Origin: Phytoseiulus persimilis
Lineage: Eukaryota; Arthropoda; Arachnida; Mesostigmata; Phytoseiidae
DNA length: 64,000 nt
Direction: 5' to 3'
NCBI GenBank assembly: GCA_037576195.1
Contig: CM075103.1
Coordinates: forward strand, 14,942,001-15,006,000
Numbering within the stretch: position 1 is the stretch's first letter; every line of letters starts with the position of its first letter. A model generated the notes under the pieces. It was not told where the DNA came from and ran no database searches. It worked only from the letters and a program-made list of their open reading frames with translations. A program made the position numbers and the translations under genes. This document shows, piece after piece, positions 1-64,000 of the stretch.

Positions 1-960
1 AATGCTGAAGGCTCCCAGCTATCGGGAGGCCTTGACAAATCGTTCGGAATTTCCGTCTTTGTTGCAGCCCTTCGAGCAGTCAGCGGATTCCCGAGCGATG
101 AGACGGAGAAACCTCGGATGCCGAGGGTTGAGAATTTTCCCGAGACGTGCGAGCAGACAAGTGGATGGCGAGGAAAGCGGAATAGATAGCACGATGGGAC
201 TCTCCAGAGCAAGGAAGATCGGTTCAGGAGACTTTTTTTCCTCAAACTCCAAACGGGGCACGCACTCCCCCTCAAGGTCAAAAATTAGCTCTCGTTTCCA
301 GAATCCTTCCTGGTCGCCCCCTCCCATTGATTGCCGGCGACGGAAGGGGGAAAGGCGCCCGAAAGCCGAGGGCTGGCGCCCGCGAGAACTCCGAAACCTG
401 GAGATCCTCAGAATCTTCGGCTTTGTGCCCTGCGACAAGAGAGCAAAAGTATGCGGGTGGGATAGCAGTGGTATGACGTCGGCAAACCGAGTTCGAGAAC
501 TTGAGTGATGCTCAGTAGGTGTTGTTGTGAGTTGCACGTTGGTCAGAGGGCTGCATCCTGCTCTAGGGACCCACCGACGAAGGCGACGAGAAGTTTTCTC
601 GCGAGTTGGTCGCATTACTCCCGGGAACCATGAAGCTGCCGCCGCCCAGGCGGAAGGTTGTGTTATTGCGAGTGTTTGTTGCGTCACTCGCTCTTCATTT
701 TCACTTCGTTCTCCTCGAGCTCTCGAAGCACTCTATTATTAGACCCTGGCCCCGGTAACGGCGCCCGCCGTCGCTCCATCGCGAACTCCGGAAGATTCAG
801 GGTCTCACAATCGGAAGTTGCCAACGGATCCGAGCGACGTCGAACACTCAGTTTGAGACCCAACAGCGGGTGATGTTTTGCGCCCGGAGTGTGCGTCACC
901 GACTCCGAGCCCGCAACCAACGTTGTCATCTCTGTTTACAGAACGTTTCTCTCTTTACAG
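1..960 (+). other. Intron sequence upstream of the GPCR exon
   Basis: I see no coding exon here. The stretch ends in two consecutive pyrimidine-rich AG acceptors, at about 941 and at 960, directly before the GPCR exon, so at least its 3' part is intron. The exon with transmembrane helix 7 would be expected upstream of the window. The open frames in it have arginine- and serine-rich, protein-unlike composition. Confidence 0.5.
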
Positions 961-1174
961 ATCCTGTCCCTAAAGTTCCGGCAAGCTATGCGTGACACGT
1001 TCGCTCGCTGCTGCTCAAACTGCTGCTGTGGATCACGTGCTGAAGAAACAACGTTCACGACAAGTTTTTATAATCACGCTGGCATAAATCGCAGCGGCTC
1101 AACTCGAGGCTCGTTCGGGCCGAGCAGGAGCCCCAGCGCTCAGCACGCGTACAACGCCAACGCTAGTATGCTAG
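961..1174 (+). CDS. Internal exon of a class A GPCR: helix 8 and cytoplasmic tail
   Basis: The exon encodes about 71 residues beginning ILSLKFRQAMRDTF, followed by a cysteine cluster RCCSNCCCG and a serine/glycine-rich tail. A hydrophobic step, then F-R-x-A-x-R-x-T-F, then cysteines, is the usual arrangement just after the NPxxY motif of transmembrane helix 7 in rhodopsin-like receptors. It forms amphipathic helix 8 plus likely palmitoylation sites. The exon is bounded by an acceptor with a pyrimidine tract ending at 960 and a strong donor GTGAGT at 1175. It opens in phase 0 and closes in phase 1, leaving a single G. The receptor core lies outside the window. The style resembles arthropod neuropeptide receptors, but the ligand class cannot be told from the tail. 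If the donor is not used, the frame runs only about nine more residues to a stop at 1200. Confidence 0.72.
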
Positions 1175-4100
1175 GTGAGTGTCAAGATCATTTTTCTTGA
1201 CTCATTCACGCGTTCAGCAGCCGGGGACCAGCTCTACCGATCAGGCCGAAGTAGGTGGACCCCCGGTCGGTTCGACTAACGACCGTCCTCGAGCGACGAC
1301 GGGATTTCATGGCGACCAGAGCCTGAATAAATCTCCCCGATTCGAGTGACTCGGGCGCCCTCGCCCAACGGTCTTCAGCGTCGAGTGTCGCAGCGGGCGC
1401 GTGTTCGTGGCGGGGCTAACTCGGGTCGGAAGTTCCCTGGAAACGGCGGGCGTGACAGTGATCCGCTCGTTGATGAATCGTCGCGCGCGAACGACATTCG
1501 AACTCGCCGATACGTTCGATGTTCACGAGCGAGCTCGATGCTTGCGAATCGATCAACGAGAGCTTCGTCTTGCGTCGTGATCCAGAACAGGAGTCTCTTA
1601 CCAAGCGAGCGTGTAGTTTGAGCGTTTTGTACCGCTAAGAAAAGTCTCAAAGTTTTCGCAAGCTGCGGCGAGAGGGAGAAGGCGGAGGCCTCGAGAAGTA
1701 GAGGAGAACGGTTTCGCCGGAAGATGCCGAGTTTGCGCAATAGGGACAAAAAGTTTCATCGGTCAGACTCTGAAACGCCCGACTGCGTCTCTTCTGCCCG
1801 GTTCAAAGTAGCCATTCGGGGAGCCAACGGAGCAGCGAACAACCGCCGGCCACTGTTGTTGCTTTTTGCTGGGCTCGTGGGGGGAGCTTGCCCGCTTGCC
1901 GGCTCGTTTCAAGGCGTGGGTGGATTACGGGGTACGCCATCCGCTCGGGAAAAAATAGCCGCGGGTCAAGGGGTGTTTTTTATCTCTTGAGGTTGAGCGG
2001 GAACAAAGTTGCGACCTCGTGCATGCGACGTCAACTTCACACTTTGAGATGTTGGCGTAGGCGGCGAGGGTCTCGACTCGTCGAGCTCGGAGCAGTTTCG
2101 CAGTGATGACTTACCGCGATGTTTTCCACGTTCCCCGAGGCACGACCGGGCGTGTCACAGCAGTCGGGATGAGGTTGAACACGGACGGAATATGTCCCAG
2201 AGCTAGTCCCAGAGCAACAAAACATTCGCGAACTTGAGGGATTAGGTTGCCACGAGAAACCGGGATCAGCCTCGGCTATGAACGAGGTTGAAACTGCGTT
2301 CTCTGACGCGGAGAATATGTGCAACTGCATCTACGTGAGACGGATGGCCGCGCCCCAGCGACGGACCGTTTCCTCGGGCCACGGGTCCATGCGCCACCGT
2401 GACGAAGCATCCCGGATTGACCAGGGCTGCCCCGGAGCGGGTCCCGAGCTGAGAACAGGGCCTGTGACTGACCATCGCGCCTCAATAGGCTCCGCTCAGT
2501 CTCGCGGGAGGTCATCCCAGGAAGCTATCAATGGGTCAATCTCGTAGTGAGCGGAAGAATAGTCCGAGCTGGCGTGAAAGCGATCATGAAACAGGTATTC
2601 CATCAAGTCCGCCGACATCTATGGGGTGCAATATGAAAAGTGGGAATCTTCCCCCCATCTCGGCAAAAGCGTCCCCGCGTGTCTTGGATCCACAGACTCA
2701 TGTCCGTGTCTGAGCGAAAGTCTGTTCGCGGAACGGAATGCTGATAATGTATAACTCTGTCTGCTCTCATCCGCTTATCGTCTCGAGAACGTTCTGCCGA
2801 GGAAATGTGGAGGCATAGCTGCCCATCATATGTTCACAGGGGAGGCGAACTCTGGTCTCCCCCCCGACCTCCGACACAGTGGCGAGGATGCGGGAGGAAC
2901 GATCGTCGGGAGCGCCACGCTCTGAGGGCGTTCCGCTGTTTCCAGAGTTGCTCGAGGCCCGTCATTTCAGTCCCCCCCCCCTCCCCCGGTATCTGTTGAG
3001 TGAGAAGATCAGGTGTCCTCCAGGTCGCATACGGCAGCTCAGTGACCGTCATATCAGAGACCCAAAGTTATGCGGTTCGCTGGGCGCTCGGCGTTCCGGG
3101 CCGGTGAGTAGCTGATTCATACTCCGCGAGCTAGAGTGGTTTCTATTCAAAGTCTGAAGATGCTGATGCAAGCTCAGGAACATGGAACGAATACAGTCCA
3201 TGCTGGACGAAAGGTGGCAAAAAGCTCTCCTGAACATTTCTTGAGGCTTGGCATGCTTCTCAGCTCGAGTCCAGGGACATATCGCCTCTGCGGCTATCGG
3301 AGATGAGACGCTCCAGCAGCCTCAGCGACAGCAGGCATGCTGCCAACAAGAGAACTTCCCGAAGAAGGGGATGACAATACATTCCCACGATGCGGTACAC
3401 ACGAGGAGACGTGACAAGCCATTGTCTTCAGATGTAAAGACGCATGCTACACAGACGATCATCTCCCCGAAGTACTAGGCCCCAGACAAGATGCAGAACC
3501 CATCGGCGGTGCACTAGACAGAGCTTGTTCGAGAAGGAGGCCACATGATGTGCGGTGGCGCACGAGGTGCAACGCTGATCCGACCGGACTGTGTACTGCG
3601 TACAAACCACCAATCGAATCAAGATCAAGAAACCGACAACCGAAATCGGTATTGAACGAGACCTGCAGCAATCCATGGGTTTTTGAATGGGAAGATAAAT
3701 AAGATTGTCAACGATGTCTCATGGCAAAGGAGAACTCAGGTGTGAAATGACGAATGCCTGAACTTCTAGCAAGTGGACCTTTGCTTATGGGCAATTGAAA
3801 AGCCGCTCAGATCTAATTTCATCCGGTTCGTCCCCTGAAATAACAACGAAGAAAATAACAGTCTCAGCTCTGGCTGAATTTCGGATTTTCGGGGCGATTT
3901 CCAGGGAAGCCCTGATCTGATTGGATTCATGTTGCGGTTGTTGTTCTATCCGAAATATGGAGAAAAGACGCATCTTTCGAGTTAGCTCGTCTGATTCGGG
4001 TCTTGGCCGTAAGTCTAAGAGAACTCTGCTTCGATAATTTTGTCAAGGACCAATGTTTCTGATGCGCGCATAGCGAAAGGAGCCCATGCTTCGCACATGC

Positions 4101-7100
4101 GTTCTATTCTGGACTTCACTCGGACTGTTTACTACATTCAATAATTCGTGATCAAAAATTGGGAATGGTTCAAAGTGGAAAAATCGGGTGAATTAGTGTC
4201 AGAAATCTCTGAGAGGTATTGCTTCGCTCGCTGATGAGTCTCTTGTCCCATTCTCCGAAAATCCCTCTCCTCCCCCAAAATTATTCATGGTGCCAAGATT
4301 CGCCAGGGAAGTTTTGGCAAATGGTGAGACCCCGTCCTCGTCTCGGACGTTCGGTGAAAGCCCGATTCAACAAACCAGGTGGCGAGAGATGCGTTTTTTT
4401 TACCAGCTCCCAGGAAAGAAAATTCGCCAACATCGCTTGGTATGGTGCCGAGTAGTGGCGACCGGGAGGGAACGAAACATGAGTGAAATCAGATCAGTGC
4501 TTTCTTGGAAATGTGCTTCCAAAACTCCAAGATCCAGCCGCAGCCGAAATCGTTGTTTTTTCAGTTTTTTTGGGACACAAACCGTATGAAACGACTTAGT
4601 ATCGGCCCCCTGACTGACCATAAGTGGAGGTGTACTCATGGATCTTAGCCATCACAATCGTTGAAAACCTCTGGATGAGCTACCGTCCAAGATGGAGACG
4701 CGAGCATCCGAATTCGCCGTGATGTCGAGCTGTTCCTCAGCCCTTCCGAAACAGAACACTCGCTCGATGTTCGGTTGAATATCCCAAAGACCCTCCGGCA
4801 GGTTTGCGAAGGGTCTGTGGCCACCGCGCCCAAGTTTCCAGGAAATCAAATGGCCGAGCTTCACCACGGAACGACCAATGAGACCCATCGCGTGCGATGA
4901 CGAGTCGGGGTGAATTCTCCATCCATTTGATCGAGAACCCAACCTGCCGAGATCGTGCTCAAAGATTCATCGAATGGGACGGGAAGGTCGCGGGTCGCTG
5001 GGATCTCCGTCCCGGGGGGAGCCAGGTGATGCGCGTCGTATTTCCTCAGGGGGGCGTTCCCATATCGGTTGCGTGCTCGTGGCACTCATTCCCCTCCCAG
5101 GTCCGTCTAGATTCGTGTTCCACTCCAGTCCTCCGCTGCGCTGGCAGCTCGGAGAACGAGGAATACGAGTCGATCGCTCCTCGAAACGGGAGAAGACCCC
5201 AACAGGAGGTCGAGGAGGTTCGTGCTCTCGATGTCAAGGTTAAACATGTGGGAGCCGGAGCTGGAAGGAGCGGGTCATTCTCAGAAGTACGGGACCGTCC
5301 AGATCAGTTTCAAATTACTCGGATGGCGCTCGGGTTGAATTATTGAACTCAAACTCCTTCCCACTGTGGAGCTCTCTCGAACGGCGAATCGAAGCGACGA
5401 ACGGGGCGTTGGAGAGAGCCCGCTCATCACTGTATTCACTGCGCAGTTTCCCGGCCTGTTTGCGGTGAGAATGTCGACAGGTTCGACTCATGTTCGACTA
5501 CAGTGCCAATCAATTTCCTCACTCGAACAAAGTGGCTCTCGCGCCTACCCGAAGGAGTGCCATGGTCTGAGGGCCCCGCTCCAGGGCACCATTTCAGGAT
5601 CCGCTGTATTCCGACGCATTTTTTCCGGCTATTCCTCCGAATGAAACAATTTGGACTTGGTGAGGTCAACGCTGGAAGGGAGGCGCAAGCGAGCGGATCG
5701 TAGTTTACGGGCGCCTCCGGAGCTCGTCCGCGACCCGCGACGTTGCAGCGAGCGTCAACGTCGGCTGGGTGAATGAAACAGATGCCTGGATGATGCCTCC
5801 GCGGTTCAGATACTCTTGTTGCTCCGACAACGATTAGAGCTCCGGTCTTGCGATGAATGAAGACGGAAGATCTTTCCTGCTCCGTCCCGAGTCATGGCGG
5901 CGGGAAGAAGGGGTGGTGCTCGTGAACCTCGACTTATTTCCCCGGGGAAAGCAGAGAGGAAGCTCCCGACAAAGGAGGGAATTTTTCCTCAAGGGAACGT
6001 CCGAGACGAAATGGAGCGTTGGCAATGAAAATTGTGGCTTTCATCGAGGTCCGGAGGCGTCTTGTCGGACAAAAAAGACCAAGAAGGCGAATATTGAGCG
6101 CGGGCGAGTCGCAGTCGGTAGCGGAGGAGAGGAGACGCGTCGCGGGATATCGATGATCCATCCTGTTCCCGATTGCCCAGGAACTCCGAGATTTCTGAGC
6201 GCCTTATTCCAATTTCTCCATCTCCTACAACTGCGCCTGGGCGAAACACCTGCTCGTCCCGGAACCCGCTACCATTATCGTCTCGGTGCTGCGCGTCTGG
6301 CGCCGATAAGTCCAACTACTTCTACATGTGTTTGACTCGAGAATAATACCTTCCGCTTTGGGAGCAATCCAAGAAACACTCGCCGAGTTCATGTCGTTAC
6401 CCTCCTCCCGAAGCTCAGTGAGACAGAGCAACGACACCAGAGGGCAGTCTTAGGTTCAGGAATAACTTGAACAGAACTTCGCGCGGAGCATCTGAAAGTC
6501 GGACTCCTCGGAGCCCCCGGAGTTCGGGACTCAATCGAAGCCGAGGAGCCTCGTGTATCCCGGAACGACTCGGGCGCCAATCTGACTCAGCTGATCACAA
6601 TATGATGGACTCGGCTGGGGAGGAGCGAACGAGGAACGAAGACTCGAGATATACGCAAAGCCCTCCAATTGGCTGTGCCTCCTCTTCAAGCGACGAGAAG
6701 ATAAGAAGCGTACCGATGGAACCAAGGTCGAACGAGTCGACACCGCCCTGAGGCCGCTGTTTCAAACTCGAGAAGGAACGCGTCCTCCGAGCGACTACTG
6801 TCCTCGCTGCCGGGAATATATGACGGCGTGGCCCAGTTGTGACCGTGTCTTGTCCGAAGCGGGTTGAGTGCTAAGATGGAGAGTGGCTGGTGAGAACCGC
6901 TCCTCGAAAACTTCCGGCTTTGCCCGCGGAGAGATTGCGCCCCACGCGTCTTGGTCCTGGGGAAGATCAAAGGATTCTTCGGCAAGTTCCTCTGCCCCCT
7001 CCCCCCTTTGCGTGGATCCAGGGACTCGGAGCGAAAACCGCTGGCATGCCGCAGCTTCCTGGATCGCCACGATACGGGAGCTTTCGCTCACGTGATTCTC

Positions 7101-7365
7101 TTGATGTCCTCACCGGATGGCGCCGCGTGTTTCGCGTCACGATCGGCGACCTTGATAGACAACGTTTTCTTGATTCTGAGCTCGTTTCCATCAACTCTCT
7201 GATTTTTTTAACAATCGAATAGAGGTAACCGATTTTCCTCTGCGTAGCAAGACTGGCAGAAGGTTCGGACTATTCCAGGAAGAATCCTCTGCCGGAGAAG
7301 TTCTCTGAACCAATCCGAATTCTAGGTTGAGTCAGACTAAAACACCCCCCCTCATTTCTTCCACA
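1175..7365 (+). other. Large intron of the GPCR gene
   Basis: About 6.2 kb separates the donor at 1175 from the nearest compatible acceptor at 7365. I see no recognisable exon, tRNA or mobile element in it. Its open frames on both strands are short, basic and low in hydrophobic order. The intron call depends on the exon pairing described for 961-1174 and 7366-7587. An unrelated small gene inside it cannot be excluded. Confidence 0.45.
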
Positions 7366-7587
7366 GAACGCAGTGGGAGCACTCGCAGCAACAGCAAACT
7401 GGTTGGACACAATGACCTCTTGCCCAGCAAAATCCTCACGGACTCGAATGGCCTACTGACCGTAGATGCGAAGATTCCAATACTCGCCATCGATGAAGGA
7501 AACAAGGACAAAGAGATCAGGGAGAAACTCATCGTGGGATCGAACAAGAGCGGCGGACCCCAGGTCATTGTTACCACGGAGACCTGA
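7366..7587 (+). CDS. Candidate terminal exon A of the GPCR gene
   Basis: A clear acceptor (CCTCATTTCTTCCACAG) ends at 7365. Joining the phase-1 G from the exon at 961-1174 gives a GAA codon and an open frame of about 74 residues that ends in TGA at 7585-7587. The peptide contains RSGSTRSNSKLVGHN near its start and ends GGPQVIVTTET. It is hydrophilic with several serine and threonine phosphorylation-type positions, as expected of a receptor tail. Codon composition is even and protein-like, unlike the surrounding sequence. No canonical AATAAA is obvious close downstream. It could instead belong to another gene, but the phase match to the upstream donor and to exon B favours one gene with two tails. 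Confidence 0.55.
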   Translation, partial: ERSGSTRSNSKLVGHNDLLPSKILTDSNGLLTVDAKIPILAIDEGNKDKEIREKLIVGSNKSGGPQVIVTTET

Positions 7588-8158
7588 AGCCAGTCATCAC
7601 CGGCGAGCACCGTCGTCAGCAGGATCACCAGCTAGTTGATCAATTACTAAAGCGAGTCATCCGCGGATAGATTGTTTATCGAGCCGCTGTCAGTTCCGAG
7701 GCGAAAGCGGAGAGGCCCAATCGAGTGAGCTAATGTAATGAGAAATGAGTGCGCTAGCGGAGCTCACGAGCCCGCCATCGTAGACTCGATGAGTTCGACC
7801 CACAGATCAACGGAAGAATGACGACACCTGGAAACGAGAGAACAATTTTTGAAAAAAAGTATTTTTGGGCTGATTCGTGTCGGATTTCTATAAGGGCATC
7901 AGTGTATATGAGAGTCGACGAGAGATCTATCCACTTCACGTACTATTTTCGAACCTCGAGTAGCCTTCATCGTTCGTTGACCCTCGTCGTCGTCGTCAAC
8001 AACAAGCGAAGCATTTTGTGATTAGGGCAGATCGCAATGTTGTCCCTCCAAACTAGAACTGCCTAGGTATAACGAACGAGGGTGGCGCTGTGTTCTCCGT
8101 CGAGGGACCACCTTGTTTCGGTCGTTGAAGCCCCCTTTTTGTCGTTGTAAACTTACAG
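7588..8158 (+). other. Spacer between the two candidate terminal exons
   Basis: If exon A is used, this would hold its 3' untranslated region. If exon B is used, it is intron. It ends in the acceptor TTGTAAACTTACAG at 8158. It contains a short run of CGT repeats at about 7986-7996. I see no open frame with protein-like composition. Confidence 0.35.
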
Positions 8159-8349
8159 ATCATCATCACCAACCCGCCCACGAGTCCGATACACTGACGA
8201 ACCAATGCTTTGGCGAACGCGATACTTCACCGCATCCTGTTCACCCGCTGATCAAGACGCGCTCCATCAATCTCATCAAGCCGAGTCGCTCGACTTCCAA
8301 CCTCTGGGACTCTAACAGCATCCTGCTGATTTCCAGAACCGATTTCTAG
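8159..8349 (+). CDS. Candidate terminal exon B of the GPCR gene
   Basis: The acceptor CTTACAG ends at 8158. A phase-1 entry from the donor at 1174 gives GAT and then a frame of about 63 residues starting with a histidine run (HHHQPAHESD) and ending SILLISRTDF with a TAG stop at 8347-8349. Exons A and B have the same entry phase, and each carries its own stop, the arrangement expected of mutually exclusive last exons. The two peptides are unrelated in sequence, apart from both being rich in serine, asparagine and lysine. Support is weaker than for exon A because histidine-rich frames can arise by chance. Confidence 0.45.
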
Positions 8350-9000
8350 CAAGGAGCGCCATTCGCATTTTTTCCAAATTTTCTATCGATCCTCGACGAA
8401 AACTGGTGTCGGTGTGTCGGATTTGCGCGGGGTTTCCGGGGACCACCCCGTTGTTCGATTCAACGAGCACCTCCTACCGTACAAGGCTCACTTAGATAGT
8501 AGGTCACTTACCTCTAGACAAAAAGTTCATGACGCCGTGCGCGCCCCAGACCGAACTGTAGAGTATGGCTGACTCGGGTCACTTCGGGAAACAGGGAACC
8601 TATATACAAACAATCGCGTGAAATGAGGAACGTGAACGTCTGTAGTCCCGCATCAGGTTGTATATACACATGTTCCCAATGTGAATACACGTCAGATGAC
8701 CCGTTTTGTTTACTGTCGAAAAGTGAGACGCAGTTCCCTCGGACCATCAAGGAGACGGCGGCGTCCGGTGGGGAAGGGGCAGAACCCTCAAACGAGGGTC
8801 TATTCAAGATGATCCCACGTTTTCGTCCGCACGACGTCAGAGCGACCCACGGTTGCCTGTGCTCTGTTAATTCTGACTCACTTTCGGGACAGCTTCGATT
8901 TCTTTCCTCAGCCCTGAGCTTTTCGGTGTAGCTTCGTTGCCATCGCTGGACGTTTTGACCACAATGTCGATTCCAATTTCGGCCCCCGTTCCATCAATTT
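8350..9000. other. No gene recognised
   Basis: The only sizeable frame is a plus-strand one at 8623-8931 with mixed composition and no splice signals I would trust. No polyadenylation signal, repeat or mobile element was recognised. Confidence 0.3.
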
Positions 9001-12000
9001 CCACGCTTCATGTTTGACCATATGGGAAGCCGTCTTCGAGGAAACTTCAAGCAGTTACTTTTCATAGATCACTTGGTTGCGTATCATCAGTGCCCCTCGT
9101 TGCCCGGTAAGAGTTCACAGAGAATGTACCGACTGATGTTTTGGTCTAGGCGAGGAGGAGATCAGGTGTTTTGAACGGTGAATCACTTTTTCACTCCATT
9201 GTACATACTGATGATAATAAAGACAGGTTGATTGCATAAACCAACGACCGCTACTTTGGATTCGAATGAGCTCCCTCGGTGATAAACTCCAGGCAACTGC
9301 TCGAGGGGTAAACCTCGGGGGTACAAGCCGATCTAGCGCTGTGAATATTGTTTCTCTATTAGCTCTGGAGTTCCCGATGATGGACCTCCGAAGAAGAACC
9401 TCCTCCCAGATCGTGAAGTTCAGAAATGTTGCGGACTCCACGGAGGTCCTTGCTCACAGGGGAGAACTGAATGGGGGCGAAGGGGTACGCATGTAGAGAG
9501 GATCCTGATTCACCGAAGGTTCCAGCTATGGGTACTAATCTTTTTTTTCTAATATTTATCGAGGAGGAGAAATGCCTGTCGCACGCAGTCGAGCCACCGG
9601 TCGGACTCTGCGTGGAGACTTTGTGGCTCGTTTCCACTGAACAACACGTGTTGCGAAGTTTCAAAGGGTCTGCAACGCCTCTCTCCTGGTTGCAGCTCAG
9701 AAAGAGTCCAATGAACAATTTGGCAACTTTCCTGATCAACTTCAGGTATTCATCACTGTAATCTGATTCCGATCTGCTGATATTCATTGAAATTACTCTT
9801 CATTCGCTGGTATCCGGTCAACCCGCTTTTGCCATGGAACTGGGATCAAAGCTCCGTTCAGATTCGGAATTCGATACGTTGGAAACTACTCTTGACCTGA
9901 GGATGCCGAGCGGCTAATCAAGGCAGGGGTCGGGAACGGGAGGTAGGCCACAGAATTTTCGGTGACCCGCAGTAGGATGCTTGCTGGTGAATTGGCTTGA
10001 GAAGTACCCGCCCCGACAGCAAGATACATCATGAATTATCTTCATAGACCGTCTGAGAACCCCATACAGGAACTCGTTCAGAATAAAACCCGCTTTCGAT
10101 TGAAATCGGTCACGTTGTCAAGGGTCTACGTACCTACGGAGATATACACAGGCAGACGAAAGCAGTCGGAAACGGGCTCTTTCACGAAAGATGAAGCCGT
10201 TTGAGCTTTCCGAGATGTGAGGGCATGTCGCCTCGAGGTGGAACGCGAAGCATTCACCAGAAACGGCAACTCGACGCTGTCTTAGGAGGAGACCGATCCC
10301 AAAGAAGACTATCGAAGAGCATCCTGAGATCCGCGGTCAGCAATAACTCCAGTAACTGAACGTTTGGAAGTGAAAAATATCCAAAACGTTCCGCATTCTT
10401 TAACCTTACGGTCCATGAAAAGCTGTGCAACCATTCGACGAGACTTTCCCTCGACGTGGGTCGAAGCACGACTTGGCTTTCGCTCAGTCTAACTGGACAA
10501 TTTGTGAGCCCGAAGATACCGACGTCTCCGCTATGGGGCCTTGATCAATTGACGCTCAACACAAGACTCCGAGGCTCAATCCTGCCCGGAAACACTTGGC
10601 AGTAGGCTGGAATCAGGTAATCTGTAGAGGGAAACTTCGCGAAGTTGAGGAGTTTCCTCGGAAATGGTTCTTAACGCTTGAACCAAGTACAGGTACTCTC
10701 CAGTGATGGGGAGAAATTCGATTCGACGAGCCGGACGGCTTCAACGAGTGCTGGCACGATTCGTGCAACGAGGAAATCTATTTTTTGAAAACGCAACTCC
10801 GGTGCTGGACCGCTGATGGTCTGGGAAGTTTTTCTTAAACACAGGAAATTTCCGGTGGAGTGACCCCCAAATCAGATTGAAAGTTCAGAATATCAGAATG
10901 TTCCACGAACCAATCTACTGCTGTATGGGAGCGGTTTCTGGGAGAAGAATCTGATTCCCAAACAAGGAAATGGATCGCTGCACGTTAGTGGGTCGAAGTT
11001 CCAGGATATGAACATCATCTGTTCTGAGTGGCTCTAGATTGTCACCTCTTCCCATTGGCACTTTCGAGTCGGTAATTTCCGAGCCCGATTTTGTTTCGCA
11101 AATTTGTCCATTCTTGTTTGTTTCAACAATCAATAGAGGATATCGAGGCGTTCATTTTGGTCCTTCGTTGGGGTGGATATGATAGAAACGGCGGCCAGGA
11201 GGTGAAATCGATAATAACCCATTATTTTCGAGGTCTTCTTAAGAGCGTTCGACGCGCATGCAAAAGACGGCCAGTAGCCATGAACCAATTGGAGTTATAA
11301 ATAATTCGTATCAATAATGAGCTCGTGTTGGAGGTGCTTCCAGCGACCGAGGGCGGAAAATTAAATGAGGGTGATATCCGGTGAGAATAAAAAATCCTCG
11401 GATCGACACGGCAGCTCAAGGGTCGGAGAATCCAGCCCTTTCTGAGGACATTCAACCTAGCCAGACACCTCAGATTCCGCCTCGCTGAGGAGTTACGAGA
11501 AGAAGGGCGAGGATACGAGGTTGGCCGATGGGCCTCAGAAAAGGGATTTATACGAACGCTTCCTAATCTGTCGAGGCTAGAGGTTCTCTGGCTAGAGACC
11601 GGCTTCCTGTTGCGCGTCGAACGCGACCCCGTCGAGTCCGCTCCGATAAATTTGGCGTTTCCCTGATCACCCTTGGGAAGTCCTCGGAAAAAAACAGAGT
11701 CATTCTTGAAATCACCTCCTGGGCGGTATGCCCATCATATCCCCTCCAACAACTTTTTCATTCTCTTTTCAAACGAATTGGGCTCAGAAACTCCTGACTT
11801 AAAAGTGCCACCCCGTAGATTTCCAGATTGATCGTGAGGGAAGTCTCGTAACATCGGCTGTCTTCGACGACCGACTGAAAAGGGAGATGATGTTCGGTCG
11901 GGACGTACCATGCAACCAACTGGAATCTAGTTGGTAACTTGCCAAGTAGAACTTGAGAGCTTGTGGATAACCAAGTAAATGCAGTCGAATAGAAGGACGA

Positions 12001-12070
12001 TGAAATGAATGCAGGAAAGCCATTCCCTCTGATGGTTTTAGACCGAAGGAGCAGCTGCTGTAGACTCACG
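9000..12070 (-). pseudogene. Degenerate leucine-rich-repeat-like coding remnant
   Basis: Reading the minus strand from 12070 downwards gives several short stretches with the spacing of hydrophobic residues seen in F-box/LRR-type proteins. Examples are LPTRFQLVAWYV (about 11.9 kb), LPNVQLLELLLTADLRM (about 10.35 kb) and repeated leucine-rich strands near 9.4-9.8 kb. They lie in different frames with stops between them, so there is no single open gene. This looks either like a decayed host gene or like a multi-exon gene whose introns I cannot resolve. A plus-strand stretch near 11.56 kb (LPNLSRLEVLWLETG) has the same style, so more than one relic in opposite orientations may be present. Family assignment rests on pattern only and no diagnostic F-box is visible. 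Confidence 0.25.
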
Positions 12071-12710
12071 ATGCTATGCGTTTGCCCCGCTCCGTCGTTT
12101 CATCGTTGAGTGCCGAAGGGATTCCCACCGGTGGCAAGGTTTTCTCGGGGGAAGTGACCGAGGTTTCTGACTCAAAACATATTATGAGAGACATAGTGCG
12201 GTTCGTGAAGTAAATCGACATCTTCGACCACCTGGCGAGCTCCAGCGGTGCGAAACATCCGCATTTTCCGCTCCCCTACATGATTGAGATGCTAGCCATG
12301 ATCGTTGCCATGACGAACTGCCACTGGTTGAGAAGTTCTAGACTGTGTCCGATCAGATACTAGTTGTACCTCCTGGAGTTTAATTGGCTAGGAGGCGCCT
12401 GCCGTTAGAAGAAGGACAGCAGACCATCTCGACGAACAATCAACGACGACACCGAAGTCTCTGTTCGAAGTCTAGAATCCCTTAACCTTCATTCGGTTCT
12501 CGATGGTCCAAGATGGAACCGTTGGCACGACAGGTCAGAGGCCCGGCAAGGTTGGCCACCCCTGGCCAGAGCAGTAGGTATACAATCTCATGGAGCACTT
12601 CGGAAATGACTCCCTTTGAAAACTTGAAAGAGAACTATACGCAGCCATCCATTGGCGCCGCTCGATTCTGAATTTTCCTGGGAGAACAAGAAACTCTTCC
12701 CCATGTCTCG
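12071..12710. other. No gene recognised
   Basis: Short frames only, on both strands. No repeats with a second copy in the window were noticed. Confidence 0.3.
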
Positions 12711-12995
12711 TCACCATTTGCCGGTTTCATCGCGAGTCGTCTCAAATTCCTCTCTGTCATTCATATTCGGCTCCCTGCCGTGCGCTTCTGTGTCCATTCT
12801 GCGCTCCGTTAAGGTCCCTGATGGTTCCCGAGATGCCCATTCCGCTGCCAACACCGTGTCCCCTCCGCTGCAGACTTTCTGCTCCTCCTCCGCCGACGCA
12901 CCCGTGATTCGCTCGGACGGCCGTCCACCGAACGCCTTCCTCCCTTCAAGTCGGAGTAGGAAGACGTGTGGACATCGGGTGCCTCCCCACGAGAG
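12711..12995 (-). CDS. Unidentified acidic coding-like exon
   Basis: The minus strand is open for 94 codons between in-frame stops at 12998-12996 and 12713-12711. The second half reads as a plausible hydrophilic protein, containing EEEQKVCSGGDTV and EPNMNDREEFETTRDETGKW just before the stop. Its composition is acidic and free of the arginine/serine excess of chance frames nearby. An internal methionine starts the last 29 or so residues. I do not recognise a family. It could be a terminal exon entered by splicing, since no convincing initiator heads the frame. Confidence 0.25.
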   Translation of the reverse strand, partial: LSWGGTRCPHVFLLRLEGRKAFGGRPSERITGASAEEEQKVCSGGDTVLAAEWASREPSGTLTERRMDTEAHGREPNMNDREEFETTRDETGKW

Positions 12996-13130
12996 TCAGT
13001 TGCAGGGCGTTGAAGCATCTTTCGAACTGGATTAAGAGACACCGAATCGGCTCGTTGGATGATCCAACCACCTAGGCCCCAGTTCTCGATGAGACAGGGC
13101 AGCTAGCTATACGTGCGGGAGGTTGGTGAA

Positions 13131-13331
13131 CCTATCAGCTCGATGAACTCGGGTTGGCCCATGTCAAGAGAATGAGAAGCCGCGCTCTCGCCATTGGATG
13201 TCGCGAGCAGCAAATAGTCGCAAGATTATGCAACGATCTCGAAGCACAGTTGACAGAGCTGATTCTGTTCAGCGTAAATCTGTGCAAACTTACAAGCTTC
13301 GCTTTGGTATCTGTGACTCGATCGAGACTAG
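13131..13331 (+). CDS. Unidentified helical coding-like exon
   Basis: After a possible acceptor (CCTATCAG, about 13131-13138) the plus strand reads LDELGLAHVKRMRSRALAIG and continues with REQQIVARLCNDLEAQLTEL and LILFSVNLCKL. Spacing of leucine, isoleucine and valine suggests an amphipathic helix or short coiled coil. A possible donor G|GTACGC lies at 13332. The frame stays open to 13720, but the later part is less protein-like. A competing frame from 13198 is also open for 85 codons, so frame choice is uncertain. No family recognised. Confidence 0.25.
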
Positions 13332-13720
13332 GTACGCGGCTCCGATTCTCATCCGAGCTGACGGCATATGTCTCCTCTCTCCAGAATGTCGCTCCGACCC
13401 GGAAGAAACCCTCTCCCGATTTCCCCCATCGAAAGGAACTGTGTGTGGCTCGTGAAATTCTCATCGGCGTTGAAGGGCACCAACTCGTATCACATCAAGC
13501 ATTGAGGGTATTCTCCACTAGAAGAGGTCATGTCAGAAAAAAAATCAGGAACAATAGAGACACATCCTCCGCGGCGAGCTCCCCGATCCCGTTTTCTTCG
13601 AGATTTTCATGCACGCAGCTGGCGAGCTTCGAATCCAAACACTCCGCTCGTGGGCCGGTTGCGGCGAGGGAAGCGGCTCGCTGCAAGGGTTTCCGCCGAC
13701 AGATCTTGCTCCACCCGTAA

Positions 13721-16441
13721 AGTCAGGTGTGAAGCCTATCGGCCCGACGAATCCTATCGTTAGATTAACAGCTCACTCCGAACCAAGATACTGTCGTTGC
13801 TGCGTCGTTATCCGACCATCCATCTTCTTTCTATCTATTCATCCATTCGTTCGCTTTCGCGTCCATCCATCAAATCGAACCGAATGTCCATTTTGTCTCT
13901 CCGGAAGAAGGACGAGAAAAGAAAACGGATGAAAGAGAACTATCTCCAATGATGGGTGTGCCGCAGCGCCGATTTTTCATTTAGAGCTTTGCCGGGATCC
14001 AGTATCATTTTTCCCGGATCGGCTTCGTGCTCTCTGGGCTTTGTTCGGTTTGATCAAGCTATATCTAGAGTCGCGTGGTCCGTAGTAGGCAACCCGCGGG
14101 CTTTGAGACAAACTCCACTCCTTCTCGATCGATGCGTCGAGTTCATACCTTCGATCATGATTTCTCGCGCCAGCATACGAGTCGTACATGGACGTGCAAG
14201 CTCAGCGGGTAGCGGTTTCAGTCGACTTGGAGAACCCGTTAACAGAAAATTCGCCTCGTCTACAAGAATTATTGAATGCGATTGAAAATAGTGACAGAAA
14301 CGTGGTCACCCATATATAAGCGGTGCGAATCTTCTTCCGTAACGAGCGAATCAAATCTAGACCTTGGCGTTGAAGTGACGACAAGCGACGGATGATAACG
14401 GCCAGAGAAGGCACGCCTCATGACGGCAAAAGTCTTCCCTAAAAAGGGAAGGAATCCTCCCATCAGAGAGAGGGGGGAAGGCAAGCCATGAGGCGTCGGA
14501 AAAAACAGAGAATAGAGGGTGGGCGGGCGCAGGACGAAGCAGTTGGCCACAGTCGCTTGCAAGTTCTTTGTCCCGATGCAGCTTCCGTCATGAGCGACCG
14601 ATCTCTTCCTGGGAGGCCGAAGCATAAAATGGAGCGTTTCCCTGCCTCTCGCCCCTTCCCTGTTGATCCCTCTCAAACCCTTCGCCACCACCCCCTTCCC
14701 CCAGTCCGTCCTATTCTACGCTACCCAAGCCCTCATAATGAAACGCGACAGCCATCCGCCTTTTTCTGCTTTCAATGCTTCCCGCCACCGGGTCCTTCTC
14801 TTGACCTCGGTCAGGGAAACCATCCTACACAGAGGTGGCAAGCCAACACTTCGTTTTTCCCGCCGCACATTGCCTCCCCTTCCCCTCATTTCTCCCGCCG
14901 CGGCGTCATCCTAACGGTCGGGGCCGTCTCTCGCCAGCTTCGTCTCCGTTGACGTCGTCCTATAACCCGCGTTGAGGAGGGAAATGCAAATGTTCGGATC
15001 CTTCAACAACTCCGCGTCGGAGTGGGTCCGAGTGCTCTCAGGGGGATCGAGAGACAGCCAGATCGCTGTGATTGAATTCTCACCGTTTTCGCGGAGGCTT
15101 TGCCATGAGTCGTATCACGAGCTCGGGGATTTTCGGAATCGGGTGCGCCGTGGAACACAGCCATCCATCGAATTCACTTTTCGATCGCTTGTTTCCGCTC
15201 GCTCCTGATCAAAGAGGGAGGGGTGCGGGGAAGGTTAGATGGGGAGCGTCTGCGACGATCACATCGTCAAGGGAGCATGTCTTAGGAGGAGCATTTCAAT
15301 TTTCAGGAGCTAACCTCATTAATTCTTCTGATGAAACCTGCGAAAGTTCGCTGAGACTTATCAAAAAAGTTTCAGAACGTCCTGTGAGACTTCCCTGAAG
15401 GCATTCAACGGTCCAGTTTTGAGTGGCTGTACACTTCTTGAGTTGTCACGGCAAACTCCGGCCGGTGTTCTCAGAGGACGGGGCGAGGGAGAATTTCCCA
15501 GATTTCGACATCTCATCCCACCATCGGGAAGCCGCTCTCAGTTTCCGAGGGGCTCCAATGAAGCCAAAAAGGCTTCGGAACGCTCGAAGATGTCACAAAA
15601 CTTTCCTCTCCACTTTGTCAATCGCTTTTCCTGAAGCTCTCAGTGGCGACTCCTGGAATCCTTGACCAGGTGCGAACTTCGTAGATTCAGGTCTCCATCC
15701 TCTCCTTTCCAGGAATACCTACAGGAAGGATAGGATACATCGAAATTGTAGCGGAACCCCTCCTTACAGACGGGGCCTCACATATTCTCTGTAGTTCCTC
15801 ATTTTTCCCTCATTGCTCACTAGCGAGTCCGACCACCGATGACCACGGCTGGGAAAAAAAGTTATCTCTGCCGGCTCCCATCCGAGAGGAATGGCACCAT
15901 CTTTGAGCGGGATCGTAGGATTGAGCCTACCGCACCCGCTCGTGACAAACTATTCGCCGACGCGAATCCACGCGTCGTTCCAGACCCCGCTGACAACCCA
16001 CCAATCTCGTCAGCTGCTCAGTCCCACTGCTCCAATGATCTTTCTCGAATTCGTTCAGAGATGAGAGCGTTGTGACTCTCGAGGCTGGCGAGGTCCGCTT
16101 CACTCAAGCAAAGCGCCCCAAAGCGGCGATGTGATCGCGATTGGATGAATTTTCTTTCTCCCACACGAAAGTTATCGCGGAAACCGTTCTTTTGGATCTC
16201 GCTCTGTGTCTTCGTTCGAATTTCGGTCGGTTTTGGATCGCTCCATGTTAAAGCAGGCCGCTCCTCTTGACAGGTGGCATCGTTGGGAGTGTGGATCGTT
16301 CTTCCTGCTACTGAGGCGTCGTTTGTTGAAGTGGATATCTAGAAAGGATCCAATATTCGGCGATTGTGCTCGTCTCGGAGTCACCCTGTTCGAGATTACA
16401 TCTCAGAGGGCATTGCGTCGACGTTTCCATAGCCTGGGAGA
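13721..16441. other. Gene-poor stretch with a pyrimidine-rich block
   Basis: No coding exon could be supported. The plus strand is strongly C+T rich at about 14640-14930, like the block at 22.96-23.72 kb. This creates long chance frames rich in proline, serine and phenylalanine. A TATA-like CATATATAAGCGG lies at 14309-14321, but there is no recognisable gene downstream to attach it to. Confidence 0.3.
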
Positions 16442-16466
16442 GGGGGGGGGGGGGGGGGGGGGGGGG
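16442..16466 (+). repeat. Poly-G run, 25 bases
   Basis: An uninterrupted run of 25 guanines, preceded by a further G-rich stretch. It may form a G-quadruplex. Its length is likely uncertain in assemblies. Confidence 0.9.
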
Positions 16467-19400
16467 TGCTCCCATGATGAATATGCTTCCTCCACTCTCA
16501 AGTCGTTTTCCCTCTCATCTTTGAGCTTCCGAGAGAAAGCGTCGACTGCGGCATGAGGTTTCCGTCGGGAACGCCGTGACTGATCCGTGGTCGCAAAGAT
16601 TGTCGATCGACAGTTGGGGAGATGGTGTGGTACCTGACTTCCAAGAACCGTGACCGGTCTCGGCAGAACCTCCTCGCCGCTGACATGAAAGGCTCATTCA
16701 CAGATGAGGACGCAGATTAACCAATCGATACGAAGAGATTCCGAAATAGCCGAGTTGAATCAGCCGATCAGAGGTGAAACTGTAGCGAAGATTGAATGCT
16801 CGAGCCCCCATTCTCCTCGTTGAAGCGGGGTAGGCACGCACGAGGAAACGACTGAGCGACTCACGCAGGGCGAGTTATGGCATTTGTTCGAACCAACATC
16901 TGACCCTATATCGAAATGACTCAAATCGGCGGAAATGAGATCATTCAGGTAGGAAGTTCCTCTACTCCCCATGACTCGGCGTCGGCGCTCATTTAATTCA
17001 TGCCAGAGAACAGAATCCTGCCTTGTAGGGGGTCCACGTGTCTTGGCGATGAGCCCCTGTCCCTCCTTGGTCTTGACGCATCTCTCGAAGCGACCTCACA
17101 ATCATGTCGTTCATCTGGATTGGCTAATGATCCGTTTTCCTCATGGATTCATTAAGCGAGGACGACCCTCGGGCTCTAAGCCGAACGTTTGACAAGTGTT
17201 TCCGAGTTGGTCCTGCATGAACGTTCTCCGAAACTGGACGCTTCCCCGCATTTATCCTGCGGTACGGCTTGCTTCCCATGTTTGCGAGGCAGCAGGCTCC
17301 GTATTTGATAGCGAAGGATCGTTTTATATCGACGCCAGAGATTCACATCTTGCATTCGGCGAATTCCCCTGACATTCCGAGCGTCGACCCCAGGGGAGAT
17401 GAACGCCTTCGAAAGCTCTCTCCTCCCCTGTCTGTGTGAGCTCTGTCCGTGAGGGTGATTCTCCGGGATGGATCGTAAGCCTCCAGCAATCTAAGACTTG
17501 TTCCCATCTTCCTCTGGATGAGGGGGAAGGGGGGAAGCCGGCGTTCCTGATTCACAAAGCCGACCTGATTGCGAGGTCTTATAGACTTCAGGTTCTGGCA
17601 AAATGCGCTGTAGGCAACCGAGAGTCGCGTCCGTTCCGGGCTGATTGGACGGATCCCGGATCAGACCTTCGTGATCTCTGGAATTTCATGAGAGGGTGAT
17701 CGGGTTGACGTCACCACTTGTGCGCAACTGAGAATCTCCGAGGCAATCTACGCGGCCGGCGTGGTCGGACCGTGTCGCACGCCAGAGCTCACCATCGAGG
17801 AGCAGGCAAGCGCTCGGAATTATTCAGCGTGGTAACGCCGGCCCGCCATGATCCGGATTTATGGCGGTTGGGGTCGGATTTTTTTTTCGTATACGATTCG
17901 TTGAAGATCCACTCAGCAAAATGGAGTCGGGATCCTGCTCGATTTTGGAGTTGTTGCCACGGACTGAATGGATGCATGACGCACGTTTCTATGCGCTTTT
18001 ACGATACCTCGTTTCGACGAGGCTGCGGCGCTCATTCGAAAAAAAGGACGATGGCATAAGAGCGAAGCTCCGAGCTGAATCAGCCGGTCGGAAGATCGAG
18101 CATGCGTGCTAGCAAGGCATGAGCCTCCAGGGTCATCTGACGATTCGACGAGTGGTTTTACAAGCTTGTCCTTGAGAGAAACGGGCAGTTATATCAACTA
18201 TTGCTGGAACTCTTGTTTATGATTCTCCTGGCGGGCTCAAACTCTTGGCCCGCGAAGCTCTTCTCAGCAGTCCTTGATCGCGGATCGGTCGATTGGAGAA
18301 GGATTGGGGATTCTCTCTCAAGTTTAATCCTGGGAGAGCCTTCCTCGAATCGAAGTTTCAGTTTCCTTATCCGGACGTGTTTCCGTGTTCCTCATCTTTA
18401 ATTTGAGGGGAGCCAGGCGCCTCCGACACGTGCTCGATACTCAGAGCATTCGTCGAGACAACCTAAGCCGCCTCGTGTAAGCTGCCTAAGTCGCGCTCTA
18501 AACGCTTTGTGAACCCTCGTGTCCCCTGCTTTGGTCCCAAAGGGTTCCTGAGCCCCGTCGCGAGGTTAGATGCTGTCTCGCCCAGCGATGGAGGGAGTCG
18601 CGAGTCGATGCGAGGAAGAACTTGGAATCCGTCAAAGATCGCTCCCGATCCATGATCGATGCTCCTTGGGAAAGCCTGGAATACCTCCATGGTGACTGCG
18701 ACTGCAGGAGAGATTGTGATAAATGAAGAGGCGAACAACAAGAATAGCTCTCGGAAGACTCGTCCGAGGATACAACTTCCCGCAGTAGGTCTGAGGGGAG
18801 TGTCTTTCGTCAGAGCGCGGAAAGCCGTGTGAGGGAGCTCCTGGCTGCTTTCGTCGAATATTTCCAGCTGTGAAGTTCAGTCGCAAAAGAGGGGAGCGAG
18901 GGGGGGTGGTATCACATCATCTGCGAGCGGATCCCTCGGATTAATTTTCAGGAAAATATTGGGAGGATTTTTTCTTTTTACCTGCAGCGGTTCCGGCATG
19001 GAATGTTTGAGCAAGCGGAAGAACCCTGCTCGGAGCACGGAAATCCAGATTCTTCTGCTCTCTGATCTACTTACTACACGGCGCGCCCCGAGGCCTAGCC
19101 CTCATGGATGATTGAGCTCCTGAGCTGCGTCTAACTCGGCCAATCCTTCCAATTCGAATCCCTTTCCTGCATGCGCTGCGAAAACCACGGTTCCAAGAAC
19201 GTCGGAGATAGATCTCGACCTGGGCTCAACTCCACCCCACCCAGCTGACGCAAGTTTTGCAAGTACTCGGAGACTGACAGTTCGATAATTTACGGTTGGA
19301 ATTAGATATCAATCGGCGTGAGAACGAAGGGCTCGAAGTGGCTCGTTTCAACAAAGCTTACGTTCAGCACTCAGCTATTCAATCTGTTTCTCGGTACTGA

Positions 19401-20047
19401 TGCGCAATGCGTTCTGACGGCAACGCGAGCTGGATTTCAATGCGACAAGACAATTACGTTCTTTGAGGAGAAATCGGTTGGAGCTCTCCCCCCATGAGGA
19501 CTGCGAGTCTAACGAAATCTTCGCAGGTGTTCCAGCTTTACGTGAACTCCTCCCATCGACGGATGAGGAATCTTCGAGAATAACCTGAGGCCTCTTACCA
19601 CTTTCTTCGTTGACCTGATCTTTCTGAGAACTACTCTGGCTTTTGAGCAGGAAATATGTTGGATTCTTTGGGATGCCTTGGTTCCTCTCTGGGATTACTC
19701 CTTGGACTGTTTTTTTCGGGGAAGTAAAGACGCTGTTTCGAGCAGGAGGTCAGAACGAAGGAAAGCTCCGTGATGACTGTTCGGGGTAAGGCTCCATTTT
19801 CAGTTGCGGTCAGTTTACGCTGTTGGTCCACTCCACCTTTGTTCTGATCAACGAAGCGTCGATCGTCGAAGGACGGCAATAATAAACCGCATCCGTCCGA
19901 TTTTCGGCGCTGCATGAAGAAGTCGAGTGAGTTAGAACATGGATTCGCGGAAGGATAATCGCTCCGAATCGCATCGACGCTTCCCGAGTTCTTGGGATGC
20001 TCTCTCCTGCAGCGCTTGGCCGGTGCAGCTGCGTTCACACAGCCCCT
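16467..20047. other. No confident gene
   Basis: Both strands carry only short frames. The least implausible is a minus-strand frame at 19631-20038 (135 codons) with a mixed, fairly protein-like composition but no known motif and no splice signals I could settle. No paired repeats or mobile elements were recognised. Confidence 0.3.
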
Positions 20048-20065
20048 GGGGGGGGGGGGGGGGGG
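20048..20065 (+). repeat. Poly-G run, 18 bases
   Basis: A second long guanine run, immediately followed by GATCCC. It is similar to that at 16.44 kb but the flanks are unrelated. Confidence 0.9.
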
Positions 20066-22182
20066 ATCCCAGACTTTCAGCTACGAGCAACTAGACTGCG
20101 GTACTGAGCCAATTTCTCTTGGGAACTCGGAAAGCCACTTACTTTTTACAGGCTTCATGCGCACTGCGTGGCGTACTGCGTCATCGGAGTCGGGATAACT
20201 ACGTCACGGTCAACCGGAGCGAGCGCGAGCTCATTCAGTTTCGCTCATTCAAGCAAACATGGCGCCAAGAGTTACGTGCTGCGTTCTCGGCCTATACAAT
20301 CAATAGCGCAGCGACCCTCTGTGATACCCGGGTCGGGATCTCGACCTGATGCCCGTTATGAGGGAATTTCTTTCAAGTGCGGAACAGAGGCAAGTATCAT
20401 CCTGGACCAGTTTGACCAGTAGGAAAATGGGGATATGTCGCATGAGTGCAGTCTTTTATGTGAGAGGTGACCTCACGAATGGACTGTTTCTCCTATAACG
20501 GTTACTGATGTTCAGTGATGAGAATTGCTCACTCGATTGATTGATTGATTGGTTTTCGATGCGAGAAGATCACCGTGATCATGACCGTGATCCGTGATCT
20601 CCAGAACATCGCTCTGCCTATCGAGAAGCAAGCTACTTGTGCTGCTGAAAACTCAACGGCATTCAGAAATTCTAGGCTCGTTTCAGACGCGAGCTAACAT
20701 TTATCGTATTCAGGGTTCATCCCATAAATTTCCGTAATCTCTCAATCCCGATGCCTCAGAGCTGGCGTAGGACAGTGTGCGTCCTGAAAATTTCGTAAGA
20801 TTCACTTGTGCGATCCTCGTTCCTGTCGTCATGATGACAAGAACCATCACATGGTAATGGATGGAACAAGTGCTCTCAGTTTTATTTCCTGTGCTCAAAG
20901 TTTTCCGAGTGTGTGGTGATCACCTTCACGTACGGAAAGCCGGAGATTTCTTTGCAATCATGTTGGGCACATGTGCAGCATTCCGAACCATTCTGAGCTA
21001 TATCGAGATTCGACGCTTCAAGACGGAATCTCCAGGCGAGAAAAACAGGAACAACAACGCAAATTCACGGAATTATGGGCATGGGGTAACCCCCTCGAGG
21101 AACGGTCTCTCCTTCTTGGAACTCCGCTCCGAATATTCGAGAACCGCATCTTCCCATGTGGATGTGTACCTGGTTTAAACCTCGGGGCTTGCAACATATC
21201 GAGAAAACGCACCATTTCGTGCGTCCTCTCGATAGCATCCGAAGTTCTCATGTCGGATCAATGTCATTTTTCATAGTTTGAGAGAATCGCATAAGAATGG
21301 TGGAATTGGATGGATTCGATGAATTGTCCGGCAGCATCCCTCATACGTATATTTGCGGGATTCTGTCCGGAAAAAGAGTTCAACTCTTTTAAAACTGATC
21401 GTCAAAATCGCTCACGGAGCAGGGATTGAAAGTGTCAGTGGTTGACGCGATCGTAGCGATCAGGTGTTGGATGTTATCAAAAATGAAGCTACGCGCTAGA
21501 TATCCCATGGATACATAGGTCGTCGGCCCATAGCAGGCCCACTGGTTGTCGAGGTGGTCGGCTTAACTGACGGCCTTTCGCAGGCCCAGCCATGGACGTC
21601 TCCAGGCCAATATCCCATCAAGGGGACGACATCAGGTCGTCCAAGATCCCCTGTCAATGTCCATCGCTTCCGCTATCAAGATGGATGGTGAAAGCTTCAA
21701 TAGGTGGCAAAACTTTGAATACTTTGCCGCTTTGTTGGCAAGGGGCGCCGTGATAGCCCAACGCCCGTTGACCGGCAGAGCGAGGTTCCTTCTGAGGATT
21801 TTAGGCAAGCCGGGGCTCCGCTGATATTTTGTCCCGCTGCAGGAAAGACAAGGGAAGCCGTGTCGGGACATCCTCCTGCGTTGGCTTATGAATTTCGGAT
21901 CGTGCGTCTCTCGCCCGAGGAAAGGAAGAACACTTGAAGATGACGAACCTGCATCAATCGCTGGGATGCGTTTTGGAGCAAGCAGAGGTTCGCCTTCCCC
22001 CACTGATGTGTGACGTGTTTGCGAAAACGGATCGATCACCAGATTTCGGAGCTCAGTCGAGAGAAACAGATTTTGGTTGTTCCCAACTTCACCATGTTCT
22101 CTACTCGCGAAAACCGGTTGCCTCTCTTGGCTGCTGCGTTATCATTCGAGTGGTCATACACTAATACTGAGCTCGCTGAAGA
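20066..22182. other. No confident gene
   Basis: A short ATTG tetranucleotide run lies near 20537-20551. A minus-strand frame at 21632-22039 and a plus-strand stretch reading WQNFEYFAALLARGA at about 21.7 kb are protein-like but unassigned. They may belong with the coding-like block just downstream. Confidence 0.25.
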
Positions 22183-22744
22183 TCAACCCGACCCGACGGA
22201 GAGCGGCACTCTCGACGTGTCCGACAGACGTCGAGATCGAGGCCAGTGAATGAGGGCCCCGACAACGGTACGCGAGCGCACAGACCGAGTTGACGCCTCA
22301 TAGAACGGCAGATAGATTCTCTGAAAGCGAATGTCCTCTTCATTTGGGAGCACTAACAGCTTATCAGCGAGCGCAATTTTCTGCCCTCCGGCGATCGGAC
22401 GGAGGAGTCCAATTAGGTGGAATGGAGGAGGCACTGCAGCTGTTTCACTAGTCACCTTACTGTTCGCGGTTTCGTCGATCCGGTGCCTGGCTTCGGGCGG
22501 GGGAGCGAACGGACGAAGAAGCATTTCTTGGCTTTTCGCTCTTCGATGTGCTTGCAGATTTGATTGCGTGGCCACTCGCTCCGGCCTCGCATTGGGCGGT
22601 TTCCATCTTCAAATCGAAGAGCGGATCAGCCTGAGATCGGTTTTCATATTCCTGCGTGGTTCCGACAACGCTCAGTTTCGGCAGTCGATCGAGGAACGCA
22701 ACAAAGCTTTCGTCCGACCATGAGAGCAAACATTCAGGCTTCAA
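22183..22744 (-). CDS. Unidentified coding-like block, probably broken or spliced
   Basis: Two overlapping minus-strand frames have good protein composition. The first begins at 22744 with MKPECLLSWSDESFVAFLDR and stays convincing for about 60 residues. The second carries PPPFHLIGLLRPIAGG and LPNEEDIRFQRIYLPFYEAS and ends at 22183. Together they look like pieces of one protein that is no longer, or not contiguously, encoded. I recognise no domain. It may be a host gene remnant or a piece of a retroelement, and nothing visible decides between them. Confidence 0.28.
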
Positions 22745-22959
22745 CCACAGGAAGCGGCTTCCTTTATTCCGCCTCGGCTTTCAGCCAGATTGCGAAGTAG
22801 TCGAAACGAGGAAGGAAAAGGAGAACAAGATGGGCAGGAGGGGAACCGAAATACGAGTCTGGCTTCGGCGTCGAGAGTTGACACTTGCTAAACGTATTTA
22901 CACCGAACGAAAGAAGAGAGCGGCGAAGGAGGAGCTGGAAGGAGAAAACGGGCATGATA

Positions 22960-23720
22960 AGTGAAATTTATAGAAGACGCATTTTTCCTGCGGTCGGTCG
23001 CTTCGCCTACGGGATTTTCCGTCGCTGCGCTCATACGTTACGCGGGATTTTTCCTTCTTTCTTCTCGCCGCCGCAGCGCTTCCGTCTCTCACTCTCAACA
23101 GTTCCCCAGGTCTGCCCCAGCAGCGTCCGCTCGTTTCTCCTCTCCTTGCTTTCTCTCTGACGTCGGAGCCTCTCCCCCATGGTTGGCTGTCCTTAAGTCT
23201 TCTTCCCTTCTCGTTGGCCCTTCCCTCAGCTCTCAATATTTCCCAACTTCCCCGTTCTCATATCTCTCGTTCCGCCGTTCTAGTCTTTCTCATTCCCCTA
23301 TCTCCATCTCTCCCAACAACCCCGTCCCCATATTTTGCTGCCTCTGGTTGCCCTCTTCCGCGCTTTTCCGCTGTTCTCCTCAGCTCTGCTCCCCATGTTT
23401 GCATTTGTTCTTCTCGGGTCGGCGCACTCCTTCTCCCTTTCTCTCGATCCTCGCATCCTAAACTGTTGGACTCCTCTTCTGACCCGAAAAGGGCCCAGGA
23501 AGCCGACGGCGAGATGCATCGCCGCGAGATGAGATATTGAAGCTTTACTTTAAGCGCCGTCGCGTATGTACATTCGCATCCAGCGGGAATTTCAGTGTTC
23601 ACTTCTAACCATAGACTTGCCATGACTCCTGCCCTTTCATCTCTCCTATTCACCTCTTCCCATTTAAAATCTCCCGCTTCTTCCTCTGTTTTCCCGCTGG
23701 TTTCCGCTCCCGCGTTCCGT
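22960..23720 (+). other. Pyrimidine-rich block (purine-rich on the minus strand)
   Basis: Over about 760 bases the plus strand is dominated by C and T, with many TTCTC, CCTCC and TCTCTC runs. The 166-codon frame it creates is made of serine, proline, phenylalanine and leucine and is a composition artefact. Such tracts occur near promoters or as triplex-forming DNA, but I see no downstream gene to connect it to. Confidence 0.5.
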
Positions 23721-24157
23721 TCCAGCACTCATCAAGGGTGGCCACACACGCGCCTAGGCCTTCGGCAGGAACCGGGCCGGGGCCCATAACAAGTTCTCGC
23801 ATGTACGGAGATCCGTTCAAGCTTCAGACGTGCTACGTAAGATTATTTCCGCTTTCGTGGATGCAGCTAGGTTTCACAATGATCACGATTCTCGATTCTG
23901 GCGCTTTCGCCAGACGCGGAACTCCACGCGACGAGGGCAAGGGAGTACCTTTAGAGTTTCGGGATCAGAGAGCTCTGAAGTCTCCTCTTGATTCGCGATC
24001 TTCCGTCCCTTTCCCTGATCGCGGAATCGAAAATCACATTCTCGAATCAACATCATATTCAATACTCGCGTCCGTTCGTGGCAAGCAACGGAGACAAGAT
24101 TGAGAGATACATGAACTTTGTATTCTCGCTGATTTCTAGACATACTCAAACAGCACG

Positions 24158-24770
24158 TTGTGCTGGGGATCACTGTTTCTTTTGATGGTAAACTTCCTGG
24201 GATTATTTCGGGAAGCCCGACGTGATGTTACGTTTCGCCAGTTTCATGTTGTCAGAGCCGACCAGCGACGTGTCGGGCAGAACCTTACAGGTGTCGGTGT
24301 CGCGGGTTCGACATTTTCGCATTATTTCCTTTCGGAAGCATCTCTCGAAACCCCGATGGTGGTCGGGCAGTCTCCGTGCTCGCTCGTTGGAGCGTCAGCC
24401 GGCTTCCACCAATTTGTCACCGGAGGGTTGCAAGCTTCGATGTGCCGGTTCAGAAACTCTGTTGCGCTGGATATCGCTGCCCCGCGTAGCGAAATTCGCG
24501 GGAAACTTGAGGATAATGGGTGCGGAGTTCAGGGTTCGATCAATCGGTCGGTCCGGGAACCAGTCTCAAACTGTCAGGACCTATGGAGCGCGTCCCCCCA
24601 ACACGTCACCAGGAAGCTCTCTTATGTCACGGGTATTGCTGGGTTCTTCTCTGTGCTTCGCCTCTGAAAGGCCGGAAGTGGGCAACACCAGCATCGGCTT
24701 CCAGGAAACACGTACCTGCGTCCCTCCGCAGCCAAGCATCGGCAGGTGTCACCCGGTCCGGTGAAACAGA
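24158..24770. other. Coding-like stretch with no resolved strand
   Basis: Two plus-strand frames (24158-24667 and 24222-24764) and parts of the minus strand, including a stretch reading CKVLPDTSLVGSDNMKLAKR near 24.25 kb, all have protein-like patches. This mutual openness is common in GC-rich decayed coding DNA. I cannot name a family or choose a strand. Confidence 0.2.
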
Positions 24771-27700
24771 TGACTTGAAATCAACCGGGGAGCCAACGAA
24801 CCGCCGGAGCTGGGGAGTCGAGGGCTGCTAAGTAGACAGCTACCTCCCCGCAAGCCCCACCGTCCTCCTTTGTAGTTCTCAGACAACGTTCCGCCAGCAC
24901 CGGGCCATTGACGCCGCAAAAACCGTTTTTCATTGTCCACAACGGCCTTTAGCAGCAGCGGCGAACGCCGCAGCAGAGCCGGGGCTGTCGCCGATGACCA
25001 GAGTTCGTGCGTAGGGCTCGGTCGGTACCGCAACCAAGAACGGAGTCGGTTTCGAAGATAAATGACTACGCACAGGCTCTCTTCCGGTGTGATGCGTATT
25101 GTGTCTGCTGCTGAGAAGAACGAAACTTTCGGCCGGATACTGATCCAAAACTCAATAAGAGTCGAAACTGTCTAATGAGTTCGATACGTAGCGCAATTTA
25201 CGCGAGTTTCCTATTCGGTTGCTGCGCTCAACGGCCGGCCGGTGAGCTGTCCGGTTGGCCGGGCGCTCGCTCCGTCTTCCGGCCCTTAATGAAAGCGTTT
25301 GAGCTCACCAAAAGTCTGCGAATGCCCCTAAATTAGAAAGTCAGGAGACAGGTCGAGCGTTCCTCATACCGCCGACCCGGAGTCCGAGACCGAGGACGAA
25401 TTGGAGGAATAGACCTCATGCGATGAGCGTATGCGGTGAGACGGGCAGCGGGTCGATTCACGCCACTTAATTCACACATTTGAGCGATTCTCGTAGGAGA
25501 GAGAATTTTGACATGGATGCCGGTGGAGGCTTTGCCGCAGCTTGCGCGTCGAAAACCGAGCTGAAAGGCACGCGCGCATATCAGACCTCCTGCGTGTCAT
25601 CAGAGTTCGTAATACTACACTCTTCGATCCTAATAATGATCTATCTATGACTGATTGTGAGATCAAGCTGCTTTGGCGGTGATATCGCAGCGATGTCTAT
25701 GACATCGCTCAATGTCCTAATGAGTTCCGCTGAGTGATCATGCCCTTGTTATCCGTAGATTCGAGTTGCAACATGGCTAGTTTCACAGTAAATCCTTCTT
25801 AAGCATCGACTGATCAGTCGTTCTCCTATGAGTCGCTCTCGATCCTCGAACAGGAACCTACTTACTCCGCTCTCCGTCCAATTTGTGATCTGATACAATA
25901 GAGCGCGGTCGAATATATGCTGAAGTCCCCAAGTTGAGTCGGATCACATTAGTTCACCATCCGTTCAGAAGTTGATTCGTTCCGATCTCAGTGGAGATTT
26001 TTCGGCTGTTTCCAATTCGGGATCAGGAACTTCCGTCTTTATTTGCGGTATGCGAGCTCCGCGGAAGGAATTTTCGTCATGTTAGAATCACCCTCCTTGA
26101 AAGCGGGAAAAAATGCGGGAATCCTAGCGCAAATAGAACTTCAAAATCGTCCTCATTTCGGATTCGTCAGGTGTTCGCTAAGCTAAAACCATCCAACCAA
26201 CTCACTACTTATTCGTTCAGGTGTTTTGCGCGCAAGGACCAGTGGTTGTGTAAATTTTTCAAACGCGCTGCCGCGTGGGAACTTCGCATTTCACAATCAG
26301 AGCAAGCACTCCGTTCGAAAAGTCTTGACACACTCAGATTCTGTGTCATCACTCACAGTCGGCCCATTGGGATGACCTCGAAAATGGCCGTAAATGGAGC
26401 GTGTTTTCCACTCCGGCTGACGTTCGAGGAGTCTCGAGAACGGTGGCTTCTCGTTTCCTGATTCCATCAACCATCCCGGCATCATGCCAGTGACATCTCG
26501 TCTTCACTCTTGCATCCGCGCCAAAGCTCTGAATCTCCAAAATCTAGATCGACTGGATCGGTATGGCCACCTTTATGTTTTTCTTTCCCAGCCAGAGTTC
26601 CGTGTAAGCGGCGTGACGTTCCTGGCGACCCGTCATGTTGCCACGCCGGGAACTCTCCCAACCCTCTTCAGACTCGTGTTTCCAGCAGAGCCCGGGCCCA
26701 GAAGGCAGCCTGCTGGCGCGGCGTCTTCCCGATGTGCCGAAAGCTATTGCACCGAAACCCGGAGGGCCGGAAATAGCCCGTTGCAACGAAAACCCGTGGG
26801 GCCAAAAAAAAAAATTCCTCGGAGCCGAAGACACTTTTCCTCGTTTCGATAGTCAAGCGAATCGAGCTAAGCTCCAATGCACGGGTCTGAGAGACTGCCC
26901 CCGTGTAATTCTGAAGTCAGGGTATTCGAGCAAAGGATCTCCAGTAAGCACCTCGCAACCGGTCTTGCTGGCGCTTCGCGAAAATTCCAATATCGGGAAG
27001 TTCCTCGACGTAAATGGCTTCCTCCTTGTACCCAGCATGTGATTATTCAGCCACCTACCCAGCTCGACTCGCGATAACGTCGAGAAACGTTTTGGGTATA
27101 CGGTTCCCACGTTCACCATGATTTGCTTGGTCTCTTCTTGCCCATCCAAATGCAGTCTCTCAGACCCGGTGGTGTGCATAGGAGGTCAGCTGGATCCGAT
27201 TCATCATCAAAACGAGAGAAGGGGTTTTCGGCCCTCCCGGTTTTCGTTGCTATCGGTTTCGACACATCGGGTATGAACTGCTGACCCGGAGGGAGCGAGA
27301 AAAAAAATAATCTCAAGGGCGGAGTCCTCTGAGATAAGTACATGAGGTCATAGGGTCCTAAGCGAATTCCAGAGCTCCGCGATGGGATATCACTGCGTCC
27401 TGATTTCGCCTCCCTGGATGTTCAGTCACCGGGATCAAGTGTTTCCACATTCTGATACTTGTTCAGCCTTCTATGTCGAGCGTGGTTAGCTCAGTCGACT
27501 GCCGGGAAAGTTCATACTGTAAGATCCTTCATCCCGAATACCGATCGTCGACTGGCAATCGACACATTAACACACATGTCGCAGCGACGCGTGAACATTA
27601 TTATTCGGCACAAATCGCATCCCTTGCATCCTGCAGTGTGCATCTTCGGTTTCGAATCGCCGCTGACTCAGTGTCATGAGATCAGTACTGAAAGGCGGCC

Positions 27701-28690
27701 GTTCGGATTCTCCCACGATAGAATCCTCTCCAACTAACGGCCTGGCTTGAGGACAGTCCTAGCGATCACAGTCTAGCACAAGAGGAAACGGCGCTCCATG
27801 TTCCCGAAACTCGGGCTCGTCGGCGCATAGTTGCAACACCTTACCGGAATATTTCCCCAGAACAGAGACTGGTGTGACCCATAACGATGCAATCGAACCC
27901 GTTTGTCAGAGAGTCGGATCGCGCTTGTTTCCGACAATGGCCGCGAAAATCATCATCCGCTAGCTCAGAGTCCACTCGGTTTGGATCGGAGAACGAAATG
28001 AAAGAAAGGGAAAGGAGGTCGCCCAAACGAGCCGAGCGTACTTGCTCTGTTCTGAAAGATACACAGTTCAACCGCCATCGTTATGAAGCTCGTCGTCTGC
28101 GTCGCCGGAAATATTAACGATTGCGCTGAAAGAACCAAATTCGTCTAGACGGTGTGCCCGTTGCCGTCTATCGAGAAGGTAGGTTCCGATCGCACGTAGA
28201 AGTAACGGAGAACTGATGCATTATTCTCATTCCTTACGGGAAGTGCTCTTTGTCTGAGCTAATGAATACGCCCCACGATTGAGGAGGCTGTGGCCAATAC
28301 ACAACATCGATCCCTTAGCTAGCTATTAGCTGAATGCTCAAGTTCTCAGCCCTAACTTTCGATCACCCACCCGAAGATCGCGGGTAGATTCCGGGATACA
28401 TGAGTTCAGCATGGAATGCCGATCGGCGCGCCGCTGAGAAACATCGATACGCCGTTGGCTCTTTCCTTCATTTTTTCCGGTCGCCTCTTCACCTTTGTCA
28501 GCCCATGGGATAGTCCTGAGCAGGTACAGGAACATCGCACTCGGGCCAGAGATCTGGCATTCTCACCATGACTGATCAAAGATAGAGATGCTAATCCACC
28601 GGAAATATTTTTCTCAAAGACTGGACATTAGTCCGACGGCCATCAGAATGAGAGGGATTGAATCGAGAGGAATCTTTGGATATCACTCCC
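24771..28690. other. No gene recognised
   Basis: Short frames only. A 9-base A run lies at about 26806-26814. A segment at 27478-27510 resembles the D-arm of a tRNA but lacks the rest of a tRNA. No paired repeats were recognised. Confidence 0.35.
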
Positions 28691-29556
28691 TGACCGATTG
28701 GGGCGCCAATTGAGTAGGAGCTTCTTCAGCATCGAGGCAGACCTCTCAGCAGCGGCGTTACAGAATATCCCTGTCCGGAAAGTTCCGGTCTCCTCAGCTG
28801 CGAGAATTCTCAGTCGTTCAAAATCTGAACTAAACTTGAAGATTTATTCGACTCACTCGAGGAAACCATCGTTGAAAGTGAAGGAATCGGGTCGAGAACG
28901 CCTGGTTGTGCCTCCATGGTAGTCTCGCGAGATTCAAGTGCTGGAATCAGGCCAGGGAGTTCGGAGAATTCTGTGATCTCTACAAACTCGAGTCTGAATT
29001 CCGGCTCGTCAGCAAGAACTTCCGGAGCATTTACGTCGGAAGCTTTCCTCTCCAGGGGTGAAACATAAGACTCGAGGTTATCGATGTGTCTACAGTGATG
29101 GAACGTTCAGGAAAGTCACCATGGTTTTGGGAGGCGAAGGAATCGAAGCGGAAAAGCGTGCGTGATCTAGAATCGAGTCACGTGTGCTTCATGGTGAATG
29201 ATCACAATCTGAAAGCTCATTTATTCACAACAAAAACGGTCGCGACTTCTAAGCGACTCCAGAAAGCGTGGATCCCCGCGATGAATTCCTCCAGAACCCA
29301 ACTTTTTGTATGGAAGCAACAGGAACCGGATGTTTTCGCCAGGAGCTCGGAAAGCATAGGAATTGGCAAGGACGTGTCCGGTGGATTAGAATATTTATTT
29401 AGTCATGGATCGCAGAGTCAGCGGCGGTATGAATTCGACATAGCCAAAGTCGAGTCGCTTGGTTACGGAACACGTCGGTGTGAGACGAGCCCCTCTGCCG
29501 ATACTCGCACCCAAGAAAAAGTCGACAAGGCGATGTTGGCCTTTCGGGTTCTCTGA
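28690..29556 (+). pseudogene. Candidate leucine-rich-repeat-like remnant
   Basis: Plus-strand stretches in more than one frame are protein-like. One near 28.97 kb reads EFCDLYKLESEFRLVSKNFR. A later frame (29086-29556) contains LESSHVCFMVNDHNLKAHLF and QLFVWKQQEPDVFARS. The alternation of hydrophobic residues resembles the repeats in the 9-12 and 61.7-63.1 kb blocks. There is no continuous frame, no initiator context and no resolved splice sites. The call is low confidence and rests on resemblance alone. Confidence 0.22.
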
Positions 29557-30629
29557 TTCCCTCGTAGTTTTCAGAGACATCACGACATGAGCTAGCTCAT
29601 CAGGGAAAAATCGCACAGAATAGCGATTCCTCTTCGACCGAGTGCGCTCCTTCAAAGAGCCCGAGGTGTTCAAAATCAGTGGAGTTGCATTCATTGGAAA
29701 GTCGGTGTAGAATACCCAGCAGACCAGTCTCGGATGGGCTCCGTTGGCACGGGCGCTGTAGGCTGCTGCAGCTGTCGGATCGTTGCGAGTGAATTGTTCT
29801 TCCCTCAATATGGAATGGTTTACAAGAAGGCATCATTGGAGTCCATCAACCGCTCTGCGAATACGACATCCTCTATCATGCTCAGAGTCATTGATCTGAT
29901 ACATCGCAGCACGTTCCGAAAACTGTCTCATATCCGGAGGCAGAGTTCTTTCACTGCCGGATGGAGCACGAGTTGGGTGTTGCACCCCGTCGATCGAATC
30001 TCCCGATCTCTGACGTCCAGATGCTGTAAGCATAGCTGTTTGAGCATAGATTCTGAAGGCAGATCAGTCAACAGAGATTTTGCAGTGTTGATAGAAGCGC
30101 TGCCCGACCAACAATCTCACCCAGCGCTTCACTGCACGTCCCTATCGAAACCACAGATCTGAGAAAATTTGTGACTGGGTTCGAACATTGGACGAAATCA
30201 TCATCCGAGGAGCGAGGCAGATACTTGACCGTCGTGTCGACGTCGGCGAGAACGTGTGTGTCTCAGCCAATAAGCCCTCATGAACCTCTACCACGTGAAC
30301 GAAGGATCCGATTGGATTTTAACGTTGACGCTTCAACGGTCTGGTTGCACTTTAGCAGACTCGGTTTCAGCTCAAACCTCGACACCTGGGTGACACGTCG
30401 TCCGATGGGCGCGATAGTGATCGAATCAGTGTCGCCACAACTCTCCCGGCCAGGCAGGAAACAGAACCATCGTCGCATGGGATCGTCAAAGGTGACGAAG
30501 GCCAACTCCCGGAGCCGATATCTCCGACTTTCGGCGGCCGCTTCCCGAAATGTTCCTCAAACCAGGGTAACCGACAAAATCCAAGATTGTGGAGGGTAAA
30601 CAGGGGGCCATATTCTCAGTTTTGTCGGA

Positions 30630-30970
30630 ATCGCAAAATCGCAGTTTTCCGATTTTCGACCATTTCAGAGAAACCGTCGGTGCGGGTACGCCGTACGATC
30701 AAACACGAGCTCTTGGATCCTAAAGTTGACTAGGTTCCGCATATTCTGACTATTCGTGATTTTTCCGCACCTCTGGAAGCAGAAGTATCATCGATCGGAA
30801 TCCACACCGCCCTCAGTATTGCGGCTCAACGATGCCACGATTCAAATGTTGTCGATCCGTTTTGTTGTACATTTGGCTACGTTGGGTGGACCATATCACC
30901 GTGATTTTTGCTTCCCGTGGCTGAGCCGGAGTTTCGCAACCACCCAATAGCATCTATACCGGGGGATTTC
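30630..30970 (+). repeat. Old dispersed repeat, copy 1
   Basis: Blocks such as GAAACCGTCGGTG, a stretch like GACTAGGTTCCGCATATT, and a CACCCAATA box occur in the same order at 34150-34390 (copy 2). Similarity is patchy, so the pair is an ancient repeat of unknown type or a shared low-level duplication. Confidence 0.35.
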
Positions 30971-31048
30971 GACATTACGTGAGGTGTAGTCAACTGGGAA
31001 TTCGACGATACAGTCACTCGGAGAAAGGTAGTAGAAGCTTGTTGGAAT

Positions 31049-32546
31049 GGTGTCCTCCCGTTTTCCCGATACCGTTTCCCCGAAACCGTTTTCTTGAAGC
31101 CGTTTACCCGAAACCGTTCCCCCGACCAGGAACCCTCTCCTGATTCTGAGACCCTCCGAGTGTATGAGGCTTCTATGTAGGGCGCGGAGTTCGAGTGAGC
31201 GGACTTCAAGAGAAGCGAGTCATGTGAAGGGATTCCCCCTGCGCAATGTGATGGATTTGCATAGAGGAATACAGTCGCGCTTCCCGCGTACCCCCAATCC
31301 GGGATGAATAATTTCAGATGTGCTCAATATCACAATAACTTACATCAGGGCCGGGCAACTTGATGCGGCCCGCGGGCCGCACTTCGGAGGACCACCTAGA
31401 AAATCCCACGATGAAGAATTGGAGGCTCTCCTGACCCGGAGCAAAACCCAAACCCAGGAGGAGCTCGCGGAAGCGCTCGGCGTGACTCGAAGAACGATCC
31501 ATGGCCGTCCATGAACACTATGATAGGGAGCGCTCGTGCGCATCTCGGAAGTTTCCATATCAGAGAACGAATCGGAAAGCCTACGAAACCGTTCTTTCGG
31601 ATCGCAAACTTCTTTTCGTTCCGGTGCATCTTTTAGTTTGGAATCTCAGGAACGATTCAGCCGTACAATTCGACCGCGGTTTTTGTTCCATTGTGTTCTA
31701 AAAGTGTTTCATTCCTTCTTGTGAGCGATGGAAACGAGAGTTGTTTGAGCCGACTCGGACGAAACAGACCTGAGTAGGACAATGGAGATAAACGCACACT
31801 CTCCCGGACCCGACCATCCTGCATACTTGTTTGGGAACTTTCAAAGAGTATTTTGCGAGAGCTGTGGAATCATTACCGGAATGACGGCGCCCGCACCACA
31901 TCGAAGGATGGCATCAAGCTCTGAATACGGCGGTTGGGAAGGCTTATCCGAACGTCTTCGATTTGGTGAAACATCTCTAACAACAAGAGCAACGGTCTAA
32001 AAATGACATGCTTCTCCTGCGGCAGGGAGGGCCCCCACCTCGATCACGACCGCGAAATCGAAGAATCAATCAGGAACTAATGAACTTCGTGGAGGAATTG
32101 GAATTGGAGACCAATCAAATTTCGCTGTCACAATACCTTCAAAACATGGCGTCCGTGAAAGCTCTTGTATGACCTCGGGTCACTTGTTGAGACCTGATAT
32201 GAATCCTCATGCTTATTCGTAATGATATAACGGGCATATCGGCGAGCAAAGTTGTGCGGAATCATAATTAACCCTTCACCGCCAAATGTCACTCGCCAAG
32301 CTCCAGCACCATCATTCCCGAAGTCGAGGGTTAGTGTCTATGGTCGGCCGACTTCGCACTTCTTCCTAATTTATCAGCGTGATTGGGCTCAACTCTGCGC
32401 TCCACATAGAAGCCTCATAGACTCGTAGAGTCTCAGGATCAGGAGAGGGTTCCTGGTCGGGGAAACGAATTCGGGGAAACGGGTTCGGGGAAACGGGTTC
32501 GGGGGAACGGCTTCGGAAAACGGCTTCGGGGAAACGGGCTGTAACC
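31049..32546 (+). mobile_element. Long-TIR (foldback-like) non-autonomous DNA transposon, copy A
   Basis: The element begins GGTGTCCTCCCG and ends GGGCTGTAACC. It is flanked by GTTGGAAT (31041-31048) and GTTGGAAC (32547-32554), an 8-bp target duplication with one mismatch. Each end carries 5-6 tandem copies of a 14-bp unit of the type CCGTTTCCCCGATA, then a shared block reading CCCTCTCCTGATTCTGAGAC, in inverted orientation at the two ends. Copy B (53948-54794) has the same ends and interior. Copy A is about 650 bp longer, owing to a segment at about 31396-32060 absent from copy B, which includes a mariner-like helix-turn-helix coding fragment. No transposase for this element is visible. Eight-base duplications fit hAT, Merlin, P or Mutator-like superfamilies, and the ends alone do not decide. 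Confidence 0.82.
31404..31514 (+). pseudogene. Mariner-type helix-turn-helix fragment inside copy A
   Basis: The frame reads EELEALLTRSKTQTQEELAE followed by ALGVTRRTIHGRP. This matches the second DNA-binding helix-turn-helix of mariner transposases (pattern L-x-A-L-L-x(5)-Q-T-Q-E-E-L-A-x-x-L-x-V-T). Nothing resembling the rest of a mariner, in particular the DDD catalytic core, follows. The fragment lies in the segment that distinguishes copy A of the long-TIR element from copy B. It is unrelated in detail to the complete mariner at 43.4 kb. Confidence 0.6.
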
Positions 32547-32692
32547 GTTGGAACCCCGGGGAGCTTCTTTCAGGCACTGGACCTTATAATTGCCCATTGA
32601 AATGGAGTCAGCAGTGAGAGTCCACTCTTTGCGGTTCAGTAAGGATTCGGCGTCGCAAATCAGGATCTTGACATCCGGCTCTGGGCAAGCTA

Positions 32693-32864
32693 GAACCGGT
32701 CCTAGACTTTCAGAACCGGTTATGTGCATATTGGAACCGGTTGTGGACTCTCAGAACCGGTTCCGGGCAACCTGGAACCGGCTCCCGATTCTCGGAACCG
32801 GTTCGGAGCACATCGGGACTGATTCCAGGTCACCCAGAACCGGATCTGCATATCCAGAACCGGT
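32693..32864 (+). repeat. Phased array of AACCGGTT-type motifs
   Basis: Nine units of about 20-21 bp each contain GAACCGG (usually GAACCGGT or GAACCGGTT). Units start at about 32693, 32713, 32734, 32754, 32775, 32795, 32815, 32837 and 32857, and the seventh is degenerate. The spacer sequence differs between units while the palindromic core is kept, which is unusual for a simple minisatellite. AACCGGTT is the known consensus of Grainyhead/CP2-family transcription factors, so a homotypic binding cluster is possible. That use is inference. Confidence 0.75.
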
Positions 32865-32879
32865 TATTTGCGACCCCTA

Positions 32880-33540
32880 ATCAGGATCGAAGTGAGTTGT
32901 GGAGAGGGTGATTGAAAAACATGTCGGAAGAATCCGCGCGATTTGGCGCTCCATACACAGGAACCATATACGCAGGGTTGCTCTTCGTCGTGGGGGTCGG
33001 AGCGCGCAGTAAATAATTTTCCGATGGAATACGGTTGAATCCTTCTCATAGATTGCTTCGAGGCTCAAGTTCATTCTCGATGAGAAGTTCTGGAAGTCAG
33101 CCAGATGCAACCCCGATTCGAGTAGAAGTTCCGCGGAACAATCAAGTCACCCTTGAACTGGCAGGATACAGCTTCTTTCTTGAGCGCTGTGGATTTCAGG
33201 CAAAACCATTGAAGTTTTTTCAATATGTTCGCTCGTCTGGCGCCCCAAAGACTGACATTTTGTGTGTTTGCTCAGGATGTATGCCTTCAGTTGACCAGCT
33301 TGTTGTTTCCTGGGAGCTTCATTTTCCGAATGTCGCGAATGGTTCAACTCAAGCGCGGGGCTCGGACAGGTGGCTCCGTTGTGCGAATCATACGACGCCT
33401 CCCGTTAACCACAAAGACTTAGCCATCCTCGATATCCGAGTGATTTCATCAATCTCTCGGTTCGAATGGATTCTGAGCCCAGCGAAAGATTTTCAACGAG
33501 TACTCGGATGGGCGCCCCTGTTTCTCGCATGAGGCGATCG
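32880..33540 (+). other. Coding-like stretch, unidentified
   Basis: The plus strand is open from 33035 to 33532 (165 codons) and reads, for example, VTLELAGYSFFLERCGFQAK and DLAILDIRVISSISRFEWIL. The composition is protein-like with regularly spaced hydrophobics. It may be another leucine-rich-repeat-like remnant. The initiator is not distinctive, other frames are partly open, and I recognise no family. Confidence 0.25.
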
Positions 33541-34149
33541 CTACGCCAAGTGGCTGGAAAGCCAGGAATTCCCAGTGTTGCAGAGTACCATCTGGCGCAT
33601 AAGTAACGACAACAATTCTCAGTGGCGATATAAATCCGAAGGATTCAAGCGATCACAGTCATTATTTGGGCGCTTCCGCGAATCCCGAATCCCCCTTCTC
33701 CGAGGGCTCTAGGAATCGGTTCGCGGCCTGTGTTATTCAGAGGCGGCCGCGCGTTCTCTGCGACCCTGCGGAGCAGAGTTGAGGGCCATTGAAAATCGGA
33801 GCCTACGTCAACAAGTGAACCCCATCACATTTATTTGAGAAGAGTAAGCGTGTATCTTCCGATAGGGTCCGGGTTCCTATTTCTCCAAGTACAGGAGGGC
33901 TTGTGCGAGGAGAGGGCTTCCGGTGGCGCCGACTGCCGGAACTCGACGTTCGAAGCTCGATGACAAAACTGCAGTGGAGGCCCTCCGTTATAGGAATTCG
34001 CATTCTGAACACGATTGCAGCGAAGTTCATCTGTGTATCGAATCACCGTCAAGGTTATCCTCGTTGCATCGAACTCTCCGTTTCGATACCACAAATTCCT
34101 TCAGAAAGGGCAATCGACAAATTAGAGCACTCTATAGCTGTATTGGTTG

Positions 34150-34390
34150 CGTGCAAAATCGAAAAATCACGAATTTTCGTGTTTCGAGTTCTTCACTGAA
34201 ACCGTCGGTGTTTGCAGGCCGCTCGTTGAATCGGAACGAAAATCGGCAGCATCTAAAAACTGACTTAATTCCGCGTATTTTGGTTATTTCATTGTCTTTC
34301 TGGGAGCGGAGTCATGAGCTGTCAAAGTTTAGCGCTCAGAACTTTTGCACGCACCCAATATTTAGAGGTAATGGCAGCGGAGTCTGAGAA
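34150..34390 (+). repeat. Old dispersed repeat, copy 2
   Basis: Shares ordered short blocks with 30630-30970, including GAAACCGTCGGTGT, ACTTAATTCCGCGTATTT and GCACCCAATA-like sequence near its end. It is diverged and shorter than copy 1, and its boundaries are approximate. Confidence 0.33.
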
Positions 34391-36799
34391 AAACTGATTT
34401 TGATGTAACGACGAATCAAGACTCCGGAGGCTCATTGTTTAGGGGGAATTCTCGCGATACTGTGACCGTGCGATGCCTCTCAATTCGCGATTGAATAACA
34501 ACTATCGCAAGTACGAAGTATCTGAGCTGTCGACCGTTAGCCATCCATCGAGATATCTGATCACCAGCCTGTAATTTAGGCCTGGCACTGGGCCCCAGTC
34601 AACACCATGGCCCTCGTAGATCCTGATTCTGGAAAAGCACCCAGGGTTCGCCGACCCCTGGAATGAAGCAGCATTCAATCGCTTAATTGGTGCACGGATA
34701 CACTTCTGATACGATCCCCTGGCGGTATCGGGTCGCGTCCTTCAGCAGACCTCCCAGCGCGGGTCAATGTTAGCCAGATTGACGAAGTTGTTTCATAGTT
34801 TCATGTTACGGAACTCTACACTCGGGACTGAATTCAAGGGTTCTGACATGTATTGACCAAAAGTTTCGGTTCTCCTAGGGCCGTTTTGAGGCGCCGGCGT
34901 TTGCACCAGAGAAAACCTCTCGAGTTCACTCTCAGGGGCTGGTCCCCCGCCCGAACTCAACGTCCACTCAACCGGATTCGGGAGCGCGGACCGGCCATCG
35001 CTGATCTGGAGGATAGGTCCGCGTGAGAGATTGAACGTTGGAAATCTAGCTTTGCATCTGATGTCAGGAACGAGAGCGTAGTATATTCGCTCGGCCATCC
35101 ATCATCTTTTTAATTAACACTCTAACGCGAGCCCCTATTCGCCTACGCACTAAATGCCGAACATGAGCTTTTATGCTAAGCAGTGAATAAATGGGACGTT
35201 CAGGAACCAGGGCAGTCTGCCGGATGGTGATTATACGAGCTCATCACTCTGCTTTGCGGAAAAAAATCGGTTGACTTGCCAATCTAGCAGCTGAAGCCAG
35301 ATGAATCGATCGAGCGCGGGAAACTGGAAAAGACCCTTCACTGCCTTCGGCAGCCAGATATTTGCTCATCGGCGAAACGAGGGAATCCAACGATCGCATG
35401 GAGACAGTGGTGACAGTGACCTACAAACGTTTGCCGAGCATCGCTGTGGCTCTCTCTCCCCGATACTGCGATGCGTTTATCGAGAATCGGTGGTTTCGGT
35501 TTGTCCATCGGACTGGATGCGATCTCGTTCGCAAAAAGCCCGTCAATCTGTAGATGGTTTCCTCAATCGAATCAGGAAAAAAACTCCCTCCCGCCCAGGT
35601 AAGGTTATTACCTTGATCAAATCCGGAATCGGGAGCGAATAGCTTCCCTCAACGTTGGGCTCGTGTGCTGAAGATTCACACCAGAAATCACGCGTCCTCC
35701 ACGTTCGCACACGGATGAATTTCGCCCGAGGAGACACTGCGTTAGAGATAAGTCCTCTTCAGTCTCGGACGGGGTGAACCGCGAGCTAACTTTCGGTTCT
35801 CTTTCGAAGTCGTACTCGCCCAAAACCAACAAGAGTAGCAAAGACGGCTTCATATTTGGCGCTTAGACGAACTGTGCAGGGGGATCAGAATTAGGGGCGG
35901 GGGAAGTTTTTCGTTAGAACCGAATACGAAGCTGGGAGCTGACAGAAGTACCGTAAGTATTCCAATTCGCGGGCAGTCTCCACCAGACGGCACCGCTCGA
36001 GCGACTGGAACATGAACAGATATTCCACCCTGCGAAAGAAACCAATGCCGAAACGGTACTCTCTGATAGATAAGCATGTTTGGATGGAGAGGCGCCCCAT
36101 TGGCGACTTAGAGTAAGGCGGGCGGCCAGACGATAAGAACATTCACGTTATTCTTGAAGAAGGTGAGTCAGTCTCTCAAGCCGAGCTTCTAGTTTCGTGA
36201 TAAAACTTTTTTGGACGCAATGGCACACCGAAAGATCACGATGCTGCGCACCGATTTCGGGTTACTTACTTTTGTATTGGCAGGATAGTGACTTCGGCGG
36301 TTCATGTACCGAGCTGTAGCCGGGTACGGAACACCCGGATTCCGGAATGTTTTGCAGCCACAGATGTTGATTGTCCCAAAAGTTGAATTTTTCGACCTCC
36401 TGAAGGAACGAGGTGAAATGAAAGCGTCTACTCACGGAACCATGGAGCTCTCGAGAGACACCGATGGAATCGTATTGGAACAGTGCTCCATCCAGGAGGC
36501 TGCCATGTGATCATCAACGTGAACCATTCGTCTCGACGTCCTGCTCCTCCATTTGGGGCGAAGGTTCGGTTGACTTCGGATCCGCTCAGCATGACCGTCC
36601 AGCTCGTGCTGACGATGAGCGTGATCTGTGGATGGGAAAATCGAGCGAATGGGAATGCGATAATTGTCTGCAATTCGCCGCCATCTTCACTGGTGTCTTC
36701 GAAGAGAGGAAGTTCCTCGGCGGACAAGCTCTCATTGCTGCCAAACGCAATCAGCCGAGTGAGGATTCGTTGTTGCTCTCTAGCAAGATATGACTCTCT
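34391..36799. other. No confident gene
   Basis: Short frames only. A minus-strand frame at 34793-35098 and overlapping plus-strand frames at 35301-35642 have mixed composition without motifs or trusted splice sites. Confidence 0.3.
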
Positions 36800-36833
36800 T
36801 CTATATATATAAAAATCCAGGGTCTGTTTGTTT

Positions 36834-36870
36834 GTATGTATGTATGTATGTATGTATGTATGTATGTATG
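36834..36870 (+). repeat. (GTAT)n microsatellite within Helitron A
   Basis: About nine perfect GTAT units, flanked on both sides by TTTGTTTG. Copy B of the Helitron has TTTGTTTG without the GTAT run, so the microsatellite grew inside this copy. Confidence 0.9.
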
Positions 36871-37184
36871 TTTGTTTGTCCTCAATAGGCTCCTCCGGTA
36901 TTGATCGGATCGACTTGGAACAAACTGCATAATGTAGGGCGGCTCTCCGGGAAGGACATAGGCCACCCACCCCTTCCCCCCTCCTCCTCCCCTCCTCCCC
37001 CCCTCGCGATTTACCCCAACTTTGACCCACTCCATACTGTCATCCGCATCCAAATTCTGACGATAGGGTGCACCGCCCCGTGATGACGCCAGCCAGACTC
37101 TTAGGCCTCATCCCATCGTCATCGGATATCCTTCCCCACCCCCTCTCCTATACATCCATCATAGAAATCTATCATGAAAATATC

Positions 37185-38297
37185 TGGGGGGGTGATTCTG
37201 AGACCAATAAGGCCATTACTTCCCAACTCTGTAGGGATGATTCCGAGACCAATCTGGCCATTACTTCCCAACTCTGGAGGGGTGATTACGAGACCAATCT
37301 GGCCTTCAGATTCTAACTCTGGAGGGGTGATTCCGGTACCAATCTGGCCATTACTTCCCAACTCTGTAGGGATGATTCCGAGACCAATCTGGCCATTAGT
37401 TTCCAACTCTGGAGGGGTGATTACGAGACCAATCTGGCCTTCAGATTCTAACTCTGGAGGGGTGATTCTGGTACCAATCTGGCCATAACTTTCCAACTCT
37501 GGAGGGGTGATTACGAGACCAATCTGGCCTTCAGATTCTAACTCTGGAGGGGTGATTCTGGTACCAATCTGGCCATAACTTTCCAACTCTGGAGGCGTGA
37601 TTCCGAGACCAATCTGGCCATTACTTTCCAACTCTGGAGGGGTGATTCTGGGACCAATCTGGCCATTACTTTCCAACTCTGGAGGGGTGATTCCGAGACC
37701 AATCTGGCCATTACTTTCCAACTCTGGAGGGGTGATTCCGGGACCAATCTGGCCATTAGTTTCCAACTCTAGAAGGGTGATTCCGAGTCCAATCTGAGCA
37801 TTACTTCCCAACTCTGGAGGGATGATTCCGAGACCAATCTGGCCATTATTCTCCAACGCTGTAGGGGTGATTCTGGGACCAATCTGGCCATTACTTTCCA
37901 ACTCTGGAGGGGTGATTGCGACACCAATCTGGCCATTACTCTCCTACCCTGGAAGAGTGATTCCAGGACCAATCTGACAATACTCTTCCGAGTCTGGAGG
38001 GGTGCTTCCGAGTCGAATCTGACCGTACTTTCCAAAACCTGGAGGGATGATTCCGTCTCCAATCTGACCATTACTTTCCGAGTTTGGAGGAGTGATTCCG
38101 AGACCAATCTGGCCATCACTCTGCAACTCCGGAGGGTGATTCCGGGACCAATAAGGCCATTACTTTCCAACTCTGGAGGGGTGATTACGAGACCAATCTG
38201 GCCGTACTTTCCAAAACCTGGAGGGGTGATTCCGTCTCCAATCTGACCATTACTTCCCGAGTTTTGAGGAGTGGTCCTGGAACCAATCTGGCCATAA
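37185..38297 (+). repeat. 45-bp minisatellite, about 25 units
   Basis: Tandem units of the type GGGGTGATTCCGAGACCAAT, followed by CTGGCCATTACTTTCCAACT and CTGGA, repeat with a 45-bp period. Middle units are nearly identical and the last five or so are more diverged. Because 45 is divisible by three, the minus strand is open for 260 codons encoding a 15-residue repeat (ELESNGQIGLGITPP). There is no start context, and the frame continues only as long as the array does, so this is best read as a by-product of the repeat and not a gene. Copy B of the Helitron has about three related units. Confidence 0.9.
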
Positions 38298-38472
38298 CCC
38301 AGTGAAGAGAGGGAAAAGGGCCTCGGTCCCAGATCAGAATCCTATCGAGAATCGGTGGCCACTCCCGAAGGTGTCCCGATGACACCACATGTTGGGCAAG
38401 GTGTGTCTGTCAGCAGTAGACTCCCGAAGCAAGGGACGGGCCAGCCAGCGTAGTCGGCCGAAGGCCGGCTAG

Positions 38473-41400
38473 TATCTCCATAAAAGCTCATATGTACCTG
38501 CGTCGCGGAGAGCTATGTGAGCTCCCTGTAGCCTGCCTCGGGCCCTGCGCGAACGTGGTAGTCCGCGGTAGGTTTGGAGTTACCCGTCTCTGGTTTGATC
38601 GAATCGACCCGGTAAAAGGTCAAGTTGCACTGAGCTTGCCATTTGCCCTGGAGCAGATGTAGCCCAAGTCCGAGCGAAGGAACTCTAACCGTGTTATTAC
38701 ACGGCGTCTCGAAGACCACGAAGCTCAATACTTGATCGAATTACAGTGACCTGGAACCGGAGGAAACGATTACCACGGACACATTTCGCTCCCTTCACTC
38801 ACAGAGAGCTCTCCCGCGCGTACAGTATTTGGAGTGCTATTTTCCGGCACTATTCTCGATGAGTTATAACCCGCGATCAAAACTACCAACGCGTCCCCTT
38901 ATGTGGTCGCCACACGTTGTGGCCGGATATGAATCACTTGACCGGGACATTTTTCCCTCTCGGGCTCTGAGAAGCATTTCGTTTTCGCTATTGCTTCAGC
39001 GTCGAGGCGTCTATCTTGTGAAAGAACCTCCATTGGTCAAGAGTTCTTCTCTGCAACGAATGATGAGAATCAGCTGCTCTGAACCGCCTACCAGCTGATC
39101 CCCACGGTAACCATTTGCTTCACGGCACAGACGAGACGTCTTATGAGTTTGAGAGAATCTTTCCCATCAATGAGAAAGACTTTGAGAAACTTATGAGAAA
39201 GGATTCGTTTCAAACGACGATTTGTCGGAGCGACGTCTATCTCGAACCTGGGCGAGGTGTCGGGATTCGGCCAAGCGGCCCTCCCAGCATACGACCGAAA
39301 CTGGTTGGAATGGAGGAAATGCTTCTGCAGCACTTCCCTGAACACTGACTGGGGTAACTACGCGAGCTCAACGACCTGCATGACGCCAGGACGAATTGAT
39401 TCACGTTTCATGCCTCTCGCTGTCAGGCCGGAGGGAGCTTAGTAGCGTGCGAGTGCAGGTGAGCTTGATTGAGACACTTTATCAATCACAATGGCGGAGT
39501 TTTACGGAGCAGGATCAACGATCGCACTTCCTCCGCCACCAAACCACAGAGTATCGGAAACAAAACCAACAACTTGAACTTCTGAAGTTAGGGAAAAAAC
39601 TCTGAAGCTAGTCGATGTGACATCGCCCGCTCTTGTCCAGTCGCAGCCCAGCCCGGGAGCTTCAGGGTGTTGAACGGAGAGACAGCTTTCCACGGAGTTC
39701 TGGCCGTTCCGCCTGGCAGAGCTATGGTCGGGGTGAGTGGAATCACATGAAGAACTCAGTAAACAGTGTACAAGCTGAAGCAGGAGATGATCGTTCGGAA
39801 ACGCTGGGTGGGCTGTGTGAGTCGGAAAACATCGCTTATAAGAAGCCCAACAGAAAGTATTCTCGACTTCGGGAGACATCTTGCGCTCACCCGTACCGGC
39901 GCCCTTGTTCTAGTTGACCGAACACATCAAAACATCAACGACGATCCGAGCAAAATCTTCCACGAATGGTCGACACAATCTCACTGGTCCACTTTGAAAG
40001 GACTGTGGCTTCTACAGAGCAAGATCCAGCCCCATTCTCCTCATGCTCATGGGCAGAGAGGAGCCAAATCGACATTTGCAGTCGCTATGCATATTCAGGG
40101 TGTGTCATCGTTCCATGGGTAAGCACATAATGGGTAACTTTCCGTTGTGGACGAGCTTACTGGCCGAGAATTCCTAACTGATTACGGGACTGGCATCTTC
40201 ACGAGACGGTTTCGTCTTCGAGCTGATTCAGATCTTCAACCTGCGCCCCAGATCATCGACCTGATAGCAATGTTTTTGCGCTTGGAGAGCGAGCGGTTCT
40301 TCTTTCGCAGATCATGTAAAAAAAAATAACGGAAGGCTTCAGGCCGAGCCAGATGGTGCTTCTTTTCGTCAATGGAGATAGCTTTCGTCCACTAAAAGTT
40401 CGATTCGATCCATTCTCAAGCTTCGACAATGAGGAGAGGTGTGGGTCAGTTCGTGAAAAGCGCTTTACCATGACTTGGGAGCGAGAAGTCGCCCTGTTAT
40501 ATTGTGTGTTCGGAGCTCTTTATTTTGACAACCACAAATCCTGGTCTGAGCAAGCATCGATTCCCCGCTCGACCGGCGGAGAGGGGGGAGGACTTGGTGA
40601 CGCGAACCGAATAAACTTCTCTTAACATGAAAAAAAAAACCATTCCGAGCTCGTGGGGAAAAATGGATTCATTCCACTATTCGAAAGTGCTCCCGCGCTC
40701 AACCCAATCACATCGCATTGAGGAACCACAGTTTTCGAAGATATTCGTTCTTCAATGGGAAAATTTGTTGCTGGTCAAAACTTCACTGTTCCCCGGACCT
40801 TGAAGAGTTGGCCTCAAGTTTGTTTGTCCGAATTTGTTGGCATCTCCAGGGACATGATGGGAAGAGCAACAGACCAGGCCCCAAGACCGTACACAACAAC
40901 GCCACATCCGCTCCGATCCTGAGAGCTCATAGTCCAGCGATTATGTTCTTGTTCGTACCGAAGCTTTGAAGAGCCCCCCCCCCCCCCAAGTCGAGAGAGG
41001 TTGAATGGTCCCGAAGAATCTCAATACAGCCTGTCAAGCCGGCCCAAGCTGGCCTGAAATACAACCCGCCGGGAAAGCAAAGCCTATCAAAAATACTCAT
41101 GTCTCACATCCATTGATTCTTCTTTTATATGGTCTTCGTATTCATTGGTAACTGCTCTTGTGTAATTGGATGGATCCCGTTGAATGTGTTCCCGCCAGAG
41201 CTTGCAGAGAAAATGCGGGCAAAAATTACACGAATAGTTCGAGAGGATAAAGGCCGCTGAACGAGCATTATGAACGTGGGCTTCCGACGAACTAGCAAGC
41301 CCAGCCGTCGGAAATAACTGAGCGCGATACCCCTAGGCGCATATCTTAGTTCTGAAATGAGATCTTTGGGACGGACACCGTGAAATGATCCGGATTGATT

Positions 41401-43381
41401 CATGGGGAAGGGCGGCGTAATAACAACATAGAGTATTTCATGCTCCGAGTGTCGTCGAATCTTTAAAGATGATCTTCTCGTTGACTCGTGCTCAATCGAA
41501 TGTGGCTTCGACAACGACCTCGCTTCCGGCTGAGTGTTGCGCGCTGTCACCAAGCCGTTCATGGCGGCTGGTCTTCTCATTTCGTGGCCGAGCGGGGATG
41601 CCTTGAACGCATTCGATTAACCGTTAGACCTGCGAAATGGTGCAAACGAGCTCTCAGTATCGGCGACGTCTCACTTATCGCAGATGTGCTATCATTAGAC
41701 TGTTGAGGAGATTCCCAGTGCCCGGCACCGACACCGCGATTCACGGCCGCCATTTCCTGCTTGATTTTCCTTGGCGGTTCTTTCTTCGTCTACATTTCAT
41801 GGGTTTAGCTCCTCGTTTTCATACGCAGGGTGGTCAACGAGAGCCGGGATTACCCTCACTCTTTCTTCTTCTGCTCATCACTCGATGGAAAATGATCGGT
41901 TCCTTCAATCAAAAGAGACACCTCCCATTCCGTCTCGCTGGGGAGATACCTGCGGAAACGCGAGAAAAATGAGATTCTCCCACCGACTCGGAATCCTCCA
42001 TCCATTACTTTTCGACTTTCAAAGAATTCCAAGTAGTGGCAAAGTTACGACCAAATCAAGATCGGGCTGTAAAATCCCCGACGTGAAAATACAGGCTGGC
42101 TTTTTTTGATCTTGGAATTTTTTCAAGAACTCTCGCAGCCCTAGGAATATTTTCAAAAATCGAGGAGTTATCAACAGAGCATATCGGGGTAGTCATCATA
42201 AGTTGGAATTTAATCGGATATGTTGAGAATTGCGGTCAGGAGATAGTTTTGAGAATGACAATTTTTTTTTCCGAAGTCTCCCTAAAAGTCATCGTGGAAA
42301 CGTCCGATCGGACTCTCGGGAGTCGCGTTGGACGCGCGAAATACTTCCTTCCCCATCGATTAGATTGAGGTTTCCCGGGACGAGGTGAGTTTCCCGAGTG
42401 AGTGCCCTCTGCCAAGCCTGGAGTTCGATGCTGAGCCCTTCCCGAACACCAAAGAGGTCCGTTGCTTGAGGAGTCTATCAGAACACTCGTTTGTATAGGC
42501 TGCAGACGGCCCGGCTCTGCTCGCGAGTGGAGCAGGAGTAGCGCTTGGCTCGTAGAAAGAAGCCTGGATTTTTGAAAGCTGACTTGGCGATGGCTACGAT
42601 GCGATTACGCCATTCCACATTCGGACATCGGCACACGCCTAATATTGTCACAGTTGACGAAGGACGCATTCTGTAGTTGTCGAAAGAACTTGTGTTAACT
42701 GTGCTGTGTTTTCTTGTGTGAAATGTACCGAACTTTTTCATGCTTCGATATCGCCGAACTCATTATATTCACGTCAGGGGTGAGATCTTCAGGCAGTGGT
42801 CACACTTTCTGAGACGATGGATACCGTACCATTGAGTGAATCGTTGGCTTCCGAGATCGAAGTGACCGGCTACCGCGGTGCGGGAATCTTGACGTGTGAT
42901 GCCAGCAGCTTACTCGGCGATGATTTTCGAATACGAACCGAACCGAACTCTCGTGAATATCAACACACAGCAGACCCCATCAGAGGCTGTATTTTAACGA
43001 ATCCGTCCATGTTGAGCCACTCTCTTATTATGCTTCAAGTAACACTCATTTCAAACATCCGTCGTCGGCTATCGCGGTCTCGCGCCGAAATTCTTAAGAA
43101 CAACATCTCCACTCTATCCCTTGCCTCGAGCTCCTTTTTCTCGGGTACCGTGGGAGTACCGGTTCCGACGGCTTTGCTTTTCAGGAATTAAGCCACAAAT
43201 GCTGTGGCAATCGTTCGACAATCCTTCCAGGATGACTCAAGACAAGAGGCAGCTGTTGGATGGAAAAGCTCATCGATTCGAGACAACCAGTTTCCAGCTT
43301 CTTAGAGCCCCGGTCTATCTCATTGCTAGATTATCGCTTAGTCGGTTTGAAACGTTGCGAGCATCTTCCGATCAGGATCTA
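38473..43381. other. Gene-poor stretch with scattered coding-like patches
   Basis: Patches with protein-like composition occur on the plus strand, notably 39115-39348, which contains YEFERIFPINEKDFEKLMRK, and 42796-43191. None has a recognisable motif or convincing splice borders. The segment at about 41590-41640 resembles the start of a serine or leucine tRNA but has no complete tRNA fold. Confidence 0.25.
40974..40987 (+). repeat. Poly-C run, 14 bases
   Basis: An uninterrupted run of 14 cytosines. No related flanks were found for the G runs at 16.4 and 20.0 kb. Confidence 0.88.
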
Positions 43382-43412
43382 TTAGGTAAGTCAAAAAGTT
43401 CGTAGCGTTTTT
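43382..43412 (+). repeat. Mariner left terminal inverted repeat
   Basis: 31 bp, a perfect inverted match to 44635-44665, with the outermost bases TTAGGTAAGTC next to the duplicated TA. This is the expected transposase binding and cleavage end. Confidence 0.96.
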
Positions 43413-43562
43413 GATCCGACATTTTTGAAATTCCCGCGCTCCGCACAAGAGCCGCCTACTACAGTGGTTGTTCGTTTACGTTCTTAGGCGGGCTCTAGAG
43501 TTCCTACCGGTGTATCGTTTCAGACTTTATCGTCGAGTTCGTAAAATCAGGAAGAATTTGCG

Positions 43563-44591
43563 ATGGAGGACCAAAAGCAGCATTTTCGACACATAATGTT
43601 GTTCTGCTACCGCGAAGGCTTGAATGCAGCGAAGACCACTCGAAGAATATCTGCAGTTTACGGGGAGAATGCTCTTCAAAGTTCTACGGTTAGAAAGTGG
43701 TTTACCCGTTTCAAGGCTGAAAACTTTAATCTTGAAGATGAGCCCAGATCAGGACGACCACAAGTTGTGGAACCCGATGAAATCATTAGCCTGGTAACTT
43801 CAAACCCCGGCCTGACCATCAAAGAAATTGAAGACTCGACGGGAGTTTCTCATGGAACCGTTTGGAATCGCCTCCATCAAGCTGGCTTCTCAAACAAGAG
43901 GAATATATGGCTGCCTCATGACCTCACCGATCGCCAGCTCGAAAGACGTGTGGATACAAGCCACACTCTTCTCCGGAAGAATGCCAATGAACCATTTCTG
44001 AAGAGACTGATAACCGGCGATGAAAAGTGGATACTCTACAGGAACGCTACGCAAAGAAAAAGCTGGGTCCCCAAAGGTTCACGGGCCGCAGCCGTCCCCA
44101 AACCCGAAATTCATCAAAAAAAAGTGATGCTGAGCTGTTGGTGGGACTGCAAGGGCGTTGTGTTTTTCGAGCTGCTCCCGCCGGGTCAGACCATCACCAC
44201 CGAAGTCTACTGCAGGCAGCTTGAGGATTTGAAGACCGCAGTAGCAACAAAGCGCCCAGAATTGGCGAACAGATGGGGCGTCGTTTTTCAACATGATAAT
44301 GCGAGACCCCACGTAAGTTTGCGCTCTCGGCAGAAATTGGCGGAGTTTGACTGGGATGTGCTGCCACACCCAGCTTATAGTCCCGACCTTGCACCGTCAG
44401 ACTATCACTTGTTCCGGTCTCTTCAAAACTCTCTTGATGGAGAAATATTCGAATCTTTGGAGGGTATAAAAAATCACCTCAATCAGTTTTTTGGAAAGAA
44501 GGAAACCAAGTTCTGGGAGAAGGGAATCTTCGATTTACCTGACCGATGGGCGAAGGTCATAGAACAAAACGGCCAATATATCATTCAATAA
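43563..44591 (+). CDS. Mariner transposase, DD34D, 342 aa
   Basis: Cut-and-paste transposase that binds the terminal repeats and moves the element into TA sites. The N-terminal third has two helix-turn-helix regions (about residues 5-50 and 85-110), including the mariner motif SSTVRKWFTRFKAENF at 40-55 and the GRPQ linker near 64-67. The catalytic triad is complete: D153 in TGDEKW, D245 in FQHDNARPH and D280 in YSPDLAPSDYHLF, with 34 residues between the last two. The WVPKG motif is at 168-172. Length is normal for the family (about 340-355). The start at 43563 is an ATG in GCGATGGAG context, and the AATAAA signal overlaps the stop (44587-44592). No internal stop is present, so the protein could be functional. 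Confidence 0.96.
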   Translation: MEDQKQHFRHIMLFCYREGLNAAKTTRRISAVYGENALQSSTVRKWFTRFKAENFNLEDEPRSGRPQVVEPDEIISLVTSNPGLTIKEIEDSTGVSHGTVWNRLHQAGFSNKRNIWLPHDLTDRQLERRVDTSHTLLRKNANEPFLKRLITGDEKWILYRNATQRKSWVPKGSRAAAVPKPEIHQKKVMLSCWWDCKGVVFFELLPPGQTITTEVYCRQLEDLKTAVATKRPELANRWGVVFQHDNARPHVSLRSRQKLAEFDWDVLPHPAYSPDLAPSDYHLFRSLQNSLDGEIFESLEGIKNHLNQFFGKKETKFWEKGIFDLPDRWAKVIEQNGQYIIQ

Positions 44592-44634
44592 AAAGACTCT
44601 TGTGTACAGGAATTCGGCTCTTGAAAAATAGGTA

Positions 44635-44665
44635 AAAAACGCTACGAACTTTTTGACTTACCTAA
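44635..44665 (-). repeat. Mariner right terminal inverted repeat
   Basis: Perfect 31-bp partner of the left repeat, followed by the duplicated TA at 44666-44667. Confidence 0.96.
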
Positions 44666-44667
44666 TA

Positions 44668-46836
44668 AATATGTAGAGGCATGTGGCAGGACTGTATGAG
44701 TTTTAATACCATCCATACAATACAGGCGTCATGGCGAAATGTTGTGGCTTCGCAGTCGAGGCCCCGAGTCAACGCATGATGACGACGGTTCCCCGATCGG
44801 GTGCAGGGATGATGACGTAACGACGTTCCTGTAGATGATTCCCAACACGAGGCTGAATGAGAGCGCTACGATTCTCAGCAAGAGCTCATAGAAAATCACG
44901 CAGCCCGACCTGCGGATCATAGGAGACAACGCAACTTTCTTTCCGAGGAGCGCGAGCTACCAACTAATATATCGCAAGTTGTCAGGCGCCCCCAGGTGCT
45001 GCCGCCGATTTCAGTCGATTGGATCAGGTCTGCCGAGTTACACGAGGGGGTATTTTCGCGAGGGTTGAGTTACACCTGACTCTCGGAAAGATCTTCATGA
45101 ACGACGGAGAAGTAGCTGAGTAATTGTGTCACTCATGTGCTTTACTATATTCCAGTCCCAATAGGGAATCCGCACGCACTGATGTGAAACCTGGTCGTTC
45201 CGTGAAACGGGTCGTCATGGTTCCCTCCACAGAGGGGCCTTACGACTCGTGACCCGGTGAGGAAAAGTGTTCGGGCAGGAAGCAACGCTGGAGGAATTCG
45301 CTGCTCAATCTTGATGCAATCCGTGTTGTATAGAATGAGGAACACGAATTCGTGACGGATGTTTTGTATGAAGTTGCATCCCGAGCAGAACGTCAGACTC
45401 ACATTGGGTCCGTGCAGTCCGGAGAACGATCCTCTGCGGCGTTGCGGTAAGCGCAATCGGAGTCTCTCCAAGTTCTATGATAGGAGCACTGAGTGAGAGT
45501 GAATCAGCTTCTATCTAGAACGAGCTGCCGCCGAGCAAACGCCAAGGAGCTCGTTCCGGAAATAGATTCGAGTTCAAACTACCTGACGGAAGAGTTTCAT
45601 CTAAGACGACGAGAAGTTGGATCCGCCCCCAAAAGCGACACGGTTAGCTCGGCTGCAGTTACGACTAGCGTAGGAAACACTTTTCCTTGGAGCTGGTCTG
45701 CATTAACCAGACCAGCAGCTCGATCATGCTCACAAACTACAGACTCTGCATGGAACCCATGTTCTGCACTCGCGAGTCCATCTGAAACTCAAGATGGTCT
45801 TCACGAACTTGTTCGATTACAGATAGGAAGCGATTCCAACACCTCGATGTGGGAGTTTAGGAGTAGCGTTCGACGCGGTAGGAAATAGAAAATCGCGGGG
45901 AGATTGAGCAGCTCTCTGTATTGTCCCGCTGGCCTAACGGATAGCGGGGCCTACCGATCATTCCCATCTAGGTTGACATTCTCCTCTCTAACTACAATAC
46001 ATGATGCAAGCTTCAGGTACGCGCCGAAACCATTGTCGTTCTTCGAACTGACGTATGAGAGCCAGGAGTTCGCAATCGTGAGCGTCTGCTCAGGCTTCTT
46101 GTGCGAGAGAATCGATACGTCCACTTTCTGAGTCCACGGGATCCCAAGGACCATTCTTAACTTGAGTGATGTCCTCGTCGCAGGAAGTAGGCTTCATGAC
46201 TCTGCCGAAATTCCTCACCTTCGATCCGTCGCCCGTGCTGAGAGTTAGATACTCCTCTGTCGCTCTCGGACTATTAATTGGAGACTAATATATTGGAGAA
46301 CTAGCGATGTGCTGGCCACCAATCTACCGAGAGTCAGAAGTGACCGCGTTTGCATCGAGAAATCCCGATAATTTCACTTTGTGGAGGGAGCTGGGATGGT
46401 CTAGTAGACCAGCGAGCACGAGTTTCGTGGAGTTTGGATGCCGTCGATTGGTTTATGGAAGGATGTGTGGAAACGAACCATGAGGCTGACTCTGATCAGT
46501 CAAGGGTTGTGACCATAATCAGGCCGGTGGAGTCCTTCATCCCCATGTAAAACAAGACGAAGAAAATTTCCCACATCCGTATGACTTTTTCCCGGCTCTT
46601 GCCGGTCTGGGTTTCCCGAAGAGCGTCGGGTCGAAGAGTGTCTCGTTCCAAGGGAGATGCGGCATCCGTCCTGAGGTAATGGAGACCGTGGGAAGAATTC
46701 TCGGATTGATGACCTCAGCGGTGGCTTTGCGCTGACGCGATGAGGTTCTATCCGTCTAGTCACACTTTCTTCCCTCGCCTGGGGCCGTGTCAATGCGAAT
46801 CTGCACAGCCGCAGACCGCTCAAACATCTCGTCGCT
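44668..46836. other. No confident gene
   Basis: A minus-strand frame at 45145-45471 has protein-like stretches (such as NIRHEFVFLILYNTDCIKIE) but no identified domain. A tRNA-like head (GGCCTAACGGATAGCGGGGC, near 45930-45949) is not followed by the rest of a tRNA and may be a degraded tRNA-derived SINE. Confidence 0.25.
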
Positions 46837-47073
46837 TCAATAACCCATCATACTCCTTCGACTATTGACAACCCTCCTCCCCCCTGAATACATATTGGTT
46901 CCCCCATGGCGCCCCCAGATCTCCGAGGACAATTTTCCGGCGATGAGCTTCTCGAATAATTTCCCCGTTGTATTCAGGAGGCGAATCGTTCCCGCGAACT
47001 TGTCGCCAGCCTCATTCTGGCTCCTCCCTCGTGAACTTTCCAACGGCAATCGTGCGCGGCTTTTCCCATACAT
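46837..47073 (-). pseudogene. LINE (non-LTR retrotransposon) reverse-transcriptase fragment
   Basis: The minus-strand frame contains IRLLNTTGKLFEKLIAGKLS, which matches the conserved R-P-I-x-L-L-N-x-x-G-K-x-x-E-K-x-I-x-x-R-L block at the start of the reverse-transcriptase domain in Jockey/R1/CR1-type LINEs. A preceding minus-strand frame (47012-47254) may hold part of the linker before the domain. The catalytic YADD region does not follow in any frame, so only a short, 3'-incomplete piece of the element remains. Clade cannot be decided from this piece. Confidence 0.6.
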
Positions 47074-47384
47074 AATTTCCCGTTTCCTTGATTAACTGCT
47101 TTTCCGCTCCGCGAACCGAGTTCCCCACGCGGGAGCACCTTGCCTGCCTGCAACGGATACAGCCTCCCAGGAAAACCAGCAACACCATATGCAAGGAGGT
47201 TTCAGGACGGCACCCGAATGCATCAATCTGCGAGAACTTGTGGTGGATTTGCACGAGCCCCTAGATTTGCTTCCTCCTGGCTCTCGCGTTGTTCCTCCTT
47301 ATCCCAGTTCTCAGATCCATCTGTGCCCTCCTAAACCTCGCTATCTGAGTGGCATTCGGAGCCCTCCCCTCAACTAGACATTAA

Positions 47385-47690
47385 TTTCTGAATCTCGGAA
47401 ATTCGGAAGTTAATTGCCGAATCTCGGAAGTTCGGAAATTGATTTTCGACTTGAAAATCATTTCTCAACTCGAAAATCACTTTCTGGATCAAAAATCAAT
47501 TTTCGAGTCGGAAATTCAAGTATTTCGAGTCTTCTCCGACCTATCAGATGCTTCAGCGTTCAGTAAAGGAGTGCATTCGACCGCTGTCTGGCCGGAAAAT
47601 CACTCCTTGAGTCTTTCTTCGAGTCGGGTATTAATTTTCGAGCAAGAAATCAATGTCCGAATTTTCGAGATTCGAATGTCGATGCTTACC
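47385..47690 (+). repeat. AT-rich inverted-repeat element, copy 1
   Basis: The ends carry inverted, partly matching blocks (GAATCTCGGAAATTCGG at the left, and at the right the complement of GAATCTCGAAAATTCGG). Between them are repeated TCGAAAATCA-type units. The core contains TCAGATGCTTCAGCG and GTGCATTCGACCGCTGTCTG. The same core occurs in inverted orientation at 57265-57505. It resembles a MITE or foldback element. No target duplication could be fixed, so the boundaries are approximate. Confidence 0.6.
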
Positions 47691-47844
47691 CTCGACTCGC
47701 TAGCCCCTGCGCTGTAGGCCGCGTTCTATTCACCAGGAGTCTCTGTAAGCGGACTGTCGACCTCAGCCGTGGAGGGATCACCACGTTGGACGTTCGCATG
47801 ATCCGGATTCCGGGGAAACAAGAAGTGGTTCTTATGGTAAGTAC

Positions 47845-48201
47845 CTTCTCCCTATGTGAGTCTCGCATGTTACTGAGGTTTCGCATGGCTCCTTCCAGAA
47901 GGTCTATGGATTCATCCGACTGCTTGAAGTAGTACAGGGCCCCTACAATAGCAGTCACGGCGGAGGCAGGAGCGGTAGCAGGAGGTATCTTTCGGAAAAA
48001 TGTTGCCAGCGATGCAAACTCCAGGAGAACTTCCTCCCGAACCGAGACCTTTGCAACGAGGGTAAAATTGTCGTCACTTTCTCTGCCATCGGATGGAGCA
48101 CATGAACTGCGTGCGCTTGTCGACGGATATTCAAACGGGTCTGTTTCCCGCGCACTTTCGGATGAATCCGAGCTTGCTCTCATGCATATTCTTGATTTCA
48201 T
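47845..48201 (-). CDS. Candidate 5' exon of an unidentified membrane-type protein
   Basis: The minus-strand frame starts at an ATG (48201) directly after an in-frame stop and encodes exactly 119 residues before a good splice donor, AGAAG|GTACTT, at 47845/47844 (phase 0). The first 45 residues are serine- and acid-rich (KSRICMRASSDSSESARETD). Residues 72-92 (IPPATAPASAVTAIVGALYYF) are hydrophobic enough for a membrane segment. A charged helix LLEGAMRNLSNMRDSHREK follows. I recognise no family. The continuation of the frame past the donor to 47686 is less protein-like, supporting splicing. Confidence 0.4.
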
Positions 48202-50691
48202 TCAGCCGCACAGTGGTTGAGATGAGAATGAGTTACTTGGCCCACTTTCCGAGGAAACTTCTGAGAACAACTTTCCAGACGCGCATAGGGAGAGAAAGTT
48301 GAGAAGTACATCTTCCGCAGACTCAAGTAGACAGGAAAACACGGTGGCCCCGCGAGCCGCATGCGAACCTCTGATCTTGCGAAAGCTCCGGACCAGTCAA
48401 CTTTTCCCCCTCTTCATTGCGTCACCGTCACGAGAGCGACTTGTCAGTTGTCGGAGGTCCTCGAAAAAAAATGAAAAATGGATCAGCTCTGGGAATTCTT
48501 CCCGGAACCACTTGTTCGGCTGGTTTTTCTCTCAGATGGAGCAACGCACCCTTTGTGAGTAATCTATGATCCAAAATGTGAAATGTAAGTTCGGGAGGAA
48601 GGAAAACTAACAATGAGCTCAAATCGAATATCCATAGGGAAGAAAAAATCGGGGCAAGTACAGTGGCTCAACCAATGGCTCCGCGGGCTCACGTTTTACT
48701 TCCAGAGCGCCCAAGTACTCTATCGCTATTCTGCACGACCATGTTCCCCAGGTTAGGAAAATGTGTACGGACAGCCTCTCTTCGACGTGTGTCATCTGTT
48801 TCGCCATCATATCTATCCCACGTAGAGTCACGACTCTCGTGACCATTGAGAAGCGCCATGCAACGGAGCACCCAAACTCGGTGAAGGCCGGCGTGCGAAA
48901 CAGTGTTGATCGAGATTGCAAGCTTCCAATTCCCATCCTTTCCGGCCTGAATCATAAAATTTGCCGTTTGCTCCCCAAAGGGAGGTCGAGAAGACACTCC
49001 CCTGATCAGAGCATGACCTTTTATTCTTGCATTCCGCCCGGCGACAACAAATACCTCCCTGGTCTCGTATCCTCGGATTGTGTTAATTTTTCGTTCGCAG
49101 TGACGATGGTCCCGTTTCTTGGAGTTGCGAGCAATTAAATTGCAATAGATGAGCGAACGACCTTGCTGTGCTCATTTTGCACCCTTGTTTCCGGCTCCCT
49201 GAACCTCCCTCATACCTCTGAAAGCCTGCAGAACCGTCTGACCATTCCTCCCGCGACCGAGCAAGGTTCCGCCTCAGCAATCGCTGCAGCTGCCTCGTTG
49301 AAGTTCTTCCGTGGTGTTCGAGTCGGAGTTAGATGACCACCTTAGCCGCTATTGGCACACTGCTCAGCAGCATTTCGTTGATGTTGTTGTTGGAGCTCAC
49401 TGTGAGCTCGTGTCGAGCGAAATAGCGCTGACCGAGGTGACGGCAGGACAGTGATGTCGCTCTAAGCGCGAGACGAAACGCGCCCAAGCTCGATCGACCG
49501 CGCACGCAGAACGTCTAGAACGATATTTTCTAGGGCATGTACCCAGTGGCAGAATGTGCCGCGCTTTGTTATTTTTAGCGTAACTTTGGATGGGACGTCC
49601 GATTGAGACGGAAGCTGCCCCGTGATTGCGTTTCGATATCCGGGACATGAACCCGGGGTTCCCGGTCTCCATCGTTGGTGAGGGAGACACTGTAGGAAAC
49701 GCGAATCTCACAACTTTCAAAACTTGTTGCAAAATTACGCTTGCACCCCGGTTTTTGCCTTCTCCCCTATATGAAACATCCAGAGAGCTGAAGGCACCGA
49801 GCTTGGATTCCGTACCCGAGTCTTGATCCCGAAATTCCCTTTCCATCTTCGATAACGGAAACACTGCAAGAACGCGGAATCGCGGTTTTCATCTAATGCA
49901 TCCCTTCGGTATTCTGCAGCATCGAGCTCCCTCCATCAGGAAATCGACGGAGAGCTATTGGAATCTTGTTCAGAGATATTTCACGCTGCCCCGCTACAAC
50001 GACAGCTGCAATTCACATTCAGGCTTCCGTCCCGGTACGATTCGTGACCCAGAAGAACCTAGTCAGCATAGAATGCACGAGCTTCCACGGAATGGACATC
50101 TCAACCAGGTATCCACTTGGATGTGAACACTCGACATTTCGACGCATCCAACGTTCCCAGTGTTCCCGCCACCGAACGAACACATGGAAGTGGTGAGATT
50201 CGCGTTATCTGCAGTGCTTTCCACAAGAGCGAAGGGATCGGAAACTTCGGTCGATTGCGATTCTTACTCCCGGAAGGAATTTGACGTCGCAGCCGCTGAC
50301 CGACAGACAACGTTAAGCTCAGCGTTAGCCGCACAAGCGTCGGTGAGGTAGAGGACCACTGCTCGTGCCTCATAACCTCCGCCGTTTCTTTATGAACGGA
50401 TGAAAGCTGCCCAAGCGATACTGAGGAACAACTCCGTGACTGATCGGTGGAGTCAGGAGATTCGGGAATTCATCATCAGTCGCAAATTGATTATCCATCA
50501 ATCCATGAGATGAATTCATGGATAGATCCATGTGTTTCGCGGATTGGCACATTAGCGCATGGAAATCTGTGAGGCGCTAAGAGGAAGCCCCTGATCTGTA
50601 GTCAGAAGCCATCCGGTGTCTTCACTGCTTGCCTAATGACTGCTTCCAGACATCAAGTGTTTTTTTCCTCGTCATTATTTCTCCCCCCATC
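48202..50691. other. No confident gene
   Basis: Overlapping short frames on both strands at 48.6-49.0 and 49.4-50.4 kb. A plus-strand frame at 48093-48302 partly resembles a minus-strand frame at 57074-57256 (shared C-I-F-x-I-S-F-S-R). That hints at a further duplicated segment beside the inverted-repeat elements. Confidence 0.25.
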
Positions 50692-50883
50692 TCAGAAGAA
50701 ATGAGTTTTTCCGTATCGGTGCCTGTAGGTGAAAACATCAGTCTCCATGGACTTTGAAGAGGAAGAAGCTGAGCCAGGAGTGGTTTCTGACATTGTGATC
50801 AATCGCTCGTATCCGTTGCCACGGCCGTTTGCTTTCATCCTTGTGTTATTTGCACGTACCCTTAGCCTGGCTTCAAAATCCAT
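50692..50883 (-). CDS. Candidate terminal exon, unidentified
   Basis: The minus strand is open for 63 codons and ends NGRGNGYERLITMSETTPGS, then a serine cluster, then TDVFTYRHRYGKTHFF before the stop. This composition is typical of a cytoplasmic receptor or adaptor tail. An AG acceptor could lie in CCAG|GCTAAGG at about 50870. A neighbouring minus-strand stretch (near 50.9-51.0 kb) reading DVSDFDEENGCAEDVP is also protein-like but in another frame. No family identified. Confidence 0.3.
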   Translation of the reverse strand: MDFEARLRVRANNTRMKANGRGNGYERLITMSETTPGSASSSSKSMETDVFTYRHRYGKTHFF

Positions 50884-51767
50884 ATGATGGCTTCCATGCT
50901 GTCGAACCTGGAAGACGTCCCCACGCAGGGCACGTCCTCGGCGCAGCCATTCTCCTCATCAAAATCGGACACATCAGCGTGGTGTGCACCGTCGGTCACT
51001 CTTACACACTTTCATTCGCTGATTCTTTCTCGCAGCCGCATGTCTCTCGGGTACATGAAAATTCCCGACTGCTCTATTCTCCTTCTTATCGTCATGAGAA
51101 CGGAGAGATACAGCCACCACACATCCATCCATCCATATGCCCATGGGAATAGATGGAAGGTGTAAAATGATTGATGCCTGAACTTCCCAGCTTCGTTGAT
51201 CGGATCCCCTGGCGGCTCAAAAAGGTTGTCGGCCCCGGCTCAATCCAAACCGGTCGAGGCTCCCTCGGAGTGGACATTCATCTAATGCGAACCGGGGGGA
51301 ACTGAGGAGTCGTGAAGCACCATGAATGGAGGTTCTTCACGGCCAAGCTAAATAAATTTGGTTTCCTACCATACAGACGACGGGATGTGGATTATCCACA
51401 TGGATTATCTCGACTGAACACTCAGATGGTTGTCAAACTACCGATTATCTTGACAGAAGATCTCACTTATGGAGACTTCCGAAGCAAACACAGGTTCGGA
51501 AGAATCTGCAGTTCGTGTTTCAATTTTTGATTTCTCCTCTCCTAATCCTGGCGGAGTATGTGGCAGAAAGCAACGGCGTCCCTTTCTTGGACTCCGAAGA
51601 GGCTAGGTATCTGCGCCGAATTAAGAGCGTGGCGTCTGGCGTCCCCTTCAAAACGACAAAGCGAGCTCGAACCGCGCACTGCCCTCGCCTCCCACGTTCC
51701 GGGACTATGAAACCATAAGAACCGACCTAAAAAACTTATAGCAGCTCTCAAACATTCTACGACTCTT

Positions 51768-51808
51768 CCAACTCTGTAGGGGTGATTCCGAGACCAATCT
51801 GACCATAA
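51768..51808 (+). repeat. Isolated unit of the Helitron minisatellite
   Basis: CCAACTCTGTAGGGGTGATT followed by CCGAGACCAATCTGACCATA is nearly identical to units of the 37.2-38.3 kb array. It lies about 100 bp outside Helitron copy B. No Helitron end is seen next to it. Confidence 0.75.
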
Positions 51809-51913
51809 ACAGACCAACATGAGGATCGACTTCGATGCCTGATCGATGCTAGCCAGCGACAAACTCACACATCACATAGTCATTCTCGTTGAGAACCTGC
51901 ATCGATGAAATCA

Positions 51914-52335
51914 TCTGTAGATATAGAAATCCCGGGTCTGTTTGTTTGTCCTCAATGAACTCCTCCGGGATTGATCGGGTCGACGTGGTACCAACGGCAT
52001 TATGTGGGACGGCTCACAGGGAGGGACATAGGAAACCCACTCCTCACCGGTCGATCTGACCATACTTTCGAGAGTCCAGGAAGGTGATTCCAGGATCGAT
52101 CTCACCAGATTCCTCGGAGTCTAGGGGGGTGATTCCGAGTTCGATCTGACCATACTTTTTGGAGTCCGAGTACGGAATTCCGGGGTCGCGCAACCCCCTG
52201 TACTATGCTAGCGAGAATCGGTGGCCTTCCCTCGAGGTCTTATGACACAACATGTAAGGCAATGTGTGTCTGTCAACAGTAGACTCCCGAAGCAAGGGAC
52301 GGGCCAGCCAGCGTAGTCTGACGAAGGCCGGCTAG
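51914..52335 (+). mobile_element. Non-autonomous Helitron, copy B (short form)
   Basis: The 422-bp element begins TCTGTAGATATAGAAATCC and ends GGCCGGCTAG. It is flanked by A on the left and T on the right, as expected for Helitron insertion between A and T. Both ends align with copy A (36800-38472). The interior has only about three diverged 45-bp units and no GTAT expansion. The 3' hairpin is weaker than in copy A. Confidence 0.8.
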
Positions 52336-53592
52336 TTCACCAACAGATGCTTTCTTTTGCTCGTTTCGAATCCCTTGTTTCCGATTGGAGATCCGGAGAA
52401 AAGTGGAGCTCGAATGTCTTGAGCGGCATTCTCAATCGACGCCCCGGTAAGGCGCGAGTGTCTGAGTTATTGTCAAGTGGGGGCCGCGCCGAAAAAGTTC
52501 CGAAACAACCGATCTGAACCAATCTCGCCCGAATCGGAAGCCCCCGCAAAAACAAGAATTCAAACAATGACCGAAGACCCTGTGGCGTTTGCGATTCACT
52601 CGCTTTCGAGCTCAATTGGTTCGAATACAAGCTTCGCTCTACGATTCAGTTTCGTGGTTGCGTGAAGGACATCAATCTCGAACGGAAATCCATGTCGAAA
52701 GATATCGGTCCCGCTAGAAGCAGATCACTTTAAGGCACTGTTCCAGCGCACATACGACATCAGCATATCTCGAGAATCCGATGACTTCGTTCCAGGGTAT
52801 GTTCGATAACTGTCGGCAGTAGGAAAGTACCACAACTAGCAAGTCCACACACTACAAGCAACGGCATCTCGGAGAGTATTTTTCGACTGAAAAACATAGA
52901 CGATAAACACCATTGTGGCCGACTGATGGCGACCCCCAACAGATCCCGTATGCAAGGGCAGAACTCGTCGAATCACTCCCGGAAGCGATTATTCCCCGAG
53001 AGGGATAAAAGGCCCTAGGATGCTGGAGATTAAAGCTCGGCAGTTCCGTAACAGGAAGTCCTCTGGTGGAAGAGTTCTCGCAAGAAATGTTCCATTTTTT
53101 CATTCCGTCCGGAGTAAGGAGAGGCTTCAGGCAGAGGACGAGATTTCACCGTAACAATGCCCGGTATTGACTGCAGTTTCAACTCGCCCAGAATTATCTA
53201 GCGGACGCGTCATGCACCAAGAGCTCACCGTGCATTGGCCGCTTCTCGGAGACGGGCTCTCCGACTCCAGGGAATCTCGACCGGAGGTGGACACCTGTTA
53301 CGCTGATATTAAATTTCCCTCTAACTCCCATTTTCTCTGCGTCACTTCCGTCGACTCTAGAATGGTGAACGTCCTTCAACTTTCATGAACAGAGAACGCC
53401 GCTTTCTTCGACGAGGATTTCTCCGGCTCGACGCTCTGTCTCTGAGTGACATTCACCCACTTTCGCCACGGGACAAACTATATCCACCAATGTTTATTCT
53501 TCGCTCGACATTCGGTCGAGCTCTCTCGACCGAATTGCCGATTTCGGGCTCGAGCACTTGTGGCACAAAAAGATCTGCTCCTGTCCTTCAAA
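52336..53592. other. No confident gene
   Basis: Protein-like patches occur on both strands (minus 52337-52630, minus 52852-53103, plus 53167-53388), some with leucine-rich spacing. Several frames are open at once and none has a motif that fixes the strand. Confidence 0.22.
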
Positions 53593-53919
53593 ATGACAGT
53601 CGTTGTATTAGAATTTCTCGCCGTCACGTTCGGAGTAGCCTCGAGTGGAGGAGGAGGAACAGCTGCTACAGCCGACGAAGACTCTTTGGCGTCACATTTC
53701 AACCGTGTTTACGCGTCTGCTCTTGTTTTCGGTGCGGCCGATGCGCATATGAAACGCGCCTACTTCGTCGATATCTCTTACAGAAGCGATGAAACTTTAC
53801 CCGGGCAGAGCTCCACGGTTGAGGAAACCGCTCGCAGTGAAACCGGATCGGCTTGCGAAACAATGCATTATCTACTGAAGACCCGCGTCATCTCCTTGCA
53901 CCATTATCCTATTCATTGA
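53593..53919 (+). CDS. Candidate small secreted protein, 108 aa, unidentified
   Basis: From an ATG at 53593 the frame encodes a hydrophobic start MTVVVLEFLAVTFGVASS with signal-peptide character. A glycine run and a polar domain (DEDSLASHFNRVYASALVFG and FVDISYRSDETLPGQSS) follow, ending at a stop 28 bp before copy B of the long-TIR element. The frame is open further upstream to 53446 but less convincingly. No family recognised, and no polyadenylation signal before the transposon. It could be the 5' part of a longer spliced gene that the transposon sits in. Confidence 0.33.
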   Translation: MTVVVLEFLAVTFGVASSGGGGTAATADEDSLASHFNRVYASALVFGAADAHMKRAYFVDISYRSDETLPGQSSTVEETARSETGSACETMHYLLKTRVISLHHYPIH

Positions 53920-53947
53920 TTTTGAGAACTTCGAATTGCGTCGAGAT

Positions 53948-54794
53948 GGTGTCCTCCCGTTTCCCCGATACCGTTTCCCCGATACCGTTTCCCCGAGACC
54001 GTTTACCCGAAACCGTTTCCCCGAAACCGTTTCCCCGACTAGAAACCCTCTCCTGATTCTGAGACCCTCCGAGTCTATGAGGCTTCTATGTGGACCGCGG
54101 AGTCCGAGTGAGCGGACTCCAAGGGGAGCGAGTCATGTTGAGGGATTCCCCTGCGCAATGTGATGGATCTGCATAGAGGAATACAGTCGCGTGTCCCGCG
54201 AGCCCCCAATCCGGGATGAATAATTTCAGATTTGCCCAATATCACAATAACTTACACCAAAGCCGGGCACCTTGGTGCGGCCCGCGGGCCGCATTTCGGA
54301 GGACCACCTTGAATTTTCGATGATGGAGAATCAATCAGAAACTCATGAACTTCGCGGAGGAATTGGAGACCAATCAAGTTTCGCTGTCACAATACCTTCA
54401 AAATGTGGCGTCCGTGAAAACTCTTGTATGACCTCGGGTCACCTCGCGAGACCTGATATGGATCCTCATACCCTTTTGTGATAATATAACGAGCATATCG
54501 GCGAGCAAAGTTGTGCGGAATCATAATAAACCCTTCACCGCCAAATGTAACTCGCCAAGCTCCAGCACCATCATTCCTGGAGCCGAGGGTTAGTGTCTAT
54601 GGTCGGCCGACTTCGAATTCTTCTTCCCAATTTATCAGTGTAATTGGTCTCGACTCCGCGGTTCACATAGAAGCCTCATAGACTCGGAGGGTCTCAGAAT
54701 CAGGAGAGGGTTTCTAGTCGGGGAAACGGTTTCGGGTAAACGGTCTTTGGGAAACGGTATCGGGGAAACGGTATCGGGGAAACGGGCTGTAACC
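53948..54794 (+). mobile_element. Long-TIR (foldback-like) non-autonomous DNA transposon, copy B
   Basis: The 847-bp element begins GGTGTCCTCCCG and ends GGGCTGTAACC, flanked by a perfect 8-bp target duplication GTCGAGAT (53940-53947 and 54795-54802). The inverted repeats are about 150 bp (roughly 53948-54105 and 54650-54794). The outer part of each arm is made of five or six 14-bp units (CCGTTTCCCCGATA type). The inner part is a near-identical block ending GAGGCTTCTATGTG. About 540 bp of interior match copy A without the segment at about 31.4-32.06 kb. No coding capacity. Confidence 0.88.
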
Positions 54795-54802
54795 GTCGAG
54801 AT

Positions 54803-55317
54803 AGGCAGAATAGCAAACCCCCATGAAGGCTTCCAGGTACTCGCATTTTGTTTGATCATCAGAGATGTGAGGGTTGGATTCATCAGAAACGCGGGGCAAT
54901 CGTTGGATGTCTCGGTGATCCGCACGGACTCGCCGAAATCGCGCGACAAATCTTCGAATCATCAACGCCCATAATCTGGCCCCCTCGAGAAGCTCAGTTT
55001 CCCGAAAATTCAATAATGAGCCAGCATTCAGAGACCTCAGAAATTACGGAATATCACTCGTCGCCTCCGTGGCACAATATAAACAGTTGAACCTGTCTCA
55101 TGGAACCGGTCGTGGCGAGAGTGTGCCTCAGCCCTCGTCAACCTCAACAACGAATTCCGCAGTCACGTAGCCGGTTTCCCGGGTGTTTCTGGATTCAGCA
55201 CTCCAGAACCGTGAATGACTCCGAAGGTTAAGGAACTCAAGATCCAGGTCTAACATTTCCCGCGTCGGCAGAGAGCAAATTTCTAATCAGTCTCGAACGA
55301 ACCCTTCAGAAGACTCC
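54803..55317. other. No gene recognised
   Basis: Short frames only, no repeats noticed. Confidence 0.35.
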
Positions 55318-55668
55318 GTGAACTGCGACAGAGTTGGCCCGATCCTACACGCCGTCATGCCGTTCCGATGTTCCGTTACAAGAGGCGGGTTTGTACACGA
55401 TTCGAAAGAAGAAAAATGGCCGTTGCTAAATAATTTCTGTTCCTCCGAATTCGCCCGACCCAGATTCGCTCAACAATGGGCGAACTTGCTGCGCCGACTC
55501 ACTCGTTTTGCATCTGAATGCCCAGCCTTGGCCGCCGGCCCGCTCGCATGTCACTGTGACATCCCGGACGAGCCCGCTCCTCCACCCCGTTACGTTCAGG
55601 GCTCGTCCCTTCCTCTCATCCATCTATCCTCCACAGTATCATCGTCGTACCCATCCTGTCCCTGGTAG
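55318..55668 (+). CDS. Unidentified coding-like stretch
   Basis: The plus strand is open for 116 codons with an even, protein-like composition. It includes EEKWPLLNNFCSSEFARPRF and LLRRLTRFASECPALAAGPL. No domain is recognised. It lies 280 bp upstream of the better-supported exon at 55945-56177 and might belong to the same gene, but no donor was found at its end. Confidence 0.25.
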   Translation: MNCDRVGPILHAVMPFRCSVTRGGFVHDSKEEKWPLLNNFCSSEFARPRFAQQWANLLRRLTRFASECPALAAGPLACHCDIPDEPAPPPRYVQGSSLPLIHLSSTVSSSYPSCPW

Positions 55669-55944
55669 CGGTCGTCGGCTCGGCCCTTCAAATGACGCTA
55701 GAGAACTGTGCAGTTCATTTCGAGCACGATCATAATTCTCTTCGAGAACGGATCTGAGAACAGACGAGGAAGTAAGACGCATCGTTATCGATTCCAGACG
55801 GAGATTAAGCGACAGGACATTTCTCCAAGACTCCCGAGATATCGGCAGCACTTGTTTTCTATCTGTGTTGTGCGCTCGCTCTCGGCACTCGAGCGTGAGG
55901 CTAGTATCTGAATATCGGGAAGGAGTTCGAGAAATCCATCGTTG

Positions 55945-56177
55945 ATGTTTGAAGACACTCGTCAGTTGCGATTCTCGTTTGTCGCACACAACAGCTCCGT
56001 CTCCTCGTGTTTCCGTTCGAGCTCCGCTCTAGCGGAACCACGAGGAGACGGAGCTCCCGCCCATTCCGGAATCAGGACGACTCGGCTTCTTGACCCGGAT
56101 GTCATTGGTAGTCTCCACATACCGCTGTCGGCAGAAATCGCTTACGATCTTCATCATTCAAACGCGTCTGCAGCGAG
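55945..56177 (+). CDS. Candidate first or internal exon, unidentified
   Basis: The frame from ATG 55945 encodes MFEDTRQLRFSFVAHNSSVS and, near its end, LLDPDVIGSLHIPLSAEIAY and DLHHSNASAA. It runs into an excellent donor, GCGAG|GTAAGC, at 56178. The exon is 233 nt, leaving phase 2. A later plus-strand frame (56421-56627, containing LLVMIYRSFYDSDANALQVN) could be a following exon, but its acceptor is unclear. The exon includes a strong hairpin (55993-56055). No family identified. Confidence 0.42.
55993..56055 (+). other. Hairpin with 23-bp arms
   Basis: Left arm 55993-56015 begins AGCTCCGTCTCCTCGTG. The right arm at 56033-56055 is its inverted complement with a single mismatch, and the loop is 17 bases. 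Such long arms are not expected by chance. It lies within the candidate exon at 55945-56177. Confidence 0.85.
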
Positions 56178-56748
56178 GTAAGCATCTGCTGCGCAGAAGT
56201 GAGGGTCACCGAGTGGAAGCTAGATGGGAACAGAGCGCTAGCGAGACACAGATGATTCAGGAGTACCGCGGAGGAATACATCGTGGTTCGTAATCGATCA
56301 TCGCAGCTCGGCGCCTCAGAGAATTAACAAAACAGTGGAGCTCCTGGACTCGGAAGAGTCATGCAATCTGTATTCAATCGACGACAACCGCTCTCGTGAG
56401 ATGGTATTCTTGTTGAGGCTTTGTCGTCAACCAACCCTCGACAAACTTTATTGGTGATGATCTATCGCTCATTCTATGATTCGGACGCAAACGCACTTCA
56501 GGTCAATGACTCTCGACCACGTCGACTCACCCGGGGGCCGTCAGAGATTCCCGAGATAACAGCATCACATCTCGATGAGCATCGTTCAGCTTGCGAAGCT
56601 GTGGCCCCCAAGATTCACATTTCCTGACCACCATGAATGCGAGAAAATTCGGTGTGTTTCTTGGCACTGTTCAAGGGGGTCAAAGTAGGTCGGAAATTTC
56701 TGCACCCCATTCTTTTGCTCATTACTCAGTGAGAATGGTCTGATTCTG

Positions 56749-56759
56749 TTTTTTTTTTT
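56749..56759 (+). repeat. Poly-T run
   Basis: Eleven thymines in a row in otherwise gene-poor sequence. There is no nearby element end. Confidence 0.85.
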
Positions 56760-57264
56760 GCGATTGATGGCTGAGAGGATGGAGCATCTTCTCCTCTTCC
56801 ATTTGCATCAGTTCTGGAGCGGCTCAGGAATTGTAATTTCTTCATTGGAACTGTTTCAGAAAGTGCCCAAGACACGTCTCGAGTCAACCGATCGAGTTTG
56901 TATTGGTTCCAATGGATGTTAGGAAGGAATCCATGAATTTGCTGTGAAAATGGCGAGGATCGGTCAGAGCTCGCACTTGGCGTCTGATCTCATCAGCCCC
57001 ACAGAAATCACTGATTTTCCACACGAAAACTGAGCTGTTCCAGTTGTCCGTCTAGGAAGGGGAAACTGGCTCACTAAGAGTCGAAGTTGTCGACCGATCG
57101 ACGCATATCAACGAAAGAAATATGCGTTGTCCTTCCACCTATCGATCGCGAAAAAGAAATCCAGAATATACAATTCGTCACCGAGTAATGAGCAGGAAAA
57201 GCAAGGGTAAGAAAATTTCCGACGTACGTTGACCGCCCTGTGGATTCTAAAACCACAGCCTCTG

Positions 57265-57505
57265 AAGCAGCGGATAAAATTATTTCCCGACTCGAATTTT
57301 ATTCTCCGACTCGAAAATTATTTTCCGATTCGTGAACTTATTTTCCGGTCAGACATCGGTCGAATGCACTGATTGACTAGACGCCGAAGCATCTGACGGG
57401 TCGCAAATGACTCGGAATACTCGAATTTCCGACTCGGAAATTATTTTCTGATTTGGAAATTATTTCTCGAATTCCCGAAATTCGTGTTCGAGTCCATCGT
57501 TTGCA
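57265..57505 (-). repeat. AT-rich inverted-repeat element, copy 2 (inverted)
   Basis: Read on the minus strand, the core GTCAGATGCTTCGGCG and AGTGCATTCGACCGATGTCT matches 47385-47690, flanked by repeated TCGGAAAATAATTT-type units. The two copies are thus inverted relative to each other, about 9.6 kb apart. Boundaries are approximate. Confidence 0.6.
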
Positions 57506-58430
57506 AAAGTGGATGTTTACTTGTTAGACTTCGCCTCTTCGAGGCCTATGCCGCCAACTCGGTACATGGCGTTTCGTTGTTCGTGGACGAGAGGCTCCGA
57601 GAGGCCTCCAGTCGCGCACTAGAAACGTGCCGGAAATGGTTCCGACTCTTTATAACGTCGTTTATTCCAGCGAAGGAGCGGACGGGGAGATGCCATCGGC
57701 TTCTATTCTGAAACAGAATCTTATTGGATTCTCCGACAAGAGAGTGGCTCCACAGATTCCAGATCAGATCTGTTTGATCGTCATAAAACTGAAGAATCGA
57801 TGAGTGGCTGTGTTTCAGAACGATGTTTTGTGTGTCACTTGGGCCACCCGAAACGACTTTCAGTCCGACGCATGTACTGTGGAACTCGAAAAATCTCGGT
57901 GGGGACAGGGAAGGCGATCTCAAGAAATATTCTCGACGTTGTGTCCTGTGTAGCTGTCTTTGCTCCAACAAAGACAGAACCGAGAAGCGCTGAGAGGCTA
58001 AGAGTCCTCGAGGCCGTCCAATTAGACGTAAGACAGATTCCGCTGCTCAGAGCGAGTATTTCGCTGACTAGACGCAACGGAAAGCCCATAGGTACATTGA
58101 CTACGCAAACTTGCTCGCTGTATGGTACTGCTCATCGGTAGTTCGCTCATGCCCGCTGTTCTTCCCCGATGCGGTACCTCTCGGTTTTGTGGCTGCCGCG
58201 AGAATGTGTCAGTGATCCTCGAGGGACCAAGATACCCGCCGCATTCGAATTCGCGCGCCCCAGTGGAGCATCCTTAGCGATGAGCCACTGACAACTCCCC
58301 AGCCGAATATCGTCTGACCGCAGAGATCTAACGGAGCTCTTTGCATGAAGCAGACGATACACGCTGTGATCGGTATTTAAGGGTTTCGAAGCTTCAGCGC
58401 TCACTTTCGACGACGTGACAAGAGGTCAAG
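57506..58430. other. Upstream region of the DD37D gene
   Basis: Overlapping short frames of uncertain status (57546-57971 minus, 57800-58141 plus). I searched the 400 bp before 58431 for an inverted repeat matching sequence after 59465 and found none. A TATA-like GTATTTAAGGG lies about 55 bp before the start codon (about 58374-58384). Confidence 0.3.
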
Positions 58431-59465
58431 ATGGCTGAATCCCACTCTCAGAAGATTCAAGAAATGCACCGTCTGGCAGTTTTCGGAAGTTTGGAGAGGG
58501 GGCGCACCCCCGATGAAATCGAGGAATTTTTCGGCTTCCCGCGGTCTACCGTGGACAGTTTCACGAAGCAGTACCTTGACGGCGAGGAGCTTGAAAAGGA
58601 AACGGCTCGAAAGATGCGGCGCCGTTTGAACGTTGAACGCTTCCAGGAGACGATTCGAGGCGTGGACGAGGCTCTCACGACGAACCCCAAAATTTCGGTT
58701 GACGCTCTGGCGGAGCGGTTCAACTCAAGCAAGACTGCGATCTCGAGGATCATCGACGAAGACCTGCGTTTCGACTCCTACAAATCGAAGATTCGTCAAA
58801 CGCTCGCCCCGGCTCTGAAAGCGAGAAGATTGGAAATCTGTAGAAGACTGCTCACGTCCGTGAAGAATGAAGCATCGAGGAAACTACGTTTCTTCTCAAG
58901 TGAGAAAGCTTTTGTACGAGAAAGCAACCATCAGAAGCATCTTGGGCAAGTTCGGGATTCCGATTACGTCACGAACGTCGAGGAACCTCCCGCGGGGGTA
59001 CTCATTCTCAGTATTGTGAGTAGTGAAGGTGATGTGATGGCCCCATATTTCTTCGCTGAAGCAGAGAACGTTGACACGACGGCTTACCTCGGTGTCCTCG
59101 CGCGCGTGAACAAACCGTGGTTGGAGCACGTGGCTGCTGGTCGTCTTCATGTCTTCCAGCAAGATGAGAGTCCTACACATAGCAGCCCTCTGGTTCAGAC
59201 ATGGCTCGACGAAAACCTGAGTTCGTTCTGGTCGAAAGATCTCTGGCCGCCGTCCAGCCCAGATATTAACCCCTTCGATTACTACATATGGGGCGCTGTG
59301 GAGCGCGAAGTTAACAAGAAACAGCCGAGAGACACCAGTTCGCTAACTAGAGTGCTCCGGAGAGTGTTCCATGGACTTCAAAGAGATATTCTGAAGAAGA
59401 CATGTCGGCGATTCCGCCAGCGAATCGAAGCTGTCATTCAAGCGGGTGGGAGCTACATCGAATGA
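58431..59465 (+). CDS. maT-like DD37D transposase homologue with a lost catalytic aspartate, 344 aa
   Basis: This is a full-length, unbroken member of a Tc1/mariner-superfamily transposase group common in arthropods. The N-terminal helix-turn-helix (about residues 8-50) and a second DNA-binding region (about 80-112, ending IIDEDLRFDSYKSK) are present. The catalytic core shows D245 in VFQQDESPTH and D283 in WPPSSPDINPFDYYIWG, with 37 residues between them. The first acidic residue is missing: relatives have F-F-S-D-E-K where this protein has FFSSEKAF, with S157 in place of D. A polyadenylation signal AATAAA follows at 59506-59511. No terminal inverted repeats or target duplication were found. 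It is either a recently inactivated copy or a retained DNA-binding protein. Confidence 0.9.
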   Translation: MAESHSQKIQEMHRLAVFGSLERGRTPDEIEEFFGFPRSTVDSFTKQYLDGEELEKETARKMRRRLNVERFQETIRGVDEALTTNPKISVDALAERFNSSKTAISRIIDEDLRFDSYKSKIRQTLAPALKARRLEICRRLLTSVKNEASRKLRFFSSEKAFVRESNHQKHLGQVRDSDYVTNVEEPPAGVLILSIVSSEGDVMAPYFFAEAENVDTTAYLGVLARVNKPWLEHVAAGRLHVFQQDESPTHSSPLVQTWLDENLSSFWSKDLWPPSSPDINPFDYYIWGAVEREVNKKQPRDTSSLTRVLRRVFHGLQRDILKKTCRRFRQRIEAVIQAGGSYIE

Positions 59466-59505
59466 GTCGGTCTTGAGCGATCTTCGCCATTGTGTTTCTC
59501 TCCTG

Positions 59506-59511
59506 AATAAA
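59506..59511 (+). promoter_or_regulatory. Polyadenylation signal for the DD37D gene
   Basis: AATAAA 41 bases after the stop codon, in the right position for 3' end formation of the 58431-59465 transcript. Confidence 0.5.
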
Positions 59512-59566
59512 TTCGTCTGGATCTCATGGAGCAATCCTCGATGAGAGGTCAAAGCATCAGCTGAGG

Positions 59567-59965
59567 ATGCGAGCACTCAATAATGACGATTTCACTCCGG
59601 GGCTCCTTCGGTCTTCCTCGCTTCCTCCGCGTAAGATGATTCTCCGCGGCACTGATACCAGAGGTAGACTAGTTTATATAGACTACCTGGACCCCACTGA
59701 AAAGTACAACTTCGATGCCCCGAGCGTAACGAACCTTCTATCCGACTCAAATCTCAGGTTTGAGGGCACTTCCTTTTCTAAACGTTCAGGGTTGGGCGAG
59801 TCATCCGGTGAATGCACTTCGGGGTACTGTTTCCGGAACTGGTTCGAGAGACGAACCTGGAACAAGTTTTGTAGAAAAGATAAGCGACTCGTCACAGGTT
59901 CGGTGGATGGGGCTCAACTCGGAGCAGCCTCAGAGGCAGTCATCTATCTCGCAATCGGCACATGA
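59567..59965 (+). CDS. Leucine-rich-repeat-like coding stretch
   Basis: An open frame of 132 codons contains RGRLVYIDYLDPTEKYNFDA and PSVTNLLSDSNLRFEG. The pattern of an aspartate or asparagine followed by A-P-S-V-T-N-L and a short strand resembles the repeats of F-box/LRR proteins. The second half (WFERRTWNKFCRKDKRLVTG) is basic. No start context or splice sites are decisive. It begins just after the DD37D gene on the same strand but is unrelated to transposases. It may be a remnant of a dispersed host gene family. Confidence 0.28.
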   Translation: MRALNNDDFTPGLLRSSSLPPRKMILRGTDTRGRLVYIDYLDPTEKYNFDAPSVTNLLSDSNLRFEGTSFSKRSGLGESSGECTSGYCFRNWFERRTWNKFCRKDKRLVTGSVDGAQLGAASEAVIYLAIGT

Positions 59966-61709
59966 CATGTAGCGTCTCGCTTAGACCTAAATACCGGCAA
60001 TCAGGCTCCGATTATCTTATTGTGTGGCTGGCTGTGTATGGCCTCCACCGGGCGTCGTCGGAACAGAAGAGGGATGGTTGTTCGGAGCTGATAGTCGAGC
60101 GGCCTTTGAGCTTCCAGAAGTTTCCGTGTTTCCCCATATCATCTGTTGAGAACTCCAGTGGACCATTGACGGCCATGTATGTAGTCATGCGAGCGAATAA
60201 TTGATCACGATGGGAAGCTCTTGTGAGCCAACTACATACGACCATGGGAGCTCAGACGAGGCAGCTAATCCTACTAATCCCTGAAAGCCGCGGTTAGCGA
60301 AGGAAGCTGTTTGTAAGTGATTCGAGCCTACATTGATGCCCCGAATCGAGCGGCACGGGACGAGTAGCAATCACCGCGAATCCCGACAACGCTCCAGTTC
60401 TTCCAGGCAAATCTCACAGCGAATGGGACTGCCACGCCGCTACTGCGACCGTTGGTCGATTTGTGTCACGTTTGGATGTGCCTTATCCTGGGATCACTCA
60501 ACAACGAAGCAGTGAATCGGTCTGAAGAAACCGCCGGCGATTGAAAGTCAGGAGCGGAAACTCTCCCGACTCCGGTGATCGACCTTAGGTCCTCAGGGCG
60601 ACCCCGTCAGAGCCTGTGAAGATCCTGAGGTGCGAGATCACACCATCAGACAACACGAAACAATGTCTGAGAACGCTCTCAGACCAAATGCAGACGGCCG
60701 CGGGTCGTCGAGACGCGGGTTTCACTGGAAGCAGAGGAGCCAACGAATCCTTACCAGGGGCGACGGGCTTTCCAACCTCTGAGGCGAGAGAAGCGCGGAG
60801 CAAGATCCGCCTCTTCGCCAGGGTTAATGCTATGGACCCACATAGTCGGCCGAGAAGGATTCTGTCATCTGCGGCGACAACAAACTAAAATACCGAGGCG
60901 ATAAAACGCCTAAAATATCTACGCGACAAGTACCAATGGGATTCCCCGGCCGACAACAAAAATTTCTATCGTGGTAAAAAGAGGATTCAATTTGTATCAG
61001 AATTGAATCTGAACCATCTCAAGACCCCAGCCCACCGCCCGCAATGGGATTTGCGAGGCGATAGGGAGTGTTACTGAAGCAATACCGGAAGGTGATCCCA
61101 GGACACCTGAGGGCTGGCTGAGAGGTTCAGCCGGAAAACAATGAAGTACCAATGGGATGACACGACATTGGAATACCCAGGGGAGGAAAGACCAGAACTG
61201 AACTTTGGGACCGCTTCAAGGACCGCTCGGGCAAAAACGCTACGGGTTCTGGAGCGAGTATCGGCCCTTCAGCTTCTTTGTATTCTGCGATCTGTTCTCC
61301 CCCGCCCTGATGTCACTGTTGAAGAATCTCCCGGTTTGCTGGCTGTTAGCAGAGTCGTCTTTTGTCCATGTGGGATCGCTCTCCCTCGAGGCTCTTGTGA
61401 TTCTGACTATGTCACTATAAGAAGCTATAGTCTCCATGACAACAACATGGAATATGAGCACGGCAGCCTGCTCGGTACTGTTTATTTCTGTCGTTCTCAC
61501 AAGAAGAAAGACAGCAAGATTTCGTCGCGTTTGATCTAAAACGCTTGATGATTGCTCCTTGTAACCATGTATCGGCCTGTCGTATGGAAACGTGTTCAAT
61601 GAAGTTGGCGTCGAGTCTCACTCACTGTAGCTGTTGCCTGTTGGCTCTCCGGTGCCCACGGCAGTCTCGGGGCGCAGATACAAAAGGCTCCATTGAAGCA
61701 CTGACACTG
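59966..61709. other. Gene-poor stretch with one coding-like frame
   Basis: A plus-strand frame at 60616-60888 (90 codons, containing QCLRTLSDQMQTAAGRRDAG) is protein-like but unassigned. The sequence AGTACCAATGGGAT occurs at 60929-60942 and again at 61145-61158, a short direct repeat 216 bp apart with no recognised element between. Confidence 0.25.
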
Positions 61710-63118
61710 CTAGGGGAGCTTGTTCGAACGGAAAAAAATGTTTCGGTTTTCAATCATGACTACAGATTCGAATCTCTCGGAGCAAGTTATTTGTTTCTCG
61801 ATGTCAGAAGCTGTAACAGACTCTCGAAGTCGTTCCAACAGAAGTATCGAGTCACAGAACCATTTATTTGCATGCAAAAGAAATACTCTCCACCTTGTTT
61901 CCCAGAGGTTCCGAGTTATCGGTTTCCCATAGAATCGCTCTCTGAGCTCAACTCTGAACACCATCTTCTTCTCTGAAAATCCGGGAGCCGCGAAACCAAG
62001 CATTCGTCGAATGGGAAAAGAAAAATTATCTGTGCTGGTCCCATGATTCGTGTCTCTCGTGCTCTCCGCGTTGACAGAATAGGAATGTCAACGCCATTTC
62101 AAAACCTCGGAACAGAATCTGATTTGGAACGGAGACTCCCCAGCTCGTTGTGGAACAATTTTGGAGCCGTCCTCGGAAGTTCCTGAAACTTGGGACTTTC
62201 TGAATAGCCACCCGAGGCTCGAGCGCGACGTCGAACGGAACAGGTGCTTGAGCCTGCATCCTCCTCGAGGTCCCCACGGAGGCCGCGTTGAGAGTTCCAG
62301 GTCGCTTCAGGAACAGCTTCTAGGGTTTGCTTGTCAACATTTCACGTATTCGGATGTTGCTGCCGGTCCTCGAGAAAGCGCACACATTGGCGTGGATCGT
62401 CGCTGGCTCAATTTCCACAACAATGTGAGAACAGTTCGTGAAAGTCTCGCTGTTCATCTCCACTCGCGCCTTATTGATATTCTTGTCGCCTCCAAGCACA
62501 CGCTTCCGACGAAACAACGTCAACAGGTCGAAACTTGTTTGCTTTCCGAAAGCTGCACCGCGCAGTCTGTTCCTGGAGAACACTGAACTGCACTCAATGA
62601 CGATTCCATAGGAAAAGAGCATGCCATTGTGGAGGCGTAGGAGTTGGATGAACGTGGAAGGCTTCAGGAATACGTACTTATCGAGTCATAGAACCTGAGA
62701 AGATCCCATCCGAGCTCTTCGGGGGACGGTCGGCTCGCATGAGAATGGCCCATCCATAGAGAAGTGGTTATCGCGCAAGACGGGCTCGCGAAAACTGGGA
62801 ACATGAGCAAAGTCCAGATCCGAAACCACCCACTTCGATTCCCCAATTTCTGAGAAAGCTGCAGATAACTGAATGTGTCTCGCTGACAAGGAGTGTCCAC
62901 TATTTGTCCCACGCCGATTTCGATGATACATAGATAGGCATGTAGGGAGCGTCGGGGATAACGTAGAGGCTTGTGGGACTTTTCCCAAACGGCCCTGAGG
63001 CCCTCGGAAAATGAAGATGAAATCCATACCTGGTACCAGAAGAACCGTCTCCGAGGCTATCGGGGGAGCTGTTCTCGTTCGCTGAACCAGTCCAGTTCCG
63101 GATGCTCAGTTTTCCCAT
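61710..63118 (-). pseudogene. Degenerate leucine-rich-repeat-like gene remnant
   Basis: Read downwards from 63118 the minus strand shows an ordered series of protein-like pieces in changing frames. Among them are ARHIQLSAAFSEIGESKWVV (about 62.86 kb), FTNCSHIVVEIEPATIHANV (about 62.4 kb), PNQILFRGFEMALTFLF (about 62.1 kb) and ERFESVVMIENRNIFF (about 61.75 kb). The spacing of hydrophobic residues is that of leucine-rich repeats. No continuous frame exists, so this is a decayed gene or one with introns I cannot place. Its style matches the 9-12 kb block on the same strand. Confidence 0.3.
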
Positions 63119-64000
63119 TCATCAAATGAGTTCCGTGTGAGCGGAATCTCCCTCTGTACGGAATGTTTCCTTGTAGATTATCATTACCACTCAGGTTCTG
63201 CTCGATCCGGAACTCTCACTGAATCCATCCTCAGAGCTCCTTATGCTTCACCTCAGATCATCCGTTCCGCTTTTCAGGCTGTCACTGGGTGAATACAAAA
63301 TCGGTACTTTTTTCTCTCCAAATGACGTCTCCTGACGTGACACATAGGACAGGAATGTATCGATTGTCTCACTTTCGATTCTCACCCGTATCGACACCGA
63401 AAAAGCATGAGAATCCAACTTATGAGTGGGGCTGAGGGATGTGATGATGATTTTACAATTTTCATCGTCAATTTTTGAAGCCCCAGGGCCGTATTTAGGA
63501 GAGTCTCATACGCTTCTATCTTACCCTCGACACACCCTACATGCCCTCCTATGTATCGAGGAAATCGGCGTGGGACAGTTAGTGCACACTCCTTGTGAGC
63601 TCCAACGCCCAACCTGAGATTGGATCCAGGAATGGAGCCGGAGCAGGAATGGAGCCTGATCGTTATGCTTTTTAGAGGGCTTCCTTTGCCAACGAGACTC
63701 TGCAGGAAACGACAAACATTGAATCTTGACGTTCCGGATCTGGGCCTCTCACTTCCCTCTCTCGATAAGATCCGCGTGCGAGGCAGCAAAAGGGAAGCGG
63801 GAAATTACGCGAAAGTTTTGCCCGGGATCCGGTCCGTTGGCGCTTTGAACAACCCTCGGAGCTTCCTCGCTTTAATTCAAACGGAAGGAACGTAAACATC
63901 CTAGGGGCTCGAATTCCCTGCGAGGTGAGAGAACTCGGCTTTGCGATTGAATTGCTGTGAGCATGACTCGGAAGACAAGTTCAGTCTCATCTCGCACTTC
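63119..64000. other. No gene recognised
   Basis: Overlapping short frames at 63382-63899 on both strands. None is convincing. No repeat or element end was noticed up to the window edge. Confidence 0.3.

Follow-up and report, generated by a model that had tools for sequence, protein, structure and literature searches.

An array of palindromic motifs in the Phytoseiulus persimilis genome is very probably the body of a non-autonomous hAT transposon

Is a dense, evenly spaced row of motifs resembling transcription factor binding sites a regulatory element of its locus, or does it belong to something that moves through the genome? The question is raised by a 64,000-nucleotide stretch of the P. persimilis genome (hereafter, the window), in which the original prediction described a helically phased array of GAACCGG-containing units and proposed that it is an enhancer-like or silencer-like cluster of Grainyhead/CP2 sites. 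We find it very probable that the array instead makes up the body of a non-autonomous hAT transposon (MITE) of 233 bp, a member of a family with its own BED/hAT transposase; binding by this transposase is the likeliest reason for the constancy of the cores.

The array and the element that contains it

The regular array occupies positions 32693-32863 of the window, with units starting at 32693, 32713, 32734, 32754, 32775, 32795, 32816, 32837 and 32857, that is, with successive spacings of 20, 21, 20, 21, 20, 21, 21 and 20 bp. An exact GAACCGG is found on the + strand in eight units; the unit at 32816 has a degenerate version, GGACTGA, and the count of nine units with this core was thus slightly too generous. 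Three consecutive cores at 20/21-bp spacing occur four times in the window, always within the array; 100 dinucleotide shuffles gave no such triplet. The longer motif AACCGGTT, a CCGG-centred palindrome, has five copies in the array, and a sixth lies outside it at window position 22112, compared with 0.87 copies expected. The array is far beyond chance, yet it is not unique in the genome.

The spacers were thought to vary freely but proved to be of two types, 10 and 11 bases long, which alternate and produce a 41-bp period, the period also given by Tandem Repeats Finder. Furthermore, the spacer type reverses within the array: units 1-6 match the forward type, the spacer of unit 7 is of the reverse type (3 versus 7 mismatches) and that of unit 8 is nearly undecided between the two orientations (3 versus 4 mismatches). 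The feature is also larger than the predicted interval 32693-32864 once both ends are included (Table 1). The mutated left end starts with TCGGC.

Table 1. Features of the hAT-type element in the window
Feature	Coordinates	Strand	Remark
Whole element, 233-bp internally deleted hAT-type MITE	32647..32879	+ (strand of forward units)	Both ends found, flanked by an imperfect 8-bp duplication
Left target-site duplication GTAAGGAT	32639..32646	.	6/8 match to right duplication
Left end TCGGCGTCGCAAA	32647..32659	+	2 mismatches to family end TAGGGGTCGCAAA
Six forward units, core GAACCGGTTC with alternating 10- and 11-base spacers	32693..32815	+	Left-arm remnant
Two units, first with reverse spacer type, second nearly undecided	32816..32856	-	Right-arm remnant
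Last core GAACCGGTTA	32857..32866	.	Directly abuts right end
Right end, exact TAGGGGTCGCAAA	32867..32879	-	Exact match to family end (0 mismatches)
Right target-site duplication ATCAGGAT	32880..32887	.	6/8 match to left duplication

As is usual for a MITE, the element is short, retains both ends, contains no transposase frame and has transposase-bearing relatives in the same genome. The window copy would have lost everything between its arms, which brought six left-arm units up against about two from the right arm, and it is probably an old, inactive insertion without a function today. Screening the window for perfect 9-bp inverted ends flanked by a duplication of at least 7/8 returned only an unrelated pair (26556/27546) and missed the element, the ends and duplication of which are mutated. 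Neither an Rfam match nor a tRNA was found in the window.

A dispersed family with common ends

To place the array in its genomic context, we searched the assembly from which the window comes (181 Mb, 127 contigs). The 206-bp stretch 32675-32880 has at least 70 matches, and the pattern of three cores at 20/21-bp spacing was found 61 times in the forward and 54 times in the reverse orientation, compared with 0 and 0 for the reversed control; one locus with a different 21-bp repeat containing GAACCGG (C1:29445179) was excluded from this list. The original prediction had set a cluster particular to this locus against copies scattered genome-wide, and scattered copies are what the search recovered. 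We then considered 28 further array-bearing stretches of 6 kb, which were chosen through the core itself, a bias favouring cores, and are not all independent (L041 and L042 look like copies of each other, and L057 and L058 carry a single element).

Across the window and these 28 stretches, 234 of the 362 distances below 60 bp between neighbouring cores equal 20 or 21 bp, in a count that includes a few distances from the neighbouring 14-bp repeat family. Distances of 11, 12, 14, 15, 17 and 18 bp recur, mostly at the ends of arrays, and strict phasing is therefore not universal. In the family at large, the 20/21-bp phasing is confined to the middles of the arrays.

Inverted, facing array arms are present in 9 of the 28 stretches (L040, L043, L044, L046, L049, L053, L054, L061 and L066), and BLAST returned no second inverted arm in 19. 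The arms of the 10,213-bp element at C3:14835043-14845255 are split across L057 and L058. In the family, each arm measures approximately 150-550 bp and consists of AACCGGTT rows, repeated every 20 or 21 bp just inside a TAGGGGTCGCAAA end, and the arms enclose a gene for the BED/hAT transposase or what deletion has left of that gene. The outward termini of the arrays are TAGGGGTCGCAAA, of which 118 exact copies were counted genome-wide, compared with 1 for the reversed control.

Eight end pairs have no more than two mismatches per end, and four of them are flanked by perfect 8-bp duplications, in L043 (TTCCCGAC), L054 (GTTCCGAC), L066 (GTTGTGAT) and the 10,213-bp element (GATGTGAA); by chance, about one pair in 65,000 would show a perfect 8-bp match. 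Two further pairs, in L044 and the window copy, match at 6 of 8 positions, and the duplications of the remaining two are weak (4/8 in L049 and 2/8 in L050). The L050 right end is found again in a tandem repeat of 929 bp, and its membership in the element is in doubt. In three additional pairs, each including one end with 3 mismatches, the duplication scores are 1, 2 and 2 of 8. The 8-mers flanking 22 good ends, some of which are the two sides of one element and hence not independent, carry T at position 2 in 20 cases and A at position 7 in 17. This bias agrees with the hAT target preference, nTnnnnAn. The terminal inverted repeats of hAT elements are short and start like YAGNG, and TAGGGGTCGCAAA has such a start at both family ends. 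Membership in the Tc1/mariner group was considered, the ends starting with TA, and rejected: the 8-bp duplications lie outside the TA, and the linked frames are of the BED/hAT type.

In L050, the 929-bp spaced repeat (positions 3101, 4030, 4959 and 5888) carries an end-like word, TTGGGGTCGAAAA, adjoining a AACCGGTT array; it may be a satellite that expanded from an element of this kind.

The 41-bp period could also be that of an ordinary minisatellite generated by slippage, with no transposon involved, and the number of units does differ widely between loci, indicating that slippage or unequal exchange acts on the arrays. Nevertheless, defined ends, inverted arms, 8-bp duplications and a linked transposase are not expected of a minisatellite, nor is a spacer divergence three times that of the cores (see below). 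We regard this origin as extremely improbable for the array, and at the level of the family it is already refuted.

The transposase linked to the arrays

A genome search with the hAT dimerisation domain (PF05699) gave signals between or beside several arrays, and frames in L040, L056 and L061 exceeded the curated cut-off (E 1.4e-6, 5.9e-7 and 2e-7, respectively). Moreover, a BED zinc finger (PF02892; E 2.7e-10, 40.6 bits versus a cut-off of 20.6) lies at the start of a 561-aa open reading frame within the 10.2-kb element. This frame ends before the hAT dimerisation domain, which comes after stops, and none of the copies examined encodes an intact transposase. Pfam yielded no hit to the catalytic core (RNase H-like with a helical insertion), sequence matches to Hermes in the PDB were absent or not significant (E 0.09-0.13), and the structure model of the 561-aa frame (mean pLDDT 39.4) was too poor for a fold search. 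Accordingly, the assignment to hAT is based on the ends, the duplications, the BED finger, the dimerisation domain and the location of all of these together.

The L056 frame has 111 matches in the genome, of which 25 were placed, including all 7 of at least 92% identity. All 7 start 0.4-3.2 kb from an array, whereas none of the 18 more distant matches placed (39-53% identity) has a AACCGGTT array within 5 kb; random genomic positions fall within 5 kb of an array in 0.17% of draws. This co-location indicates that the array belongs with one particular transposase family.

Eight of these 18 distant matches nonetheless have an exact TAGGGGTCGCAAA end no more than 2.4 kb away, among the ends listed on C1-C3. 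Inside near-identical ends at L053:2014 and L059:5337, CCGCGG occurs five times, a number reached by 1 and 0 of 500 shuffles, respectively; beside the near-identical ends in L052, in L041 and at window position 57395, no clear motif was seen. Tentatively, and with the odds somewhat against it, these observations may reflect related hAT families that share one end (TAGGG-TCGCAAA), each with its own tandem subterminal motif matched to its own transposase. If so, they would form a natural series with an unchanging cleavage end, along which the specificity of the BED finger and the array of sites were swapped or evolved together.

Conservation of the core and comparison with other transposons

The proposal that the core is kept while the spacers drift is borne out across the family. 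For 191 middle cores from 29 loci (the window and the 28 stretches, all found through the core and some forming related pairs), divergence from the consensus is 7.3% in the core, compared with 26.1% in the 10-base and 22.1% in the 11-base spacers, and the core is the less diverged in 29 of 29 loci. Middle cores were chosen by their neighbours and not by their own match, the rule of at most 2 mismatches not being applied to them; each was scored at the better of two offsets (the 41-bp case) and each spacer at its better orientation. Random 10-mers would be expected to diverge from the core consensus by 68%. In the window copy, the values are 12% for the core and 24% for the spacer.

The difference within the window copy is what selection for Grainyhead/CP2 binding at this locus would leave, whether on an enhancer, a silencer or a transposon possibly adopted by the host, and the array does hold five exact copies of AACCGGTT, the consensus named for Grainyhead in published accounts. 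However, a core bias of the same kind is found in all of the other 28 stretches and so comes from the transposon family rather than from the locus, and the ends, target duplications and transposase account fully for the array. In addition, Pfam assigned no host protein family to the 8 frames of at least 150 aa searched near the array, out of 38 such frames in the window, a size limit at which genes with short exons would be missed, and the surroundings of the array are rich in transposons. A regulatory cluster selected at this locus is therefore highly unlikely: related arrays are scattered through the genome as the arms of a hAT transposon that has a transposase of its own. What stands of the predicted row of protein-binding sites is the constant core with drifting spacers; its reading as a Grainyhead/CP2 enhancer or silencer finds no support.

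Alternatively, the array could have been kept for its structure, with palindromic arms forming hairpins that aid excision, as in foldback elements. As single-stranded DNA, the window element is predicted to form a long hairpin (-58 kcal/mol) far more stable than those of shuffled sequences (z -6.43, none of 200 shuffles as stable), and long inverted arms are likewise present. Such a hairpin is expected if an internal deletion joined the two arms of a longer element. Pairing of the arms would give the 10-base core no advantage over the spacers, in contrast to the core conservation seen at all loci compared, and hAT elements cut and paste double-stranded DNA. We consider this explanation improbable, if less so than regulatory selection at the locus.

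The likeliest cause of core conservation is binding by the transposase, by analogy with Hermes. In an active family, the BED fingers of the transposase would bind the AACCGGTT cores, and the 20/21-bp spacing would align the subunits of a transposase multimer along one side of the double helix; together, binding and spacing would keep the core constant and let the spacers drift. In Hermes, two BED domains bind a pair of quasi-palindromic subterminal repeats cooperatively, and exact phasing is crucial (PMC10368747). A preference for CGG is common among proteins with hAT BED-type domains, and the motifs of the hAT-encoded ones are matched in the subterminal parts of the elements that encode them (PMC8097297). 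A CCGG-centred palindrome repeated every two helical turns fits this picture of binding.

Several known transposons resemble the family in part. The maize Ac/Ds elements are hAT transposons with short, repeated transposase-binding motifs (AAACGG) near their ends; the motif is a different one and there is no palindromic tandem array. Hermes, from the housefly, shares with the present family a BED-finger hAT transposase and phased (quasi-)palindromic subterminal sites, STR1-STR2 at its left end (PMC10368747). Its AAGT/AAGC sites are few and asymmetric between the ends, unlike the many tandem AACCGGTT copies in both arms here, and transposase binding has been demonstrated for Hermes, whereas we infer it for the present family. 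In Herves, a hAT element of Anopheles, the transposase binds a short motif that recurs in the subterminal regions of both ends, and such motifs differ between hAT families (PMC3143072); the Herves motif is CG/AATTCAT and does not form a long tandem array in inverted arms. Similar in architecture to the arms described here are the approximately 600-bp inverted ends of tandem repeats in gadMor-hAT-1784, a non-autonomous hAT element of Atlantic cod (PMC12368964), which is built of 167-169 bp units, as opposed to 20/21-bp units with a palindromic core; for the present family, a transposase-bearing relative was found in the same genome. The foldback-type elements Galileo and Tetris, as described in the accounts consulted, also have long inverted ends with internal tandem repeats, but belong to other or unassigned superfamilies (the P superfamily in the case of Galileo), in contrast to the BED/hAT transposase and 8-bp duplications found here. 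Thus, hAT inverted ends made of tandem repeats are already known from cod; our searches of the open-access literature in PubMed Central brought to light neither a hAT element whose arms consist of tandem AACCGGTT nor 20/21-bp palindromic units in arms of this type.

An apparent regulatory cluster thus turns out to be a transposon fossil, which calls for caution in motif scans: a transposon family whose sites match a transcription factor consensus (AACCGGTT in the case of Grainyhead) seeds dense, ready-made clusters throughout the genome. The family is also an unusually clear hAT case, its arms being regular rows of palindromic sites and its linked transposase residing in the same genome. The rule that a BED finger reads the subterminal core, with the spacing set by the transposase ring, is directly testable with a small protein and short DNA.

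Other repeats in and around the window

A second dispersed family, with inverted arms composed of 14-bp tandem repeats (TCGGGGAAACGG core), is represented in the window at 31058-32538 and 53957-54785, and the stretch 30900-32700 has at least 147 matches in the genome (40 of 196 candidates scored). The copy at 31058-32538 was considered as a part of the same element as the array and set aside as belonging to this separate family, the matches of which stop approximately 130 bp short of the first core of the array. One copy of the 14-bp family, at C1:22228504-22229691 in L041 (a stretch starting at C1:22228177), separates a AACCGGTT arm from a hAT fragment, probably as one transposon nested in another.

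A 45-bp minisatellite of about 25 copies at window positions 37183-38295 encodes the peptide repeat ESNGQIGLGITPPEL. The same peptide repeat is encoded by a tandem array of approximately 4.8 kb (L067 and L058) inside the 10.2-kb hAT element. Two frames of 348 residues were found in the window: one, at 43545-44591, encodes a mariner-type transposase with no internal stop and with HTH_48 and Transposase_1 above the cut-off; the other, at 58419-59465, resembles a Tc-type transposase by eye, and Pfam recognized in it only a helix-turn-helix, below the cut-off. The segment 34157-34370 is a piece of another dispersed repeat, which elsewhere in the genome often occurs as inverted pairs approximately 0.6-2 kb apart. 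Finally, short tandem repeats around CGACTCGAAAAT are located at 47380-47531 and 57276-57460, and the latter adjoins, at 57395, the sequence GACGGGTCGCAAA, two mismatches from the hAT end.
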